Translations under genes and position numbers: made by a program | NCBI GenBank assembly: GCA_002722735.1 | Contig: PBMR01000017.1 | Coordinates: 1 to 64,000 of the forward strand | From: Methanobacteriota archaeon | GTDB lineage: Archaea > Thermoplasmatota > Poseidoniia > Poseidoniales > Thalassarchaeaceae | Direction: 5' to 3' | Length of the DNA stretch: 64,000 bases | Shown here: in pieces, positions 1 through 64,000 of the stretch | How positions within the stretch are numbered: position 1 is the stretch's first letter | How the letters are laid out: each line of letters begins with the position of its first letter | Notes under the pieces: model-generated | Told to the model about the DNA's origin: nothing | What the model saw: only the letters and a program-made list of their open reading frames with translations | Database searches by the model: none

Positions 1-866
1 GAGCCAATGCGATCAACATGTGGTATGACCGAGACATTGATCCAAAGATGTCTCGCACGGCCAATAGGCCGATTCCCGCGGGTGATGTATCAGCAAACGT
101 AGCACTGGGTTTCGGAATCGTCCTATCCGTGCTCGGGGTAGCGTGGTTCGGTCTCCTAGCGAACCCTGTTGCCGCCTTCTGGTCGGCCTTCAGCATCCTT
201 TTCTACGTGTTCGTTTACAGCATCTGGCTGAAGCGCAGTACACCACAGAACATAGTTGTCGGTGGCATAGCTGGCTCGACCCCTCCCGTAATAGGCTGGG
301 CCACGGCCGTAGAGGGATTGCACATATCCACTGATTCGGCTCAATCGATGCTCGTCTCAGTATTCGACCTCGACGGCCTGATGCCTTGGTTCATGTTCAT
401 ACTGATCTTTCTGTGGACCCCCCCTCACTTCTGGGCCTTGGCGCTCTACCGTTCAAAGGAGTACGGAGATGTCGGCGTCCCAATGATGCCCAATGTGAAG
501 GGGGCAGAGCGGACAATCGGGGAGATGAAGGTGTACTCAGCACTGCTGGTAGTGCTATCGATCGCTGCGCCGATTAGCTACGGAAATCTGGATGGGAACG
601 ACTGGATATACCACGTCCTAGGGTGGACCACGGTAGGGCTGAGCATCTGGTATGCCTCCACCGTGTGGAGGATCGACCTAGGCGAACAACCGGACCCCAC
701 TGGTAGGGTCCCGAGCGCGGCTCGCTCATTCTTTGCCTCAATGCTCTACCTAGCTATGATGTTCGTCGTCCTCGTTGCGGCGAGCTTCGGTATCGAGGGT
801 GCCGTTGTTGGGGCCCTATTGGCACTGGTGGCCATAGCTAGAAGCGAGTCTCGTGCGACATCCTAG
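1..866 (+). CDS. ctaB: Protoheme IX farnesyltransferase (heme O synthase), 5'-truncated by window edge
   Basis: Frame open from base 3; ANAINMWYDRDIDPKMSRTANRPIP matches the UbiA-superfamily CtaB NxxxDRDIDxxMxRTxxRP motif; multiple hydrophobic helices. Confidence 0.9.
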   Translation, partial: ANAINMWYDRDIDPKMSRTANRPIPAGDVSANVALGFGIVLSVLGVAWFGLLANPVAAFWSAFSILFYVFVYSIWLKRSTPQNIVVGGIAGSTPPVIGWATAVEGLHISTDSAQSMLVSVFDLDGLMPWFMFILIFLWTPPHFWALALYRSKEYGDVGVPMMPNVKGAERTIGEMKVYSALLVVLSIAAPISYGNLDGNDWIYHVLGWTTVGLSIWYASTVWRIDLGEQPDPTGRVPSAARSFFASMLYLAMMFVVLVAASFGIEGAVVGALLALVAIARSESRATS

Positions 867-928
867 TGCCCCGATGGTTTCAAACACGGAGCAAACCATG
901 GCGCTGCGACGTAAAGCGAGGCGGGGCA

Positions 929-2191
929 ATGGACGAGCGGGACCTGATATACAACTGGAACGTAGTTGACTACCAAATCGACCGTGATGAGTCCAATCAC
1001 CCGCACGAACTATGGTTCGATGACGAGACTCTTCGTGATGGACTCCAGAGCCCCAGCGCTCGGAACCCTACCATCGAGCAGAAGATTGAGCTCATCGACT
1101 ACATGGAACGTCTCGGCATACAGAAGGCCGACCTCGGCCTGCCGGGAGCTGGGCAGTTCCATGTCGACCACATCGATGCCATGCTCGGGCACATGGGCGA
1201 GAACGGGTACCAGATTAGACCGGGATGTGCCGTGCGTACCGTAGTCACAGACATCGAACCCCTCGTCGATCTGCAAGCCAAGCACGAGCGGCAGATCCAA
1301 GCTAGCGCGTTTTTGGGAACAAGCCCGATTAGACAGTTCGCTGAGGGCTGGACAATGGAGCGTATCCTCTCTACTGCAGAAGCCGCTGTGACCTTTGCTG
1401 TTGACAACGACATCCCAGTAATGTTCGTCACCGAAGACACGACTAGGAGCAAGCCGGAGGAGATCAAGGAAGTGTACTCCCGCGCAATTGAGCTCGGGGC
1501 CGACAGGATCTGCATCTGCGATACCTGCGGCCACGTCACCCCGAACGGAGTGCGCAAGCTGATTGGCTTCATCCAAGACGAGGTGATTCCCGACGCCGGT
1601 GTTAAGCGCAGGGACATCGAGATTAACTGGCACGGCCATCAAGACCGCGGGCTCGGGGTAGCCAACAACCTCGCAGCGTACGAGGCCGGCGCCGATGTCA
1701 TTCACGGAACCGCATTGGGAGTCGGTGAGAGGGCGGGCAACGCCCCGCTCGATCAGACCCTGGTCAACCTCAGCCTAATGGGAATCATCAACAACGACCT
1801 GACTTCCCTTAGCGAATACATGCTCAAGGCACACGAGTACATCGAGGTCGCTCTGCCTCACAACTACCCCGTGTTTGGGGGGGATGCCTTCGAAACGGGA
1901 ACCGGTGTGCATGCCTCGGCTGTGATCAAGGCGATGAAGAAGGGTGACCACTGGTTGGCTGACCGCGTCTATTCGGGGGTGCCCGCTGGTGACTTCGGAC
2001 TGCAGCAGGTAATCAGGATAGGGCACATGAGCGGGCGTTCTAACGTGCTGCACTGGCTCGAGAAGAACGGGTACGAGGCTGACGACGAACTGGTCGCTCA
2101 CATGTTCGAAGTCGCTAAGGGGCAGAATCGGATGATGACTGACGAGGAGGTTCACTCAGCCATCTCGGAATTCAGGGGCTCGGCATCCTGA
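929..2191 (+). CDS. HMGL-like / 2-isopropylmalate-homocitrate synthase family protein
   Basis: WFDDETLRDGLQSPS near N-terminus, INWHGHQDRGLGVANNLAAYEAGADVIHGTALGVGERAGNAPLD; start set at MDERDL rather than ORF-track start. Confidence 0.85.
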   Translation: MDERDLIYNWNVVDYQIDRDESNHPHELWFDDETLRDGLQSPSARNPTIEQKIELIDYMERLGIQKADLGLPGAGQFHVDHIDAMLGHMGENGYQIRPGCAVRTVVTDIEPLVDLQAKHERQIQASAFLGTSPIRQFAEGWTMERILSTAEAAVTFAVDNDIPVMFVTEDTTRSKPEEIKEVYSRAIELGADRICICDTCGHVTPNGVRKLIGFIQDEVIPDAGVKRRDIEINWHGHQDRGLGVANNLAAYEAGADVIHGTALGVGERAGNAPLDQTLVNLSLMGIINNDLTSLSEYMLKAHEYIEVALPHNYPVFGGDAFETGTGVHASAVIKAMKKGDHWLADRVYSGVPAGDFGLQQVIRIGHMSGRSNVLHWLEKNGYEADDELVAHMFEVAKGQNRMMTDEEVHSAISEFRGSAS

Positions 2192-2202
2192 AGGTACACA
2201 GT

Positions 2203-2227
2203 TATACGACGACAAAAGCCTCGTATA
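2203..2227. promoter_or_regulatory. Perfect 7-bp inverted repeat TATACGA-N11-TCGTATA just upstream of the 2231 ORF
   Basis: Read directly: tatacgacgacaaaagcctcgtata; the arms are exact reverse complements. Confidence 0.5.
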
Positions 2228-2230
2228 CCC

Positions 2231-2566
2231 ATGAGGAGACTAAGCATTGCCGTCATTTCGGCGCTCATCCTGATGGACAATATCGGAACGCTTGGTCCGG
2301 CGGTCATCGCTCTCAACGTAATAATGCTCACAATCGGCTACCAGAGCGCCAAGCTGCTCGGCCTCGAGGTTATCAGGGCCACCACGGTATCCATTGAGAG
2401 CGGCATTCAGAACGCGACTGTCGGAATTACCGTAGGAGGATTGCTTCTGGCCGCTGAAGACGGGGGGCTGTCGACTCTGAGCCTGCCATCAGGAGTCTAT
2501 GGTGTGCTGATGTACCTAGTCATAGCCCCATTCATGTACTGGCGGATTAATTCGGTCGTGGCCTAG
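2231..2566 (+). CDS. BASS (bile acid:sodium symporter-like) family C-terminal fragment, possibly truncated
   Basis: LNVIMLTIGYQSAKLLGL...RATTVSIESGIQNATVGITVGGLLL resembles the C-terminal part of BASS transporters (R-T-[IV]-S-I-E-x-G-[MI]-Q-N); only 111 aa. Confidence 0.65.
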   Translation: MRRLSIAVISALILMDNIGTLGPAVIALNVIMLTIGYQSAKLLGLEVIRATTVSIESGIQNATVGITVGGLLLAAEDGGLSTLSLPSGVYGVLMYLVIAPFMYWRINSVVA

Positions 2567-2637
2567 TGCTGGATAGCGAATAGGTCGGCTAACAATTGGG
2601 ACGAACGGCTAAAGCCTGAGGGTGGTCGAGTTCACTC

Positions 2638-5600
2638 ATGCGTTATGCTCTGGTTGTGCTGATGCTACTGCTTCTGGCCCCCATAGGCACCTCCTTTGCC
2701 GAAGTCACGGAGGAGGATGCAGGACCATTCGGTAATGAGTCGATAATGCCGACTTACTCCCGAGCGGTGCAACTCGCTTTCGCCCGCGTCTCGGACATCG
2801 ATAGTTACGACAGTGCCGAGCTGTCTGAGACGCACTCTTGGCTCGTTGTGACTGGGATTCCCGAGGATGAGCACTTCGGGACCATCGGCTCTCCAGACGA
2901 AACAGAGGCGGCACATCCCCTCAAGGGCGCCTACATCTGGACTTACGCGGATTCCAAGGGCGCCCTAGGGAGCCTCAGAGCATCGCTCGGTGCCGGAGAG
3001 ATCGAGTCTTTCTCCCCTCTATTGGAGAAGACTCATTCCCCTAGATTCACACCGAACGACGCGAAGTTCGATGAACAGTGGCACCTGAATAACTCTGGGC
3101 AGACTAGCGGCGGTGTTGTTGGAGAAGACGCCAACGTGACAGGGGTCTGGGAGAAGTACAACGGCAATGGAGTTGTCATCAGCGTGGTGGATGACGGGCT
3201 GAAGTGGAACCACTCCGACATCCAACCGCATTACTCCTCAGCCCACTCCTATGATTGGTGCAACGATGACGGTGATCCCTCGCCTTGGGGGTTCAATGGC
3301 CACGGCACCTCTGTCGCTGGTGTCGCTGGTGCTGTGGGAAACAACTCCGTCTACGTTGCTGGAGCGGCCTTCGGGGCTACCATAGCCGGATCCACGCTGA
3401 TTGCCTGCGGCCTCGATGACAGCATGGAGTCCGATGCACTGGGCTACCACAACGACGACATAGACATCTACACCAACTCATGGGGCCCCTATGACGACGG
3501 GATGAGGCTCGAGGCTCCGGGCCCACTTACCGTGGCGACCATTGAGGACTCGGCCTACAATGGCAGGTCCGGACTCGGCAATATCTACACATGGGCAGCC
3601 GGGAATGGTCTGACTGCTGATGATAATTCCAACTATGACGGGTATGCAAACAACCGGTTTGCAATCGCTGTTACAGCGATAACCCACATGGGCCGGCAGT
3701 CATGGTATGCCGAACCAGGGGCAAATATCCTCGTTGCATCGCACTCGGACGGTGATGGGGAGGGGATTACCACCACCGACATTAGCGGGGGGACGACCGC
3801 TGACTTCGGGGGAACCTCCAGCGCTACCCCCCTGGTGGCCGGAGTCATCGCCCTAATGCTGGAGGCGAACGAGAATCTCACCTGGAGGGACGTACAACAC
3901 ATCCTCGTCGGGAGCGCACGGATGATGGATGTCAACGATAGCTCTTGGGAACCGAACGGGGCGGGGCACATGGTCTCCCACAAGTATGGATTCGGGGCAG
4001 CGGATGCGGGTGCTGCGGTCTCATTGGCTGAGAACTGGACCAGCAGCGGCCATGAGTCGAATGCCAGCTTCGGGCCCTTCTTCGAGGCTGCCGATATTCC
4101 AGATGGATCAGACGATTGGTCCGAGTTCGACGTCGAAATTCCCGTGGACTTGCAACTGGAGTCGATCGAGGTCGTAGTGGATATCTCCCATTCCAGTCGC
4201 GGTAACCTCGACATCGTCCTTCAGTCACCGTCGGGCAAGGAGTCACGGCTTGCCGAGGAACACTCTGACTCTTCGAATGATTACTCATATTGGATGTTCA
4301 GTACAGTGCATCACTGGGGGGAGTCCTCGATTGGAAATTGGACTCTCAAGGTCAGGGACTCTGTGGGCTCCAACAGCGGCACTCTGAACTCCTGGGAGAT
4401 GATGATTCACGGTGTTGGCAATATCTCCGACTTCGACAATGACGGATGGCCGGACTACAACGACGAGGACGATGATAATGACGGCTGGTCCGACCTCGAT
4501 GAGGAATCGTGTGGCACGGACCCGCTCGACTCGAGTTCCCTCCCATCGGACAACGACTTGGATGGGATTTGCGACGAGGTGGACCTCGACGATGATGAAG
4601 ATGGGTTCGAGGATACCGAGGAGATCGCTTGCGATACGGACCCCTTGAATGCAAGTTCCTCACCAAATGACGCTGATTCGGACGGAACATGTGATTTCGT
4701 TGACGAGGACGATGACAACGATGGGCTGTCAGACTACAATGAGACCGAGGTCTATGGCACCGACCCGTTCGACAATGACACTGACGGAGACGGACTGAGC
4801 GACTATGACGAGATTGTCAATTATGGAACCAAGGCCAATCAGCCAGATACGGACCATGACGGTCTGAGTGACTACGATGAGGCGATTACTCACGGGACCG
4901 ACCCACTGAGTAGTGATTCGGATGGGGATGGATTGAGTGATCCAGATGAGTTGCAGATCTGGTTCTCAGACCCATTATCCTACGATGCTGACAACGACTT
5001 GGATGGATATTATCACTTCCAAGACTGCGATGATAACGATTCTGCTGTTTTCCCGGGCAGTCCCGAGCTTCTCAATGGGATCGACGACGACTGTGATGAT
5101 CTCAGCGATGAGGGATTCAACGAGACTGACACCGATGGGGACGGTCTGTCCGACTGGTCCGAATATCATGTCCATGGGACTAATTACACCGACGGCGACA
5201 CCGACGGCGACGGTCTGAGCGACTCACAAGAGATCGAAACACTGGGCACCGACCCGCTTTCGGTGGACGTCGACAATGACCTAGACGGCTACTACTGGTT
5301 CGAAGACTGTGATGATGAGGACCCAAACCGCGCGCCCAATCTTCCTGAGTCCTTGGATGGGATTGATAACGACTGCGACAACCCTATCGACGAGGACTTC
5401 TGGTTCATTGACAGCGACCTCGATGGACTCACCGACTACGAGGAGTTCCACAACTACTCCACCGACCCTTATGACGGGGACTCCGACGACGACGGCCTTC
5501 CGGATGGGGCCGAGGTGAACGACTTCGACTCTGATCCACTCGGTTCGGACAGCGATGTCGATGCAGATGGATGGTATGAGTTCCAGGATTGTGATGACGA

Positions 5601-6567
5601 CGATTTCGAGCGAGCACCAGACAAACCTGAGTCCCTTGATGGGAAGGACAACGACTGCGATGACGAAATCGACGAGGATTTTATGGGCCTTGATTCGGAT
5701 GGCGACCTGATATCAGACTATGACGAGTATCACAATCACTCCACCAACCCCGTTTCGAAGGACACGGACCGAGATGGACTCGATGACGGGGTCGAGTTGC
5801 TTGTGAAGATGTCAAACCCACTTGTGTTTGACTATGACAAGGACGAGGACGGCTTCTACGAGTTCGAAGATTGCGATGACCATTCAGGAAGCACCTATCC
5901 CGGGGCGAATGAACTTTGGAACGGTATGGATGATGATTGCGACGAAATCGCAGATGAGGACCTTGACAGGTTGTCCATCCTGAGGACTAATCCGCCCTTC
6001 GCCGAGAGGGCGGTTTGGGACTCCGCCAACGAGTCGCTTGAAATCACCATCTCCAGGATCTCTGGTAATGTGGACAAGACGATTGCATGGATGTTCGAGG
6101 ATTACTCACTTGCTTCTAACGTCAGTTCGGATGGAATGCAACTTTTCCTGCCTCCAATCGATTGCAATCATCCCATCACTGACCTAGAGGTGCAACTCTG
6201 CTCTGAAGGCAATGCGTTACAAACCGTAACAGCCAGAATATCTGATTCCGGGGAGGACACAGAGATTGTGTGGGAAATCACCGTTAGTGTTTGGTCCAAG
6301 CCTTCGACATCCTCCGGTGGCTTGGCTACCTCCCTGTTCCAAGCTGCAGGCGTAGTGGGACTTGTCGTATTAGTGGTGGGAATCGCAGCAGCAGGCACAA
6401 TCGCAGGTATGAGGGCGACTCACAACAGAAAGCTGCAAGATGCCCTCGAGGCGTATGGGGTCACCCCTGGCAGGCTTGCTGTAAATCCGGAGAGCAGGGG
6501 TCTCAACCTCCCCCCCGCTCCCGAAGTACCGAGCATTTCGAGCGATGATGGGGTTGACGAGAGCTAA
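2638..6567 (+). CDS. Secreted subtilisin-like (S8) protease with P-domain, DxDxDG/TSP3-like repeats, four MopE-like DCDD modules and C-terminal TM anchor
   Basis: Signal peptide; catalytic blocks VISVVDDGLKWNHSD, NGHGTSVAGVAGA, GGTSSATPLVAGVIALML; P-domain; repeated DSDGDGLSDYDE and DCDDxD...GIDxDCD; C-terminal AAGVVGLVVLVVGIAAAGTIAGMRA. Confidence 0.92.
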   Translation: MRYALVVLMLLLLAPIGTSFAEVTEEDAGPFGNESIMPTYSRAVQLAFARVSDIDSYDSAELSETHSWLVVTGIPEDEHFGTIGSPDETEAAHPLKGAYIWTYADSKGALGSLRASLGAGEIESFSPLLEKTHSPRFTPNDAKFDEQWHLNNSGQTSGGVVGEDANVTGVWEKYNGNGVVISVVDDGLKWNHSDIQPHYSSAHSYDWCNDDGDPSPWGFNGHGTSVAGVAGAVGNNSVYVAGAAFGATIAGSTLIACGLDDSMESDALGYHNDDIDIYTNSWGPYDDGMRLEAPGPLTVATIEDSAYNGRSGLGNIYTWAAGNGLTADDNSNYDGYANNRFAIAVTAITHMGRQSWYAEPGANILVASHSDGDGEGITTTDISGGTTADFGGTSSATPLVAGVIALMLEANENLTWRDVQHILVGSARMMDVNDSSWEPNGAGHMVSHKYGFGAADAGAAVSLAENWTSSGHESNASFGPFFEAADIPDGSDDWSEFDVEIPVDLQLESIEVVVDISHSSRGNLDIVLQSPSGKESRLAEEHSDSSNDYSYWMFSTVHHWGESSIGNWTLKVRDSVGSNSGTLNSWEMMIHGVGNISDFDNDGWPDYNDEDDDNDGWSDLDEESCGTDPLDSSSLPSDNDLDGICDEVDLDDDEDGFEDTEEIACDTDPLNASSSPNDADSDGTCDFVDEDDDNDGLSDYNETEVYGTDPFDNDTDGDGLSDYDEIVNYGTKANQPDTDHDGLSDYDEAITHGTDPLSSDSDGDGLSDPDELQIWFSDPLSYDADNDLDGYYHFQDCDDNDSAVFPGSPELLNGIDDDCDDLSDEGFNETDTDGDGLSDWSEYHVHGTNYTDGDTDGDGLSDSQEIETLGTDPLSVDVDNDLDGYYWFEDCDDEDPNRAPNLPESLDGIDNDCDNPIDEDFWFIDSDLDGLTDYEEFHNYSTDPYDGDSDDDGLPDGAEVNDFDSDPLGSDSDVDADGWYEFQDCDDDDFERAPDKPESLDGKDNDCDDEIDEDFMGLDSDGDLISDYDEYHNHSTNPVSKDTDRDGLDDGVELLVKMSNPLVFDYDKDEDGFYEFEDCDDHSGSTYPGANELWNGMDDDCDEIADEDLDRLSILRTNPPFAERAVWDSANESLEITISRISGNVDKTIAWMFEDYSLASNVSSDGMQLFLPPIDCNHPITDLEVQLCSEGNALQTVTARISDSGEDTEIVWEITVSVWSKPSTSSGGLATSLFQAAGVVGLVVLVVGIAAAGTIAGMRATHNRKLQDALEAYGVTPGRLAVNPESRGLNLPPAPEVPSISSDDGVDES
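4984..5965 (+). repeat. Four in-frame ~94-aa modules (282-bp period) each centred on a DCDD box
   Basis: DCDD codons start at 5023, 5305, 5587 and 5869, giving spacing of 282, 282 and 282 bp. Confidence 0.9.
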
Positions 6568-7961
6568 CCATCACCCTCGGCCCCCTCTGCTGATTCCGAA
6601 GGACCCCACTCGGCATCGGGCGAACCGCCAGACCACTCTCCAAAGACCGCGATGTCCTCGATGTCTTCGTCCTCTCTCCAAGGCGGGTCCCCATCAGAGC
6701 CACTGACGATCAGGCAGCCCTCCTCGTCCAGCCTCCTCATCAGCGTGGAAACACCCCTCCTTACTGGGAGCAAGTGGCCGATTGGGGAGCCCGAGTTGAC
6801 GAATGGATGCGTAGCGGTACTGATTAGGAGTCCGCGGATGGGGGATGTCATGTCATGGCTTTCCCCTGGTACCTCCGGATCAGTCACGGTCGCAACAATC
6901 TCACCCTCTTCGACGAAGCTCCCTGCCGGAGCGAGGACGTCAAGCAAGCCACCTTGGTCGGAGCGAATCCACACCGAGCCAGAAGCGAGAATTCGGAACC
7001 GAGGTTTACTGGGGTAGCCAGGGATCATCCTCAGGCTCCTCAGGAGATTGATTATCCCGTACATCGATATCTGCACTGATTCCGGGTTGGCTTCGTCGGA
7101 ACCCCCGCCCTCGAAAGTGATACAAGCGATGTCAGTATCATTGGCCACTCGACGGAGAGAGCCCCTCGGACCCTCACTGTCAAGGATGGTCTCGATGCCA
7201 AATGCCCTAGCAGTGCGATTGCTGGACGGATGGGCAAGGTTAGCTCGAATCTGCGGAATATTGGTCCTCCCCTTTGCAGCTGTGTGGAGGTCGACGATGT
7301 AGTCGCTGCCCGAAATGATCTGAGTCCACAATCCATGGGCAACCCTCGATGTGGTATTGCTGTCGGGTTTGCCCGGGAAGGATCGATTGAGATCCCTGCC
7401 ATCCGGGAAGTACCTGCTCCTCCGGCGGTACCCTGGTAGATTGGTTATCGGGACAATCCTGATGGTGCCTGCAAGGACATTGTGGTCAATGACCCTATCC
7501 TCTCCAATGAAGTTGGGGCCGCAAAGGTAGGTGAGTGCTAGGGGTCCGACGAGTTCGTCTCCGTGAACAGCACCGAGCAGTGTCACCACTGGTCCTGGCC
7601 TGGAGCCATGGATGACGCTCACGGGAATCGGCCATGACTCCCCTATCTCGACGTCTAGTAGATCATATTCCAGATGTCTGATTGTACCGGGCTTGATTCT
7701 CTTCTTGAGGAAGTTGTGATTCTTCGTACCCTCATTTCTAGACCATTTCTTCGGCGTCTCCCCAACCTCTCCGAGTGCCTTCTCTATCTCCCTCCTCCTC
7801 TTCATAGGTATCTGGTTGGCGATCTTTATGGGGGCGTAGCGCCTTCGCTTCATCCTAGTTGTCGGCTTCGCAGAGGCGGGCTTGGCCTGCTCTTCGTCGT
7901 CGGTCGGTTCGTCCACGTCCACTGTGTCCGGGATGGATTGGTGAATTAATAGGATGTGCAA
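6564..7961 (-). CDS. Succinylglutamate desuccinylase/aspartoacylase (M14-like) family protein
   Basis: GSRPGPVVTLLGAVHGDELVGPLAL, RIVPITNLPGYRRRSRYFPDGRDLNRSFPG, DYIVDLHTA; zinc carboxypeptidase-like motifs. Confidence 0.85.
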   Translation of the reverse strand: MHILLIHQSIPDTVDVDEPTDDEEQAKPASAKPTTRMKRRRYAPIKIANQIPMKRRREIEKALGEVGETPKKWSRNEGTKNHNFLKKRIKPGTIRHLEYDLLDVEIGESWPIPVSVIHGSRPGPVVTLLGAVHGDELVGPLALTYLCGPNFIGEDRVIDHNVLAGTIRIVPITNLPGYRRRSRYFPDGRDLNRSFPGKPDSNTTSRVAHGLWTQIISGSDYIVDLHTAAKGRTNIPQIRANLAHPSSNRTARAFGIETILDSEGPRGSLRRVANDTDIACITFEGGGSDEANPESVQISMYGIINLLRSLRMIPGYPSKPRFRILASGSVWIRSDQGGLLDVLAPAGSFVEEGEIVATVTDPEVPGESHDMTSPIRGLLISTATHPFVNSGSPIGHLLPVRRGVSTLMRRLDEEGCLIVSGSDGDPPWREDEDIEDIAVFGEWSGGSPDAEWGPSESAEGAEGDG

Positions 7962-8008
7962 GACTGGTAATGGGAATCATTCAATTCCCATGGCCCCCAA
8001 GAGGGCTC

Positions 8009-8485
8009 ATGGGTTCTGGGACGAGTCAATCGGTCCAAGAGAGGCATGCACCGAGCAGTATCTGCTTCGGCTGTGGCCCTGCAAACCAGAAAGGTCTCAG
8101 AATCCGGTCCTTCCGAGCAGGGGGGGGGCTCGAGATGGAGTTCGACCCCAATGACGAGCATCAGGCCTTTCCAGGGATGATTAACGGTGGAATCATCGGG
8201 ACTCTGCTTGACTGTCATGGAAACTGGACTGCGGCTATGGCGCTGATGGATCAATCAGGCGAATCAGAGCCTCCCTGCACAGTTACCGCATCCTACAGCA
8301 TCAAGCTCAGACGACCAACCCCTCACGGGATGAAGTTGCTCGTGAAGGGTGAGGTAATCAGCATCGATGGTGACAGGGCGAGCATCAGGATGGAGCTGAC
8401 TGCTGATGGGAAGGTCTGCGCAACCGGAGAGGGGTTGTTCGTCGCAGTCAAGGAAGGTCACCCGGCCTATCATAGATGGGAATGA
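8009..8485 (+). CDS. PaaI/thioesterase-like hotdog-fold protein
   Basis: CFGCGPANQKGLRIRSF...QAFPGMINGGIIGTLLDCHGNWTA...CTVTASYSIKLRRPTP; start revised to MGSGTSQ. Confidence 0.75.
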   Translation: MGSGTSQSVQERHAPSSICFGCGPANQKGLRIRSFRAGGGLEMEFDPNDEHQAFPGMINGGIIGTLLDCHGNWTAAMALMDQSGESEPPCTVTASYSIKLRRPTPHGMKLLVKGEVISIDGDRASIRMELTADGKVCATGEGLFVAVKEGHPAYHRWE

Positions 8486-8530
8486 ATGTTGACTCGGCAT
8501 CCTTTAGAACGGCCGAATCCAAGTCCCCCT

Positions 8531-11089
8531 ATGAACGATGGGCGAGTCGGCGATACGCTTAGCCTGAGTGACTTCGATATAGATCCCAGATTGAAGGCCA
8601 TGCTTGAGGAATCTTGGGGAATAGAGAGTCTATTCCCCCCTCAGGCAGAGGCGCTACCGCACGCTCTAAGCGGTAGGAGCGTGATGCTCGCCATACCCAC
8701 GGCGAGCGGTAAGTCTCTGGTGGCTCACATTACGCTCGCACACAGGTTGGCCAACGAGTTGGGGGGATCGAGGGGAGTATACATCGTCCCACTCAAGGCA
8801 CTAGCGTCGGAGAAGTACGAGGAACTCAAGGAGATCTCAGCGAGTCTCGGACTCAGGGTCGGGCTTGCAATAGGGGATCGGACCAGCGAGATGAGCGCTA
8901 TCGAAGATTCTGATATTCTCGTCTGCACCAGCGAGAAGCTCGATTCCATGCTGAGGGGGAATCCGTCTATCGGGGATGATATCAGTATCGTTGTTGCAGA
9001 CGAGTTCCATCTCTTGCAAGACCCTAGCAGGGGTCCCACTTTGGAGATTCTCCTATCGAGGATTCGCCACCGGAGAAGCGATGCCCAAATATTGGCTCTT
9101 TCTGCCACCGTGGGTAATGCCGAGGAGATGGCAGAATGGCTGGATGCCGAGCTCATTAAATCCGACTGGAGGCCAGTCACGCTGTACTCGGGAACCCTGA
9201 CTGGATTGGATCTCAGATACCACGCTGTAGAGAGTCCGTATGGTGCTGCAGAGGAATTGCCCGAATCGAGGCGTCTGGAGGGGGGGACCCAAAAGAATCT
9301 CCACGCTGTTCTCGATGACACCATTGGCGAGGGAAGGCAGATGCTCGTGTTTGTTTCTTCGAGATCATCGGCCCAAAAGGAAGCCAGAGAGCTTGCAAAG
9401 CACATCAGATCTTCCTGGGTTGCAGATGGTGCTGGTTTCTTTGATCCCGGAATGATTGAGGGCTGGGATATCTTAGCAGACGGTCTTTCCAGCGGTGAAG
9501 GTGCATCTGCCACGGTAAAGGCGCTCTCTAACGCATGTAGGAACGGTGTTGCCTTCCACCATGCAGGGCTTACCTCAACTCAGAGGAAGAAGGTCGAGGA
9601 CGGTTTCAGAAGTGGACAACTGCTGTGCGTTGTTGCGACTCCGACCCTTGCCCAGGGAGTCAATCTACCAGCAAGTAGAGTCGTGATTAGAGATACGAGG
9701 AGATGGAGTACCATCGCTGCTAGGAGCATGCCTCTGCCAATCATGGAGGTGAGGCAAATGATGGGTAGAGCTGGCAGACCGGCTTACGATGACTTTGGTG
9801 AGTCCTTCTTAGTTTCGAAGAGTAAGGACGAGGAGTCATCTCTGGTGGAGAGGTACCTGAGAGGGGGTCCCGAGGAAGTCACCTCAAAGCTCGCTAATCC
9901 CAGCGCGCTCCACGCTGAGGAGGACGGTGCGCTACTTACGCACATGCTTTCTCTTATCGCTACGGCAGGAATAGACGACAGGGACTCTATCACTCGCTTC
10001 TTGGACAAGACCTTCCTAGCTACCCAGATGGATCCGGAAACGCTAGAGTCCAGGGTGGATGACGTGCTGTGCTGGCTCGCCAACAACGGGATGATTGATA
10101 GAATCGGAGAATCGGAGGAAGTCAGGAAGAGGATCCTAGAAAGCGAGAATGAATCCCCCAAGGATGAAGACTGGGAAGATGAGATGCCATCGTGGGCCGA
10201 CTCTGCTTCGGAGATACCCGGGCTTGAGATCGTTCCCAAGAAGGGACGGCGTCGTAGACTCGTCCCCAGAAAGGGGCCAGCGATCTTCGGATTCAGGAAA
10301 GCCAGCCTGTACGAGGCCGCCGAGTCGATACTGCCAGAGCCCAGCACAATGACCTACGCTTCGACCAGTCTCGGTTCCAGGATCGCTAGACTATACCTGA
10401 ACCCAATCTCAGGCAGGATCATCCATGATGGTCTTCGAAGGGCGATGGGCATACTCTCCGGAGAGGATGATGTAGGGCAGTTTTCCCCGCTCAGTCTCCT
10501 GCACCTGGCTGCCTGCACCCCCGACTTCCTACCGCTCTGGCCCAGGAGGAGTGACTACGACTCCATACAAGAGGCACTGCACGGGCATGAGAGAGAGCTG
10601 CTGGCAGAAGCAGTGGACCTTGAGGAAGAGCGGAGAATGAAGGGGGTCTTGGTGGTGCAATCATGGATGGAGGAAGAGAGCCTGGATTCGATTGAGGGCA
10701 AATGGGGCGTTCAACCTGGTGACCTACGCAGCCGCGTGGAGTTGCTTGAATGGCTGTTGTACGCCATGCGGAGAGTCCTCTCAGAGGATGAGGGGCTCGC
10801 CAAGGTCGACCGGAATGCCCACAAGACCCTATTCGAATCAATAGACGAGATTCATCGTAGAGTGAGATTCGGCTGCAGGGCTGACATCCTAGGACTAGTC
10901 GCAATCAGGGGGGTCGGAAGAGTCAGGGCCAGGGAGATGGCTGACACGCTCGGAGTATCTAGCGCATCGGATGTCTCCATGTTAACCGAGAGGGACCGGG
11001 GGCGGTTGGCCGACCTACGCGGTTGGAGCCCCCAACTCGTCGAAAACCTCGTCGGCTCCGCGAGTAGGCCGGCCAGACGAAGTCGCTAA
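8531..11089 (+). CDS. hel308: Ski2-like DNA helicase of the Hel308 type
   Basis: FPPQAEAL, AIPTASGKS, VADEFHLL, LSATVGNAEEMAEWL, VVATPTLAQGVNLPA, MGRAGRP; C-terminal helix-hairpin-helix IRGVGRVRAREMAD. Confidence 0.85.
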   Translation: MNDGRVGDTLSLSDFDIDPRLKAMLEESWGIESLFPPQAEALPHALSGRSVMLAIPTASGKSLVAHITLAHRLANELGGSRGVYIVPLKALASEKYEELKEISASLGLRVGLAIGDRTSEMSAIEDSDILVCTSEKLDSMLRGNPSIGDDISIVVADEFHLLQDPSRGPTLEILLSRIRHRRSDAQILALSATVGNAEEMAEWLDAELIKSDWRPVTLYSGTLTGLDLRYHAVESPYGAAEELPESRRLEGGTQKNLHAVLDDTIGEGRQMLVFVSSRSSAQKEARELAKHIRSSWVADGAGFFDPGMIEGWDILADGLSSGEGASATVKALSNACRNGVAFHHAGLTSTQRKKVEDGFRSGQLLCVVATPTLAQGVNLPASRVVIRDTRRWSTIAARSMPLPIMEVRQMMGRAGRPAYDDFGESFLVSKSKDEESSLVERYLRGGPEEVTSKLANPSALHAEEDGALLTHMLSLIATAGIDDRDSITRFLDKTFLATQMDPETLESRVDDVLCWLANNGMIDRIGESEEVRKRILESENESPKDEDWEDEMPSWADSASEIPGLEIVPKKGRRRRLVPRKGPAIFGFRKASLYEAAESILPEPSTMTYASTSLGSRIARLYLNPISGRIIHDGLRRAMGILSGEDDVGQFSPLSLLHLAACTPDFLPLWPRRSDYDSIQEALHGHERELLAEAVDLEEERRMKGVLVVQSWMEEESLDSIEGKWGVQPGDLRSRVELLEWLLYAMRRVLSEDEGLAKVDRNAHKTLFESIDEIHRRVRFGCRADILGLVAIRGVGRVRAREMADTLGVSSASDVSMLTERDRGRLADLRGWSPQLVENLVGSASRPARRSR

Positions 11090-11121
11090 TCACATTCTTC
11101 CGTCAGACTCCATCGCCCCAC

Positions 11122-11694
11122 ATGGTCATTGACCACCCCGTGCCATGGTTCCCGGCTTGGGGAGTGAGTTTTCCCCGTCCGGTGGTGGACGTGCAATCAG
11201 TAGTCTCGTTATTCAATGAATGGCGGCCAAGCAATAGGTGGCTACTGGTGGCCTTTGAGGTTGTGGCCAGTGAGATTCACCTGTGGACGACATGGCATGC
11301 CCTCAGAAGGGGAGAAGCCTCCGGGTCAATGGTTGCCAATTCCCCTGATGCCGAGTTCCTCCGACTGATATCGGGAACCCATCAGGTGTCCCGGGCGTTT
11401 GAGAGGGCGGGGATCAAAGAGGGTGATGCGTCGGCATGGATCGTATCACTTCCCGATGCGAATCTTGGGGATGAGTTCGGGGGCTATGAGATACCGAGAG
11501 CGAGTTATCACGACATGGGTCTGGAAGCCGATCGGATAATTGAGCATCTTGGGGGCTCACTTGTTGCCAAGAGGCCAGTGCCCAGTGAACTAGGACTCCT
11601 AAGACTCGGAGCTAGGTCTGAGGAGAGCGGCCTCCCCCTGTGGAGGATAGAAGAGTGCTTCATATCGCACATGGCCCTTTCCGACTTGAGGTGA
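11122..11694 (+). CDS. KEOPS complex subunit Cgi121-like protein
   Basis: LISGTHQVSRAFERAGIKEGD motif; adjacent to the Hel308 helicase. Confidence 0.7.
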   Translation: MVIDHPVPWFPAWGVSFPRPVVDVQSVVSLFNEWRPSNRWLLVAFEVVASEIHLWTTWHALRRGEASGSMVANSPDAEFLRLISGTHQVSRAFERAGIKEGDASAWIVSLPDANLGDEFGGYEIPRASYHDMGLEADRIIEHLGGSLVAKRPVPSELGLLRLGARSEESGLPLWRIEECFISHMALSDLR

Positions 11695-11787
11695 GATTGA
11701 GCCACTGGCGTCAAGTTGATAGTCGAGGCGTCGGTGTACTCGCAGAGTGATATGGCAAAGTTCCACGATTCATACTGAGGTCTACAG

Positions 11788-13494
11788 ATGACTGGTCAAT
11801 TCGTGCCCGACAACCTAGATGCCGCCCTTTGGGAGAATATCGAGCCATTTGCTAATGACTTGCTAGAAAGAGGACTGAACTGCTCAAACTGCCTTGAGGG
11901 TCTAATCAGAGACGCCTCCAATCTTGCTGAGCACATCTCCGAGGCAGGTGCACTACTCTACATCGGTATGACTTGCAATACCGATAGCGAGGAGAAGAAA
12001 GGAGCCTTCCTTGACTTCGTCAGCAATGTCCGACCGAAGCTCTCGGAATTCTCCGACTCACTCAACAGGAGGATAGTGGGGCACCCGTCTCTCGACGATT
12101 TGTCCGACAGGTACGACCTAATGATCAGAGCAATGAAGACGGATTTAGAGATTTTCTGCAAGGAGAACATCCCCCTTGGGGTGGAGCAGACCAAGCTCAT
12201 CACCGAGGCTCAGGCGATCAAAGGTGCGATGACCGTCGACTTCGACGGTGAGGAGCGCACTCTCCCGCAAATGAGTGGCTACCTCGAGTCAAACGACAGG
12301 TCAGAACGGGAAGCGGCTTGGTCCGCAGTTGTCGAGAGGAGGATGCTTGACAGTGAGAGGCTGTCAGAGATCTTCGATGAACTGGTGGGCATCAGGCATC
12401 AGATTGCCCTCAATGCGGGTTTCGACAGTTACACCCACTACATGTTTCGGGCTATGCACCGATTCGACTACAATATCGAGGACTGCCTCGAGTTCCATGA
12501 GTCGATTGAGGCCGTTTGCATGCCGCTTCTCCGAGGCATCAACGATGAGAGGCGGGACTGCCTGGAAATAACGAGGCTGGCCCCTTGGGACGTCAACGAG
12601 AAGACCGGTTTCGGCCCCGATATTCACGGGCTGCCTCCGCTACGTCCTTTCCAGACGGCTGACGAGATGGTGGCAAAGCTCTCCGTCATGTTCCATGGAA
12701 TGTCAGGGGACCTAGGGGGAAAATTCGACAAGTTGGTTGAGATGGACACCCTTGACCTCGATACTAGGAAGGGCAAGGCCCCCGGAGGGTACCAGTACTA
12801 CCTCGAGAAGAGCCGGGTCCCATTCATCTTCATGAACGCGGCCGGGTTGCAGGGTGACCTCGAGACGATGATTCACGAGGCTGGGCACGCATTCCACTCC
12901 CTCTATTGCGGACACTTGGAACTCATCGATGAGAGGGGCTACCCAATCGAGTTCGCTGAGGTTGCATCCATGTCCATGGAATTGCTGACTCAGACGGGTT
13001 GGGACATGTTCTATCCCGACGGAGAAGCGGACAGGGCTCGTAAAACGCATCTGGAGGGGGTAGTGTTCCTCCTCCCATGGATAGCCACCATTGACTCGTT
13101 CCAACATTGGGTCTACGCCAATCCCGGGCATTCGAGACAGGAGAGGTCGGAGGCTTGGCTATCAATTCGCGATAGGTTCGGATCTGACATGGATTGGGGA
13201 GGGCACTCCGCTTTCAGGGAAGTCTCGTGGCAGCAGCAAGGTCACCTCTACGGAGCCCCCTTCTACTACATCGAGTATGGTATAGCCCAATTGGGCGCCC
13301 TGCAGCTTTGGCAGACTCACAGAAAGGATTCACAGAAAGCACTGAACGACTACGCAGAAGCAATGAGCCTGGGCAATACTAGAACGCTCCCCGACCTCTT
13401 CTCGGCAGCTGGTTTGACGCTCGGCTTCGATGAGGCACACCTCGCCTCGCTAATCGGAGAGGTGGACGAGGCGATGGTCGGGATCAAAGCATAG
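11788..13494 (+). CDS. pepF: Oligoendopeptidase F (M3 metallopeptidase)
   Basis: MIHEAGHAFHSLYC (HExxH), C-terminal FYYIEYGIAQLGALQLW. Confidence 0.9.
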   Translation: MTGQFVPDNLDAALWENIEPFANDLLERGLNCSNCLEGLIRDASNLAEHISEAGALLYIGMTCNTDSEEKKGAFLDFVSNVRPKLSEFSDSLNRRIVGHPSLDDLSDRYDLMIRAMKTDLEIFCKENIPLGVEQTKLITEAQAIKGAMTVDFDGEERTLPQMSGYLESNDRSEREAAWSAVVERRMLDSERLSEIFDELVGIRHQIALNAGFDSYTHYMFRAMHRFDYNIEDCLEFHESIEAVCMPLLRGINDERRDCLEITRLAPWDVNEKTGFGPDIHGLPPLRPFQTADEMVAKLSVMFHGMSGDLGGKFDKLVEMDTLDLDTRKGKAPGGYQYYLEKSRVPFIFMNAAGLQGDLETMIHEAGHAFHSLYCGHLELIDERGYPIEFAEVASMSMELLTQTGWDMFYPDGEADRARKTHLEGVVFLLPWIATIDSFQHWVYANPGHSRQERSEAWLSIRDRFGSDMDWGGHSAFREVSWQQQGHLYGAPFYYIEYGIAQLGALQLWQTHRKDSQKALNDYAEAMSLGNTRTLPDLFSAAGLTLGFDEAHLASLIGEVDEAMVGIKA

Positions 13495-13517
13495 CCTTCG
13501 GACCCCGAGGCCTGCAC

Positions 13518-14519
13518 TCAGTCGCGCAGGCCCTCGGATGTCACGGTGAAGACCGCTTCCCCCTCTGGCAGGTTGGGGCTGTCGATGAGGCGGGCTATCC
13601 TTCGGCCCCCCTTCGACTTCCTCAGGTACAAGCGGAATGTGCTGGCATGGCCGACTATGTGGCCCCCAATCGCCCTAGTCGGATCCCCCCACATGGCATC
13701 GGGCTTCGACATGACTTGGTTGGTGACCAGAACCAAAGCGTTCTGAACGTCTGCAAGCTGCTTTAGCTCCTTCATGTGGCGATTGAGCTTCTGCTGTCTG
13801 GTAGCGAGCATGCCGCGGCCGATGTACTCGGCTCGGAAGTGGCTAGTCAGGGAGTCCACGATTATCAGTTTGACATCGATGTTCTTCGACATCCTCTTGA
13901 TCTCGTCCACGAGCAGCATCTGGTGCGCTGAGTTGTATGCGCGTGCTACGTGTATCCTGTCTAGGGCGTCCTGTGGGTCAATTCCGACGAATTCGGCCAT
14001 CTGCGTTATGCGCTCGGGCCTGAATGTGTCCTCTGTGTCGATGTAGAATATCTCGCCATCGAAGCCTCCCTGTTCCAAAGGAAGGATCGTGTTGACGGCG
14101 AGCTGGTGACCAATCTGGGTCTTGCCGCTGCCGAACTCGCCGAATACCTCTACTATGGCCTGGGTCTCGAAGCCACCGCCCAGCAACTCGTCCAGCGAGG
14201 AGGTCCCAGAGGTCAGCTTCTGCACCCTGCGGCGACGTTCCAACAGCGCTGCGCCACTGACGAAGCCGCCAATGTTCGCCAGCTTCTTCGCTCCTGCGAT
14301 GATCTTCGCGGACACAGCCTCGCCCAACTCCGCCTGCTCCGCCAGCTCTGGCGGGCTCATCACGGCGATGGCCAACAGATCCTCGAACCCGGCCTCGCGT
14401 AGCTTCTCGGCGGTCGCCGGACCGACCCCGGGCAGATCTTCGATGGTCGGCTCTGGTTCGTCCACGTCTATCACTATATCTTCCTCTTCGATTTTCTCAC
14501 TCGCCGTTTCCTCTGTCAT
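13518..14519 (-). CDS. radA: DNA repair and recombination protein RadA
   Basis: N-terminal Hh[20 protein letters not shown]; Walker [32 protein letters not shown]; archaeal RadA layout. Confidence 0.95.
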
Positions 14520-14603
14520 ACCTCTCACCCTAACTGGCTACCTCTCGACTTTGATGGTATATGAACAAGAGAAGGGCCCCTTGCAATTGATTGAAAGTAT
14601 AAT

Positions 14604-14627
14604 GGCACTTAATAGTGGAGCAGTGCC
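14604..14627. repeat. Inverted repeat GGCACT-N12-AGTGCC between tRNA-Met and radA
   Basis: Exact 6-bp arms read at 14604-14609 and 14622-14627. Confidence 0.45.
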
Positions 14628-14655
14628 TTGATTTTTCACTTTCATTACAAATTCT

Positions 14656-14733
14656 TGGTAGCGGATGGTGGATTTGAACCACCGGTCTCCGGGTTATGAG
14701 CCCGACGAGATAACCTGACTACTCCAACCCGCT
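14656..14733 (-). tRNA. tRNA-Met(CAU), initiator-type, CCA encoded
   Basis: AGCGGGTTGGAGTAGTCAGGTTATCTCGTCGGGCTCATAACCCGGAGACCGGTGGTTCAAATCCACCATCCGCTACCA; A1:U72 pair, GGG/CCC next to the anticodon loop. Confidence 0.9.
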
Positions 14734-14846
14734 ACGGGGCCGCTGAAGGCAGGTCTATTTTACTCATACGGAAACGGTCTAGAGCGCTGACGTGGGTATG
14801 CGAACAGTCTTGAGATATCTCCTGCCCGGCTGTCGATGGAGAGGGC

Positions 14847-16220
14847 ATGGGACAGTCACTGCTGATTCTGAACGCCGAGATGGTGTTCGGCGGCAAGGTT
14901 ACCCCTGGGGACCTCCGTGCTACCTCGGGCGTAATCGAGGCAATCGCGCCGGGAGGGGGTCTTGCTGCTCGCGAGGGCGAAGTCGTCATCGATGGCGAAG
15001 GCCTGCACCTGCTGCCTGGGGCCATCGACCCCCAAGTTCACTTCAGGGAGCCCGGCCAACCCGATAAGGAGGACATCGGCAGCGGCAGCATGGCCGCTGC
15101 GGCTGGTGGCATCACAGCCTTCCTCGACATGCCCAACAACGTCCCCTCTGCCACCAGCATGGAGGCGATGCGAGCCAAGCTAGGCTCCGCCGCTGCCAAT
15201 GCGGTCACTCACCACGGCTTCTTCATCGGGGCGACCCCTGACAATCTCGAGGAGCTGCAAGCGGCTGTCGGGACTGCTGATGAGCCGAGTCCGAGGGAAG
15301 GCGTCTGTGGCATCAAGGTCTTCATGGGAAGCAGCACTGGCGACCTGCTGGTTGACGAGCAACCAGCACTGGAGAGGATCTTCTCGCAGACCGCCGGCGT
15401 CATCGCCGTTCATGCGGAGGACGAAGGCAGGCTCAACGAACGCCGACCGGACTACGAAGGACGGGGGGATGTTGCCGCGCATGCGGAGTGGCGTGATAGC
15501 GAAACTGCGCTCATCGCCACTCAGCGAGCCTCGAATCTCGCGAGCGATCACAATCACCGCCTCCACATTCTTCATCTGACCAGCGCTATGGAGGCCGACT
15601 GGCTTGCGGGCAACAAAAGCGGTCTTGTCACTACTGAAGTATGTCCACAGCATCTGACCTTCGATCAGGACGACGTGTTAGAGCGCGGTACTCGCTTGAT
15701 CATGAACCCACCCATCCGCTACAGCGAGGACCGTGACGCGCTGTGGAGGAGGCTGAAGGACGGGACGATAGACTGCATCGCCACAGACCACGCCCCCCAT
15801 ACATTGGAGAACAAGTCCCTGGGCTTTCCCATGGCTCATTCCGGCATGCCTGGTGTGGAGACCTCGCTTCCCGTGATGCTGACACACGCCGCTGATGGCA
15901 AGTGCTCGATTCCCGACGTCGTGCGATGGATGTGCGAAGGACCTGCCGGGGTATACGGGATTCAGGGCAAGGGCCAACTGCAAGAGGGCATGGACGCTGA
16001 CCTAGTACTCGTGGACATGGAATCGAGGCGGTCGATCTCGGATGCGGACACATGGACCCGCGTAGGGTGGACGGCGTACGAGGGGATCCCCCTCACTGGC
16101 TGGCCCGTGTGCACCGTCGTTGACGGGACCATCGTGCACAGCCGAACAGGCGATGGTCCCAAGCGAGGGGAAATCGTGGCCGAGCCTGGTTCGGTCGGCA
16201 GGGCTCTGCGCTTCGCTTGA
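14847..16220 (+). CDS. pyrC: Dihydroorotase
   Basis: LLPGAIDPQVHFREPGQPDKEDIGSGSMAAAAGGITAFLDMPNN; CIATDHAPHTLENK. Confidence 0.92.
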   Translation: MGQSLLILNAEMVFGGKVTPGDLRATSGVIEAIAPGGGLAAREGEVVIDGEGLHLLPGAIDPQVHFREPGQPDKEDIGSGSMAAAAGGITAFLDMPNNVPSATSMEAMRAKLGSAAANAVTHHGFFIGATPDNLEELQAAVGTADEPSPREGVCGIKVFMGSSTGDLLVDEQPALERIFSQTAGVIAVHAEDEGRLNERRPDYEGRGDVAAHAEWRDSETALIATQRASNLASDHNHRLHILHLTSAMEADWLAGNKSGLVTTEVCPQHLTFDQDDVLERGTRLIMNPPIRYSEDRDALWRRLKDGTIDCIATDHAPHTLENKSLGFPMAHSGMPGVETSLPVMLTHAADGKCSIPDVVRWMCEGPAGVYGIQGKGQLQEGMDADLVLVDMESRRSISDADTWTRVGWTAYEGIPLTGWPVCTVVDGTIVHSRTGDGPKRGEIVAEPGSVGRALRFA

Positions 16221-16223
16221 GGA

Positions 16224-18653
16224 TCAGGCTTCGTCGTCAGCGGGTTCGTCTTCGGTGCTGGAGGGCTCTACGGCCTCTCCGTCCACGGCGTCCACAATCT
16301 GAGGTTCCCCGTAATAGTAAGAATCGGGCTCGTTTCCAGGTATCTCCAGCTCCACCATCAACTGCAGGTCGTCGGTACGATGGACTGTGGCACCAGCCGC
16401 CGAGAATGCGTACACGTAGTCCCCCATGAAGATCGAGCGGCGTATGCTGGTAGTACCTGACCACCAAGAGGACAGGCCGTCCTCGTTGTAGAACCCGGAG
16501 TGCTCGACGTCTCCGTGAGTCAAGAGAGTGCCGTTCTCAGCGTCCACGTTGATTATCTTGAGCATCGAGACGAACTGGTATCCGGAAAACGAGTAGACCC
16601 TGCCGTCGATCTCGATCTCGTCGTACACGTACCTATGTGTGGATAGAGGCACTGCCAGGAGTGACTCAGGTGCCCAGTAGGTGAAGGCCTTGTGCTCGTA
16701 GGTGGCCTCGGAGTATGACCACGACCAGCCGCAGGAGCGGATGTCCTCGCAGTTATCATCGGCGTAAGCCGGCGTCAACGGGAGGGTGTCGGAGAGGGTG
16801 GGATTGCTGGTGTCGCTGACGTCGAACAGGGAGACTTGGGTCGTGGACCAGTCTAGGCCCTCCCCACCCTCCCCACCAGCTATACCAATCGTGAGCAGGG
16901 TATTGTCGTCTACGGGATGGATGTAGGTTGACACTCCTGGCACCTCGAGCTCGCCCAAGACCGTGGGGTCGGTCGGATCGGACAGGTCGAGGACCCAAAG
17001 TGGGTCCATGTTCATGAAAGTCACGAGGTACCCGCGTTCGCCAACGAAGCGAGCGCTCCAGATGGTCTCGCCCTCGGCGATGCCCCCGATGAAGCCAACC
17101 TGGGAGAGCAGTCCCTCGTCATTGTCCTGCAGGATGGTCACCTGATTGCTGGGGCCGGTCCATATCGGCTCGCCGTTCTCGTCCAGCTCGGCAGAAAGCC
17201 ACCATCTCCCCCAAAGGTCGGAGGTAGAGGCCACCCTGATCGAGCCCTCGTACTCGCTCATGGAGAACTGATCTTGCACTGTGCCGTTCACCCGTCCCGA
17301 AGCGGAGTAGGTGGTGTGGTTGGCATCGCTGATGTCGAAGGAGTGGATATTTGTCGCGTCATCCCAGCCCGAGTTCCGCCAGAACCACCACCAGTCGTTA
17401 GCGGGTTCTGCGAGAACCAAGGTGTCCTGTGAGGCGTATACGTGAGCCCACGTGGAGGTGATGTGATCGACCTCGAGCGAAACGTCGTCACTGAGCATCT
17501 GAATGGTCATGATGGTGGTGAACCCACGGCCAGCGCTGTCGGCGCTGGCTGAGAACTCGGCGCATTGCTCGTATGTGAGCGGGTGCATCTTGAGCTCGCT
17601 ATCGCTCATCTCGTAAATGTGCGGCACGAAGTCGTCTAGGGTTAGAGCTGCAATGGCCTGCTCGTTGTGCAGGATGGTCGCGTTCATGCTCTCGTTCCAC
17701 ATGTCCATCCTCTTGTCGATATCGTCCTCAGCCCAGTAATCAGAGGTTAGTTCGACCCAAGTCCGGATCCCATCGAAGTACGTCCACAGGTGCGTTACCG
17801 AGCGAACAGTGCCGTCCACCATCCTAGCGGTGTGGTAATCGCCCTCGATATACAGCTCCCTCTCAATGCTGGGAGCGGTGCGGTCAGTGATGTCGACGAC
17901 TGTGTACTTCACGAGGTTCTGGACTCGCATGTACGTGTACGAGTAGTCCTCCTCCCCCTTCTCCGAAGTGACCGTGACCTCCTCTGCCATGACATTCCTA
18001 AGTTCGCTGTCATCGGGCAGGCTCCAGTAGTAGATCGAGGAGGCGATGACCAATCGGTCACCGTCAATCATCATCTGGGTGGGATTTCCCTCGATGGTGA
18101 GGTTTGACTCGAGTGTCAGGTTGCCGAACTCGGGAACCCCCATTATCAGCAGCAATTGCCCGTTCAACATGTAGATGTGGTAGCCATCTGTCTTGAGGAA
18201 GTCCGCCTCGTCGACCCCTGCCTCCTGGTTGTTCGTCCCAGAGAACTCTCCCTCACGCGAACTGGTCGCCTCGCTGCCTGACTGGGATGCCGCAGAATCG
18301 TCAGCTGCCATCTCGGCCACAGGAACGCCGCCGTCGAATGCGATGTCCTCGACCCAGATTCCGGTCCTCCAAGGCTCAGTGACCCAATGCCAGTAGCTTT
18401 CCTGGTCTAAGGAGACGATCATCTCCTCGTAGACGGCCCGCTGCAGATCCTCGAGGAGGGTATCGCAGGCATCGTAGCTGTGCAGGCCTGGGGAGGAGCG
18501 CGCGCGCTCGGGCATCTCCAGTTGCGGGTAGTCGCCCTCGAAGGCGTCTATCGTCTGGCCGATGTCCTCGATGATCTCATCGACGGTCTCGAGGCATCCT
18601 GCGCTCAGCAGCACGACAAGAATGAGCATCGCGTTAGTGGTTCGGTTGTCCAT
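16224..18653 (-). CDS. Secreted beta-propeller-domain lipoprotein
   Basis: Lipobox LVVLLSAGC; TNNQEAGVDEADFLKTDGYHIYMLNG; DLSDPTDPTVLGELEVPGVSTYIHPVDDNTLLTIG. Confidence 0.8.
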   Translation of the reverse strand: MDNRTTNAMLILVVLLSAGCLETVDEIIEDIGQTIDAFEGDYPQLEMPERARSSPGLHSYDACDTLLEDLQRAVYEEMIVSLDQESYWHWVTEPWRTGIWVEDIAFDGGVPVAEMAADDSAASQSGSEATSSREGEFSGTNNQEAGVDEADFLKTDGYHIYMLNGQLLLIMGVPEFGNLTLESNLTIEGNPTQMMIDGDRLVIASSIYYWSLPDDSELRNVMAEEVTVTSEKGEEDYSYTYMRVQNLVKYTVVDITDRTAPSIERELYIEGDYHTARMVDGTVRSVTHLWTYFDGIRTWVELTSDYWAEDDIDKRMDMWNESMNATILHNEQAIAALTLDDFVPHIYEMSDSELKMHPLTYEQCAEFSASADSAGRGFTTIMTIQMLSDDVSLEVDHITSTWAHVYASQDTLVLAEPANDWWWFWRNSGWDDATNIHSFDISDANHTTYSASGRVNGTVQDQFSMSEYEGSIRVASTSDLWGRWWLSAELDENGEPIWTGPSNQVTILQDNDEGLLSQVGFIGGIAEGETIWSARFVGERGYLVTFMNMDPLWVLDLSDPTDPTVLGELEVPGVSTYIHPVDDNTLLTIGIAGGEGGEGLDWSTTQVSLFDVSDTSNPTLSDTLPLTPAYADDNCEDIRSCGWSWSYSEATYEHKAFTYWAPESLLAVPLSTHRYVYDEIEIDGRVYSFSGYQFVSMLKIINVDAENGTLLTHGDVEHSGFYNEDGLSSWWSGTTSIRRSIFMGDYVYAFSAAGATVHRTDDLQLMVELEIPGNEPDSYYYGEPQIVDAVDGEAVEPSSTEDEPADDEA

Positions 18654-18727
18654 GGAACTGGGGACAATCGCGCCCCATATCAAGCGGTTGGTATGATGAT
18701 TGGACAAATAGGGCTCATCATCTGGAC

Positions 18728-19573
18728 TCAAGTTGCCGCCTCGGAACCCGAAACACTGAGGGAAGACAGTAGAGCCAACTGGCCTACCTCGGAGAGTCTC
18801 CAAGGTGGACGTCGCGCTTCGGTGGCCGCCTCCACCATTCCAGCGTTGCGTAATTCCCTAATGTGATGACTCAAGAGTTGTCGTGAAATCTCCATTTTCT
18901 TCCTGACTTCGGTGCCAGAAATCCCAACGTTGCCAGAATTGGCGATGGTCTCCAGTATCGCGAGGCGCGTTCCAATGATGGGGTTCCTGATTCTGCCGAC
19001 CTCTTCGCGAGAAAGGGAAGCGATGGCATAGCGTCGGAGTTTTCCATCCCTCCAGGAAATGATCTCGCCCTGAGATTCGAGCACATGCAAGTGGTACGCA
19101 GTGACTCCGTTGGCTAGTCCGAGTGCGTCCCTCATGGCCGAGAAGTGGATGCCGGCGTTGGCCTCGAGATATCCCAGGACGCGGCCCCTAGTCAGCAGGT
19201 CGTCGCCGTTTCCCCTCATTGCAAGCATCGGAGCCAATAGTGCAACGAGTACCGTTATGCGAATCGCCTCGGAAACAGTTGCCGCGACTGTGAGGAATCC
19301 GAGTGTTCCCGCCCCCCCAGCAATCAACCCGAACGACAGGTCCGAGAATGTGCTGGTGGAATCGTCGGATTCGACTTTTGGGTTCGGTGCTCGTGCCCCT
19401 TCCGCTTCATCGTCCGAATCCCCTGATTCAGTAGCCGTGGCACTATCGAAATTGAATTCGTTTATTTCCTCCGAAAAGGAATCAGCCTCGTTGTTCTGGT
19501 GCAGCCAGCCTCCCGCAGCCAAGGAGGCGATTGCAAACAAAGTAAGTACACGCACAGCGGAAACGCCATTCAT
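18728..19573 (-). CDS. Membrane-anchored tandem winged-helix transcriptional regulator
   Basis: N-terminal hydrophobic helix, second hydrophobic segment (GLIAGGAGTLGFLTV...), then two wHTH units (GRVLGYLEANAGIHFSAMRDALGLANGVTAYHLHVLESQGEI and RLAILETIANSGNVGISGTEVRKKMEISRQLLSHHIREL). Confidence 0.75.
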   Translation of the reverse strand: MNGVSAVRVLTLFAIASLAAGGWLHQNNEADSFSEEINEFNFDSATATESGDSDDEAEGARAPNPKVESDDSTSTFSDLSFGLIAGGAGTLGFLTVAATVSEAIRITVLVALLAPMLAMRGNGDDLLTRGRVLGYLEANAGIHFSAMRDALGLANGVTAYHLHVLESQGEIISWRDGKLRRYAIASLSREEVGRIRNPIIGTRLAILETIANSGNVGISGTEVRKKMEISRQLLSHHIRELRNAGMVEAATEARRPPWRLSEVGQLALLSSLSVSGSEAAT

Positions 19574-19921
19574 CGTGCCTCGGTAATTGCCTTCGCCTTT
19601 GATTGACATGGTTAGAAGATTTGACAATCCCAGTGAGTCACAATCCCAGTTCAGACGGATTTGGTCGGGGATGGGGGAGCTCGATTGCGATGGGGGAAAT
19701 TGGCGCTGGCTCGTCCAGTTCCTCATTGTCACTCGTCGTCTCAACGTCAGCAGCAAGCTCACTGGTGACGAGGCATCGTGTACCGGCCAAGAAAATCAGC
19801 GCGGCAACCTGCAGGTCCAGTGTTTGGTCCATAAGACGATTATCATCGGCATTTGCGATTTAAGCGGATTGGTTGTATGGGTATTTCCTGCATCACGAAA
19901 ATCCATTGACTGCGATAATGG

Positions 19922-19993
19922 TGCGGATAGCGGGAATTGAACCCGCGTTGGCAGGTTGGGAACCTGCAGTCATAACCCCTAGACCATATCCGC
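19922..19993 (-). tRNA. tRNA-Gly(CCC)
   Basis: GCGGATATGGTCTAGGGGTTATGACTGCAGGTTCCCAACCTGCCAACGCGGGTTCAATTCCCGCTATCCGCA; anticodon loop TTCCCAA. Confidence 0.88.
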
Positions 19994-20064
19994 TAGGCAT
20001 AGCGAGTGCGTGCAGGTAATTGAGCGCGACGGTGGCCCATCATCGACTTGATTGGTACCCCTGC

Positions 20065-21774
20065 CTATGTCCTTCTCCTAAGTGACTCGATGGCTGTGTC
20101 GGCGGCTCCTAGAGCCTCTAGGCAGTTCTGCAACTCCCCCCCACCCAAAGCCTGCTCAGCATCCGAGATGGCCTTCTCAGCCTCCATCCTGTCATTGTCA
20201 CCGGGGCCGATGCCCGACGAGTCGAGCCGCTTCCTCAAGGTCAGCCAATCCTCCTGTAGGAAGTCCAGCATCTCCTTTGTTTCGTTGCGTTTAGATTCGA
20301 ACGCGTCGAGGTCCGAGGTCAGGTTGGCCATAGACTCAGCGGCCTCGGACCACTTCCCCTCATCGGCCATCGATACCAGGGAATCAAGCCTCTCGTCCCA
20401 TTCTGGCCTCGCCGCGCCCCCGGGGAGCCTTCCCTCGATCTGCTTCCTATGCCGGAGCGCTCTCTGGACCTCCTTCATGGCATCGGAGATCTGTCTGATC
20501 TCCCTCGAGATGCTGTTTGCTAGCCCCTTTGCCAAGGCCGCGTCCCCTGCTTCCATGGCCTCTTTGGCCACTGAGAGCCGTTCGATGCTCTCTACTGGAA
20601 TGTAGCCCTCGACTGCGGCCAAGGCGTGTTCTGCATCGTCAATCGCCCTCGTTGCCTCCTCATGCACGTTCCCTATGCTATCCATGTGGGCACCGATGGA
20701 GGATACCATGGAGAGGGCTTCCTCGGGCTCCTCGTTGGCCATGGCCTCCCTAGCCAAACCAAGGATGGCCCGCACGCTCTCGACCATGTGCCCGCTCTCG
20801 TTGCCGATTGCAGCCTCTGCCTCGGTGATGGCATCGCTCGCAGCGCTCCAGTGCTCCTCAATATTAATCGCCTTGGCCTTGGCCGTTCGCAAGAGTTGCT
20901 CGGCCTCGCGGAGCGAGCCGTGCTCTGCCTCCCTCAGTGCGAGGTCGTAGAATCGCCTAGGGCCCTCCGGGACGTCGGATACGCGCTCTGCACGCTCGAT
21001 GGCCTCCCTCACATCGTCACGGATTGCACCTAGGTCCTTGCTCAAAGCGAGGATGCGCTCTGCCTCGTGCTCTGCCTCTGCGAGCATCATCATCCCCCTC
21101 TCGGGATCGTCCCAGCCCTCCTCACGAGCTGCCTTGAGAAGCGAGGCAGGCTGCTGCATGCCGGGATTCCTAGACTGGAGCTCCAGCAGGCGCACCTCCG
21201 ACTCCCTGAGGTGCACAGCGAAGGCCTTACGCTCGTCGTGAAGGTCGTCCTTGGTCAGCAGATCCGGGGCCATGGTGGCCAACGAGGGAACTACGACAAT
21301 CGCCCATTCAACTGGATTGGATGTCGAAGACAGGATAGGGAGCGCGATACTGAGGCCGGCGAGGGAAGTCAGACCCCTCCAGCGCCGCGACTCGAGAGTC
21401 ACGCCTAGAATCAACCGAGAAGATCGCCACAACGCCAAGACGACGACAAGCATGATGGCCAGAGGCAGCAATTCGGCGTCCTGACCATACTGAATCGCAG
21501 TGAAAGCAAGTAGTGGAGGCCATGAGACGTTCCCTGCAGTGGCGATTCTCGAGCGCTCCATCGGACCGAACTCTACCAGATCGGGCAGTAAGACCGCTGC
21601 CGAGAACATCAACACTACAGGCCCGAACCTCAACAACGAGTCGGACTCGCTACCCACAGATTCCAGCAGCCACCATGCTCCAGCAGCCACCAGCAGCAAG
21701 GTGCCTGCTAGGGCTGCTATCTCCACGCGTCTGCGGTGCTCTGCGATGACCCTATCGGGATAGTCCGGGAGCAT
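20065..21774 (-). CDS. Hypothetical protein: N-terminal TM bundle followed by a long alpha-helical/coiled-coil region
   Basis: Hydrophobic N-terminal segments, then ~370 aa of Ala/Glu-rich helical sequence. Confidence 0.7.
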   Translation of the reverse strand: MLPDYPDRVIAEHRRRVEIAALAGTLLLVAAGAWWLLESVGSESDSLLRFGPVVLMFSAAVLLPDLVEFGPMERSRIATAGNVSWPPLLAFTAIQYGQDAELLPLAIMLVVVLALWRSSRLILGVTLESRRWRGLTSLAGLSIALPILSSTSNPVEWAIVVVPSLATMAPDLLTKDDLHDERKAFAVHLRESEVRLLELQSRNPGMQQPASLLKAAREEGWDDPERGMMMLAEAEHEAERILALSKDLGAIRDDVREAIERAERVSDVPEGPRRFYDLALREAEHGSLREAEQLLRTAKAKAINIEEHWSAASDAITEAEAAIGNESGHMVESVRAILGLAREAMANEEPEEALSMVSSIGAHMDSIGNVHEEATRAIDDAEHALAAVEGYIPVESIERLSVAKEAMEAGDAALAKGLANSISREIRQISDAMKEVQRALRHRKQIEGRLPGGAARPEWDERLDSLVSMADEGKWSEAAESMANLTSDLDAFESKRNETKEMLDFLQEDWLTLRKRLDSSGIGPGDNDRMEAEKAISDAEQALGGGELQNCLEALGAADTAIESLRRRT

Positions 21775-21838
21775 GACCACGCTGTTTGGTGACTAAGAGG
21801 GGGTCAATAGGTATGCGGTGGGCTGAGCGATCCCCAAA

Positions 21839-24007
21839 TCACTGATCTGCTGAAGATTTCCTAATGACATACAGTACGACAATGGTGAGCAGCAATACCG
21901 CAACCAAAGCGCCCGACTGGGAGCCCTCGGTCACTAGGATACCCTGATCAATGCTGTATTCCAACGGGATTTCACCATGGGTTTCGGCAATGGCGCTATC
22001 CCACTCGACCTTGAGACCTTCGAGGCTCTCGTTAACAAGGGCGAGTTCGAATTCGATGGTCGAAGCGGTCGCGCCGCCTTCCAGAGTGGCACCAGAGAAT
22101 TCCTCGAACCTGCTGCAGTTGCCCCCGAAGCAAACCCTCGCGAAGGCCGGATCAGAGCCCTGATTCTCAATCTGGACTGTGTAGGTCATACTGCAAGGAT
22201 AGCAACTACTGCCCCCTATGTCGGCCACTTCTGACAGGGACTGGTCGATGACTACGAGATGCGCACCCCTCATCGGGTGAACAATGAGGTCGTACGTCTC
22301 TGTCCTGGTGTTTCCAGAGGAATCGGTAGCCGATGCAGTCACCTCGTGATTACCGAGTCCGAGTAGTGAGGAGTTGGCCTCGAGGGTCTCGATGCTAGAC
22401 CAATCACCATTGGTAATCAAGTCCGTGCCATCCATGGAGACCGTCCAAGTGAGGTTCTCAATGGAATCAAGGTCATCAAACGACTTCGAGAATATCAGTT
22501 GGAGCACGTCATTCTCGTGGATCTCGTCATCTGGCTTGAGCAGAGTGCGATTTACCATCACATCCATCATGATTGTCGGGGGGTTTGCATCCAAGACTCT
22601 GATTGCCCATTCTTGATAGGCGATGTTTCCTGCATCGTCTGAGAGTTGTAGGAGCATGCTGTACAAGGTGGGGACTCTGGACAGGTGCCTCTCGTCTATG
22701 CTGAGGTGGGCCCCATTCACGCCTGCACCCTGATTGGCGGTAAACTGGAATGTCTTCTGCTGGACGCCCAACTGCCTCCAACCCTCGGAGATATTGGTGA
22801 ACAACTCCAGTTTTACGGGAAGTCCCATTTCATCGGAGCTGTTGACATCAAAAACCAATTCACTGCCGGCATCAACCTCGACGATGTACTCAGAGAGATC
22901 GTGCACTCGCTGTTCGGAGCCTGTGACGACCGATAGGACCCCGGTCCATTCCGGAAGGATGCCATCGATTCCGACGTTGTCGTTCCAGTACGAGGCCAAA
23001 CCATGTGAGTCGGTGCATGATGCTACCACGCTAGCGACATCACCGTGGGAGAATCCATGATTAGAGGGGGAGAATTCGAACCATGGGTTCTGGAACATGG
23101 CAAGAATCGACTCGTCCTTGCTCACAGACCATTCTATGACTGGTGATTCCAAGGGTCCGTCGTTGCACGCAGCAGAGAACGACGAGTGGGTGTCGAGTGG
23201 GATTGAGGAGGATGTGGCTGGGAATCTCGATGCAGAAATCGAAGGCGGGAGATTCTCTCCGATGGTGATTCTAATATCGAAGGCCACGGGTGCAAGGGAG
23301 CGGTTTACGGTGAAATTCCTAGACTCACCGCTGAATATCTCGATCATCGGACTGAACTGAATCTCCCAATTCTCGGGGAGGTTGATACTGAGAGGAATCT
23401 CTTCGATGAGGGCACCGACTCTGGGGATGTCGAGAATCCTCATGGTCCGGCCGTCAGTCAGACCGGTCAGATTAGCTGATTCGGACCATCCCCACGTTCC
23501 ATTGGAAGTATTGACTGGTCCAGTTTCAGGTGGTTCGACGGATACTTCGTTGCCCGAGGGTGCGCTCATTGGGGTATAGTCGAATGTGCAGCAACCGCCT
23601 GTTGAGGCATCGGTCCAATTCCTCGCCAAGGCTACCATGGCTGCGAAGTCGTCCGCCTCCGAGGAGTTCACCCAACCATCGGAGTCGCCCAAGTACAGGT
23701 CAATCTGCTCCCTGAGACCGAGGGATTGGTTCTCCAGCAGGTCCGTGCCATATTCATCGGAGACAGTAGCCTGAGCGAACCAGGTTGCTGACAATGATGA
23801 GCTTGCTGCAATGGGGGCGCTGAAGTTCAGGAATGACTGGCCTTGGACCGAGTCAGTCCCATTGTAGGAAGTTGGGTATTGGAGTGTCTCGGATTCGCTC
23901 AATGGTAGAGTTTTGGGGGCGGGGTCATGAGTCATCAGAACAGTCGATGAGATCAAAATGAAACACAGCGCAACGCAGATTTCGGCAGTGCGTTCCATCT
24001 CTTTCAC
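21839..24007 (-). CDS. Hypothetical secreted protein with Ig/CARDB-like extracellular domains and C-terminal TM
   Basis: N-terminal signal/TM; CSMTYTVQIENQGSDPAFARVCFGG resembles a CARDB-like domain; C-terminal GALVAVLLLTIVVLYVIRKSS. Confidence 0.7.
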   Translation of the reverse strand: MKEMERTAEICVALCFILISSTVLMTHDPAPKTLPLSESETLQYPTSYNGTDSVQGQSFLNFSAPIAASSSLSATWFAQATVSDEYGTDLLENQSLGLREQIDLYLGDSDGWVNSSEADDFAAMVALARNWTDASTGGCCTFDYTPMSAPSGNEVSVEPPETGPVNTSNGTWGWSESANLTGLTDGRTMRILDIPRVGALIEEIPLSINLPENWEIQFSPMIEIFSGESRNFTVNRSLAPVAFDIRITIGENLPPSISASRFPATSSSIPLDTHSSFSAACNDGPLESPVIEWSVSKDESILAMFQNPWFEFSPSNHGFSHGDVASVVASCTDSHGLASYWNDNVGIDGILPEWTGVLSVVTGSEQRVHDLSEYIVEVDAGSELVFDVNSSDEMGLPVKLELFTNISEGWRQLGVQQKTFQFTANQGAGVNGAHLSIDERHLSRVPTLYSMLLQLSDDAGNIAYQEWAIRVLDANPPTIMMDVMVNRTLLKPDDEIHENDVLQLIFSKSFDDLDSIENLTWTVSMDGTDLITNGDWSSIETLEANSSLLGLGNHEVTASATDSSGNTRTETYDLIVHPMRGAHLVVIDQSLSEVADIGGSSCYPCSMTYTVQIENQGSDPAFARVCFGGNCSRFEEFSGATLEGGATASTIEFELALVNESLEGLKVEWDSAIAETHGEIPLEYSIDQGILVTEGSQSGALVAVLLLTIVVLYVIRKSSADQ

Positions 24008-24990
24008 CTATGACCCGTGCCATGGATGATTGTTGAGCCATCGAAATCGATTCCCAGTGGTAGGAGGCCACTGGCGGGACCCAGTTCTCGGGCGAGCGTC
24101 ATCCTGAGGCTGGCATCCCCATGGACAAGCAGGAATCCTCCAGCGCCCGCGCCTAGCAGCTTGGCGCCAGTCGCGCCTAAATTCATAATGCGATCATACA
24201 GGGCGTCAATCTCAACATTGCTCACGCTGGGCGAGATACCACGCTTGTAGAGCCACGTCTCGCTGAGGAGTGTGCCGAGAGCCGTTAGTTCCCCTGACTC
24301 AAGCATGCCTCGGGCTTCGTCCGCCTGCATTCTGATGGCTCGCAGTCGGGCCAGTTTGTCGCTGGGATCGTCCGATGCCTCGGCTAGAACCTCCCTGGCG
24401 CTTCGAGTGAGTCCGGTGTAGACCAGGGTGAACTCGTTCCGGATGGCGTCGATGGTCTGGTCGCTGAGCCCGACTGGCTCGACAAGCACACCGTCGGGGA
24501 CGAAGCTGATTGAGTTGGCTCCACCGAAGGCGGCAGCGTACTGGTCCTGACGACCGATGGGGGCGCCGAGAATATCTATCTCGATGTGACAAGCCTCCTC
24601 TGCGAGTTGTTCTTTGGAAGCCTGTATTCCGGCGAATGTGTGTAACGCATTGAGCAGTCCCACGGTCAAAGAGGATGATGAGCCCAACCCGGTGCCACGA
24701 CCAGGTATGTCCGCGATCGTGGTAATCTCCACTCCGGAGGTGACTCCGGTGAGGCGCATTGCCTCCCTCATGAGGTCGTGTTGCACGTCTTCGAAGGTAT
24801 CGACGACCTCCATCGAGGAGTACGAGAGCCTGATGCTGTCGTCGAACCTAGGGTTTAGTGTCACGTATACATACCGATCTAAGGCAATCGAGGTCACTCT
24901 GCCCCCTGAAGGCTCGGCGAGGGCAAATCCGTCTACGTCGGTGCCACCGCCACAGATTGAGACCCTGACGGGGGTCCGACTGATTATCAT
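24004..24990 (-). CDS. GHMP-family sugar kinase (heptose-7-phosphate kinase-like)
   Basis: MIISRTPVRVSICGGGTDVDGF; PGRGTGLGSSSSLTVGLLNAL; GATGAKLLGAGAGGFLLV. Confidence 0.85.
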   Translation of the reverse strand: MIISRTPVRVSICGGGTDVDGFALAEPSGGRVTSIALDRYVYVTLNPRFDDSIRLSYSSMEVVDTFEDVQHDLMREAMRLTGVTSGVEITTIADIPGRGTGLGSSSSLTVGLLNALHTFAGIQASKEQLAEEACHIEIDILGAPIGRQDQYAAAFGGANSISFVPDGVLVEPVGLSDQTIDAIRNEFTLVYTGLTRSAREVLAEASDDPSDKLARLRAIRMQADEARGMLESGELTALGTLLSETWLYKRGISPSVSNVEIDALYDRIMNLGATGAKLLGAGAGGFLLVHGDASLRMTLARELGPASGLLPLGIDFDGSTIIHGTGHR

Positions 24991-25104
24991 CGGACCTCGG
25001 GGACGGCGTGCTCCTCATCAAGACGCCGGTATGACATCAAATCGTGATACAATATAGACGGTAAGGCATATGAAAGGGCCGCTGCCGCGTGGAGCAGGAG
25101 AGGC

Positions 25105-26034
25105 ATGGGCGACGTAGTGACGATGGACGATCTCACCAATGATGAGATCATCTCGATCCTCGATTCCGCTGAGCGTCTTCTTCCTGTCGCTAAGGGAGAT
25201 TGTCTCCTTCCAGTGCTCGAGGGCAAGGTACTGGCGAACATGTTCTTCGAGAACTCGACTCGAACCAGGATGTCATTCGAGACGGCGATGAAGCGACTTG
25301 GGGGCTCAGTGCTCAACTTCAGCTCTGTCGGAACCTCGGTTGCCAAGGGTGAGACCCTGTATGACACAATGAAGATGATAGAGGGGTACGCCGATGTGGC
25401 TGCAATCCGCCACCCAAGACAGGGGGCCGCCCAGTACAGCGCTGATGCAGTGGAGATACCAATCCTGAACGCTGGAGATGGAGCGGGCAACCACCCGACG
25501 CAGACTCTCCTAGACCTGTTCACAATCCGCCAGGCCCACGGCTCTCTAGAGGGTCTCAATGTTGTCCTCGTGGGAGACTTGCGCTACGGGCGCACGGTGC
25601 ACAGCCTCTCGCACGCATTGATCCGCTTCGGAGCCAGTCTCACCCTCATCTCACCTAGCACGCTGAGGATGCCGGAGGAGATAGTCTCGGACCTCCGAGC
25701 CCACGGTGCCGGGATCAATGAGACCGATTCGCTTTCCGACCAGATTGCTGATGCTGACGTGATCTACATGACTAGAATCCAAAAGGAGAGGTTTCCGGAC
25801 GAGGACGAATACGCAAAGGTCGCGGGGATCTACAAGCTGTCAGTCTCTGACTTAGCCGGGGCCAAGGAAGGCATGGCGGTTATGCATCCCCTTCCGAGAG
25901 TGGATGAGATCGACCCCAGTGTCGACTCCACGGATCACGCTCGATACTTCCAGCAGGCGTTCAACGGAGTGCCGACCCGCATGGCGCTGCTCTGCCGAAG
26001 CCTCGGCGTCGATGTACCAAAGAAGGTGAAGTGA
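25105..26034 (+). CDS. pyrB: Aspartate carbamoyltransferase catalytic subunit
   Basis: MFFENSTRTRMSFETAMKRLGG; IRHPRQGAA; GDGAGNHPTQTLLDLFTI; MHPLPRVDEI. Confidence 0.96.
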   Translation: MGDVVTMDDLTNDEIISILDSAERLLPVAKGDCLLPVLEGKVLANMFFENSTRTRMSFETAMKRLGGSVLNFSSVGTSVAKGETLYDTMKMIEGYADVAAIRHPRQGAAQYSADAVEIPILNAGDGAGNHPTQTLLDLFTIRQAHGSLEGLNVVLVGDLRYGRTVHSLSHALIRFGASLTLISPSTLRMPEEIVSDLRAHGAGINETDSLSDQIADADVIYMTRIQKERFPDEDEYAKVAGIYKLSVSDLAGAKEGMAVMHPLPRVDEIDPSVDSTDHARYFQQAFNGVPTRMALLCRSLGVDVPKKVK

Positions 26035-26501
26035 TGGCCGAAATGCGTAGGGTGACTGCGATTCGCAACGGGACTGTCATTGACCACATCCCCGCTGGCC
26101 ACGCCCTCCAAGTAATCCAAATGCTGCATATCGACATGACTAGGTCGACCCCAGTGTCGCTGGTGATGAACGTGCCCAGCGACAAGCTCGGACGCAAGGA
26201 CGTCCTCAAGATAGAGGATCGCGAACTCAACCAAGAGCAGTTGGACAGATTGGCCCTGATTGCCCCAGCAGCCAGCATCGCCATCATCCGCAACCACGCG
26301 TTGGCGGAGAAGTTGAGGGTCGAGCTCGCTGATGATATGGTCAACGTCGCCAGATGCTCGTTCTCGAACTGCATCACAAAGAATGCCCGCGAGCCCCTAC
26401 CGCAAAGGCTGAGCGTAATCAGCCAAGACCCATTGGAGGTCAGGTGCTACTATTGCGGGCGTGGCCAGGACCTCGAAGAGGTCATCAATAATATCATCTA
26501 A
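26031..26501 (+). CDS. pyrI: Aspartate carbamoyltransferase regulatory subunit
   Basis: Overlaps pyrB stop; RNGTVIDHIPAGHALQVIQML; zinc ligands CSFSNCI...CYYCG. Confidence 0.95.
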   Translation: MMAEMRRVTAIRNGTVIDHIPAGHALQVIQMLHIDMTRSTPVSLVMNVPSDKLGRKDVLKIEDRELNQEQLDRLALIAPAASIAIIRNHALAEKLRVELADDMVNVARCSFSNCITKNAREPLPQRLSVISQDPLEVRCYYCGRGQDLEEVINNII

Positions 26502-26525
26502 CTGAATCAGTTTCCATGTACCGAT

Positions 26526-27512
26526 TCAAGAGATCTCTTCCAACCATTGTCTCATCGTGCAGGCCTGACAGACATCCTTGCTCGTTATCTCGTGGCACTC
26601 AACGCACCGGTTGACTTCGTTCTTGGCCTTGGGATAGGCCTTTTGATGCAGGCCGCGAATCTGGTCGATTGAGTGCAGTAGGCCGTGGCGCGCCCCCGGA
26701 GTCTGCGACTCCATCCCAGCAACCACGGCCCGGCTCTGCTGACGCATCGCCCCTGGAGCGTGAGGGCACTCGCCATGATGGAATGGAAGCCCGCTCTGGA
26801 TGGCGTGAGCATGAATCTCCTGCTCAGGAATCCAGCGCAGTGGTACAATCCTCGGGGCGATGCCATCTATAGGGGACTGGGTATGTGGGGCAAGCCTGAC
26901 CGAGCGGTCGATCTCCCCCTTCTGGAGGTTCATCAGGATGGATTGGGCCATGTCGTCGAGGTTGTGGCCTAGTGCAATCACGTCTGCACCGACCCTCTGG
27001 GCCAGTGTGTTGAGGGTCTGGCGGCGGAACACGCCGCAGAACGAGCAAGACATCAGCCCCTTCGCCTCATCGTGGCGCTCCCCCATCACCGGTATCTTGG
27101 CCACCACCTCATCCATACGCCCGAAATCCATGGTCACGTAGCTCAGTGTCTCAAAGCGAATCCCCAATCTCCCAGCCAACTCCCTAGCGCACTCGAGCGA
27201 GGGAGCGCGGTAGCCGTCGATGCCCTCATCTATGCAACCAGCAATCAGATCGACGTCGCGACGCTGGCCGATGATATCGGACATCATGGTGAGCAGCACT
27301 GCCGAGTCCTTGCCCCCGGACACAGCGACGAGTATCCGGTAGGGGGAGCCGTCCTCGTGCCGTGCGTCCTTGGGCAGTTCGAGCTGCAGGCGCAACTCTC
27401 TCGAGGAACGTTTGCGAACAGACGAAGCCAGATGCTGGCCACAGAGGTGCTGGCCACTGTAGGGCTGGTGGACCACGGCGTTCGAGCGACATCTGCTGCA
27501 GGGCTCGATCAT
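26526..27512 (-). CDS. tRNA 2-thiolation protein of the Ncs6/TtuA/CTU1 type
   Basis: CSRCRSNAVVHQPYSGQHLCGQHL; PP-loop VAVSGGKDSAVLL; CSFCGVFRR; GHNLDDMAQ; C-terminal CVECHEITSKDVCQACTM. Confidence 0.88.
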   Translation of the reverse strand: MIEPCSRCRSNAVVHQPYSGQHLCGQHLASSVRKRSSRELRLQLELPKDARHEDGSPYRILVAVSGGKDSAVLLTMMSDIIGQRRDVDLIAGCIDEGIDGYRAPSLECARELAGRLGIRFETLSYVTMDFGRMDEVVAKIPVMGERHDEAKGLMSCSFCGVFRRQTLNTLAQRVGADVIALGHNLDDMAQSILMNLQKGEIDRSVRLAPHTQSPIDGIAPRIVPLRWIPEQEIHAHAIQSGLPFHHGECPHAPGAMRQQSRAVVAGMESQTPGARHGLLHSIDQIRGLHQKAYPKAKNEVNRCVECHEITSKDVCQACTMRQWLEEIS

Positions 27513-27622
27513 TAAGTGAGAGCCCATGACCAACCCCGCAAGAGCATGGGCTTGAACCCACGCATGCCTCTGAGAATCCATTCCTCCGGTGAATTGATGT
27601 CCATGAACCCGGCCATCGGGGC

Positions 27623-27868
27623 ATGGTTGGGGTGGGACCGCTGCCGGGACGGAGCGAAGTGGGGGCTCGCAACTTCTCCCCGTGGACAGACAGGGGCTCG
27701 CTCTTCCTATCCGTGGTAGCAGCGGTGTTAGCAGCCTCCGAAATCTCTTCCTTTCTCGAACGGTGGCTAGGTGGAAGAGCGATGACCGCCACCGTTTGCG
27801 GGTTGGTAATCCTCGTCCCCCTGCTTGCAACATCGCTGGGCAAGTTGGTAGTGAGGCTACAGACCTAA
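27623..27868 (+). CDS. Possible small two-TM membrane protein
   Basis: 81-aa ORF filling an otherwise empty gap; two hydrophobic segments. Confidence 0.3.
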   Translation: MVGVGPLPGRSEVGARNFSPWTDRGSLFLSVVAAVLAASEISSFLERWLGGRAMTATVCGLVILVPLLATSLGKLVVRLQT

Positions 27869-27874
27869 GAGCCA

Positions 27875-29080
27875 TCAAGTGCGCAGCTTTGCGATACCGG
27901 ATTCGACGTATCCAGTGATACTTTGCCACGGGACGACATATCGCATTCCGGCTACTACTAGAATGAAAAGTCCGGCCGAGATCACCTTCCCATAGGTCAT
28001 CTGCAGCTCCAATGACTCTTTGACCTGCCCAGTCCACTGGGTTCCCTCGAGGATGCCGACGAAAGATATCATCAGGTCATCGAAGGAGAGCGCGAGTGAT
28101 GTGGTGAGGGTTACTAGCGTGATAGTGACGGTCATGTGCACCAGATGGGCGTTAACGACGTTGTCGAACTGCCTCACGTACTCTGCGTTCCTCTTGGTGT
28201 CCTCGGGCAGGGAGGCAGCGTACTCGAGGTGGTTGATAGCCGCGGATCCAGATTCCATAAATACAAGCATCAGAACTGCAACTACAAGGAGGGAAGCAGC
28301 GAAATCTGAGACCAATCCACCGAACATCGTCCCCTCTCCTATCTGGGTGGGAAGGGGTCGGAGCCCGACGTCGACCTCGGAGACAATTGGCTCGAAGGTC
28401 AGCACCGCGTGGATGCCTATGACTACGAGATAGTAACCGACTGTCCAGGATATGGGTCTCTTAGAGAGCCCCCAAATACCAACAAGCCCGGCTAGAACGG
28501 GAGCGAATACGATACCGAGGAAGACCAATTCGAAGATGAAGCCAAGAGGGGAGAAGAGTACGTCTAGGTGGTTCAGTGTCTCGTTTTCGTGACCAAATGG
28601 GAAGTGAGGGCCGTTGAATACCATCGCGATGACCCATGAGAATACGAACGGGACCACCATCCAAGCGATGAACGCAATCGTGACGCCCGTTCGGACGCGA
28701 GTCTGGAACTCTTGACTCATTGACCGCAGTTGTGCCCACGCCACGGTTGCTGCCACGCAAATCACCAACGGCCCGATGAAGGACGCGGAACCAGTCTGCC
28801 CCAGTCCCAGTAGGACGTCGGGAATCAGCAGGTCACTTTGGTTGGATAGCCACATCAACCCCCTCGTATGCTCGTAGGAGGGGCACCATGAGGTCGTGCT
28901 GTGGTCCATGATGAACTGCTCGCTGCACGAGCCGTAAATCTCGCTAATCCTCTTCATTAGGAGGAGGAGCGCGGTCGTCGATACAATTTGCAGGGACAGA
29001 ATTTGCCACTTTCGGCGTAGGACCGGGATGTGGAGGGACAGTGTTTCTTCAGGGCTATCTTCCTCTGTTGACATGCTCAC
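27875..29080 (-). CDS. Polytopic membrane protein of unknown function
   Basis: Many hydrophobic segments; 3 bp from the upstream DUF58 gene on the same strand. Confidence 0.75.
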   Translation of the reverse strand: MSMSTEEDSPEETLSLHIPVLRRKWQILSLQIVSTTALLLLMKRISEIYGSCSEQFIMDHSTTSWCPSYEHTRGLMWLSNQSDLLIPDVLLGLGQTGSASFIGPLVICVAATVAWAQLRSMSQEFQTRVRTGVTIAFIAWMVVPFVFSWVIAMVFNGPHFPFGHENETLNHLDVLFSPLGFIFELVFLGIVFAPVLAGLVGIWGLSKRPISWTVGYYLVVIGIHAVLTFEPIVSEVDVGLRPLPTQIGEGTMFGGLVSDFAASLLVVAVLMLVFMESGSAAINHLEYAASLPEDTKRNAEYVRQFDNVVNAHLVHMTVTITLVTLTTSLALSFDDLMISFVGILEGTQWTGQVKESLELQMTYGKVISAGLFILVVAGMRYVVPWQSITGYVESGIAKLRT

Positions 29081-29082
29081 AC

Positions 29083-30336
29083 CTACGCCCCCCTCGATTG
29101 CAATAGCGCCTGCGAGAGCTCCACCTCGGGCATCCAGTCAATCACCATGGCCCCGAATACTGAAACCGCGGTTAGCCTGTTCTGACGCTCGAGCTTGAGT
29201 ACCTCGTAGGACATCCTCGGGATTCTGCTCACCAGCCGCTCTAGGTCAATGCTGCTGGGTGAAAGCACGATTATCTCGTGGCCCTTTCCTGACAGGTTTC
29301 GAATTGCGGGCAGAGTGGTGCCATCTCCCTCGAGGCTGCTGATGACGAAGACAGGGGAGCCTCGGCTAATCCTCGGCGCGAGCGCATTGGTTACCGCTTG
29401 AAGTGGCATGGACCCCGAGGCATCTACAGAAGCTAATCTGCTCAGAATCTTGTAGTGCTGCTTGTCCCCAGTGTCAGGAGGCAGGTAGTCCATCTTGCTC
29501 CCGTAGGTAATGAGGGCTACCGAGTCCTTGCGCTTGAGGAAGTGGTTGGCTATCGACGAAGCGGCAATAGTGCCCATCTCCAGTGGATTCTTCAGCACTG
29601 TGCCGATTCTACTGACCTCCCTCGTGTCGAGGATAATGAATACGTCAGTGACCGCGTCCCTAGTCTTCTGATTGACCATCAGATCTCCCGTTCTGGCATA
29701 GGCCTTCCAGTTAATCGATCGCAGCGAGTCGGTGGAGAGGTACTCCCTGAGAGAGTAGAATTCCATTCCAGGGCCGGGTGACCTCAGCGTGGTCGCTCCG
29801 GTGTACATCTTCGGGACGTCTGCTCTCAGCATGGCATCCTCGATCTCCCTGACTTGAGGAAAAACAGTGATGTCGCATATGTCGTCGATTCTCGACTCGG
29901 TGACGAACAAGTCGAAGGCGTTGCGGTAGCGCATCGAGATTGGTCCGATGGAATAGTGGCCACGCAGCGGGCAGCTGAGCTTGTACTCGATCTTCGTTGT
30001 CTGGCCTGGCCCTAGGTTCAGGCGCATCTGGTTGATGCCACGCCTAAGTTTCATCTCATGAGGTACGTTGTCGAATACCTCGAGTTGCTGCGTCCTCTTG
30101 TAGGAATTGTTGGTAATAGTCAGTGTCACCTCGACCAAATCTCCCTTGTAGACGTTGGAATGCGGCACGAAGCGAGTAATTTCGAGATCAGAGTGCCCTT
30201 CGATCCACCCGTTGATGGAGATGAAAGCGATGAATGTCAAACCTATGATCATCAGTTGGAAGTTGGAGATCATCATTCCAATGAGAATGAGGCTGATCCC
30301 TCCTGCCAGCATGATAGCGGCCTTGCGGGTCCACAT
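29083..30336 (-). CDS. DUF58-family protein
   Basis: Two N-terminal TMs; YSLREYLSTDSLRSINWKAYARTGDLMVNQ is the typical DUF58 motif. Confidence 0.85.
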   Translation of the reverse strand: MWTRKAAIMLAGGISLILIGMMISNFQLMIIGLTFIAFISINGWIEGHSDLEITRFVPHSNVYKGDLVEVTLTITNNSYKRTQQLEVFDNVPHEMKLRRGINQMRLNLGPGQTTKIEYKLSCPLRGHYSIGPISMRYRNAFDLFVTESRIDDICDITVFPQVREIEDAMLRADVPKMYTGATTLRSPGPGMEFYSLREYLSTDSLRSINWKAYARTGDLMVNQKTRDAVTDVFIILDTREVSRIGTVLKNPLEMGTIAASSIANHFLKRKDSVALITYGSKMDYLPPDTGDKQHYKILSRLASVDASGSMPLQAVTNALAPRISRGSPVFVISSLEGDGTTLPAIRNLSGKGHEIIVLSPSSIDLERLVSRIPRMSYEVLKLERQNRLTAVSVFGAMVIDWMPEVELSQALLQSRGA

Positions 30337-30339
30337 TAC

Positions 30340-31995
30340 TCATTCACCCCCCAATTCAATCGCACCCCACTGCTTGATGCGCTTGACGATGCCAACCAGC
30401 TCGTCGGGACGATACCTTCGATCCTCGAATATGAATCGAATCAGGACGGGGTCACGGATCATCTGCTGCAGTTCGGCTGCGGGCAGTGCGTCAAACTCCT
30501 CTCTAGTCAGGGCATTGATGTTCCTCACTCGAGTCAGCAGAACCTGACGAATCTTCTCGGGGCGTTGGTAGTACTCGTAGCGCCTGGCATCGCCGAACCC
30601 GTAGTAGACGACCCTGAAGACGTGCTTCCAGTCCTCTGGATCCTCCTTCCTGATCAGGACTGCCTCAAGGAAGATGAAGAGCGCGAGGAATAGTATCAGC
30701 ATGGCCATCCAGTCGTTAGTGAAGTAAATCAGGAGGTAGTACAGGAGGTTGTAGGTGTCACCTAACAGCGTCGGCTGTTGGTGACGACTCTCGTCGAAGA
30801 TTACCAGGGAATTCTCGCCGGCGGAGGTGCCGTTGTCATTCAGGAGCAGCGCCTCTGCGATGAGATCGAGCACCCACTTCCTATTGTCGTTATCTGGAAC
30901 CAATCCGAGGTACTGGGACTCGAAATCGGGATCATAGAGCGAGTTGATCAGGATGGAGCCGTCTGAGATGAAGTGGATCCTTCCCGAGTCGGGAGTCCTG
31001 CAGAGAATCTTGTCGCAGTAGCGCACGTAGACGGGAAAGGGGCCCTGCTCGTCGCCCTGAATCCCTAGGGCTGCATATCCCCCTACAGTGTAGTTCCCGT
31101 CGTCGTTATTATCGAGCCACGAGTCCTGCGTCGTCCTAGCGATGACGTACCTGTGCTCTGCGGGGTTGTAGGATGATGCCTTCTCGAATGCGGATGGCGT
31201 ATTGGTGAGAAGTTCGTATTCCTCGGTCCAATCCCAAATGGGTTCCAGTGTAAACTCGTCGATTCCGAGATACCTATGAGCGCATAGCCCGGAGGTCCTG
31301 GAGTTGACTAAATTTGCACCCACTTCCGGATTGTCCGGATCGTTGTCCAAAATATCGACAACTCCGTCCTTGTCGAGGTCCCTCAAGCAAGGGTTGACTT
31401 GGGTCTGCGTACCCGGGGCGGAGGTGAAGTTGAACGCAGAGGTGGTGTTGACCCAAACGAAGTCGGAACCGAGGGTAGTATCGTAACTGTGATCGGCATA
31501 GAGCCGGTGATTCGTATATTCAAGACCGAACTCGGCTGCGAGGTTGCTCGAGTAGCCGAAGTCGTCCATAAGCATGACAGTTCCACCTCGATTAACAAAA
31601 TCCCGGATTGCCATGATCTCAGAGGAGGTGTAGCCATCGCCCTCGGAGAACTGAATCACATCATCGTCCCCGGTGAACCTAGGGAGGGATATGGTGTCCC
31701 TCTCGACTCCGGAGACGATGAAAACGGTCTGTTCAGGATGGTCGATATCACTCAGAAGAAGTGGACTGGAGACCAATGCAGTAGTCTCGATACCCATGTC
31801 GTTCAACTCTGCTCGGAAGGCGCCGAGATCGTTCCACTCGTCTCCGTAAGCAGACTGCTGAGTCTGGCCGGGAACCACGTATGTCATCGCGATTGACAGG
31901 ACTAAGATGGTCAGCAATGACCAGAAGGAAACTACCAGAGCCACCCTCCGACCCCTCCGCGAGGTCATTTTCTGGGAAAATTGCTTCCAGTCCAT
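30340..31995 (-). CDS. DUF4350-like membrane protein
   Basis: TM at each end; MAIRDFVNRGGTVMLMDDFGYSSNLAAEFGLEY; VIFDESRHQQ; immediately upstream of DUF58 gene. Confidence 0.65.
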   Translation of the reverse strand: MDWKQFSQKMTSRRGRRVALVVSFWSLLTILVLSIAMTYVVPGQTQQSAYGDEWNDLGAFRAELNDMGIETTALVSSPLLLSDIDHPEQTVFIVSGVERDTISLPRFTGDDDVIQFSEGDGYTSSEIMAIRDFVNRGGTVMLMDDFGYSSNLAAEFGLEYTNHRLYADHSYDTTLGSDFVWVNTTSAFNFTSAPGTQTQVNPCLRDLDKDGVVDILDNDPDNPEVGANLVNSRTSGLCAHRYLGIDEFTLEPIWDWTEEYELLTNTPSAFEKASSYNPAEHRYVIARTTQDSWLDNNDDGNYTVGGYAALGIQGDEQGPFPVYVRYCDKILCRTPDSGRIHFISDGSILINSLYDPDFESQYLGLVPDNDNRKWVLDLIAEALLLNDNGTSAGENSLVIFDESRHQQPTLLGDTYNLLYYLLIYFTNDWMAMLILFLALFIFLEAVLIRKEDPEDWKHVFRVVYYGFGDARRYEYYQRPEKIRQVLLTRVRNINALTREEFDALPAAELQQMIRDPVLIRFIFEDRRYRPDELVGIVKRIKQWGAIELGGE

Positions 31996-32086
31996 CGCTT
32001 CTGGCCCCCCCTTGGTTACTACTTTGCATCGAGCCCGAAGTTGGTCTTAAGACCGTTATGTGACCATGAACGAGAGGTGCATCGCC

Positions 32087-32329
32087 TCAACGGGAGAGTT
32101 CCACGACCATGCCAACGTTGGTGATTTCCTCCACGGGCACGGAGAGAAGTCCATCGGAGGTGGGCCAAGGCAGCTCGTTGGGGTCGATTCCTGATTCGAT
32201 AACGACTAGTATCGCCACGATGTTGCCTGTGTGGACATCGATGCTGAAGTCGGCGAGGTGGCCGAGCAGGTCACCCGCCGCGTCCACCACCTTCCTGGTC
32301 AGAATCTCCTGGCCGAAGGTCGTACGCAT
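32087..32329 (-). CDS. PRC-barrel domain protein
   Basis: FGQEILTRKVVDAAGDLLGHLADFSIDVHTGNIVAILV. Confidence 0.8.
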   Translation of the reverse strand: MRTTFGQEILTRKVVDAAGDLLGHLADFSIDVHTGNIVAILVVIESGIDPNELPWPTSDGLLSVPVEEITNVGMVVELSR

Positions 32330-32338
32330 CTTTCCCCC

Positions 32339-34564
32339 TCAAATCGACTCGATGCCAGGTAGCCCTCCAGAGCTCCTGTGAACGGACTCGAGGCCACTGG
32401 TCAGCATCGACTCCATGCGAGTGTAATACTGCATCATATCTTCGTTCACAGTAGGCCTCACGCGATCGATTGCCTGCTCGAAATGCTTCTTCGAGACCGT
32501 CTTCTTCTCGTTGCGCATGGCAATCAAGGCCGCCTCTCGGCAAACGGCCTCGATGTCAGCACCGGTGTAATTGTCCATCTTGGATGAGAGGTCTTCCAAC
32601 TTGAACCTCCCAAGAGGCATATCCTTGGCGTGAATCTTCAGTATGGCCTTCAGCGAATCACGGTCGGGGGGCGGGACGTGGAGCACTCGCTCGAATCTCC
32701 CGCTACGCAGTAGCGCAGGATCGATCATCTCTGGGCGGTTCGTCGCCGCGACCACAATCACGCCCTCCATGCCCTCGACTCCGTCCATGCTACTGAGGAG
32801 TTGGTTGACGACCCTGTTCATTACGTCGGAGCCGTCCCCAGAGTTGCTCCTGCGCATTCCGGCGATGCTCTCGAATTCATCGAGGAAGACGATAGAGGGG
32901 CTGGATTGCTTGGCCTTCTTGAAGACCTCTCGAACGGCCTTCTCGGATTCGCCGACCCACTTGGAGATTAGTTCTGGGCCCTTGATGGTGATGAAATTCG
33001 CCTTTGCCTCGTTTGCTATGGCCTTGGCGATTAGCGTCTTGCCTGTTCCAGGTGCTCCGAAAAGCATGATGCCGCGAGGTGGTTTGATGCCGAAGTGTTC
33101 GAACCTCTCAGGCATCGTCAGTGGCCATTCGATGCTTTCCTTGAGGCGCTCTTTGATGTCCTCTAGGCCACCGACCTCTTCCCAAGTGACCTCTGGAACC
33201 TCGATGTAAATCTCCCTTAGTGCACTAGGCTCGATCTCCTTGACGGCCTCCTTGAAGTCGGACATACGGACTTCCATCTTCTCTATGACCTCGGGAGGTA
33301 TCTGCTCCTCATCCAAATCGATCTCTGGGAGATATCTCCTCAGGGCCTTCATGGCTGACTCACGCACTAGGGCAGAGATGTCGGCTCCGACGAAGCCGTA
33401 GGTATTCTCGAGCAGCCAGTCGGAATCATAGTCATCGCTGATGGGCATGTCTCGAGTGTGGATTTCCAGTATCTCACCCCTTCCGTTCTTGTCTGGGACG
33501 CCTATCTCCAGCTCGCGGTCGAAGCGTCCGGGTCTGCGCAGAGCCTGGTCGATGGCATCACGTCGGTTCGTTGCGCCAATGACGACAACGTTGTCGCGTC
33601 CACCCATTCCATCGAGTAGGGTCAATAGTTGCGCGACGACGCGTCGCTCGACCTCGCCGGTCACGTCCTCCCTCTTCGGAGCGATGCTGTCCAACTCGTC
33701 GATGAAGATGATTGCAGGGGCGTTGGCGGCCGCTTCGTCGAATATCTCACGCAGCTGCTTCTCACTCTCCCCGTAGTACTTCGAGATGATCTCGGGTCCG
33801 TTGATGGATGTGAAGTGGGCTTTAGTCTCCGATGCCACGGCCTTGGCGATGAGAGTCTTCCCGGTACCCGGAGGACCGTGCAGAAGAACACCCCGTGGGG
33901 GATCGATGCCGAGGCGGCGGAACAGGATGGGGTGCTTGAGCGGGAGTTCGATCATCTCCCTGACTTTCTGCAACTGGTTGCCTATCCCTCCGATATCCTC
34001 GTAGGAGATGGTATGGATCGTTTCCTGCTCATCCTGATCAATTGCGTCCTCCTTGATGATGATCTCGGAGTCAGGGAGAACCTGCACGATCCCCTTGGGA
34101 TTGGTCTGCACGATGGCGAAGGGGAGGGCCTCTGCGAACAGCGTCATGCCCGGGATGAAGATCCTGTCGCCCGCTATCACCGGGCGCTTGTTGAGCCCCC
34201 TGCGGGCGAATCCCTCGATGCCCGGGCCGAAACGGACCTTCTGCTGCTTGGCCATCACTGGACTCAGTATGAGTTTCTGGCAGGGCTGGACCTCGACCTT
34301 CCGTATTTCGGCACGGTCGCCCAGGCTCACCCCTGCGTTCTTGCGGATGATACCGTCAATCCTGATTACCCCCAAGTTTGCGTCCTCGGGCCTGCAGCGC
34401 CAGACGATGGCCGCGGTCTTCCTCTCTCCTTCGATCTCTATGATGTCACCCGGCTTCAGGTTCAGATCATTGTCGAAGGGGACTCTGGCGCGGCCGTGAC
34501 CGACATCGCTGGGGATGGCCTTGGCCACCCTCAGAGTAAGCGATTCTGACGAGTCTTCAGCCAC
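32339..34564 (-). CDS. CDC48/VCP-type double AAA+ ATPase
   Basis: Two Walker A motifs ([26 protein letters not shown]), SRH regions, N-terminal CDC48 domain; GTG start at 34564. Confidence 0.93.
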
Positions 34565-34600
34565 AATATCACCCCCAGTGCAGAGTTGTCGGTATTCGGG

Positions 34601-34616
34601 GGTGTTTAAACCCACC
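34601..34616. promoter_or_regulatory. Candidate symmetric/bidirectional TATA region (GGTGTTTAAACCCACC) between cdc48 and aldehyde dehydrogenase
   Basis: Palindromic GTTTAAAC inside GGTG...CACC in the short divergent intergenic region. Confidence 0.4.
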
Positions 34617-34673
34617 AACACCAGAGTGTCACTCCAAGTAAAATGGTTATCAGAACAGGGAGGTGTGTTGCGC

Positions 34674-36335
34674 ATGATTCATGACACAAGCGGCATTCGC
34701 CGAGGCATGGTCCATGTTCTGGAGACAGGTTTCGAAGCAATGAGCGGCGAGAATCCGAACGGCAGTCCGAGCATCAGGGGCTACAACATCGTCAACGGCG
34801 AGTTGAGGGAAGCTAGTGACGGTGGGACCTTCGAGAGTCGGAACCCAGCGTGGCTGGTCGATTGCCTCGGGGAGTTCCCACAGTCGACCAAGCAGGACGT
34901 ACGCGACGCTTTGCACGCCGCGGGCGACGCTTTTCCGGGCTGGGCGGCCACACCAGCCCCCACCCGAGGCCAGATAATCGGTAACATGGGTAGGCTGCTG
35001 ATGAAACACAAGGATGACATTGTGCGCGTAGAGACCCGTGAGATTGGCAAGACTCTCAAGGAGAGTGCCGGCTCGGTGCAGGAGGCGATAGACACCTGTC
35101 TGTTCTTCCAGTCCGAGGGACGGAGGCTGTATGGCCAGACAGTGAACTCCGAACTGCCGGACAAGGAGTTGTTCACCTACCGCCGACCGCTGGGCGTCTG
35201 TGGGATAATAAATGCCTGCAACTTCCCCGCTGCAGTACCATTCTGGAAGATGATCCCCGCAATAATGTGCGGGAATACGTGCGTCTGGAAGAGCCCACAG
35301 GACGCTCCACTGCTCTCGTTCATGCTCACACGAATTATGCACGAAGCTGGTCTGCCGAACGGAGTGATCAACCTCGTTCACGGGAGGGGAAGCGGTGCTG
35401 GGCAATACCTCGTTGACGCGGTTGATGAGGGCCTAGTCAACAAGATCAGTTTCACTGGATCCACCCCCGTGGGCAAGATGATTGGAGAAACCTGCGGTCG
35501 CAATCTAGTATCTTGCTCACTCGAGCTGGGTGGGAAGAATCCGCTCGTGGTCATGCCCTCAGCCAACCTCGACAACGCCGTCGAGGGAGCCTACTGGGCA
35601 GGCTTCGGCACTGCGGGACAGCGCTGTACGAGCCTCGGCAACCTGATACTCCACGAGGAAATCTACGACGAGTTCATGTCGAAGTTCATGTCGAAGGTGG
35701 AGTCTACCAGAATCGGTGACTCAATGCGCAATGATGACGTCCTCTATGGTCCGATGCTCTCGGAGAAGTATGCGAAGGACTTCGTAACCACCCTGGGTAT
35801 TTGCGAGATGGACGGCGCGACCAAACTCTGGGGCGAGGGAATAATCACTGAGGACAACAAGCCGGCCAACTTCCTAGGCGACGCCTCCGAGGGCACCTAC
35901 ATGTGGCCTCATGTGTACGCTGAGGTGACCGAGGACATGAGGTGCTTCCACGAGGAGATCTTCGGGCCCGTGGTGACGGTTGTCAAGGCGAGTGGCTTCG
36001 ATCACGCTCTGCACCTCGCTAACGCATCTCCCTACGGCCTGTCGAGTGCCTGCTATACCAATGACAGGCTCGAGGCATATCGATTCAAGACTGGCATCAA
36101 GGCCGGAATGACTGGCATCAACAATTCCACCACTGGTGCCGAAGCCCATCTACCGTTCGGCGGCGTCAAAGGCAGTGGCAACGGAACCCGAGAGTCCGGA
36201 ATCTGGGTCATCGAGTCATATTCCTACTGGCACGCTGTCAACGACGAGCTCTCGGGCAAACTCCAACTAGCGCAGATGGACGTCGATGAAATCCGCATTG
36301 AGAAAGCAGAAGCCGATTACTCCGCGCTCGCTTAG
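34674..36335 (+). CDS. Aldehyde dehydrogenase (ALDH7/aminoadipate-semialdehyde-like)
   Basis: [51 protein letters not shown]; start ambiguous (34674, 34707 or 34740). Confidence 0.88.
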
Positions 36336-36439
36336 AGCATGGGCTCTCCGCACACTGGACAAGGCATCCCGGGAAGCCATGCTCCGGGCATGTGACCGCA
36401 GTTGGGGCAGATGGATGTCCCGATGTCATCGCCTATCAT
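36332..36439 (-). CDS. Very small zinc-ribbon protein (~35 aa)
   Basis: [35 protein letters not shown]; two CxxC pairs. Confidence 0.45.
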   Translation of the reverse strand: MIGDDIGTSICPNCGHMPGAWLPGMPCPVCGEPML

Positions 36440-36565
36440 GTCAGAGCCAAGTTGGGGTCGGATGCCTTGAACCTTGCACTGGAGTTTCGTGAGGTTGGAA
36501 TGCAATCCCTTATGGGGACTTGGGCGTGCCCGCAGGGCACGGGGTGCACTCAGTTGAGCCAGAGC

Positions 36566-37414
36566 ATGAAGCTCCCGATGAAACGGGGCTTCGGCAAGAC
36601 CGATCGCACGGATGACTGGTGGAAGGGCCCGGTGGCAATGGCCGCCTACCTCGGGATTATGGTCGCTTATTCTGCCTGGCGCGGCATGATGGAAGCCGAC
36701 TTCTGGATCTTCTCTGACTTTGGAAGGAGCGCTGGGCAGCAGACGATGGCTATTGAGAGCGGGGGGAGTCACGTTCTGAGCCCCTTGTTCTCCCCTCTGG
36801 TCATCCCCGGGGGCGATGGCTTGGGCTCGATGGTGCCACTCGAACTCGCTTGGATGTCGCCGGCTATGTTCATACTAATCTTCCCAATAGGCATCAGGGC
36901 CACCTGCTACTACTACCGCAAGGCGTACTATCGCGCCTTCATGCAGAATCCGACCGGTTGCGTGGTCTCCAAGCCCTGGAATGAATACAGCGGCGAGACC
37001 GGTCTCCTGCTGGCGCAGAATCTGCATCGCTACTTCATGTACGCCGGTCTTGCCTACCTGCCCATCCTGTCATACGACGTCTGGTTGTCAGTCAACTTCC
37101 ACGATGCGACAGATGCCCACTCGTACGGCGTCAGCATCGGCTCGCTCGTGCTTCTAATCAACGTCGTACTGCTCGCTGGATACACCTTCGGGTGCCATGC
37201 CATCCGTCATCTCTTCGGGGGCGGAACCAACAAATGGACCGGTACTGCGATGAGCCGACTGAGATACAGGTTCTGGAGGTTCTCCACCTCACTCAACGAG
37301 CGTCACAAGGATTGGGCTCTCTTCAGCCTGTTCTGGGTCATGTTCTCTGACTTCTACATCTACGCGTGCACCGGCTTCGGGTGGACCGACGTGATTCTGT
37401 GGGGTGGCGTGTGA
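36566..37414 (+). CDS. sdhC: Succinate dehydrogenase membrane anchor/cytochrome b subunit
   Basis: Polytopic; overlaps start of the SdhA flavoprotein gene (TGATG); start uncertain. Confidence 0.7.
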   Translation: MKLPMKRGFGKTDRTDDWWKGPVAMAAYLGIMVAYSAWRGMMEADFWIFSDFGRSAGQQTMAIESGGSHVLSPLFSPLVIPGGDGLGSMVPLELAWMSPAMFILIFPIGIRATCYYYRKAYYRAFMQNPTGCVVSKPWNEYSGETGLLLAQNLHRYFMYAGLAYLPILSYDVWLSVNFHDATDAHSYGVSIGSLVLLINVVLLAGYTFGCHAIRHLFGGGTNKWTGTAMSRLRYRFWRFSTSLNERHKDWALFSLFWVMFSDFYIYACTGFGWTDVILWGGV

Positions 37415-39240
37415 TGGGCGAGGTTGTCATCCACGAACATGACGTGGTCGTCATCGGCGCTGGAGGGGCTGGTCTTCGCGCCGCCATCGAAGCGAGCACT
37501 GCCGGTGTTAGCGTGGCTATGATCTGCAAGTCGATGCTGGGCAAGGCGCACACCGTCATGGCCGAGGGTGGAGCTGCTGCTGCCCTCGCCAACAAGGACC
37601 CGCGCGACTCCTGGCAGACTCACTTCCGTGACACCATGAAGGGAGGGAAGTACCTCGGCGACTGGCGCATGGCGCAGATCCACGCGCAGCAGGCGCCGGA
37701 TCGAATCCGCGAGCTCGAGCAGTGGGGTGCGGTCTTCGACCGGACCCCCAAGGGCATGACGAGTCAGCGAAATTTCGGCGGCCATACCTACCCAAGGCTC
37801 GCGCATATTGGTGATGCTACCGGTCTCGAGCTGATTCGAACTCTGCAGCAGAGAGGCATTCACATGGGAATGGACGTCTTCATGGAGTTCACGGTCCGCC
37901 GTCTGTTCAAGACCGGTGGACGTGTCTCCGGCTGCTTCGCGTACGATCGCAACGACGGTTCGCTACACGTCTTCAGGGCCAAGACGATCGTTCTCGCGAC
38001 TGGGGGGATCACCCGCTGCTGGGAGGTCTGCTCGGGCTCGTGGGAGTACACCGGAGAGGGGCATGCACTGGCCTACTGGGCAGGTGCTGAGATGGGTGAC
38101 ATGGAGTTCGTCCAGTTCCATCCCACCGGGATGATTTGGCCACCCTCAGTCAAGGGAATCCTCGTTACCGAAGGAGTCCGGGGCGAGGGCGGGATGCTTA
38201 GCAACGCGGAAGGAAGGCGATTCATGTTCGACTACGTGCCGGAGATGTACGCAGACGAGTTCGCAGACACCGAAAAGGAGGCGTTGGCCTGGGTGGACGA
38301 GGTCGTCTCTGGCAAGCTCGCCACCAAACGACGGCCTCCCGAGCTGCTGACTCGTGACGTGGTCGCCAAAGCGATCAACAGCGAGCGTGCCGCCGGTCGT
38401 GCTTCCGAGCACGGAGGCGCCTACCTCGACATCTCTTGGCGAAACCCAGATGAAGTGAAGAAGAAGCTACCGGGGATGTACCACCAGTTCAAGGAGCTCG
38501 CCGCCGTCGATATCACGAAGCAGCGGATGGAGGTAGGGCCGACAGCCCACTACGTGATGGGGGGCGTGAAAGTCGACCCCTACACCCAAGAGACTTCGAT
38601 TCCGGGACTCTACGCCGCGGGAGAGGTCGCAACCGGCCTGCACGGTGCCAATAGGCTGGGTGGCAACTCCCTATCCGACCTCATCGTATTCGGCAAGATC
38701 GCTGGAGAGCAGGCAGCCGGTGCCGCCAAAGAGGCTAGTGAATTCTCAGCTATTGCCCAGTCCGAAATAGACGAGGTCGTGACCGAGACCCTCGCCCCAT
38801 TGCTGCGTGAGGGAGGGGAGAATCCTGCCAAGGTCGTGAATGACCTCCGGGAGATGATGCAGAACAAGGCCGGCATCATCAGGACGGGGGGCCTGCTTCT
38901 GGAAGCAATCACCGACCTCGATGAGTTGGAGGAGCGTGCCGCTGCCACATCACCGGGAGGCGGCAGAACGTACAACCCCGGCTGGCATCAGGCGCTTGAG
39001 CTGAGCGCTATGATCGACGTTAGCAGGATGTGTGCGCTGGCTGCTCACAGGCGCGAGGAGAGCCGGGGTGCGCACACGCGCGACGACTTCCCCGAGACGG
39101 ATCATTCCCACTGGGGGAAGGTGACCAGCGTGATTTCGTTGGGGGAGGGCGGTTCCATGGACATAGGGTTCGCCTCCTATCCTGAGATACCCGGGGAGCT
39201 CACAGCGCTCCTAGACGCGGAAGACCTGCATGAGGGCTGA
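37414..39240 (+). CDS. sdhA: Succinate dehydrogenase/fumarate reductase flavoprotein subunit
   Basis: HDVVVIGAGGAGLRAAIEAS; ALANKDPRDSWQTHFRDTMKGGKYLGD; MEFVQFHPTGMI; GLYAAGEVATGLHGANRLGGNSLSDLIVFG. Confidence 0.95.
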   Translation: MGEVVIHEHDVVVIGAGGAGLRAAIEASTAGVSVAMICKSMLGKAHTVMAEGGAAAALANKDPRDSWQTHFRDTMKGGKYLGDWRMAQIHAQQAPDRIRELEQWGAVFDRTPKGMTSQRNFGGHTYPRLAHIGDATGLELIRTLQQRGIHMGMDVFMEFTVRRLFKTGGRVSGCFAYDRNDGSLHVFRAKTIVLATGGITRCWEVCSGSWEYTGEGHALAYWAGAEMGDMEFVQFHPTGMIWPPSVKGILVTEGVRGEGGMLSNAEGRRFMFDYVPEMYADEFADTEKEALAWVDEVVSGKLATKRRPPELLTRDVVAKAINSERAAGRASEHGGAYLDISWRNPDEVKKKLPGMYHQFKELAAVDITKQRMEVGPTAHYVMGGVKVDPYTQETSIPGLYAAGEVATGLHGANRLGGNSLSDLIVFGKIAGEQAAGAAKEASEFSAIAQSEIDEVVTETLAPLLREGGENPAKVVNDLREMMQNKAGIIRTGGLLLEAITDLDELEERAAATSPGGGRTYNPGWHQALELSAMIDVSRMCALAAHRREESRGAHTRDDFPETDHSHWGKVTSVISLGEGGSMDIGFASYPEIPGELTALLDAEDLHEG

Positions 39241-39242
39241 GC

Positions 39243-40148
39243 ATGAACAACCAAGTGACTTTCAGGGTTTTCAGGGGCGAGCCCGATGCCGACGGGGACC
39301 CGTTCGGGCAGATGATCGACTACACCGTCGATTTGGACGAGGGCATGGTGGTGCTAGACGTCATCCACAGGATCCAGGCCGAGCACGCCCCCGATCTGTC
39401 ATGCCGCTGGAACTGCAAGGCCGGAAAGTGCGGCTCTTGCAGTGCCGAGGTCAACGGAAAGCCTAGGCTGATGTGCATGACGCGGATGGAGGACATCATG
39501 GCAGAGACTCCTGGCGGCGAGCCGGTTCTAGTCAAGCCCATGCAGGCGTTCCCGCTGACGAGGGACCTAGTCACTGACACTTCCTGGGCCTACGATACCG
39601 ACCGGCGAATCTTTCCCATCAATGGGCCCGAAGATCCTGACTGGGAGTTCTATCAGGAGGAGGCCGACAGGCTGCAGGAGTTTCGCTCCTGCGTCGAGTG
39701 CATGCTCTGCGTCAACACCTGCCACGTGCTTCGCGAGCATGGGATGTTCGACGAGTTCGCCGGCCCTCGCTTCTTCGTCCGTCTCGCCAGCCTCGAGATG
39801 CACCCCCTGGACACAGGGAACAGGATTCCCCACATCAAGGACGACTTCGGGATTGGATACTGCAACATCACCAAGTGCTGCACCGAGGTATGCCCGGCTG
39901 GAATCAAGATCACAGACAATGCGATAATCCCCCTCAAGGAGCGGGTTGTGACTGAATTCTACGATCCGCTAGCGACCATAGCGAGGATGCTTGGCATCAA
40001 GGAGAAGCTGCCCGAGCCGAGTCCCCGGTTGCATTTCGGTGATGCGAATGTGAAAGTGGCGGAGAGGGCCCTGAAAGAGGAGAGGTCGCGGGCCGAAGAG
40101 GCTCGGAAACAGGAAAGAGCACGAGTAGAAAGAGCACGCCGCAGGTGA
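39243..40148 (+). CDS. sdhB: Succinate dehydrogenase iron-sulfur subunit
   Basis: CRWNCKAGKCGSCSAEVNGKPRLMC (2Fe-2S), CVECMLCVNTC and CNITKCCTEVCP clusters. Confidence 0.93.
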   Translation: MNNQVTFRVFRGEPDADGDPFGQMIDYTVDLDEGMVVLDVIHRIQAEHAPDLSCRWNCKAGKCGSCSAEVNGKPRLMCMTRMEDIMAETPGGEPVLVKPMQAFPLTRDLVTDTSWAYDTDRRIFPINGPEDPDWEFYQEEADRLQEFRSCVECMLCVNTCHVLREHGMFDEFAGPRFFVRLASLEMHPLDTGNRIPHIKDDFGIGYCNITKCCTEVCPAGIKITDNAIIPLKERVVTEFYDPLATIARMLGIKEKLPEPSPRLHFGDANVKVAERALKEERSRAEEARKQERARVERARRR

Positions 40149-40179
40149 CTAAGGCTACCGCTCTCGGCCCTTCGATGAC

Positions 40180-40203
40180 CGACTACAAAGCCGACTACAA
40201 AGC
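40180..40203. repeat. 12-bp perfect tandem duplication (CGACTACAAAGC)x2
   Basis: Read directly between sdhB and the MC1 gene. Confidence 0.6.
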
Positions 40204-40467
40204 TCAGTTTCGGTCTATTCGGACCTTGCTGACGTTGGCCTTGTTGATCTTGTCAGGTAGCCATGCAGGGGCGTTGGCGCCCTTCGCTACCATCTTCTTC
40301 CAGCCCTTGAACACGTGAACGCGGTTGGTTCCCCTCTCTCTGAGGTGGATGTCCGTCTCACCACGAGATGCCGCCTTGAGGGCTGCGCCCCTCGGCTGCC
40401 TGCTGTGGAACACCTGTGCAGTGTCCTTTCCGTTCTTCATCAACACGAAGTATTTCTTGTCTCCCAT
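40204..40467 (-). CDS. Non-histone chromosomal protein MC1 family
   Basis: KYFVLMKNGKDTAQVFHSRQPRGAALKAASRGETDIHLRERGTNRVHVFKGWKKMV...APAWLPDKI matches the MC1 pattern. Confidence 0.88.
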   Translation of the reverse strand: MGDKKYFVLMKNGKDTAQVFHSRQPRGAALKAASRGETDIHLRERGTNRVHVFKGWKKMVAKGANAPAWLPDKINKANVSKVRIDRN

Positions 40468-40575
40468 ATTGGTTTGCCTCGGGGCACGCGAAACCTGACA
40501 GGTATTAAACTTGAGGGGGGATAATCGCAATACTGCGTCTATGATTGATAGTATTCCAATGGCCGATGGGCACAT

Positions 40576-40836
40576 TCAAAGTTCTGCGCACGCGAGTGTC
40601 TTGGTATTGGTAATGCCCTCGATGGGGCGTACAGAATCCACGACCAGTCGGGCTATCTCACCCATGCTCTCAGCCTCGATCTTGAGGATCATGTCGTGGT
40701 CGCCAAACAGAATTTGGGCATCAGAGACGAATGGCAAGGCTGATGCCTGCTCAAATACGCTGTACTCGGAGCCGGGCTCGACGTCAACCAGAACATAGCC
40801 TGCGGACATACTGGGACGCGGGAGGTTCGGGGGCAT
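40576..40836 (-). CDS. Stand-alone Lrp/AsnC ligand-binding (RAM) domain protein
   Basis: MSAGYVLVDVEPGSEYSVFEQASALPFVSDAQILFGDHDMILKIEAESMGEIARLVVDSVRPIEGITNTKTL; no HTH present. Confidence 0.75.
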   Translation of the reverse strand: MPPNLPRPSMSAGYVLVDVEPGSEYSVFEQASALPFVSDAQILFGDHDMILKIEAESMGEIARLVVDSVRPIEGITNTKTLACAEL

Positions 40837-40908
40837 GAAATCTTCCCCGCTTCGCGTAAATCGCCACCTACGATGAATACATATCGGATGGCTTCCCCTC
40901 GGGGTCGT

Positions 40909-41550
40909 ATGGCCGATGTGGTAATCGTCAGAGAGTGCCGGCATGGGCAGGTTCGCGTCCTATACGGCGATATCGTCAAGGTCGAGGGAGATGTTATGGT
41001 CATTCCAGCCAACAACAGGCTCGCTGGCAGGGAGGGGCTCGACGAGCGTATGCAACAAGCAGCCGGCCCGGGCCTGAGGGAGCACTGTGTCGGTATTGCA
41101 AAGGAGAAGAGGAAACTCAACCTACAGCCCTGCAGCGTGGGAGAGGCCGTCTCGACCCCTTCCTTCGACCTTCCAGCCTCCAACCTCGTGCACGTGGTTG
41201 GGCCCGATTGCCGGAGACCCACCCAGGACAACTTCCGCAGGGAGCTATTGAGGAACTCGTATGGGGCCCTGTTCGAAGAGGTCGAGGGACTCGAGCCGAG
41301 GGATACCCTCGTGCTGCCTCCCCTCGGAATGGACGTCTTTGCCTATCCACACAGGGAGGGTGCGAGAATGACCATGGAGATCATCCTCGCTTGGATGGAC
41401 AGCGAGGATGATCCGGGCGTCAAAATGGTGCTAATCGTAACTCACGAGGACAACTTCCTCAACAACATGAAGACAGTCTACAGGGAAAGCGAGGACCAGT
41501 TCCCCGGGGTTGACCGGACAAGGGATTACCGAAAGGGCAAGATTCAGTGA
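40909..41550 (+). CDS. Macro-domain-like protein
   Basis: VLYGDIVKVEGDVMVIPANNRLAGREGLDERMQQAAGPGLREHC; DTLVLPPLGMDVFAYP. Confidence 0.7.
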   Translation: MADVVIVRECRHGQVRVLYGDIVKVEGDVMVIPANNRLAGREGLDERMQQAAGPGLREHCVGIAKEKRKLNLQPCSVGEAVSTPSFDLPASNLVHVVGPDCRRPTQDNFRRELLRNSYGALFEEVEGLEPRDTLVLPPLGMDVFAYPHREGARMTMEIILAWMDSEDDPGVKMVLIVTHEDNFLNNMKTVYRESEDQFPGVDRTRDYRKGKIQ

Positions 41551-41594
41551 GCCTGCACCAATGTGCTCAATAACCCTGAGAACGGGATGCAACC

Positions 41595-42170
41595 GTGGGG
41601 AGCGCATACGAGCGAGAGTTGCGAGCCGTGCTCGCAGGCGAGCTGAAAGGGGTCAGGGCGATTACCAGGTCCTGCACCGAAGTTGAGCGGGCCAGGGCGA
41701 TGCGCGTCATCCAGAGGCCGTTTCTGGTTGTCAGGGCGCCGGGTAGTGGCTCCGAGGGCACCGGGGACCTTCTCGTGCTGCGAGGCGACATGTGCTTCCC
41801 GATAGAGGTCAAGTCATCGAAGAGCGACAAGATATACCTCTCTGGCAGAACGATGGAGCAGTACAAGGCACTGATTTCCACTGGTGAGAGGTGTGGACTG
41901 CTGCCGTTGTACGCCTTCAGGCTGAAGGGCGTGAGGGGGGATAGCTGGAGGGTGATGAGGGTCGATGTCGATGGTCTGACAGGAAAACTGAGGCACCTCT
42001 CGAGGAGCATCCCCCCCTTGCCCCTGACCAGCAGGGGCGTGCCTCATCTGAACTGGCACAAGGGGATGCCGGTGCATCGCTTCCTAGCGCTCGTGTGCAA
42101 GTCGGAAGGCGTGAAAGGCGTGTCGAGGTCAGAATCCGGCCTCTCGATCAGCGAGTCCGTCTCTGGCTAG
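41595..42170 (+). CDS. Holliday junction resolvase Hjc-like nuclease
   Basis: MGSAYERELRAVL...RAPGSGSEGTGDLLVLRGDMCFPIEVKSSKSDKIYLS; E-D-ExK nuclease core. Confidence 0.8.
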   Translation: MGSAYERELRAVLAGELKGVRAITRSCTEVERARAMRVIQRPFLVVRAPGSGSEGTGDLLVLRGDMCFPIEVKSSKSDKIYLSGRTMEQYKALISTGERCGLLPLYAFRLKGVRGDSWRVMRVDVDGLTGKLRHLSRSIPPLPLTSRGVPHLNWHKGMPVHRFLALVCKSEGVKGVSRSESGLSISESVSG

Positions 42171-42174
42171 GCCT

Positions 42175-42354
42175 CTACAGGCCGGAGAGTCTCTTCTCAA
42201 TCGCATCGAGCCTGGACTTGAGGGACTCAAGCCCCTCCCTGATGGTCGAGAGGTCGGATTGGTCGAGCAGTCTGCGAATGCTCTCACGCTCCCTTGCAAG
42301 CGAGTCCATGCGTCGGTTGAGGCTCCTATTGTCGGATAGCCCGCGCCCGGTCAC
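42175..42354 (-). CDS. Small coiled-coil protein (~59 aa, GTG start; not in ORF track)
   Basis: Manual translation: VTGRGLSDNRSLNRRMDSLARERESIRRLLDQSDLSTIREGLESLKSRLDAIEKRLSGL*; heptad-like pattern, fills the gap exactly. Confidence 0.6.
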   Translation of the reverse strand: MTGRGLSDNRSLNRRMDSLARERESIRRLLDQSDLSTIREGLESLKSRLDAIEKRLSGL

Positions 42355-42390
42355 GAGTGTCTGACTGGGTGTGGCGTATTCTCCCTTCCG

Positions 42391-43929
42391 ATGCTGAGGC
42401 TCAGGTTGAAGTGGAGTGGGTGGGCGTCCGAAAGCATGGGGAGGGAGGGACGAGGCAGGGTCAGCTTCCTACTGCCAATGCTCCTGCTGTACACGCTGTA
42501 CCTCCTTGGGGCGCCTCTCTTCCTATTAGTGCTAATCGGGGCTTGGTACGTCGCCTTGGTTACCTTGGAGTCGATGGGTTCGCTCGATCGCATGGATGCC
42601 ACGAGGCTGCTCGGAATCATCCTGATGCTCAGAACCGGCCGAGGCAGGAGGGTGCTGGACAGGGTCTCCAGCAATAGGAGGTTCTGGCGGGCCTACGGGG
42701 AGATATCGATCTGGCTGTGCTTCCTCGTGATGACCGGGGTCATCCTGCTCCTCTTCGTCAGCGCCATCGAGACCGCTCTGCGGCCTCCCGACGAGTACCT
42801 GCCTGCCGGCGACCTGCTGCTGATCCCCGGCGTCACCAGCTTCGTTCCCTTCTGGTGGCCCGCCCTGGCGCTGATCGTCGCCTTGGTCATCCACGAGTAC
42901 AGTCACGGGATCCAAGCAAGGGCCCACGGAATGAGGCTGAGGAGCTTCGGGCTTCTACTGGTTGGCCCCGTTCCGATCGGCGCTTTCGCAGAGCCCGAGG
43001 AGGCAGAGATGGCCAGGGCTCCCAGACGCGATAGGATGAGGCTATTCGCTGCTGGTCCTTCGATCAACATTTTCGCAACTTACGCTGCACTGATTCTCCT
43101 TTCTGCCGTTGCTAGCGGACTGGTCGCAGAGCACGATGGGGTCCATGCGAGGGGCATCGTGGAGGGAAGTGCTGCGGAGAGCGCGGGACTGATGCCCTAC
43201 GAGACCATCACCCACATCGATGGGTTTGGCTTCAGCGACTACGAGGGCTTCAGCGAGAGGATGTCCTCGCTCTCTGCTGGGGAAGTTGCCGTGTTCACGG
43301 TTCTCTCCCACCCAACAGAGCAGGGGGGCCGGGAGTCCAGAGCAATCGAAATCACCCTAGGGGACCGTTACGAGCACCTGTCCGCATTGTGCGAGGGGGA
43401 TGGCGATTGCATCGAGCGGAGCGGGGGGGCCGAGCCTGGCGATGCTTTCCTAGGCATCTCCAACGTTCGCCCTAGCACAGCCGGTGTTGATGGGTACTCC
43501 TACATCGTCAGTGGGGACTACTCGTTCGGTGTTACCGCCTTCGTAGCCCTGATCGAGCCGCTGATCATGCTCCAAACGCCAATTGCCCTAGATGGCCAGA
43601 CCATGGTGCTGGAGGAACGCGCCATGCTCGAATCCGGAGAAGGTCTGGTTGCATCGGCCGTGGGCACAGGCGGCATGCTGATGCTATTCGACTTCCTGTT
43701 CTGGCTGGTTTGGATCAACTTCCTGCTCGGCTTCGCCAATCTCATCCCGATGATTCCTTTCGATGGGGGTCACTTGGTCAGGGATGCGACGCACTCGGTC
43801 CTTGCCCGGATAGGCAGGGGCATGCATCCAATGCGCATAGAGGCGATTGCCAATCGGATAAGCAGCATGAGCAGCCTATTCATCCTCTTCATTCTAGCGA
43901 TCCCGGTCATCATCCCGAGGATCCTGTAG
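42391..43929 (+). CDS. Site-2 protease family (M50) membrane metalloprotease with PDZ-like region
   Basis: LVIHEYSHGIQARAHGM (HExxH); NLIPMIPFDGGHLVRD; polytopic. Confidence 0.85.
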   Translation: MLRLRLKWSGWASESMGREGRGRVSFLLPMLLLYTLYLLGAPLFLLVLIGAWYVALVTLESMGSLDRMDATRLLGIILMLRTGRGRRVLDRVSSNRRFWRAYGEISIWLCFLVMTGVILLLFVSAIETALRPPDEYLPAGDLLLIPGVTSFVPFWWPALALIVALVIHEYSHGIQARAHGMRLRSFGLLLVGPVPIGAFAEPEEAEMARAPRRDRMRLFAAGPSINIFATYAALILLSAVASGLVAEHDGVHARGIVEGSAAESAGLMPYETITHIDGFGFSDYEGFSERMSSLSAGEVAVFTVLSHPTEQGGRESRAIEITLGDRYEHLSALCEGDGDCIERSGGAEPGDAFLGISNVRPSTAGVDGYSYIVSGDYSFGVTAFVALIEPLIMLQTPIALDGQTMVLEERAMLESGEGLVASAVGTGGMLMLFDFLFWLVWINFLLGFANLIPMIPFDGGHLVRDATHSVLARIGRGMHPMRIEAIANRISSMSSLFILFILAIPVIIPRIL

Positions 43930-44625
43930 TCACTCTTCCTCGTCGATAACTCGTGGCTCGTGGACCTCGCGGAACACTACCTTGCCCACTCCCACATTCT
44001 CCCGCAGGGTTGTCACTAGGGAGAACTTGACGTAGGCCCAGTTCTGATCGTAGGCCATCTCCTCGGGCAGCGTCATGGTCAGATCGTCGCCGTCAAACTC
44101 CAGTTCGAAGTCCTCCCTGCCAGTATTCATCCTCATCAGGGTCTGGACCTTCTCCTCGCGATCCTCTACGAGTTTGACAATCCGGTAGACGTAGCGCAGG
44201 GTCACGCCCGCTAGAGGGTGGTTGTAGTCGATTCGCGCTCTCCCCGCGCTCATGAACTGCAGGATGCCAGTGCGCCCCCCAATCTCGACGGGCGCGCCTA
44301 TTGCCAGGGTGTTCGGGTCGCGGACGCTACGAAGCAGCACATTCTGGGAAATGGTCTCTATTTTATTGGCGTCACGCTCGCCGTAGGCCTGTTCGGGCTC
44401 AATCTCAAAATCGTACTCCTCATCGGCTTCGGCCTCTGACAGGTGAGCCTCGAAACCGGGGATGAGCAGGCCACCGCCAACGACGGTGATCATCGGCGAG
44501 TAGGTCCTGTTCTCCTCGTGGAGGTCGTGCTCCTTGGCAGTATCCTCCCTCGTGGTCTCGATCAGCTTCTCAGTGCCCGCATTGAACAGGTCGTAGTCGA
44601 TGTGCACTATTGAGCCGCTATCCAA
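43930..44625 (-). CDS. FKBP/SlyD-type peptidyl-prolyl isomerase
   Basis: VVGGGLLIPGFEAHLSEAEADEEYDFEIEPEQAYGERD; IDYNHPLAGVTLRYVYRI. Confidence 0.85.
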   Translation of the reverse strand: MDSGSIVHIDYDLFNAGTEKLIETTREDTAKEHDLHEENRTYSPMITVVGGGLLIPGFEAHLSEAEADEEYDFEIEPEQAYGERDANKIETISQNVLLRSVRDPNTLAIGAPVEIGGRTGILQFMSAGRARIDYNHPLAGVTLRYVYRIVKLVEDREEKVQTLMRMNTGREDFELEFDGDDLTMTLPEEMAYDQNWAYVKFSLVTTLRENVGVGKVVFREVHEPRVIDEEE

Positions 44626-44688
44626 TTGACCACCTCAAGCGGCCACGCGACCCGCTCCCCCTTTTTCATACAAACGGTGCGGTTGCCC

Positions 44689-44849
44689 TCAGGGCCTCTC
44701 CATTCTGGATCTGACAATGAGGACTAGAATGCCTAGTGCTACTGCTGCCAGAACCGCCAGAACCCCTGTGACGCCGCCCTCCTCCCACCTAGACGGGTCC
44801 GTGGATAGGCATCATCCGAGTCGTCGTGCCCGTCTTGATCTGAGTCCAT
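44689..44849 (-). pseudogene. Frameshifted small Asp-rich plus TM ORF downstream of ccmF
   Basis: Frame 1: MDSDQDGHDDSDDAYP; frame 2 continues TDPSRWEEGGVTGVLAVLAAVALGILVLIVRSRMERP*; one base missing at TATCC/ACGGAC. Confidence 0.6.
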
Positions 44850-44858
44850 TGAAATGGG

Positions 44859-47228
44859 TCATTCCTCGTTTTCGCAGCCCACTGGGCTGGCCGATGACAG
44901 GGGCAGCAGGCCGCCTAGCATGACGAGCGCCCACCCAGCCCAGACGAGGTGGCTGCCCGGGAGGTGGTGGACGGTGACCCGTACGCTATCGATATCGCTG
45001 GTCTGCCCCCTTATCATCGAGCTCAGCAGGTCGTTGGACTGGAACACGTCGAGGATCACAATCGTGTCGCCGGTCAGGCCGACCATCCTGTCGACCTCCG
45101 AGCGCGCCGAGACCGAGCCGCTGGGGGAGTCGAACCTGAGCATGCCGGGCATCAGGCCGGCTACCCTCTGGCCGTCCTCCCTGACCTCGATTGCGACCCC
45201 CAGGTACCCATCCCCTATCGAGTAGGGGTACGCGTCATCCTCCGCCGGGATGACCTCGACGTCGGTGAACACGAACTCGTAGCCGCGGTGCTCGATCGGC
45301 TGGTCCTTCTCCAGGGTGACCAGGTGCGAGGGGTCCGAGCGGTCCACCAAGGTGGTGGTCATGACGTGCCCGATGAGAAGCAGGAGGATGCCCAAGTGAG
45401 CGATGTGCGAGCCGAGCAGCCTTGCGCGCGCGGCGTTGCTCGGTGCCCTGAGCCCGTCACTCCTGAGTCTGGGCAGAGTCCTATTGGCAGTGCTCCAGAG
45501 ATGCTGGGCGGTTGAGGGCAGGGCGAACACCAGCCATGACAGCAGGAACAGGGACAGTGCGCCCCTGGTGATGCCTGAGGTCACATCGAGGTGGGGGTCC
45601 CCTGGCAGGTCGAATGACTCGGAGAGCGCGGCGAGCGCTATGGAAGCCGCCAATGCGGCTGCCACGAGGATCGAGCCGCGCCTAGCCGGGAGGGTCCTGC
45701 CCCAGGCGTACAGGGCAAGGCCGATGGCGAGAAGCCCGATCAGGGGCGCTCCGTAGAACTCGTGGGCGGCTAGGTTGGTGCCGTCGATCTCGACGGTGAG
45801 CAGGAGCCAGGTGAGCAGGAGGTAGGTCGCTCCGCCGTACCACGGCACGGCCCGGGCCAGCCTGGATCGCACAGACTCGTCGGTGAACGGGAGCGCGAAG
45901 GCGGAGAGGTCATCGTCGTCGTCGGAGATCAGCCAGACGGCTAGGAAGGGCGCCATCCCAGCGATCGCCTGCTGGATCTCGGCCACCCAGCCCCAACTAG
46001 CGAACAGCATCAGCATCACCCCCGCAGCCACCCAGTGAGTCGGGGGATCCTCAGCATCACCGGAGACCAATAGCAGCATGAGCGCCAAGCCAACTGTGAG
46101 GACCGCAGTCGAGCCGATCCACAGGCCGACGGCAGCGAAGGCAATCAGGAGGGCGGTCGCCATTCCCCGGTTCACCTCGAGCAGCGAGGCCCTCCCGCGC
46201 TCTGCGAGGCCCAGCGCCTGCTCCCTGTGGAGGTGCAGCACGGCGAAGCCACCGAGTAAGAGCAGAGATATCAGGTAGGTCGAAATCTCGATTCCCACGG
46301 GACTGAGATCTGCTATCTGGAGCACTCGGAGGTATGGATCCTGCGGCAGCGCGCCCCCGTCCTCGGCCACGAAGGCATGCACCGACGACCAGACCCCGTT
46401 CGCCCTGGTGACCAGGGTGGCGTGCAAGGCGAGGGCCCCGGCGATGAGGCCCATCGCGGGAGAGGCGGAGAAGGCGCTCTGGGAATCCGGCCTAGCGCGT
46501 GCGTGGACGATGACCAGCAGGGCGAGCCACGGAAGCAGGGATCCGGTCTCGACGGGGTCCCATGCCCAGTACCCTCCCCAATCCAGCACGGCGTAGGCCC
46601 ACAGACCCCCCAAGCCGATGCCGATTGTCCCGAACAGGAAGGCGGAGCGAGCCCAGTGCAACTGCGCTGCGTGGATATCCCTGGCCCTGTCGCTCCTCAG
46701 CACCCCGGCGAGGGCGATGCTGGCCGTCGCGAGGCACAATGCGTAGTAGACGAAGACTACGGGCGGGTGGATTACCATCAAGTCGGTTTGGAGCAGTGGG
46801 TTGAGCTCGCCGCGCTCTGCGCTCTCGGAGCCAGCGAAGGGCTCGAGCAGCAGGGACAGGGCGAGGAGGAGCGCGGTCCAGCCGTGCATCAGGCGGACTT
46901 CTAGGGGGATGGGGTCGGAATCGCCTGCCATGAGCCAGGTCACCACCGCCAGGATGGCAGCCCACATCAGCAGGGGCCCGGACCTGCTGCCCCAGACCGC
47001 CGAGATTCGATAGAGCAGGGGCAACCCGTCCCCTCCGTACCTCGAGACGAGGTCCAATGTCGTTGCCTCGATCAGGAAGGCGGCGACTAGTAGGGCGAAC
47101 GGGGCTGACTGGCAGGCCATTGTTACATAGCGGACCATCTGGTCGCCCCCCCTGTCGGGCCTCATGATCTGATGCAGGCTGGTCAGGACAGCGAGGACCA
47201 TCAGGGCCTGTCCGAGCAGCGAGAGCAA
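44859..47228 (-). CDS. ccmF: Cytochrome c-type biogenesis protein CcmF
   Basis: RISAVWGSRSGPLLMWAAILAVVTWL; LLQTDLMVIHPPVVFVYYALC; WAYAVLDWGGYWAWDPVETGSLLPWLALL. Confidence 0.93.
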   Translation of the reverse strand: MLSLLGQALMVLAVLTSLHQIMRPDRGGDQMVRYVTMACQSAPFALLVAAFLIEATTLDLVSRYGGDGLPLLYRISAVWGSRSGPLLMWAAILAVVTWLMAGDSDPIPLEVRLMHGWTALLLALSLLLEPFAGSESAERGELNPLLQTDLMVIHPPVVFVYYALCLATASIALAGVLRSDRARDIHAAQLHWARSAFLFGTIGIGLGGLWAYAVLDWGGYWAWDPVETGSLLPWLALLVIVHARARPDSQSAFSASPAMGLIAGALALHATLVTRANGVWSSVHAFVAEDGGALPQDPYLRVLQIADLSPVGIEISTYLISLLLLGGFAVLHLHREQALGLAERGRASLLEVNRGMATALLIAFAAVGLWIGSTAVLTVGLALMLLLVSGDAEDPPTHWVAAGVMLMLFASWGWVAEIQQAIAGMAPFLAVWLISDDDDDLSAFALPFTDESVRSRLARAVPWYGGATYLLLTWLLLTVEIDGTNLAAHEFYGAPLIGLLAIGLALYAWGRTLPARRGSILVAAALAASIALAALSESFDLPGDPHLDVTSGITRGALSLFLLSWLVFALPSTAQHLWSTANRTLPRLRSDGLRAPSNAARARLLGSHIAHLGILLLLIGHVMTTTLVDRSDPSHLVTLEKDQPIEHRGYEFVFTDVEVIPAEDDAYPYSIGDGYLGVAIEVREDGQRVAGLMPGMLRFDSPSGSVSARSEVDRMVGLTGDTIVILDVFQSNDLLSSMIRGQTSDIDSVRVTVHHLPGSHLVWAGWALVMLGGLLPLSSASPVGCENEE

Positions 47229-47232
47229 TACA

Positions 47233-48492
47233 TCACCATCCGTAGTGCTTCGCTCGGCTGTATCCGAAGGCCAGCATCGCCGGGACGATGCGCTTGAGAT
47301 AGAGCCCGGGCCTCCTGAGGAGGATCCTGAGGACGACCATCGCCTTCCCCGAGGCGCCCATGTCGGACATCTCGTCCGGGAGGCATCGGCCCATCAGTGA
47401 CATCTCCTCGTCAGTCAGGTCAAACAGCGCGTTCTTGCCCTTCAGAATCTTGCCATAGGGGGGGAACTCGTCCTTCCAGAGGCGGGGGTAGGCGGCCAGT
47501 CGGTCTGCGCTGAGATCGCCCTCCGCTATGGCGGCAGCAGCAGTCTGGGCTGCGTAGACCGCTGACTTCAGTGCGAGGTGAGAGCCGCCCTCGAAGAGGG
47601 GGGAGGTGAAGCCGGCGGCATCGCCCACCAGCATCAGCCCGTCGAAGTGGGTATTCTCGAAGGGCCCAGAAATCGGGATGGTCCCTCCGAAGGCCGGGTT
47701 GCCCTTCTCCTTCCAGGGGGGCCGGGTCTGCTCGAGCTCTCTGAAATGGGTTGACTCGATGAACTCGTCAAGAGCCTTCTTGGCACGCGGGCGGTCCTCG
47801 GTGACCAGTCCGACGTTGGCCCTGCCGTTGCACTTCGGTATCATCCAGAGGTATCCCCTCTCGGCGAACTTCGGCCATATGTAGAAGTCCAGATACCCAT
47901 CAGTCGGAACCCCGAGCATCTCGTACTGCATCCCGGCCACGACCTCGCCCGTGGTGTTCAGTGGTATTCCCTCACTGGGCTCAACAGCCTTCGAGCACAC
48001 TGCGGCGACGCCGGAGGCATCGATTACCACCTTGGCCTGAATCGGGAACTGCTCGCCCTTTCCATCGCACATCCATCCGTTGAATCGCGCATTCTCCACC
48101 CTCTCCATCAAGGATAGTTTGTGGCTGAGATGGCCTCTCGCTCCCGCCTCTGCCGCCTCATTGGCGATCCATCGCTCGAACAGGTGCTTCTCTAGGACGT
48201 AGCCCTGCTCGGTCAGGCGCTTCTGGGTGCCGTCCGGGAAGATGACGCGGATTCCGTGTACCCTCTTGCTGATGACGTGGTCGGGCAGGTCGAGGCCTAG
48301 GTTGTCGCAGGCAATCTCCGAGATGCACTCACCGCAGTGTACGGGAGTGCCGATCTCCGGGTGGTCCTCTATCAGAATCGTGTGGAGTCCCCTTCGGGCG
48401 CACTGCAGTGCGGCATTGCCGCCGCCCGGGCCCGCTCCGACGACTAGCACATCGCACGCCGTCACCCCACCTACCACGATTCGGCGGGTCAC
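47233..48492 (-). CDS. Geranylgeranyl reductase family flavoprotein
   Basis: CDVLVVGAGPGGGNAALQCARRGLHTILIED; PVHCGECIS; LMLVGDAAGFTSPLFEGGSHLALKSA. Confidence 0.88.
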   Translation of the reverse strand: MTRRIVVGGVTACDVLVVGAGPGGGNAALQCARRGLHTILIEDHPEIGTPVHCGECISEIACDNLGLDLPDHVISKRVHGIRVIFPDGTQKRLTEQGYVLEKHLFERWIANEAAEAGARGHLSHKLSLMERVENARFNGWMCDGKGEQFPIQAKVVIDASGVAAVCSKAVEPSEGIPLNTTGEVVAGMQYEMLGVPTDGYLDFYIWPKFAERGYLWMIPKCNGRANVGLVTEDRPRAKKALDEFIESTHFRELEQTRPPWKEKGNPAFGGTIPISGPFENTHFDGLMLVGDAAGFTSPLFEGGSHLALKSAVYAAQTAAAAIAEGDLSADRLAAYPRLWKDEFPPYGKILKGKNALFDLTDEEMSLMGRCLPDEMSDMGASGKAMVVLRILLRRPGLYLKRIVPAMLAFGYSRAKHYGW

Positions 48493-48572
48493 GACGACAT
48501 CAAAGAAACCCTCGGTTGCGCCACCTATGGTGGCGAGCGAACCTTCTCATTAGGGTAAGTCCCCCGCATGGT

Positions 48573-50441
48573 GTGGCATGGAAGGGACTCTCCCCCTACC
48601 TCAGGGCGCTCGAGGACAAGGGCGAGTTGCTGAGGGTGAGTCATCCCGTCGATGTCAGGTTCGAAGCGGGGTGCATCGCTGACCGCCTCGTGAAGCGTGG
48701 GGGGCCCGCAGTAGTGTTCGATCAACCCCGCCTCGAGGACGGCAGCATCAGTAGGTTCCCCCTAGTGATGAACCTCTACGGAACCAGAGAGCGCACCAAC
48801 ATGGCCCTCGGAGTCGAGCGCCCCCGCGAGATTGGCGAGCGCATGGTCAGGCTGATGAAACCGGACATCGGAAGCCTCGTGATGTATCCATGGAGGGGGC
48901 TCAATCTTCTGAGGGAAGCCATGTCGATGGCCCCGAAGAAGGTCTCGAAGGGGGCGTGCCAGCAAGTCAGGATCGAAGACCCGGATGTCACCCGTCTTCC
49001 GATTCCGACGACTTGGCCGTTTGACGGCGGGCCGTTCATGACCCTCCCCCTCGTTGTGACCTCCGACCCCCAGACCGGCGAACACAACATGGGGGTCTAC
49101 CGCAGTCAGGTCTACGGTCCCACCGAGGTCGGCTTGCACTGGCAGACCCACAAGCACGGAGCCGACCACGCCGATGCCTCGGACGGCAGGATGCCGGTCT
49201 CCATCTGCTTAGGTGGGCCCCCGGAGGTCATGTTCAGCGCAATCTCGCCACTGCCTGACAACCTGCCGGAGTACGAGTTCGCTGGGCTGCTGTCCCGCAG
49301 AAGCCTCAGGATTGCGAAGTGCCTGACCAACGACCTTTGGGTACCCGCCGAGTGCGACTTCGTCATTGAAGGCTACACCATGCCCAGTGAGACGCGTCTG
49401 GAGGGGCCCTTCGGGGACCACTTCGGTCACTACTCGCTGGAGAGGCAGTACCCAGTGATGCATGTCACCGCGATAACGCACAGGAAGGACCCCAGCATCC
49501 CGATGACGATAGTCGGGGTTCCCCCGATGGAGGATGGGTACATCGGTGAGGCGATCAGCGAGGCCCTCCTTCCAGTCCTCAGATTCCAGCACAGGGACGT
49601 CGCAGACCTCTTCCTGCCGCACGAGACCGGTTTCCACAACCTAGCGATACTCGCCTCCAAGCAGCGTTACCCGCGGCAGGCACGCAAGACCGCCCTAGGC
49701 CTCCTTGGCGCGGGGCAGATGATGTTCCAGAAGGTCATCGTGGCAGTCGACGAGGATCACCCAGTCAGGGATCTCGAGGCTCTTCTGGACGCTTTGGATA
49801 CCAAGGTCAGGGTACCCGATGGCTTGGTCTTCCTCGAAGGCATGGTCGCAGACACGCTTGCGCACGCAGCCCCTTGGGAGAACGTCCACACGAAGCTGCT
49901 CATCGATGCCACGACCCCCGCCTCCGGTGACCCGCAGGGCGAGGTGGAGCAACTCAAGGCCAGCGACTCGCTTGCGATCTCAGCATCGGCCATAGACGGA
50001 ATCGAGCAAGCCAGGATGCTGCGGCCGTCGATGATGGTGGTGACGACCAACATCCGGGGTGGGCCGAAGCCCGAGGAGAGCATGGAGGAGCCGGACGAGT
50101 TCCTCGCCGCTCAGCAGCGCCAGCGGATTGCCTCGGTATGCGACATCATCTGGGGTCTGGAAGGGGCGAGGGGGCTGCGCTGGCTATTCATCACCGACGC
50201 TGATGCCGATCTGGATAGCGAGAACTGGCGCAGGCGTCTGCTTTGGCAACTCTTCTGCCGCTTCGACGTGGGACGGGACCTGCACTTCGATGAGGGCAAT
50301 CGAAGGGTTGCTTGGGACGCGACTGCGCCCATCCCCTCCAACGACGGCCCGCTTCCAGTTCGCCGTTGGCCCGCAGTCACCCTGCACGACCCCGAACTGG
50401 TACAGAGGGTCGATCACTGGTTGGCCGAGGTGGGCTACTGA
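48573..50441 (+). CDS. ubiD: UbiD-family decarboxylase
   Basis: Start taken as GTG (VAWKGLSPYLRALEDKGELLRV); QVRIEDPDVTRLPIPTTWPFDGGPFMTLPLVVTSDP; ETRLEGPFGDHFGHYS. Confidence 0.88.
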   Translation: MAWKGLSPYLRALEDKGELLRVSHPVDVRFEAGCIADRLVKRGGPAVVFDQPRLEDGSISRFPLVMNLYGTRERTNMALGVERPREIGERMVRLMKPDIGSLVMYPWRGLNLLREAMSMAPKKVSKGACQQVRIEDPDVTRLPIPTTWPFDGGPFMTLPLVVTSDPQTGEHNMGVYRSQVYGPTEVGLHWQTHKHGADHADASDGRMPVSICLGGPPEVMFSAISPLPDNLPEYEFAGLLSRRSLRIAKCLTNDLWVPAECDFVIEGYTMPSETRLEGPFGDHFGHYSLERQYPVMHVTAITHRKDPSIPMTIVGVPPMEDGYIGEAISEALLPVLRFQHRDVADLFLPHETGFHNLAILASKQRYPRQARKTALGLLGAGQMMFQKVIVAVDEDHPVRDLEALLDALDTKVRVPDGLVFLEGMVADTLAHAAPWENVHTKLLIDATTPASGDPQGEVEQLKASDSLAISASAIDGIEQARMLRPSMMVVTTNIRGGPKPEESMEEPDEFLAAQQRQRIASVCDIIWGLEGARGLRWLFITDADADLDSENWRRRLLWQLFCRFDVGRDLHFDEGNRRVAWDATAPIPSNDGPLPVRRWPAVTLHDPELVQRVDHWLAEVGY

Positions 50442-51397
50442 TGGGAGCCAAGGAGATCCTTGAGTTCGTGAGGGTGGAGCACACGCTGTTCTCGCTTCCC
50501 TTCGTGCTGATTGGCTACGTGCTGGCAGACAAGGAATTCGGGTCCGAGAGCATGGACCTCGTCTTGATTATCATCGCAGCTATCGGTGCTAGGGGCCTTG
50601 CGATGGCTCTGAACAGGATTGTCGATCGAGACATTGACGGAGAGAATCCGCGTACTGCTGCGAGGCATCTACCATCCGGGACCATGTCGGTGCAGGCCGC
50701 TTGGATTCTCGCTGGAGCATTTCTGGGAATGCTTCTGTTCGCTGCATGGAGATTGAACGAGGTCGCTCTGAAGATGGCTTGGCTGCCGGTTCTGGCCTTC
50801 GTAATCTACCCGTACACCAAGAGGGTGTCTTGGATCTGCCACTTCTGGATAGGGCTGTGCCTAGCACTCGCCCCGGCAGGGGCATGGGTCGCCATAGCCG
50901 CGGACACCCATGGCTGGGCTGCAATCACTGGAATGCTGGATGGGCGGACAGGTTTTCTGTGGTATCCCGAGCTATTCTTCATCTCGTTCGGAGTGGCGCT
51001 TTGGATCACCGCGTTCGACATCAATTACGCCCTGATGGACGAGGATGTCGATCGCGAGCAGGGGATTCGCTCCTTCCCGGCGATACACGGCCAAGTGGCT
51101 ACCATGTGGCTGAGTGTGGCTCTGACCATAGGCTGGTTTGCTTGCTTCGTGCTGACGGGACTGCATGACTTCACGGGCACACGTAGCTTCCGCTCCTCGC
51201 TCTGGGTCCCGTCTGTGGTGCTGATGGCGCTTGTCAACGTCTTCGTGATGACAAAGGGGGCGCAGGCTGCAGCGAGGTCTGACGAGGCGATGGGGGGCTA
51301 TCAGAAGGCCCTCTTCCGAGCTTCCATGCTCACTGGATGGGTTTTGTTATCTAGTCTCATGATCGTAGAGCATTACAACGATGGGATGCTGGATTGA
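50441..51397 (+). CDS. ubiA: UbiA-family prenyltransferase
   Basis: LAMALNRIVDRDIDGENPRTAARHLPSG; second DxxxD (DINYALMDEDVDREQGIRSFPAIHG); polytopic; TGATG overlap with ubiD. Confidence 0.9.
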   Translation: MGAKEILEFVRVEHTLFSLPFVLIGYVLADKEFGSESMDLVLIIIAAIGARGLAMALNRIVDRDIDGENPRTAARHLPSGTMSVQAAWILAGAFLGMLLFAAWRLNEVALKMAWLPVLAFVIYPYTKRVSWICHFWIGLCLALAPAGAWVAIAADTHGWAAITGMLDGRTGFLWYPELFFISFGVALWITAFDINYALMDEDVDREQGIRSFPAIHGQVATMWLSVALTIGWFACFVLTGLHDFTGTRSFRSSLWVPSVVLMALVNVFVMTKGAQAAARSDEAMGGYQKALFRASMLTGWVLLSSLMIVEHYNDGMLD

Positions 51398-51406
51398 GGT
51401 TATACG

Positions 51407-53683
<2,277 letters not shown>

Positions 53684-53708
53684 AGGCAAATGAGCACCGC
53701 GAGTAGCC

Positions 53709-54698
53709 ATGGCCGACTACTCGCGGGATGACTTCGACCTCCCTGTCGAGGATTACGACTTCTCGGCTGCTGGTGACGTGAGTTCTCTGATCGATCAGAT
53801 GGGACGCGCGGGTGGTTTCACGGCAACCAAGCTCGCTCGTGCTCGCGACATCCTGCGCGAGGCAATCGACAAGGTCGACCAGGACGGTGTGCTCAACTGG
53901 ATCTCCTTCCCAGCATGCCTGTGTGCCACCGGCACGCGTGGCTTCTTCATCGAGGCGCTCAAGCGCAAGGCGTTCAACGTGGTAATCACGACCTGCGGCA
54001 CCCTCGACCACGACATCGCCCGTACTTACCGCGATTACTTCCATGGCGATTTCGACCTCGATGACGTCGCCTTGGGAGAGGAGGGGCTCAACCGATTGGG
54101 CAATGTCGTCATCCCCAACGACTGCTACGGCGAGATACTAGAGCAGGTTGTGCTCCCATGGTTGGAGGAAATAGAAGCGGGGCGCTCTACTGCATCTGGT
54201 ACGAACCCTTGGCTGGGCTTCGGCTCAGTGGAGCTCTGCTGGGCCATGGGGGATCGGATCGAGGACGAGTCTTCTCTACTCCACTGGATTGCCAAGCACC
54301 GAATCCCGATGGTCGTCCCAGGCCTGACCGACGGATCGGTCGGGTCTCAGTTGTTCATGCACAGGCAGAGGAATCCCAATTTCATGGTTGATGTCTTAGC
54401 GGACGAACAGGTGCTTTCCGACCTGACTTGGACTGCCAAGGAGAGCCATGGACTGATGGTTGGGGGCGGAATCTCGAAGCATCACGTGATTTGGTGGAAC
54501 CAGTTCAGAGGGGGGATGGACTCAGCGGTCTCGATCACCACTGCTGCCGAACACGACGGCTCCCTGTCAGGGGCACGCCTTCGCGAGGCGGTATCGTGGG
54601 GGAAAATCCGCCCCCAAGCACCTCAAGTCGTGGTCGAGGGAGAGGCCAGCGTCCTCCTCCCCCTACTGGGTGCGGATCTGTTCAATCATGCTGACTGA
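53709..54698 (+). CDS. dys: Deoxyhypusine synthase
   Basis: VITTCGTLDHDIARTY; GGGISKHHVIWWNQFRGGMDSAVSITTA. Confidence 0.95.
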   Translation: MADYSRDDFDLPVEDYDFSAAGDVSSLIDQMGRAGGFTATKLARARDILREAIDKVDQDGVLNWISFPACLCATGTRGFFIEALKRKAFNVVITTCGTLDHDIARTYRDYFHGDFDLDDVALGEEGLNRLGNVVIPNDCYGEILEQVVLPWLEEIEAGRSTASGTNPWLGFGSVELCWAMGDRIEDESSLLHWIAKHRIPMVVPGLTDGSVGSQLFMHRQRNPNFMVDVLADEQVLSDLTWTAKESHGLMVGGGISKHHVIWWNQFRGGMDSAVSITTAAEHDGSLSGARLREAVSWGKIRPQAPQVVVEGEASVLLPLLGADLFNHAD

Positions 54699-54750
54699 GT
54701 GGAAGAATTCCGGGGTAACGGCTAATAACGGACCTCATCTCGGCGGGCTC

Positions 54751-54933
54751 ATGTCAGTGAAGGACATGGTACAGAACATGATTAACGAGCTAACGGATGC
54801 CCTCGGCGATGCAGAGAAGCACGATGGCGGCAACAGCGCTGCCGGAACACGCGTGCGAAAGGTAATGCAAGCGGCCAAGGGAGCGGCCCAAGACGTCCGC
54901 GTCAAGGTTCAGGGTGACAAGAACACCCGCTGA
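54751..54933 (+). CDS. Hc1 (histone H1-like) family small basic protein
   Basis: MSVKDMVQNMINELTDALGDAEKHDGGNSAAGTRVRKVMQAAKGAAQDVRVKVQGDKNTR resembles the Hc1 N-terminal pattern (GNKAAxxRVR...). Confidence 0.6.
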   Translation: MSVKDMVQNMINELTDALGDAEKHDGGNSAAGTRVRKVMQAAKGAAQDVRVKVQGDKNTR

Positions 54934-54938
54934 TTGCA

Positions 54939-55619
54939 TCATTCGCTGCTTAGAGCTATCAGCTCCATCAGAGCTGTGCGCATCGGCACTATTGGATGCC
55001 ATCCGTCGCCACCCGCTTCGATGATTGCCTCGTGCAATGGTCCTAGGTCTGGTCTGTGAGAGGGGTTTGGGGCACCCTCTCGGACTGGGCTAGGAACGCC
55101 AGCGAGCGACTCCACAGTGTGAGAGTGGTGAACGGCGTTGAGATAGCGCTGCCACAGAAGCCCAATCTCGTCGATCACGTCCTTGTCCGCCCACGCCCTC
55201 CTACCACACACATCGATAGTGCCGTTGGCAGTCATCCCTCCCTCTTCCATAATCAGTATGGTCATAGCGTCGACGACATCCCTGACGTGGACCCAGTAAC
55301 TCGCTTTGGTATCACCGTGATGCTCTTCGGCCTCTTCCCGCTTGATCCCCTCGACCCAATCTCTGAGTATTTCCGTCCCCCACCCCCTGCCATCTGAGGG
55401 GAGGATCAGATCGTGTACGCGCACTACCAGCTTGGCATCCCCGTGAGGTGCATTACGGGGAATGATGACGATATCTCCGCTCGCGCCCCCTCCCAAGCCA
55501 ATTGTGACATCAGCCTCCCCTCTATCCTCAGCGAAGTCGGCGCCTGCACGTTGCAGACGATCTATGAGGGCATCTCGGAACCCGTCATCGACTCCGTCGA
55601 TGTGGATGACCCTGGGCAT
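54939..55619 (-). CDS. Degenerate NAD-epimerase/SDR-like protein
   Basis: VIHIDGVDDGFRDALIDRLQRAGAD...YWVHVRDVVDAMTILI...GTIDVCG; GxxGxxG and YxxxK not evident. Confidence 0.5.
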   Translation of the reverse strand: MPRVIHIDGVDDGFRDALIDRLQRAGADFAEDRGEADVTIGLGGGASGDIVIIPRNAPHGDAKLVVRVHDLILPSDGRGWGTEILRDWVEGIKREEAEEHHGDTKASYWVHVRDVVDAMTILIMEEGGMTANGTIDVCGRRAWADKDVIDEIGLLWQRYLNAVHHSHTVESLAGVPSPVREGAPNPSHRPDLGPLHEAIIEAGGDGWHPIVPMRTALMELIALSSE

Positions 55620-55627
55620 TCTACCAA

Positions 55628-56989
55628 CTAGGCTACGACCGTGGACTCAATACTGTTTGCTACGCTTTCGAGGATGTTGAGGGCCTCGCCGACTTCGTCG
55701 GAGGAGAAGGTAAGGCTCGGGCGCAGCCTGATGCTGTGCGTGCCTGAGTTGAGTACGTGCATGCCAGAGTCCAAGCAGATGGAGTTGAACTTGTTACGGA
55801 GCTCGGTGCTCGGCAGAGTGAAGGCGGCGAATAGTCCACGACCCCTGACGTTGCTGACAATCTCGTGAGCATCGTCAAGCTCTCCCAAGCCTGTCATCAG
55901 CTCGGTGCCGACCAGTTCGGCGTTCCTAACGAGTTCGTCTCGCTGAATGGCCTCCAGGATCAGGCGAGCGCGCACGAAGTCGGTGAGGTTGCCCCCGAAA
56001 GTCGAGTTGATCCTGCTTGAGACCTCGAAAACGTTGTCGTCGAACTCCTTGAGGCGGGTGCTTGCCATCAACCCGCAAACCTGCGACTTCTTCCCGAAGG
56101 CGATCATATCGGGCTCGACATCGGCATGCTGGTGGGCCCACATCCTCCCTGTAGCACCCATTCCAGTCTGGATCTCATCGAAGATGAGCAGGGCATCGAC
56201 CTCGTCGCAAACCGATCTCATGTCACGCAGGAATGAGTCGCGGAAGTGGTTGTCACCACCCTCGCCCTGGATGGGTTCCATGATGATCGCAGCCATCGTG
56301 TCGGGGTTCGATTCGGCATGGGACCTGATCGAGTCCAAAGTAGAGGTCTCACAGGCGTCCAATCGTGCGTTCTCAGAATCGTTCAGTGGGAAGTTTACCT
56401 TCGGGTTATCGAAGCGTGGCCAATCGAATTTAGCAAAGCGTGCAGTCTTAGTTGGATCGGTATTGGTTACCGATAGCGTATACCCAGAGCGACCGTGGAA
56501 GGCCTCCCTCAGGTGACCGATCGTCAGTTGTGACGACTTCTGGTGGTCATCCTCCCAATCGAACCCCCCTGATGTGTACATTCCCTTTGCCTCGCATTGA
56601 TGCGACTTCCAGTCCATCGCCGCCTTCATCGTGTTCTCGACAGCGAGCGCACCGCCGGAGACGAAGAAGTGCTGAGGCAGGTAAGAAGGCGCGGCGATGG
56701 TGCCGAAGGCATCCACAGCCTCCGCCATGGCCTCCGTATAGAGGTCCGAGTTGGCCACCTTGTTAACCGAGGCCCGGGCGAGTTCGTCCTTGGCCGCAAC
56801 CAAATCTGGGTGGTTCCAGCCGAGTGGGAGCGAGGCGAAGCAGGAGAACATGTCGAGAATGTCTCGTCCACTCTTGGAATCGTGGAAATGGCAGCCAGAA
56901 GACTTGTCCAAATCGATTACGAACCCATAGCCATCGGCAAGCATGTGACGACTCAAGGTGGAATGGACAAGGTCTGCTCCCAATCCCAT
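55628..56989 (-). CDS. lat: L-lysine 6-transaminase-like class III aminotransferase
   Basis: FFVSGGALAVENTMKAAMDWKS; EPIQGEGGDNHFRDSFLRDMR; LIFDEIQTGMGATGRMWAHQH; AFGKKSQVCG. Confidence 0.85.
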   Translation of the reverse strand: MGLGADLVHSTLSRHMLADGYGFVIDLDKSSGCHFHDSKSGRDILDMFSCFASLPLGWNHPDLVAAKDELARASVNKVANSDLYTEAMAEAVDAFGTIAAPSYLPQHFFVSGGALAVENTMKAAMDWKSHQCEAKGMYTSGGFDWEDDHQKSSQLTIGHLREAFHGRSGYTLSVTNTDPTKTARFAKFDWPRFDNPKVNFPLNDSENARLDACETSTLDSIRSHAESNPDTMAAIIMEPIQGEGGDNHFRDSFLRDMRSVCDEVDALLIFDEIQTGMGATGRMWAHQHADVEPDMIAFGKKSQVCGLMASTRLKEFDDNVFEVSSRINSTFGGNLTDFVRARLILEAIQRDELVRNAELVGTELMTGLGELDDAHEIVSNVRGRGLFAAFTLPSTELRNKFNSICLDSGMHVLNSGTHSIRLRPSLTFSSDEVGEALNILESVANSIESTVVA

Positions 56990-57070
56990 GTCGCCAGCGG
57001 TGTCGAGGCCTCACATCAACGTTCTCCGGGGCAGGCTTCGGAATAGGGACGCCGAAACAGCCCGGAAACG

Positions 57071-57195
57071 GGAAAAATCCAATTTCTGATAATGTAGCAA
57101 TAAATTAAACTAAAATTAATTTTCTAATTGAAAAATTAGGCTATAATAAAAATTTTCAATTGAATTATCAGTCTTTGTCATCGAATATTATAAGT
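57071..57195. promoter_or_regulatory. AT-rich, palindrome-rich intergenic island
   Basis: CTAATT-GAAA-AATTAG (57124-57139), AAAATTTT (57149-57156), TTCAATTGAA (57155-57164), TATTATAAG (57186-57194) in an otherwise GC-richer window. Confidence 0.6.
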
Positions 57196-57262
57196 GCTTC
57201 TCCATTCCCTCTACCTCTGGAGATAGCAGAGGGGGTGCACTCTACTTCCGGGAGGAAGAGAA

Positions 57263-57859
57263 ATGGTTGAGGACTACGAAATTCAGGAATTAATAGAGAG
57301 AGATGTGTATGTTGGAGAGAAACTCGTTGGCGTTATCGTCGGCGAGAGGTTCCATCCAAGGGACGAGTTCGTCAGATCCATGAGGATTCAGGTGGACGAG
57401 GGTGTTGCCAGCGAGTACATGCGCAAGGCGGCCGAGTGCGCACCGTTGGCCAAGGAACTGGTTCACAGCATCAGATCGGATGGCTGTGTGAGGCTGTCAA
57501 AGTCCATGAGGGAACTCCAGCGACGATGGAGGAACACGGTCAGGATCGAGAATCAGCTCTATGCCACAGACGAGCTGTTGGACCGGGCCGTGCTCGACAA
57601 CGATGGCATGGACATAGGCAACGTCGTCGACCTCGTCAAGATCAAGCGCACTTACAAGGGACTGCTGGTCAAGCCGCACTTCATGGTCAGATCTAGGCAC
57701 AATCTGCCAGAGGAAATCGTAGTTCCTTGCGGCCAGCTTGCCAGGACCACGGCCAGATTGGACGAGGTCATTCTCAAGTGCACGTTCTCGAGGATGATGA
57801 CCCTGCCTAGTTACCTGAAGTTGAACGAACTTCACCAAGACGACCGCGCTGTGACTTGA
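57263..57859 (+). CDS. Hypothetical protein with PRC-barrel-like C-terminal half
   Basis: 198 aa; NDGMDIGNVVDLVKIKRTYKGLLVKP resembles a PRC-barrel strand pattern. Confidence 0.55.
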   Translation: MVEDYEIQELIERDVYVGEKLVGVIVGERFHPRDEFVRSMRIQVDEGVASEYMRKAAECAPLAKELVHSIRSDGCVRLSKSMRELQRRWRNTVRIENQLYATDELLDRAVLDNDGMDIGNVVDLVKIKRTYKGLLVKPHFMVRSRHNLPEEIVVPCGQLARTTARLDEVILKCTFSRMMTLPSYLKLNELHQDDRAVT

Positions 57860-57900
57860 GTAGGCTTCAAATCATCAACCAGCGTGGCATTGCTGCTCAA

Positions 57901-57978
57901 GGGCGTGTAGCTTAGTTTGGCTGGAGCACCCGGCTGATAACCGGGAGGTCACAGGTTCAAATCCTGTCATGCCCACCA
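57901..57978 (+). tRNA. tRNA-Ile(GAU), CCA encoded
   Basis: GGGCGTGTAGCTTAGTTTGGCTGGAGCACCCGGCTGATAACCGGGAGGTCACAGGTTCAAATCCTGTCATGCCCACCA. Confidence 0.95.
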
Positions 57979-58051
57979 AATCACCTGCTGAATCGTGCCT
58001 CTGGCATCGATAAGAAGCATCATGAAGGTGTCGCGGTCCCCCTCTTTTCAA

Positions 58052-58981
58052 ATGCCGGTTCTGAGCGGGGCCTCAGGCGGGAACATAGCCGAGTCTCTGG
58101 CGGCAATCCTCGGGATGGAACACATCCAGTTGGAGAGCAGGAGGTTCCCGGACGGCGAGGCCTACGTCAAGGTCCCCTCGGAGGACATCGAATCACTCAG
58201 GTCAGAGGCGACAGTCCTGATCTCGAACACCTATCCGGACTCGGGAATCATGCAAACCGTTCTTCTTCTGGGTGCGATAAACGACGTTCGTCGTGGGGAC
58301 CTCGCTAACCTCAAGGGAGAGGGGGAACAGCGGATGGACGACGTCGGCCCTGGAGTGATCCTCGCAATTCCTTACTATGGCTATGCGCGTCAGGACAAGC
58401 GCTTCTCCCCGGGTGAGGCTGTGTCTGCTAGGATCATCGCGGGCGTCCTGACCGAGTGTTGCGATGGCATCGTAATCCTCGATCTCCACGCTCCAGAGGT
58501 CCTAGATGGAATGAACCTACCAATCGAGTTCGTGAGTTCGATGCCAGAGATCGCAGACAGACTGCGTAAGAACGTCGGCCCAGACTTCATCCTAAGCCCC
58601 GATAAGGGTGCGATATCCAGAGCCTCGGAGGTGGCTGGACTGATTGGGTGCGAGTTCTCGTATCTCGAGAAGACCAGGATCGATGCCCACACCATCGAAC
58701 ACACGCCGAAGGACCTCGATGTGTCCGGCAAAGTGGTCGCCATCGTGGATGACATGATCAGTACCGGGGGCACCATATGCCGGGCCAGCGACGCGCTTCG
58801 CCGACAAGGTGCCAAGGAGGTTCATGCCGCTTGCACGCACGGCCTGTTCACAGGTGGCGCTCTGTCACGTCTGGCCAATCACGTCGATGGCATCCATACC
58901 ACCGATTCCCTGCCCAATCCGAGGGCTAATGTGTCCGCGGCGCCGGCCCTCGCAAGAGGCGTGGGGAAGCTCATCGAATGA
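58052..58981 (+). CDS. prs: Ribose-phosphate pyrophosphokinase
   Basis: RRFPDGEAYVKV; IPYYGYARQDKRFSPGEAVSARI; VAIVDDMISTGGTI. Confidence 0.95.
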   Translation: MPVLSGASGGNIAESLAAILGMEHIQLESRRFPDGEAYVKVPSEDIESLRSEATVLISNTYPDSGIMQTVLLLGAINDVRRGDLANLKGEGEQRMDDVGPGVILAIPYYGYARQDKRFSPGEAVSARIIAGVLTECCDGIVILDLHAPEVLDGMNLPIEFVSSMPEIADRLRKNVGPDFILSPDKGAISRASEVAGLIGCEFSYLEKTRIDAHTIEHTPKDLDVSGKVVAIVDDMISTGGTICRASDALRRQGAKEVHAACTHGLFTGGALSRLANHVDGIHTTDSLPNPRANVSAAPALARGVGKLIE

Positions 58982-59072
58982 GCGTCCTGATGCAAGACGA
59001 TTCAATGAAGATACGCTGCGTTTATATCGGTCATGCCGTGCGGCGGCTTACCAAACACGAGGAGTCGTTCCA

Positions 59073-59453
59073 ATGAGTGTACACATAGCGTTCGAGACGC
59101 CCCAAGACGTCCAAGAGCAAGTCTACGAGATGGTCAAGAGTATCGGCAAGGACGGTCGCGGTCGGCTGAAGAAGGGTGCCAATGAGGTGACCAAGTCTGC
59201 CGAGCGCGGAACTGCCCAGATGGTCGTCATGGCCGAGAACGTGAACCCGGGCGAGTTGCTGGCCCACATTCCGATGATCTGCCGTGAGAAGGGCATCCCG
59301 TTCATCTACGTCGAAGACCAGGCGTACCTAGCAGAGGCGGCAGGCATGAGCTTGGGCACGCGTACGGCGGCCATCGCCGTCATGCAGGTTGAGAAGGACG
59401 GCATGGATCGCTTCAACGAGGTCAAGGGCCACTTCGAGACTCTGTCCTCCTGA
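59073..59453 (+). CDS. rpl7ae: Ribosomal protein L7Ae
   Basis: [48 protein letters not shown]. Confidence 0.97.
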
Positions 59454-59479
59454 AAAACCCGAAAGAGCGAGGAAGCAAG

Positions 59480-59716
59480 ATGGCGACTGAATCATGGCCC
59501 GCTCAAGTCGTTGAGGTCGTCGGGCGCACCGGCCTGACCGGGGAGGCCACTCAAGTCAAGGTCCGGGTCATGGACTCCAACAACCCCCGGGACATAGGGC
59601 GCATCATCACAAGGAACGTCCTCGGACCTGTAAGAGAGCCAAAAGACGGGAGACCGGGGGACATCCTGATGCTCAGGGACACCGGTCGCGAGGCACGCCG
59701 GCTCGGTTCGCGATGA
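59480..59716 (+). CDS. rps28e: Ribosomal protein S28e
   Basis: [26 protein letters not shown]...[25 protein letters not shown] pattern. Confidence 0.95.
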
Positions 59717-59725
59717 GGCGATCGA

Positions 59726-59917
59726 ATGCCGGAGCAGAGAATCTGCAGCTTCACGCACGAGGAGATAGAGCCGGGCACCGGCATGATGTTCGTCAAGCGT
59801 GATGGCAGCGTGTTCTGGTTCAAGAACAGCAAGGCGCGCAAGAATATGCTCAAGCTCAAGCGCAATGCGCGTCGCCTCAAGTGGACGCGTCGCTACGTGA
59901 AAGGCGGCATCAAGTGA
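59726..59917 (+). CDS. rpl24e: Ribosomal protein L24e
   Basis: CSFTHEEIEPGTGMMFVKRDGSVFWFKNSKARKNMLKLKRNARRLKWT. Confidence 0.95.
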   Translation: MPEQRICSFTHEEIEPGTGMMFVKRDGSVFWFKNSKARKNMLKLKRNARRLKWTRRYVKGGIK

Positions 59918-59918
59918 T

Positions 59919-60206
59919 TCAAGGGGCGCCTCCGCCCTCCTCCCACCAATTCGGCTTGGAGAACCGGTCAGTATCGTGGGGCTGTCCGTCCTGATGCTTC
60001 CAGCAGTACTCCGTTGACCTATAGGACAGGGAGTAGCATCCTTCAAAATGGCATGTCCGAAGCTGTTGTGCTGATTTCTCCGATTTCGGTACAACTTGCT
60101 TCTCGGGGTCGGTGATACTGCCTTCGTTGAAAAATTGGTCCAGTAGCCAATAGATTCCAAAGGCCGCCATTATTGCTAGATCACATCCGGTATCCCCAAT
60201 GCTCAC
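59919..60206 (-). CDS. Small hypothetical protein with C-x4-C-x10-C-x2-H zinc-finger-like motif
   Basis: CHFEGCYSLSYRSTEYCWKH; hydrophobic N-terminus. Confidence 0.55.
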   Translation of the reverse strand: MSIGDTGCDLAIMAAFGIYWLLDQFFNEGSITDPEKQVVPKSEKSAQQLRTCHFEGCYSLSYRSTEYCWKHQDGQPHDTDRFSKPNWWEEGGGAP

Positions 60207-60256
60207 GGGGTTTGGTGTTGGAGTGAATGCTTCAAGATTGGGCCGTCATCGAGCTT

Positions 60257-60727
60257 TCACTGGGCGGTTATTCTGTAGTCCACCCTTGCCCTGTCGTTAT
60301 CGTCGCTAGTCAGCAGCCCTCCCTGATCTGGGGGCTGGGCCTCGCCGCAGTCCGTGTTGTCAATCACGGTTACATAGGTGCCTGAGTCAACGGTCGCCTC
60401 CAGATTGGCTGCCGCAGTGTTCGGATCACTCAGGTCGGCTAGGTAGACGAAGCTCTCCTGCTCACCCTCAGCGCATTGCTTGTACTTCTCATAGTTGACC
60501 TCGGTCATAGTGTAGAGGTCCACGTTGGGACCCTCCTGCTTCTCGAAGGCGATCCTGATGGTCGCAACAGAGTCGATGGTCCAAGTCAGCTTGATGTGCT
60601 CGTCCTCGTTGACGAAGGTATTGTCGTCGAACAGCTCCTGCTCGGGGTTTACGGTGTCACCGACCCTGTCCATGCAGCCGGGCAGCAGCAGGCAGGCGGA
60701 CAGCAGGAGCGCTGACAATGCCCTCAT
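60257..60727 (-). CDS. Hypothetical lipoprotein
   Basis: MRALSALLLSACLLLPGCMD lipobox. Confidence 0.65.
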   Translation of the reverse strand: MRALSALLLSACLLLPGCMDRVGDTVNPEQELFDDNTFVNEDEHIKLTWTIDSVATIRIAFEKQEGPNVDLYTMTEVNYEKYKQCAEGEQESFVYLADLSDPNTAAANLEATVDSGTYVTVIDNTDCGEAQPPDQGGLLTSDDNDRARVDYRITAQ

Positions 60728-60808
60728 GTCCGCACGTGCGTCCACTGGCTCATCAAGCATTTGCCTGCGTGCTTTGCGTTGAAATAGGGGTGGTGGGTCG
60801 CCCGCTCC

Positions 60809-61231
60809 ATGACAGAGACGCAAACCACATTCATCATGGTCAAGCCCGACGGCGTCGAGCGTGACCTTGCTGACGAGATAATCGGGCGCTTCGAGGGCAT
60901 CGGCCTGCGGATGCTGGGCCGGCGCGACCTGACACCCCCTCTAGAGCTCGCCCAAGCACACTACGCGGTGCACAAGGAGAGGCCATTCTACCCCAATCTG
61001 ATTGATTTCATCACCTCTGGACCCGTTGTGGCCATGGCCTGGCAGGGTGAGGACGCGATAGCGGCCTCCCGCAAGCTGATCGGAGCCACCAACTGGGAGG
61101 ACGCCGAGCCGGGCACTATCCGCGCGGATTACGCCCGCAGCATCGACCACAACGTCATCCACGGCTCAGACGGCGAGGACACAGCGGCATTCGAATTGGG
61201 GCTCTGGTTCCCCGATGGTCTCGAGGACTGA
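60809..61231 (+). CDS. ndk: Nucleoside diphosphate kinase
   Basis: [61 protein letters not shown]. Confidence 0.96.
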
Positions 61232-61259
61232 AAAGAGTGAGTAACATGAGGTGGGTCAA

Positions 61260-63038
61260 ATGGCAGAACGCAGGCAACCCATTGTCGCCGTGCTAGGTCA
61301 CGTCGACCACGGCAAGACCTCCCTGCTCGACCACGTTCGCTCCCTGGGAGAGCATGGTCGCGCCTCGGTGATGGATCGGGAGGCTGGGGGCATCACCCAG
61401 CACATCGGCGCCACTGAGGTCCCCGCTGACGTCCTCAACGAGCTGTGCTCGCCCCTGCTGGGGGGGAAGGCATTCGACTCGCCCGGCCTTCTCTTCATCG
61501 ACACTCCCGGTCACCATTCCTTCTCCACACTGCGAGCCAGGGGCGGCTCGCTTGCCGACATCGCGATACTGATCGTGGATGTGATGGAGGGGTGCAAGCC
61601 ACAGACGAAGGAGTCGGTTCGCGTCCTCAAGCAGTCCAAGACACCGTTTGTTATCGCTGCCAACAAGGTCGACCGGATACACGGCTGGCACGCAGAGCGG
61701 GGGCGCGCGATGGTCCATGCGATGCGCGACCAGTCGAAGGAGGCGATTGGGCTGGTCGAGCATCGCTACTGGGACCTCGTCGGGCAGTTCGCCGAGGACG
61801 GCTTCAACATAGAGCGCTATGACCGGGTGAAGGACTTCACGAAGGACATCGCCCTAGTCCCGATCTCAGCCAGAGAGGGGGAGGGGGTCCAAGACCTGCT
61901 TGCCGTGGTAATAGGGCTCGCTGAGCGATTCCTCGCTGAGCAGCTCACCGATATCGAAGGCTCGGGAGAGGGCACAGTCCTGGAGATGAAGGAGGAGCGC
62001 GGCCTCGGCAGGACGCTCGATCTGATCCTCCACCGCGGATCAATCCGCAAGGGAGACGAGGTTGTTCTCGTGACCGACCAAGGGGGAGTGAGTACCCACG
62101 TGAAGGGTATGTTCTGCCCGAGGGGCATGAGCGAGATGAGGGATGCTGGCAATCGCTGGGACGACTCCGATGTCGCCTATGCGGCGGCTGGGGTCAAGAT
62201 CAGCGCGCCCTCGCTGGAGGGGGTACTCGTGGGCACCACCCTGCGCGTGGTCAACTCCGACGAGGATAGGGCAGCGGCGATGGCCGTGGCCAATGAGGAG
62301 GCGAACCTCTCCATAGAGCTCGATGAGGAGGGAGTGTGCATCAAGTCGGACACCGTCGGTGGCCTCGAGGCGCTCGCCAAGGAGCTCGGCGGCAAGCAGA
62401 TTCCCATCAGGGAGGCCTCGCTAGGCAAGGTCAGCCGTCGTGATGTGCGAAGCGCTGAGGCTTCCTCAGACCCACTGCACAGAGTCATAATGGCATTCAG
62501 CACAGATATTCTCGCAGAGGCCGAAGCCGAGATCGAAGACTCGGACGCCGGCGTTCGGCACATCGGGTCCGACATCATCTACCGCATCCTCGAGGAACAC
62601 GAGGAATGGGTCCAACAGAGAAGCCTGGAATTGGAGGAGGAGCGACGCGAGAAGGTGGTCTATCCGGGCAGGGTCCTGCTTCTACCCGACCATACGTTCA
62701 GAGTGTCGAAGCCCGCGGTGGTCGGTGTCAGGGTGCTGGCTGGCCGAATCCACATCGGGCAGAGGCTACTGAAGGAGGGCAGGCGATTGGGTCGGATCAA
62801 GTCGATTCGCTCGGGTCAGGAGAGCATGAAGGAGGCGATACAGGGGGCGGAGGTGGCCATTGCGGTAGAAGGCGCCACCGTCGGTAGGCAGTTCGACGAG
62901 GGGGACGTCCTGCTTGTGGACATCCCCGAATCGCATGCAAGGAAGCTGAGGAAGATGGAGATGACGACGGTCGAGCGCGAGGTCTACGAGGACTTGTTGG
63001 CCATACACAGGAAGGAGGATCATTTCTGGGGTCGCTGA
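61260..63038 (+). CDS. infB: Translation initiation factor IF-2 (aIF5B)
   Basis: IVAVLGHVDHGKTSLLDHVR; AGGITQHIGATEVP; DTPGHHSFSTLRARGGSLADIAILIVD. Confidence 0.95.
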   Translation: MAERRQPIVAVLGHVDHGKTSLLDHVRSLGEHGRASVMDREAGGITQHIGATEVPADVLNELCSPLLGGKAFDSPGLLFIDTPGHHSFSTLRARGGSLADIAILIVDVMEGCKPQTKESVRVLKQSKTPFVIAANKVDRIHGWHAERGRAMVHAMRDQSKEAIGLVEHRYWDLVGQFAEDGFNIERYDRVKDFTKDIALVPISAREGEGVQDLLAVVIGLAERFLAEQLTDIEGSGEGTVLEMKEERGLGRTLDLILHRGSIRKGDEVVLVTDQGGVSTHVKGMFCPRGMSEMRDAGNRWDDSDVAYAAAGVKISAPSLEGVLVGTTLRVVNSDEDRAAAMAVANEEANLSIELDEEGVCIKSDTVGGLEALAKELGGKQIPIREASLGKVSRRDVRSAEASSDPLHRVIMAFSTDILAEAEAEIEDSDAGVRHIGSDIIYRILEEHEEWVQQRSLELEEERREKVVYPGRVLLLPDHTFRVSKPAVVGVRVLAGRIHIGQRLLKEGRRLGRIKSIRSGQESMKEAIQGAEVAIAVEGATVGRQFDEGDVLLVDIPESHARKLRKMEMTTVEREVYEDLLAIHRKEDHFWGR

Positions 63039-63118
63039 TAACTGAGACAGGCGATGTTCACAGGTCCCGAACACTCAAGTAGTCACCGAAACGGCCTCGG
63101 GACGTTCGAGGACCATTC

Positions 63119-64000
63119 ATGACAATCGCTCAAGGCGGCACGGCCAGTTCCAAGGATCTCATCAGATCCGTCTCCGGTCACTCGAACAACCTGATGAGCG
63201 AAGTGGCCAAGGTCATCATAGGGAAGCCGGAGAACCTCCGCAAGGTCACCATCGGGATCCTGTCCAACGGGAACATCCTCATCGAAGACAACCCTGGCCT
63301 CGCCAAGACTCTGATGGCCAACACCTTCGCCAGGGCTCTCGGCTGCAAGTTCAAGCGCGTCCAGTTCACCCCCGACCTTCTTCCCGCCGATATCATCGGG
63401 ACCTACATGTACGACCAGAAGACCGGCGAGTTCAGACCCCGTTTCGGGCCCCTGTTCACCAACGTCCTACTGGCTGATGAGATCAACCGGGCACCGCCCA
63501 AGACCCAAGCCGCCCTTCTGGAGGCCATGGAGGAGAAGCAGGTCACTATCGAGGGCATCACGCACAAGCTTCCCGCCCCATTCTGCACCATGGCGACCCA
63601 GAACCCGATAGAGCAGGAGGGCACCTACCCGCTTCCAGAGGCACAGATGGACCGGTTCCTGATGAAGATGCACATGGGCTACCCCACTCGCGAGGAGGAG
63701 AAGGCAATCCTTCAGCGCAGGAAGCTGCGAGCCAAGGACGACTACGACGTCGAGCAGATAGTCGGGCCCCGGAAGGTGGTCGCGATGCAGAAGGCGCTCG
63801 AAACCGTTCACGTCGACCCCGCGATAATGTCCTACATCGTCGAGCTGGTGCAGCGCACCCGCGCAGACCCGCGCATCGATGCGGGGGCCTCTCCCAGAGC
63901 CAGCCAGTCCCTGTTCAAGGCGGCTAGGGCCTCGGCGGCGATCGACGCGCGTGACTACGTTATTCCCGACGACGTCAAGGGGGTGTCCCTCGACGTCATC
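63119..64000 (+). CDS. MoxR-family AAA+ ATPase, 3'-truncated by window edge
   Basis: ILIEDNPGLAKTLMANTFARALGCKFKRVQFTPDLLPADIIGTYMYD; LLADEINRAPPKTQAALLEAMEEKQVTIEG; ATQNPIEQEGTYPLPEAQMDRFLMKM. Confidence 0.93.
   Translation, partial: MTIAQGGTASSKDLIRSVSGHSNNLMSEVAKVIIGKPENLRKVTIGILSNGNILIEDNPGLAKTLMANTFARALGCKFKRVQFTPDLLPADIIGTYMYDQKTGEFRPRFGPLFTNVLLADEINRAPPKTQAALLEAMEEKQVTIEGITHKLPAPFCTMATQNPIEQEGTYPLPEAQMDRFLMKMHMGYPTREEEKAILQRRKLRAKDDYDVEQIVGPRKVVAMQKALETVHVDPAIMSYIVELVQRTRADPRIDAGASPRASQSLFKAARASAAIDARDYVIPDDVKGVSLDVI

What the first reader, a model, noticed from the sequence alone, without database searches (positions are those of the whole stretch)
54751..54933. Hc1 (bacterial histone H1-like) protein encoded in an archaeal-looking genome beside deoxyhypusine synthase
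The 60-aa protein has the Hc1 pattern: acidic helix, then GNSAAGTRVRKVMQAAKGAAQDVR, close to the GNKAAxxRVR core remembered from chlamydial-type Hc1. The same window encodes MC1 (40204-40467), so this cell may combine two unrelated nucleoid proteins. Hc1 is best known from bacteria; archaeal occurrence would be notable.
Basis: partly seen in the sequence, partly recalled or inferred. Interest (0 to 1): 0.65.

Follow-up and report, generated by a model that had tools for sequence, protein, structure and literature searches.

The report
Tailless bacterial-type Hc1 in marine archaea
A tiny protein of the bacterial Hc1 'histone H1-like' family is really encoded in this ocean archaeon and in most of its order (Poseidoniales, Marine Group II), whose genomes have no true histones, so it is a strong candidate for a second DNA-organising protein beside MC1, although it lacks the tail with which the chlamydial protein binds DNA and nobody appears to have tested it.

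Summary
Confirmed and extended. The 60-aa ORF at 54751-54933 scores 53.4 bits against Pfam Hc1 (cut-off 23.5). A bacteria-only Hc1 model scores archaeal copies 45-60 bits and 4,900 shuffles of them at most 11.7, so composition does not explain the match. It is not a stray or contaminant gene: single-copy Hc1 occurs in 113 of 146 genomes of the window's order (Poseidoniales/Marine Group II, including a one-contig genome), in none of the roughly 260 other genomes sampled from its phylum, and the archaeal copies form one clade (97/100). Most Poseidoniales also carry MC1 but no histone or HU; Alba is missing from nearly all of the window's family. A promoter-like element lies at a fixed distance from the hc1 ATG even where neighbouring genes differ, so deoxyhypusine synthase is only a neighbour. 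Correction: the protein matches only the N-terminal (dimerisation) domain of chlamydial Hc1 and lacks its Lys-rich DNA-binding tail (net charge +2). The model is a confident two-helix hairpin with one conserved basic face. Best reading: an order-wide, once-acquired, tailless Hc1 acting as a dimeric DNA-associated protein. Homology is near-certain; DNA binding is inferred (about 0.6).

The parts
54751..54933 (+). hc1 gene: 60-aa tailless Hc1-family protein
   Evidence: PF07432 53.4 bits; start conserved in homologues
54829..54870 (+). Hc1 core GNSAAGTRVRKVMQ (residues 27-40): turn and start of helix 2
   Evidence: alignment A1; model helices 3-25 and 29-59
54716..54729 (+). promoter-like element TAACGGCTAATAAC, 22-35 bases upstream of the ATG
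   Evidence: TA-rich element at fixed distance in 53 of 59 archaeal loci, 2.5% of control windows
53709..54698 (+). deoxyhypusine synthase, conserved upstream neighbour in the window's family only
   Evidence: PF01916; synteny
40204..40467 (-). MC1 chromosomal protein, the other recognised nucleoid protein of this genome
   Evidence: PF05854 88 bits; start chosen at the internal ATG 40467

Best explanation
This is a true, tailless member of the bacterial Hc1 family, acquired once by an ancestor of Poseidoniales (from bacteria or marine phages) and since inherited vertically, with loss in several genera. It most likely works as a small helical-hairpin protein that pairs into dimers, as reported for the matching domain of chlamydial Hc1. 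It would present the conserved basic stripe of helix 2 (T33, R36, K37, Q40, K43, Q47, R50) to nucleic acid, bridging or locally stiffening DNA as an accessory nucleoid protein beside MC1 in cells without histones. Shown here: family membership, distribution, clade, predicted fold, missing tail, promoter-like element. Inferred: dimerisation of this protein, DNA binding, abundance and architectural role.
For: PF07432 match; shuffle test; 113/146 genomes of the order, none in the rest of the phylum sample; MC1 in 132/146, histones and HU essentially absent, Alba absent from nearly all of the window's family; archaeal clade 97/100; hairpin pLDDT 97 with a conserved basic/polar stripe; own promoter-like element, in line with the report that archaeal NAPs are usually single-gene operons (PMC7613761); viral relatives lie beside SSB, UvsX, DNA methyltransferase and DnaB genes.
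Against: The domain corresponds to the N-terminal dimerisation part of chlamydial Hc1, whereas DNA binding was assigned to the Lys-rich C-terminus (PMC2848022), which is missing here. Net charge is only +2, and several bacterial and viral relatives are neutral or acidic. No expression, abundance or binding data exist here. Several genera of the order lack the gene.
Confidence: 0.6

Rival explanations
1. The tailless Hc1 domain is a protein-protein adaptor (a small dimerising hairpin) that works with the DNA replication, recombination or repair machinery, for example at single-stranded DNA, and does not coat or compact the chromosome.
For: 28 of 32 viral contigs carry hc1 in a short locus with a gp32-like SSB, often with UvsX, DNA methyltransferase and DnaB; the archaeal gene neighbours UvrB-DHS in one family and a FEN1-like ORF in the other; low net charge; the matching chlamydial domain is the dimerisation part.
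Against: The conserved stripe on helix 2 is basic; the archaeal gene is not in a shared operon with repair genes and has its own promoter-like element.
Confidence: 0.27
2. The protein binds RNA or ribosomes and acts on translation rather than on the chromosome.
For: Chlamydial Hc1 binds RNA and represses translation in vitro (title cited in PMC3469542); weak helical-hairpin resemblance to ribosomal L29-type chains; neighbour DHS is a translation-linked gene.
Against: Fold matches are insignificant (E above 2, generic hairpins); DHS linkage is confined to one family; viral neighbours are DNA genes.
Confidence: 0.09
3. The resemblance is an artefact of composition, or the gene is bacterial contamination of the bin.
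For: The protein is short and Ala/Lys/Arg-containing, and most genomes are metagenome bins.
Against: Shuffles reach at most 11.7 bits; conserved synteny with archaeal DHS; 113/146 genomes including a one-contig genome that also encodes MC1 (G015) and genomes whose titles look like single-cell isolates; archaeal clade.
Confidence: 0.01

Closest known systems
Short bacterial Hc1 / 'histone H1' proteins of Planctomycetota, Rhodothermota and Bacteroidota (PF07432)
   Same: Same length (about 55-76 aa), same AAGTRVRKxMQxxKxxAQxxR core, 35-62% identity
   Different: Archaeal host; separate clade; somewhat more basic (median pI 9.3 versus 7.9); own archaeal-type promoter-like element
Chlamydial Hc1/HctA
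   Same: The N-terminal domain aligns with HctA model positions 1-36
   Different: No Lys-rich C-terminal DNA-binding domain; far below the HctA cut-off (21.3 versus 100 bits); no developmental cycle
Hc1 of marine viral contigs and of jumbo 'moraphages' (PMC12619734)
   Same: Same tailless domain, 45-62% identity
   Different: Placed beside SSB, UvsX and DNA methyltransferase genes; often neutral or acidic
MC1 and HTa, nucleoid proteins gained by histone-less Diaforarchaea
   Same: Laterally acquired small proteins in the same histone-less archaeal clade (PMC7613761); Hc1 co-occurs with MC1
   Different: Unrelated folds; those are recognised DNA binders, Hc1 here is untested

Membership tests
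Hc1 family (Pfam PF07432) | Profile score over the curated cut-off along the whole domain | tested here: met
   53.4 bits versus 23.5, positions 2-56 of 57
Hc1 family (Pfam PF07432) | Similarity beyond amino-acid composition | tested here: met
   44.9-60.3 bits versus at most 11.7 for shuffles
Hc1 family (Pfam PF07432) | Two-helix hairpin fold | tested here: inconclusive
   Confident hairpin model, but no solved Hc1 structure exists to compare with
Chlamydial Hc1 (HctA) | HctA equivalog model score over the cut-off | tested here: not met
   21.3 versus 100 bits, positions 1-36 of 121
Chlamydial Hc1 (HctA) | Lys-rich C-terminal DNA-binding tail | tested here: not met
   ORF ends after the domain; all archaeal copies 58-60 aa; tail function as stated in PMC2848022
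Archaeal nucleoid-associated protein | Binds DNA with low sequence specificity | not testable with these tools
   Only a predicted basic face
Archaeal nucleoid-associated protein | High abundance in the cell or nucleoid fraction | not tested
   No proteome was searched
Archaeal nucleoid-associated protein | Small and basic, usually a single-gene operon (PMC7613761) | tested here: met
   60 aa, pI 9.3; own promoter-like element; net charge is however only +2

The most novel reading that the evidence does not exclude
The ancestor of Poseidoniales, in a lineage that had lost histones and Alba, rebuilt its chromatin from two laterally acquired proteins, MC1 and a tailless Hc1, the latter possibly carried by marine phages. 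The Hc1 hairpin domain itself would then be a previously unrecognised DNA-binding or DNA-bridging fold that needs no Lys-rich tail, and a major chromatin component of some of the most abundant archaea of the surface ocean.
Probability: 0.3. Interest if true: 0.75.

Novelty: new member of a known kind. Interest (0 to 1): 0.5.

Why it matters
How histone-less archaea organise DNA is an open question, and the clade around Thermoplasmatales and Marine Group II has been called a hotbed of nucleoid-protein gain and loss (PMC7613761). That 2022 survey names MC1 for Marine Group II, and its main text does not mention Hc1. An order-wide, single-copy, conserved Hc1 gives a specific, easily expressed 60-aa candidate to test. 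It also draws attention to tailless Hc1 proteins as a group: shared by archaea, planctomycetes, Bacteroidota and marine phages, yet without a solved structure and lacking the part to which DNA binding was assigned.

Tried and rejected
Composition or chance match: rejected by shuffles. Contamination: rejected by distribution, synteny and a one-contig genome. Functional link with deoxyhypusine synthase: not supported, since the second family has hc1 at another locus and a promoter-like element sits between the two genes. Longer 87-aa ORF from GTG 54670: rejected because homologues start at the ATG equivalent to 54751. Missed divergent copies in negative genera: a profile search found only non-significant fragments (best E 0.13). 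Fold search in PDB: uninformative, best E 2.8. Sequence search of PDB: no relative.

Full report
What is there. The ORF at 54751-54933 (+) encodes the 60-aa protein described. It matches Pfam PF07432 (Hc1) with 53.4 bits over positions 2-56 of 57, cut-off 23.5. An HMM built only from 33 bacterial relatives scores 49 distinct archaeal copies at 44.9-60.3 bits, while 4,900 shuffles of the same sequences reach at most 11.7. dN/dS is about 0.04-0.28 in the pairs where it could be computed.

Which organism. The nearest relative (L002, 88% identical Hc1, with UvrB and DHS 92-93% identical) is a Candidatus Thalassarchaeaceae genome; the other close hits are mostly labelled Poseidoniales, Marine Group II or Euryarchaeota. 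The window's genome is 1.40 Mb, 80% complete.

Distribution. PF07432 occurs in 113 of 146 genomes of the order, nearly always in one copy: by my count from that table 69 of 74 in the window's family (f1) and 44 of 72 in the other (f2), where it is confined to genera g12, g13, g17 and g20. In the phylum sample of 390 genomes all 98 positives belong to these two families; comparing handles, about 260 of the 390 lie outside the order. A profile search of the 33 order members without a match gave only insignificant fragments. Copies in genera g6 and g8 are divergent (26-40 bits), and G203's copy has an in-frame TGA.

Other nucleoid proteins. MC1 (PF05854) is in 132 of 146 genomes; 104 have both MC1 and Hc1 (my count). 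Histone-fold PF00808 has one hit over the cut-off in 60 genomes, a partial match inside a 279-aa frame. HU/HTa PF00216 has none in 60. DUF1931 PF09123 has one in 30, inside a 645-aa frame. Alba has 23 of 60: most sampled f2 genomes and genus g6 of f1, not the window's genome or the rest of its family. Thus in most of the window's family Hc1 and MC1 are the only recognised candidates among the families searched. The distribution of MC1 and the loss of histones and Alba at the root of the Diaforarchaea agree with PMC7613761, whose main text does not mention Hc1. Other NAP types (e.g. Cren7, Sul7, CC1) were not searched.

Gene neighbourhood. In nearly all f1 loci the order is UvrB - deoxyhypusine synthase - hc1, followed by a convergent, poorly conserved 226-aa ORF. 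In f2 loci hc1 lies elsewhere: in L087 and L089 a CoA-transferase-like ORF follows it and a FEN1-like ORF lies beyond (named from the sequence by eye, not from a family search). A TA-rich element begins 27-29 bases upstream of the ATG in 53 of 59 archaeal loci against 2.5% of control windows (the loci are not independent). This spacing suits an archaeal TATA box with a leaderless transcript (inference) and argues that hc1 is transcribed on its own.

Origin. In a tree of 104 Hc1 sequences the 47 archaeal ones form one side of a branch with 97/100 support, on the same side as marine viral and Rhodothermota copies rather than Planctomycetota. With only 60 columns and an outgroup gathered by peptide patterns from this query, the donor cannot be named; a single acquisition before the two families split, with later losses, is the simplest account.

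Structure. The model is a two-helix hairpin (residues 3-25 and 29-59), mean pLDDT 97, pTM 0.76. On helix 2 the hydrophobic residues (A31, V35, V38, A42, A45, V49, V53) face one side, and the conserved polar ones (T33, R36, K37, Q40, K43, Q47, R50) lie within about 140 degrees on the other. The invariance of TRVRKVMQ in bacterial and viral rows is partly due to the search patterns, but HMM-found archaeal copies and two Bacteroidota proteins annotated 'histone H1' keep most of it. No family member is in the PDB by sequence, and fold matches there are insignificant; in the viral library the closest matches are viral proteins with 33-49% identity.

What it is not. In chlamydial Hc1 the conserved N-terminus mediates dimerisation and the Lys-rich C-terminus binds DNA (PMC2848022). 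The window protein aligns with positions 1-36 of the 121-position HctA model at 21.3 bits against a cut-off of 100 and ends after the domain. It is an Hc1-family protein, not an HctA orthologue, and the biochemistry of chlamydial Hc1 cannot simply be transferred.

How it may work. A dimer of hairpins with two basic faces could bridge or clamp DNA; that is inference. Support for a DNA-linked role comes from 28 of 32 viral contigs, where hc1 shares a short locus with a gp32-like SSB gene and often UvsX, a DNA methyltransferase or DnaB. That context fits the adaptor/recombination rival equally well, hence a confidence of 0.6 for the nucleoid reading.

Verdict. Observation confirmed; interpretation supported with corrections. 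A known family in an apparently unreported archaeal setting (within the open-access literature searched), of moderate interest.

Noticed in passing
L104-L109, L111-L117, L119-L126, L128-L134 (viral contigs): Viral hc1 genes form a conserved island with a T4 gp32-like SSB and, in many contigs, DNA methyltransferase, UvsX and DnaB (28 of 32 contigs have the SSB).
   Followed up: partly
L006 (contig NZKZ01000004.1): Titled Acidiferrobacter sp. IN47, but its UvrB, DHS and Hc1 are 80-85% identical to the window's and syntenic: mislabelled or misbinned Poseidoniales.
   Followed up: partly
window 54939-55619 (-): A 226-aa ORF convergent with hc1, kept at this place across the family at only about 24-50% identity (70% in the nearest relative), with only a sub-threshold Epimerase match.
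   Followed up: no
window 40204-54933: MC1 and hc1 lie about 14.3 kb apart on one contig in most genomes of the window's genus (e.g. G061, G194, G325, G358, G404).
   Followed up: no
genomes G112, G203, G274, G395 (genus g6): Genus g6 has divergent Hc1 (26-31 bits; G203 with an in-frame TGA), and its two members searched for Alba have it, unlike the rest of their family: possible replacement. But genus g15 has neither Hc1 nor Alba in the genomes searched, only MC1, so there is no strict exchange.
   Followed up: no
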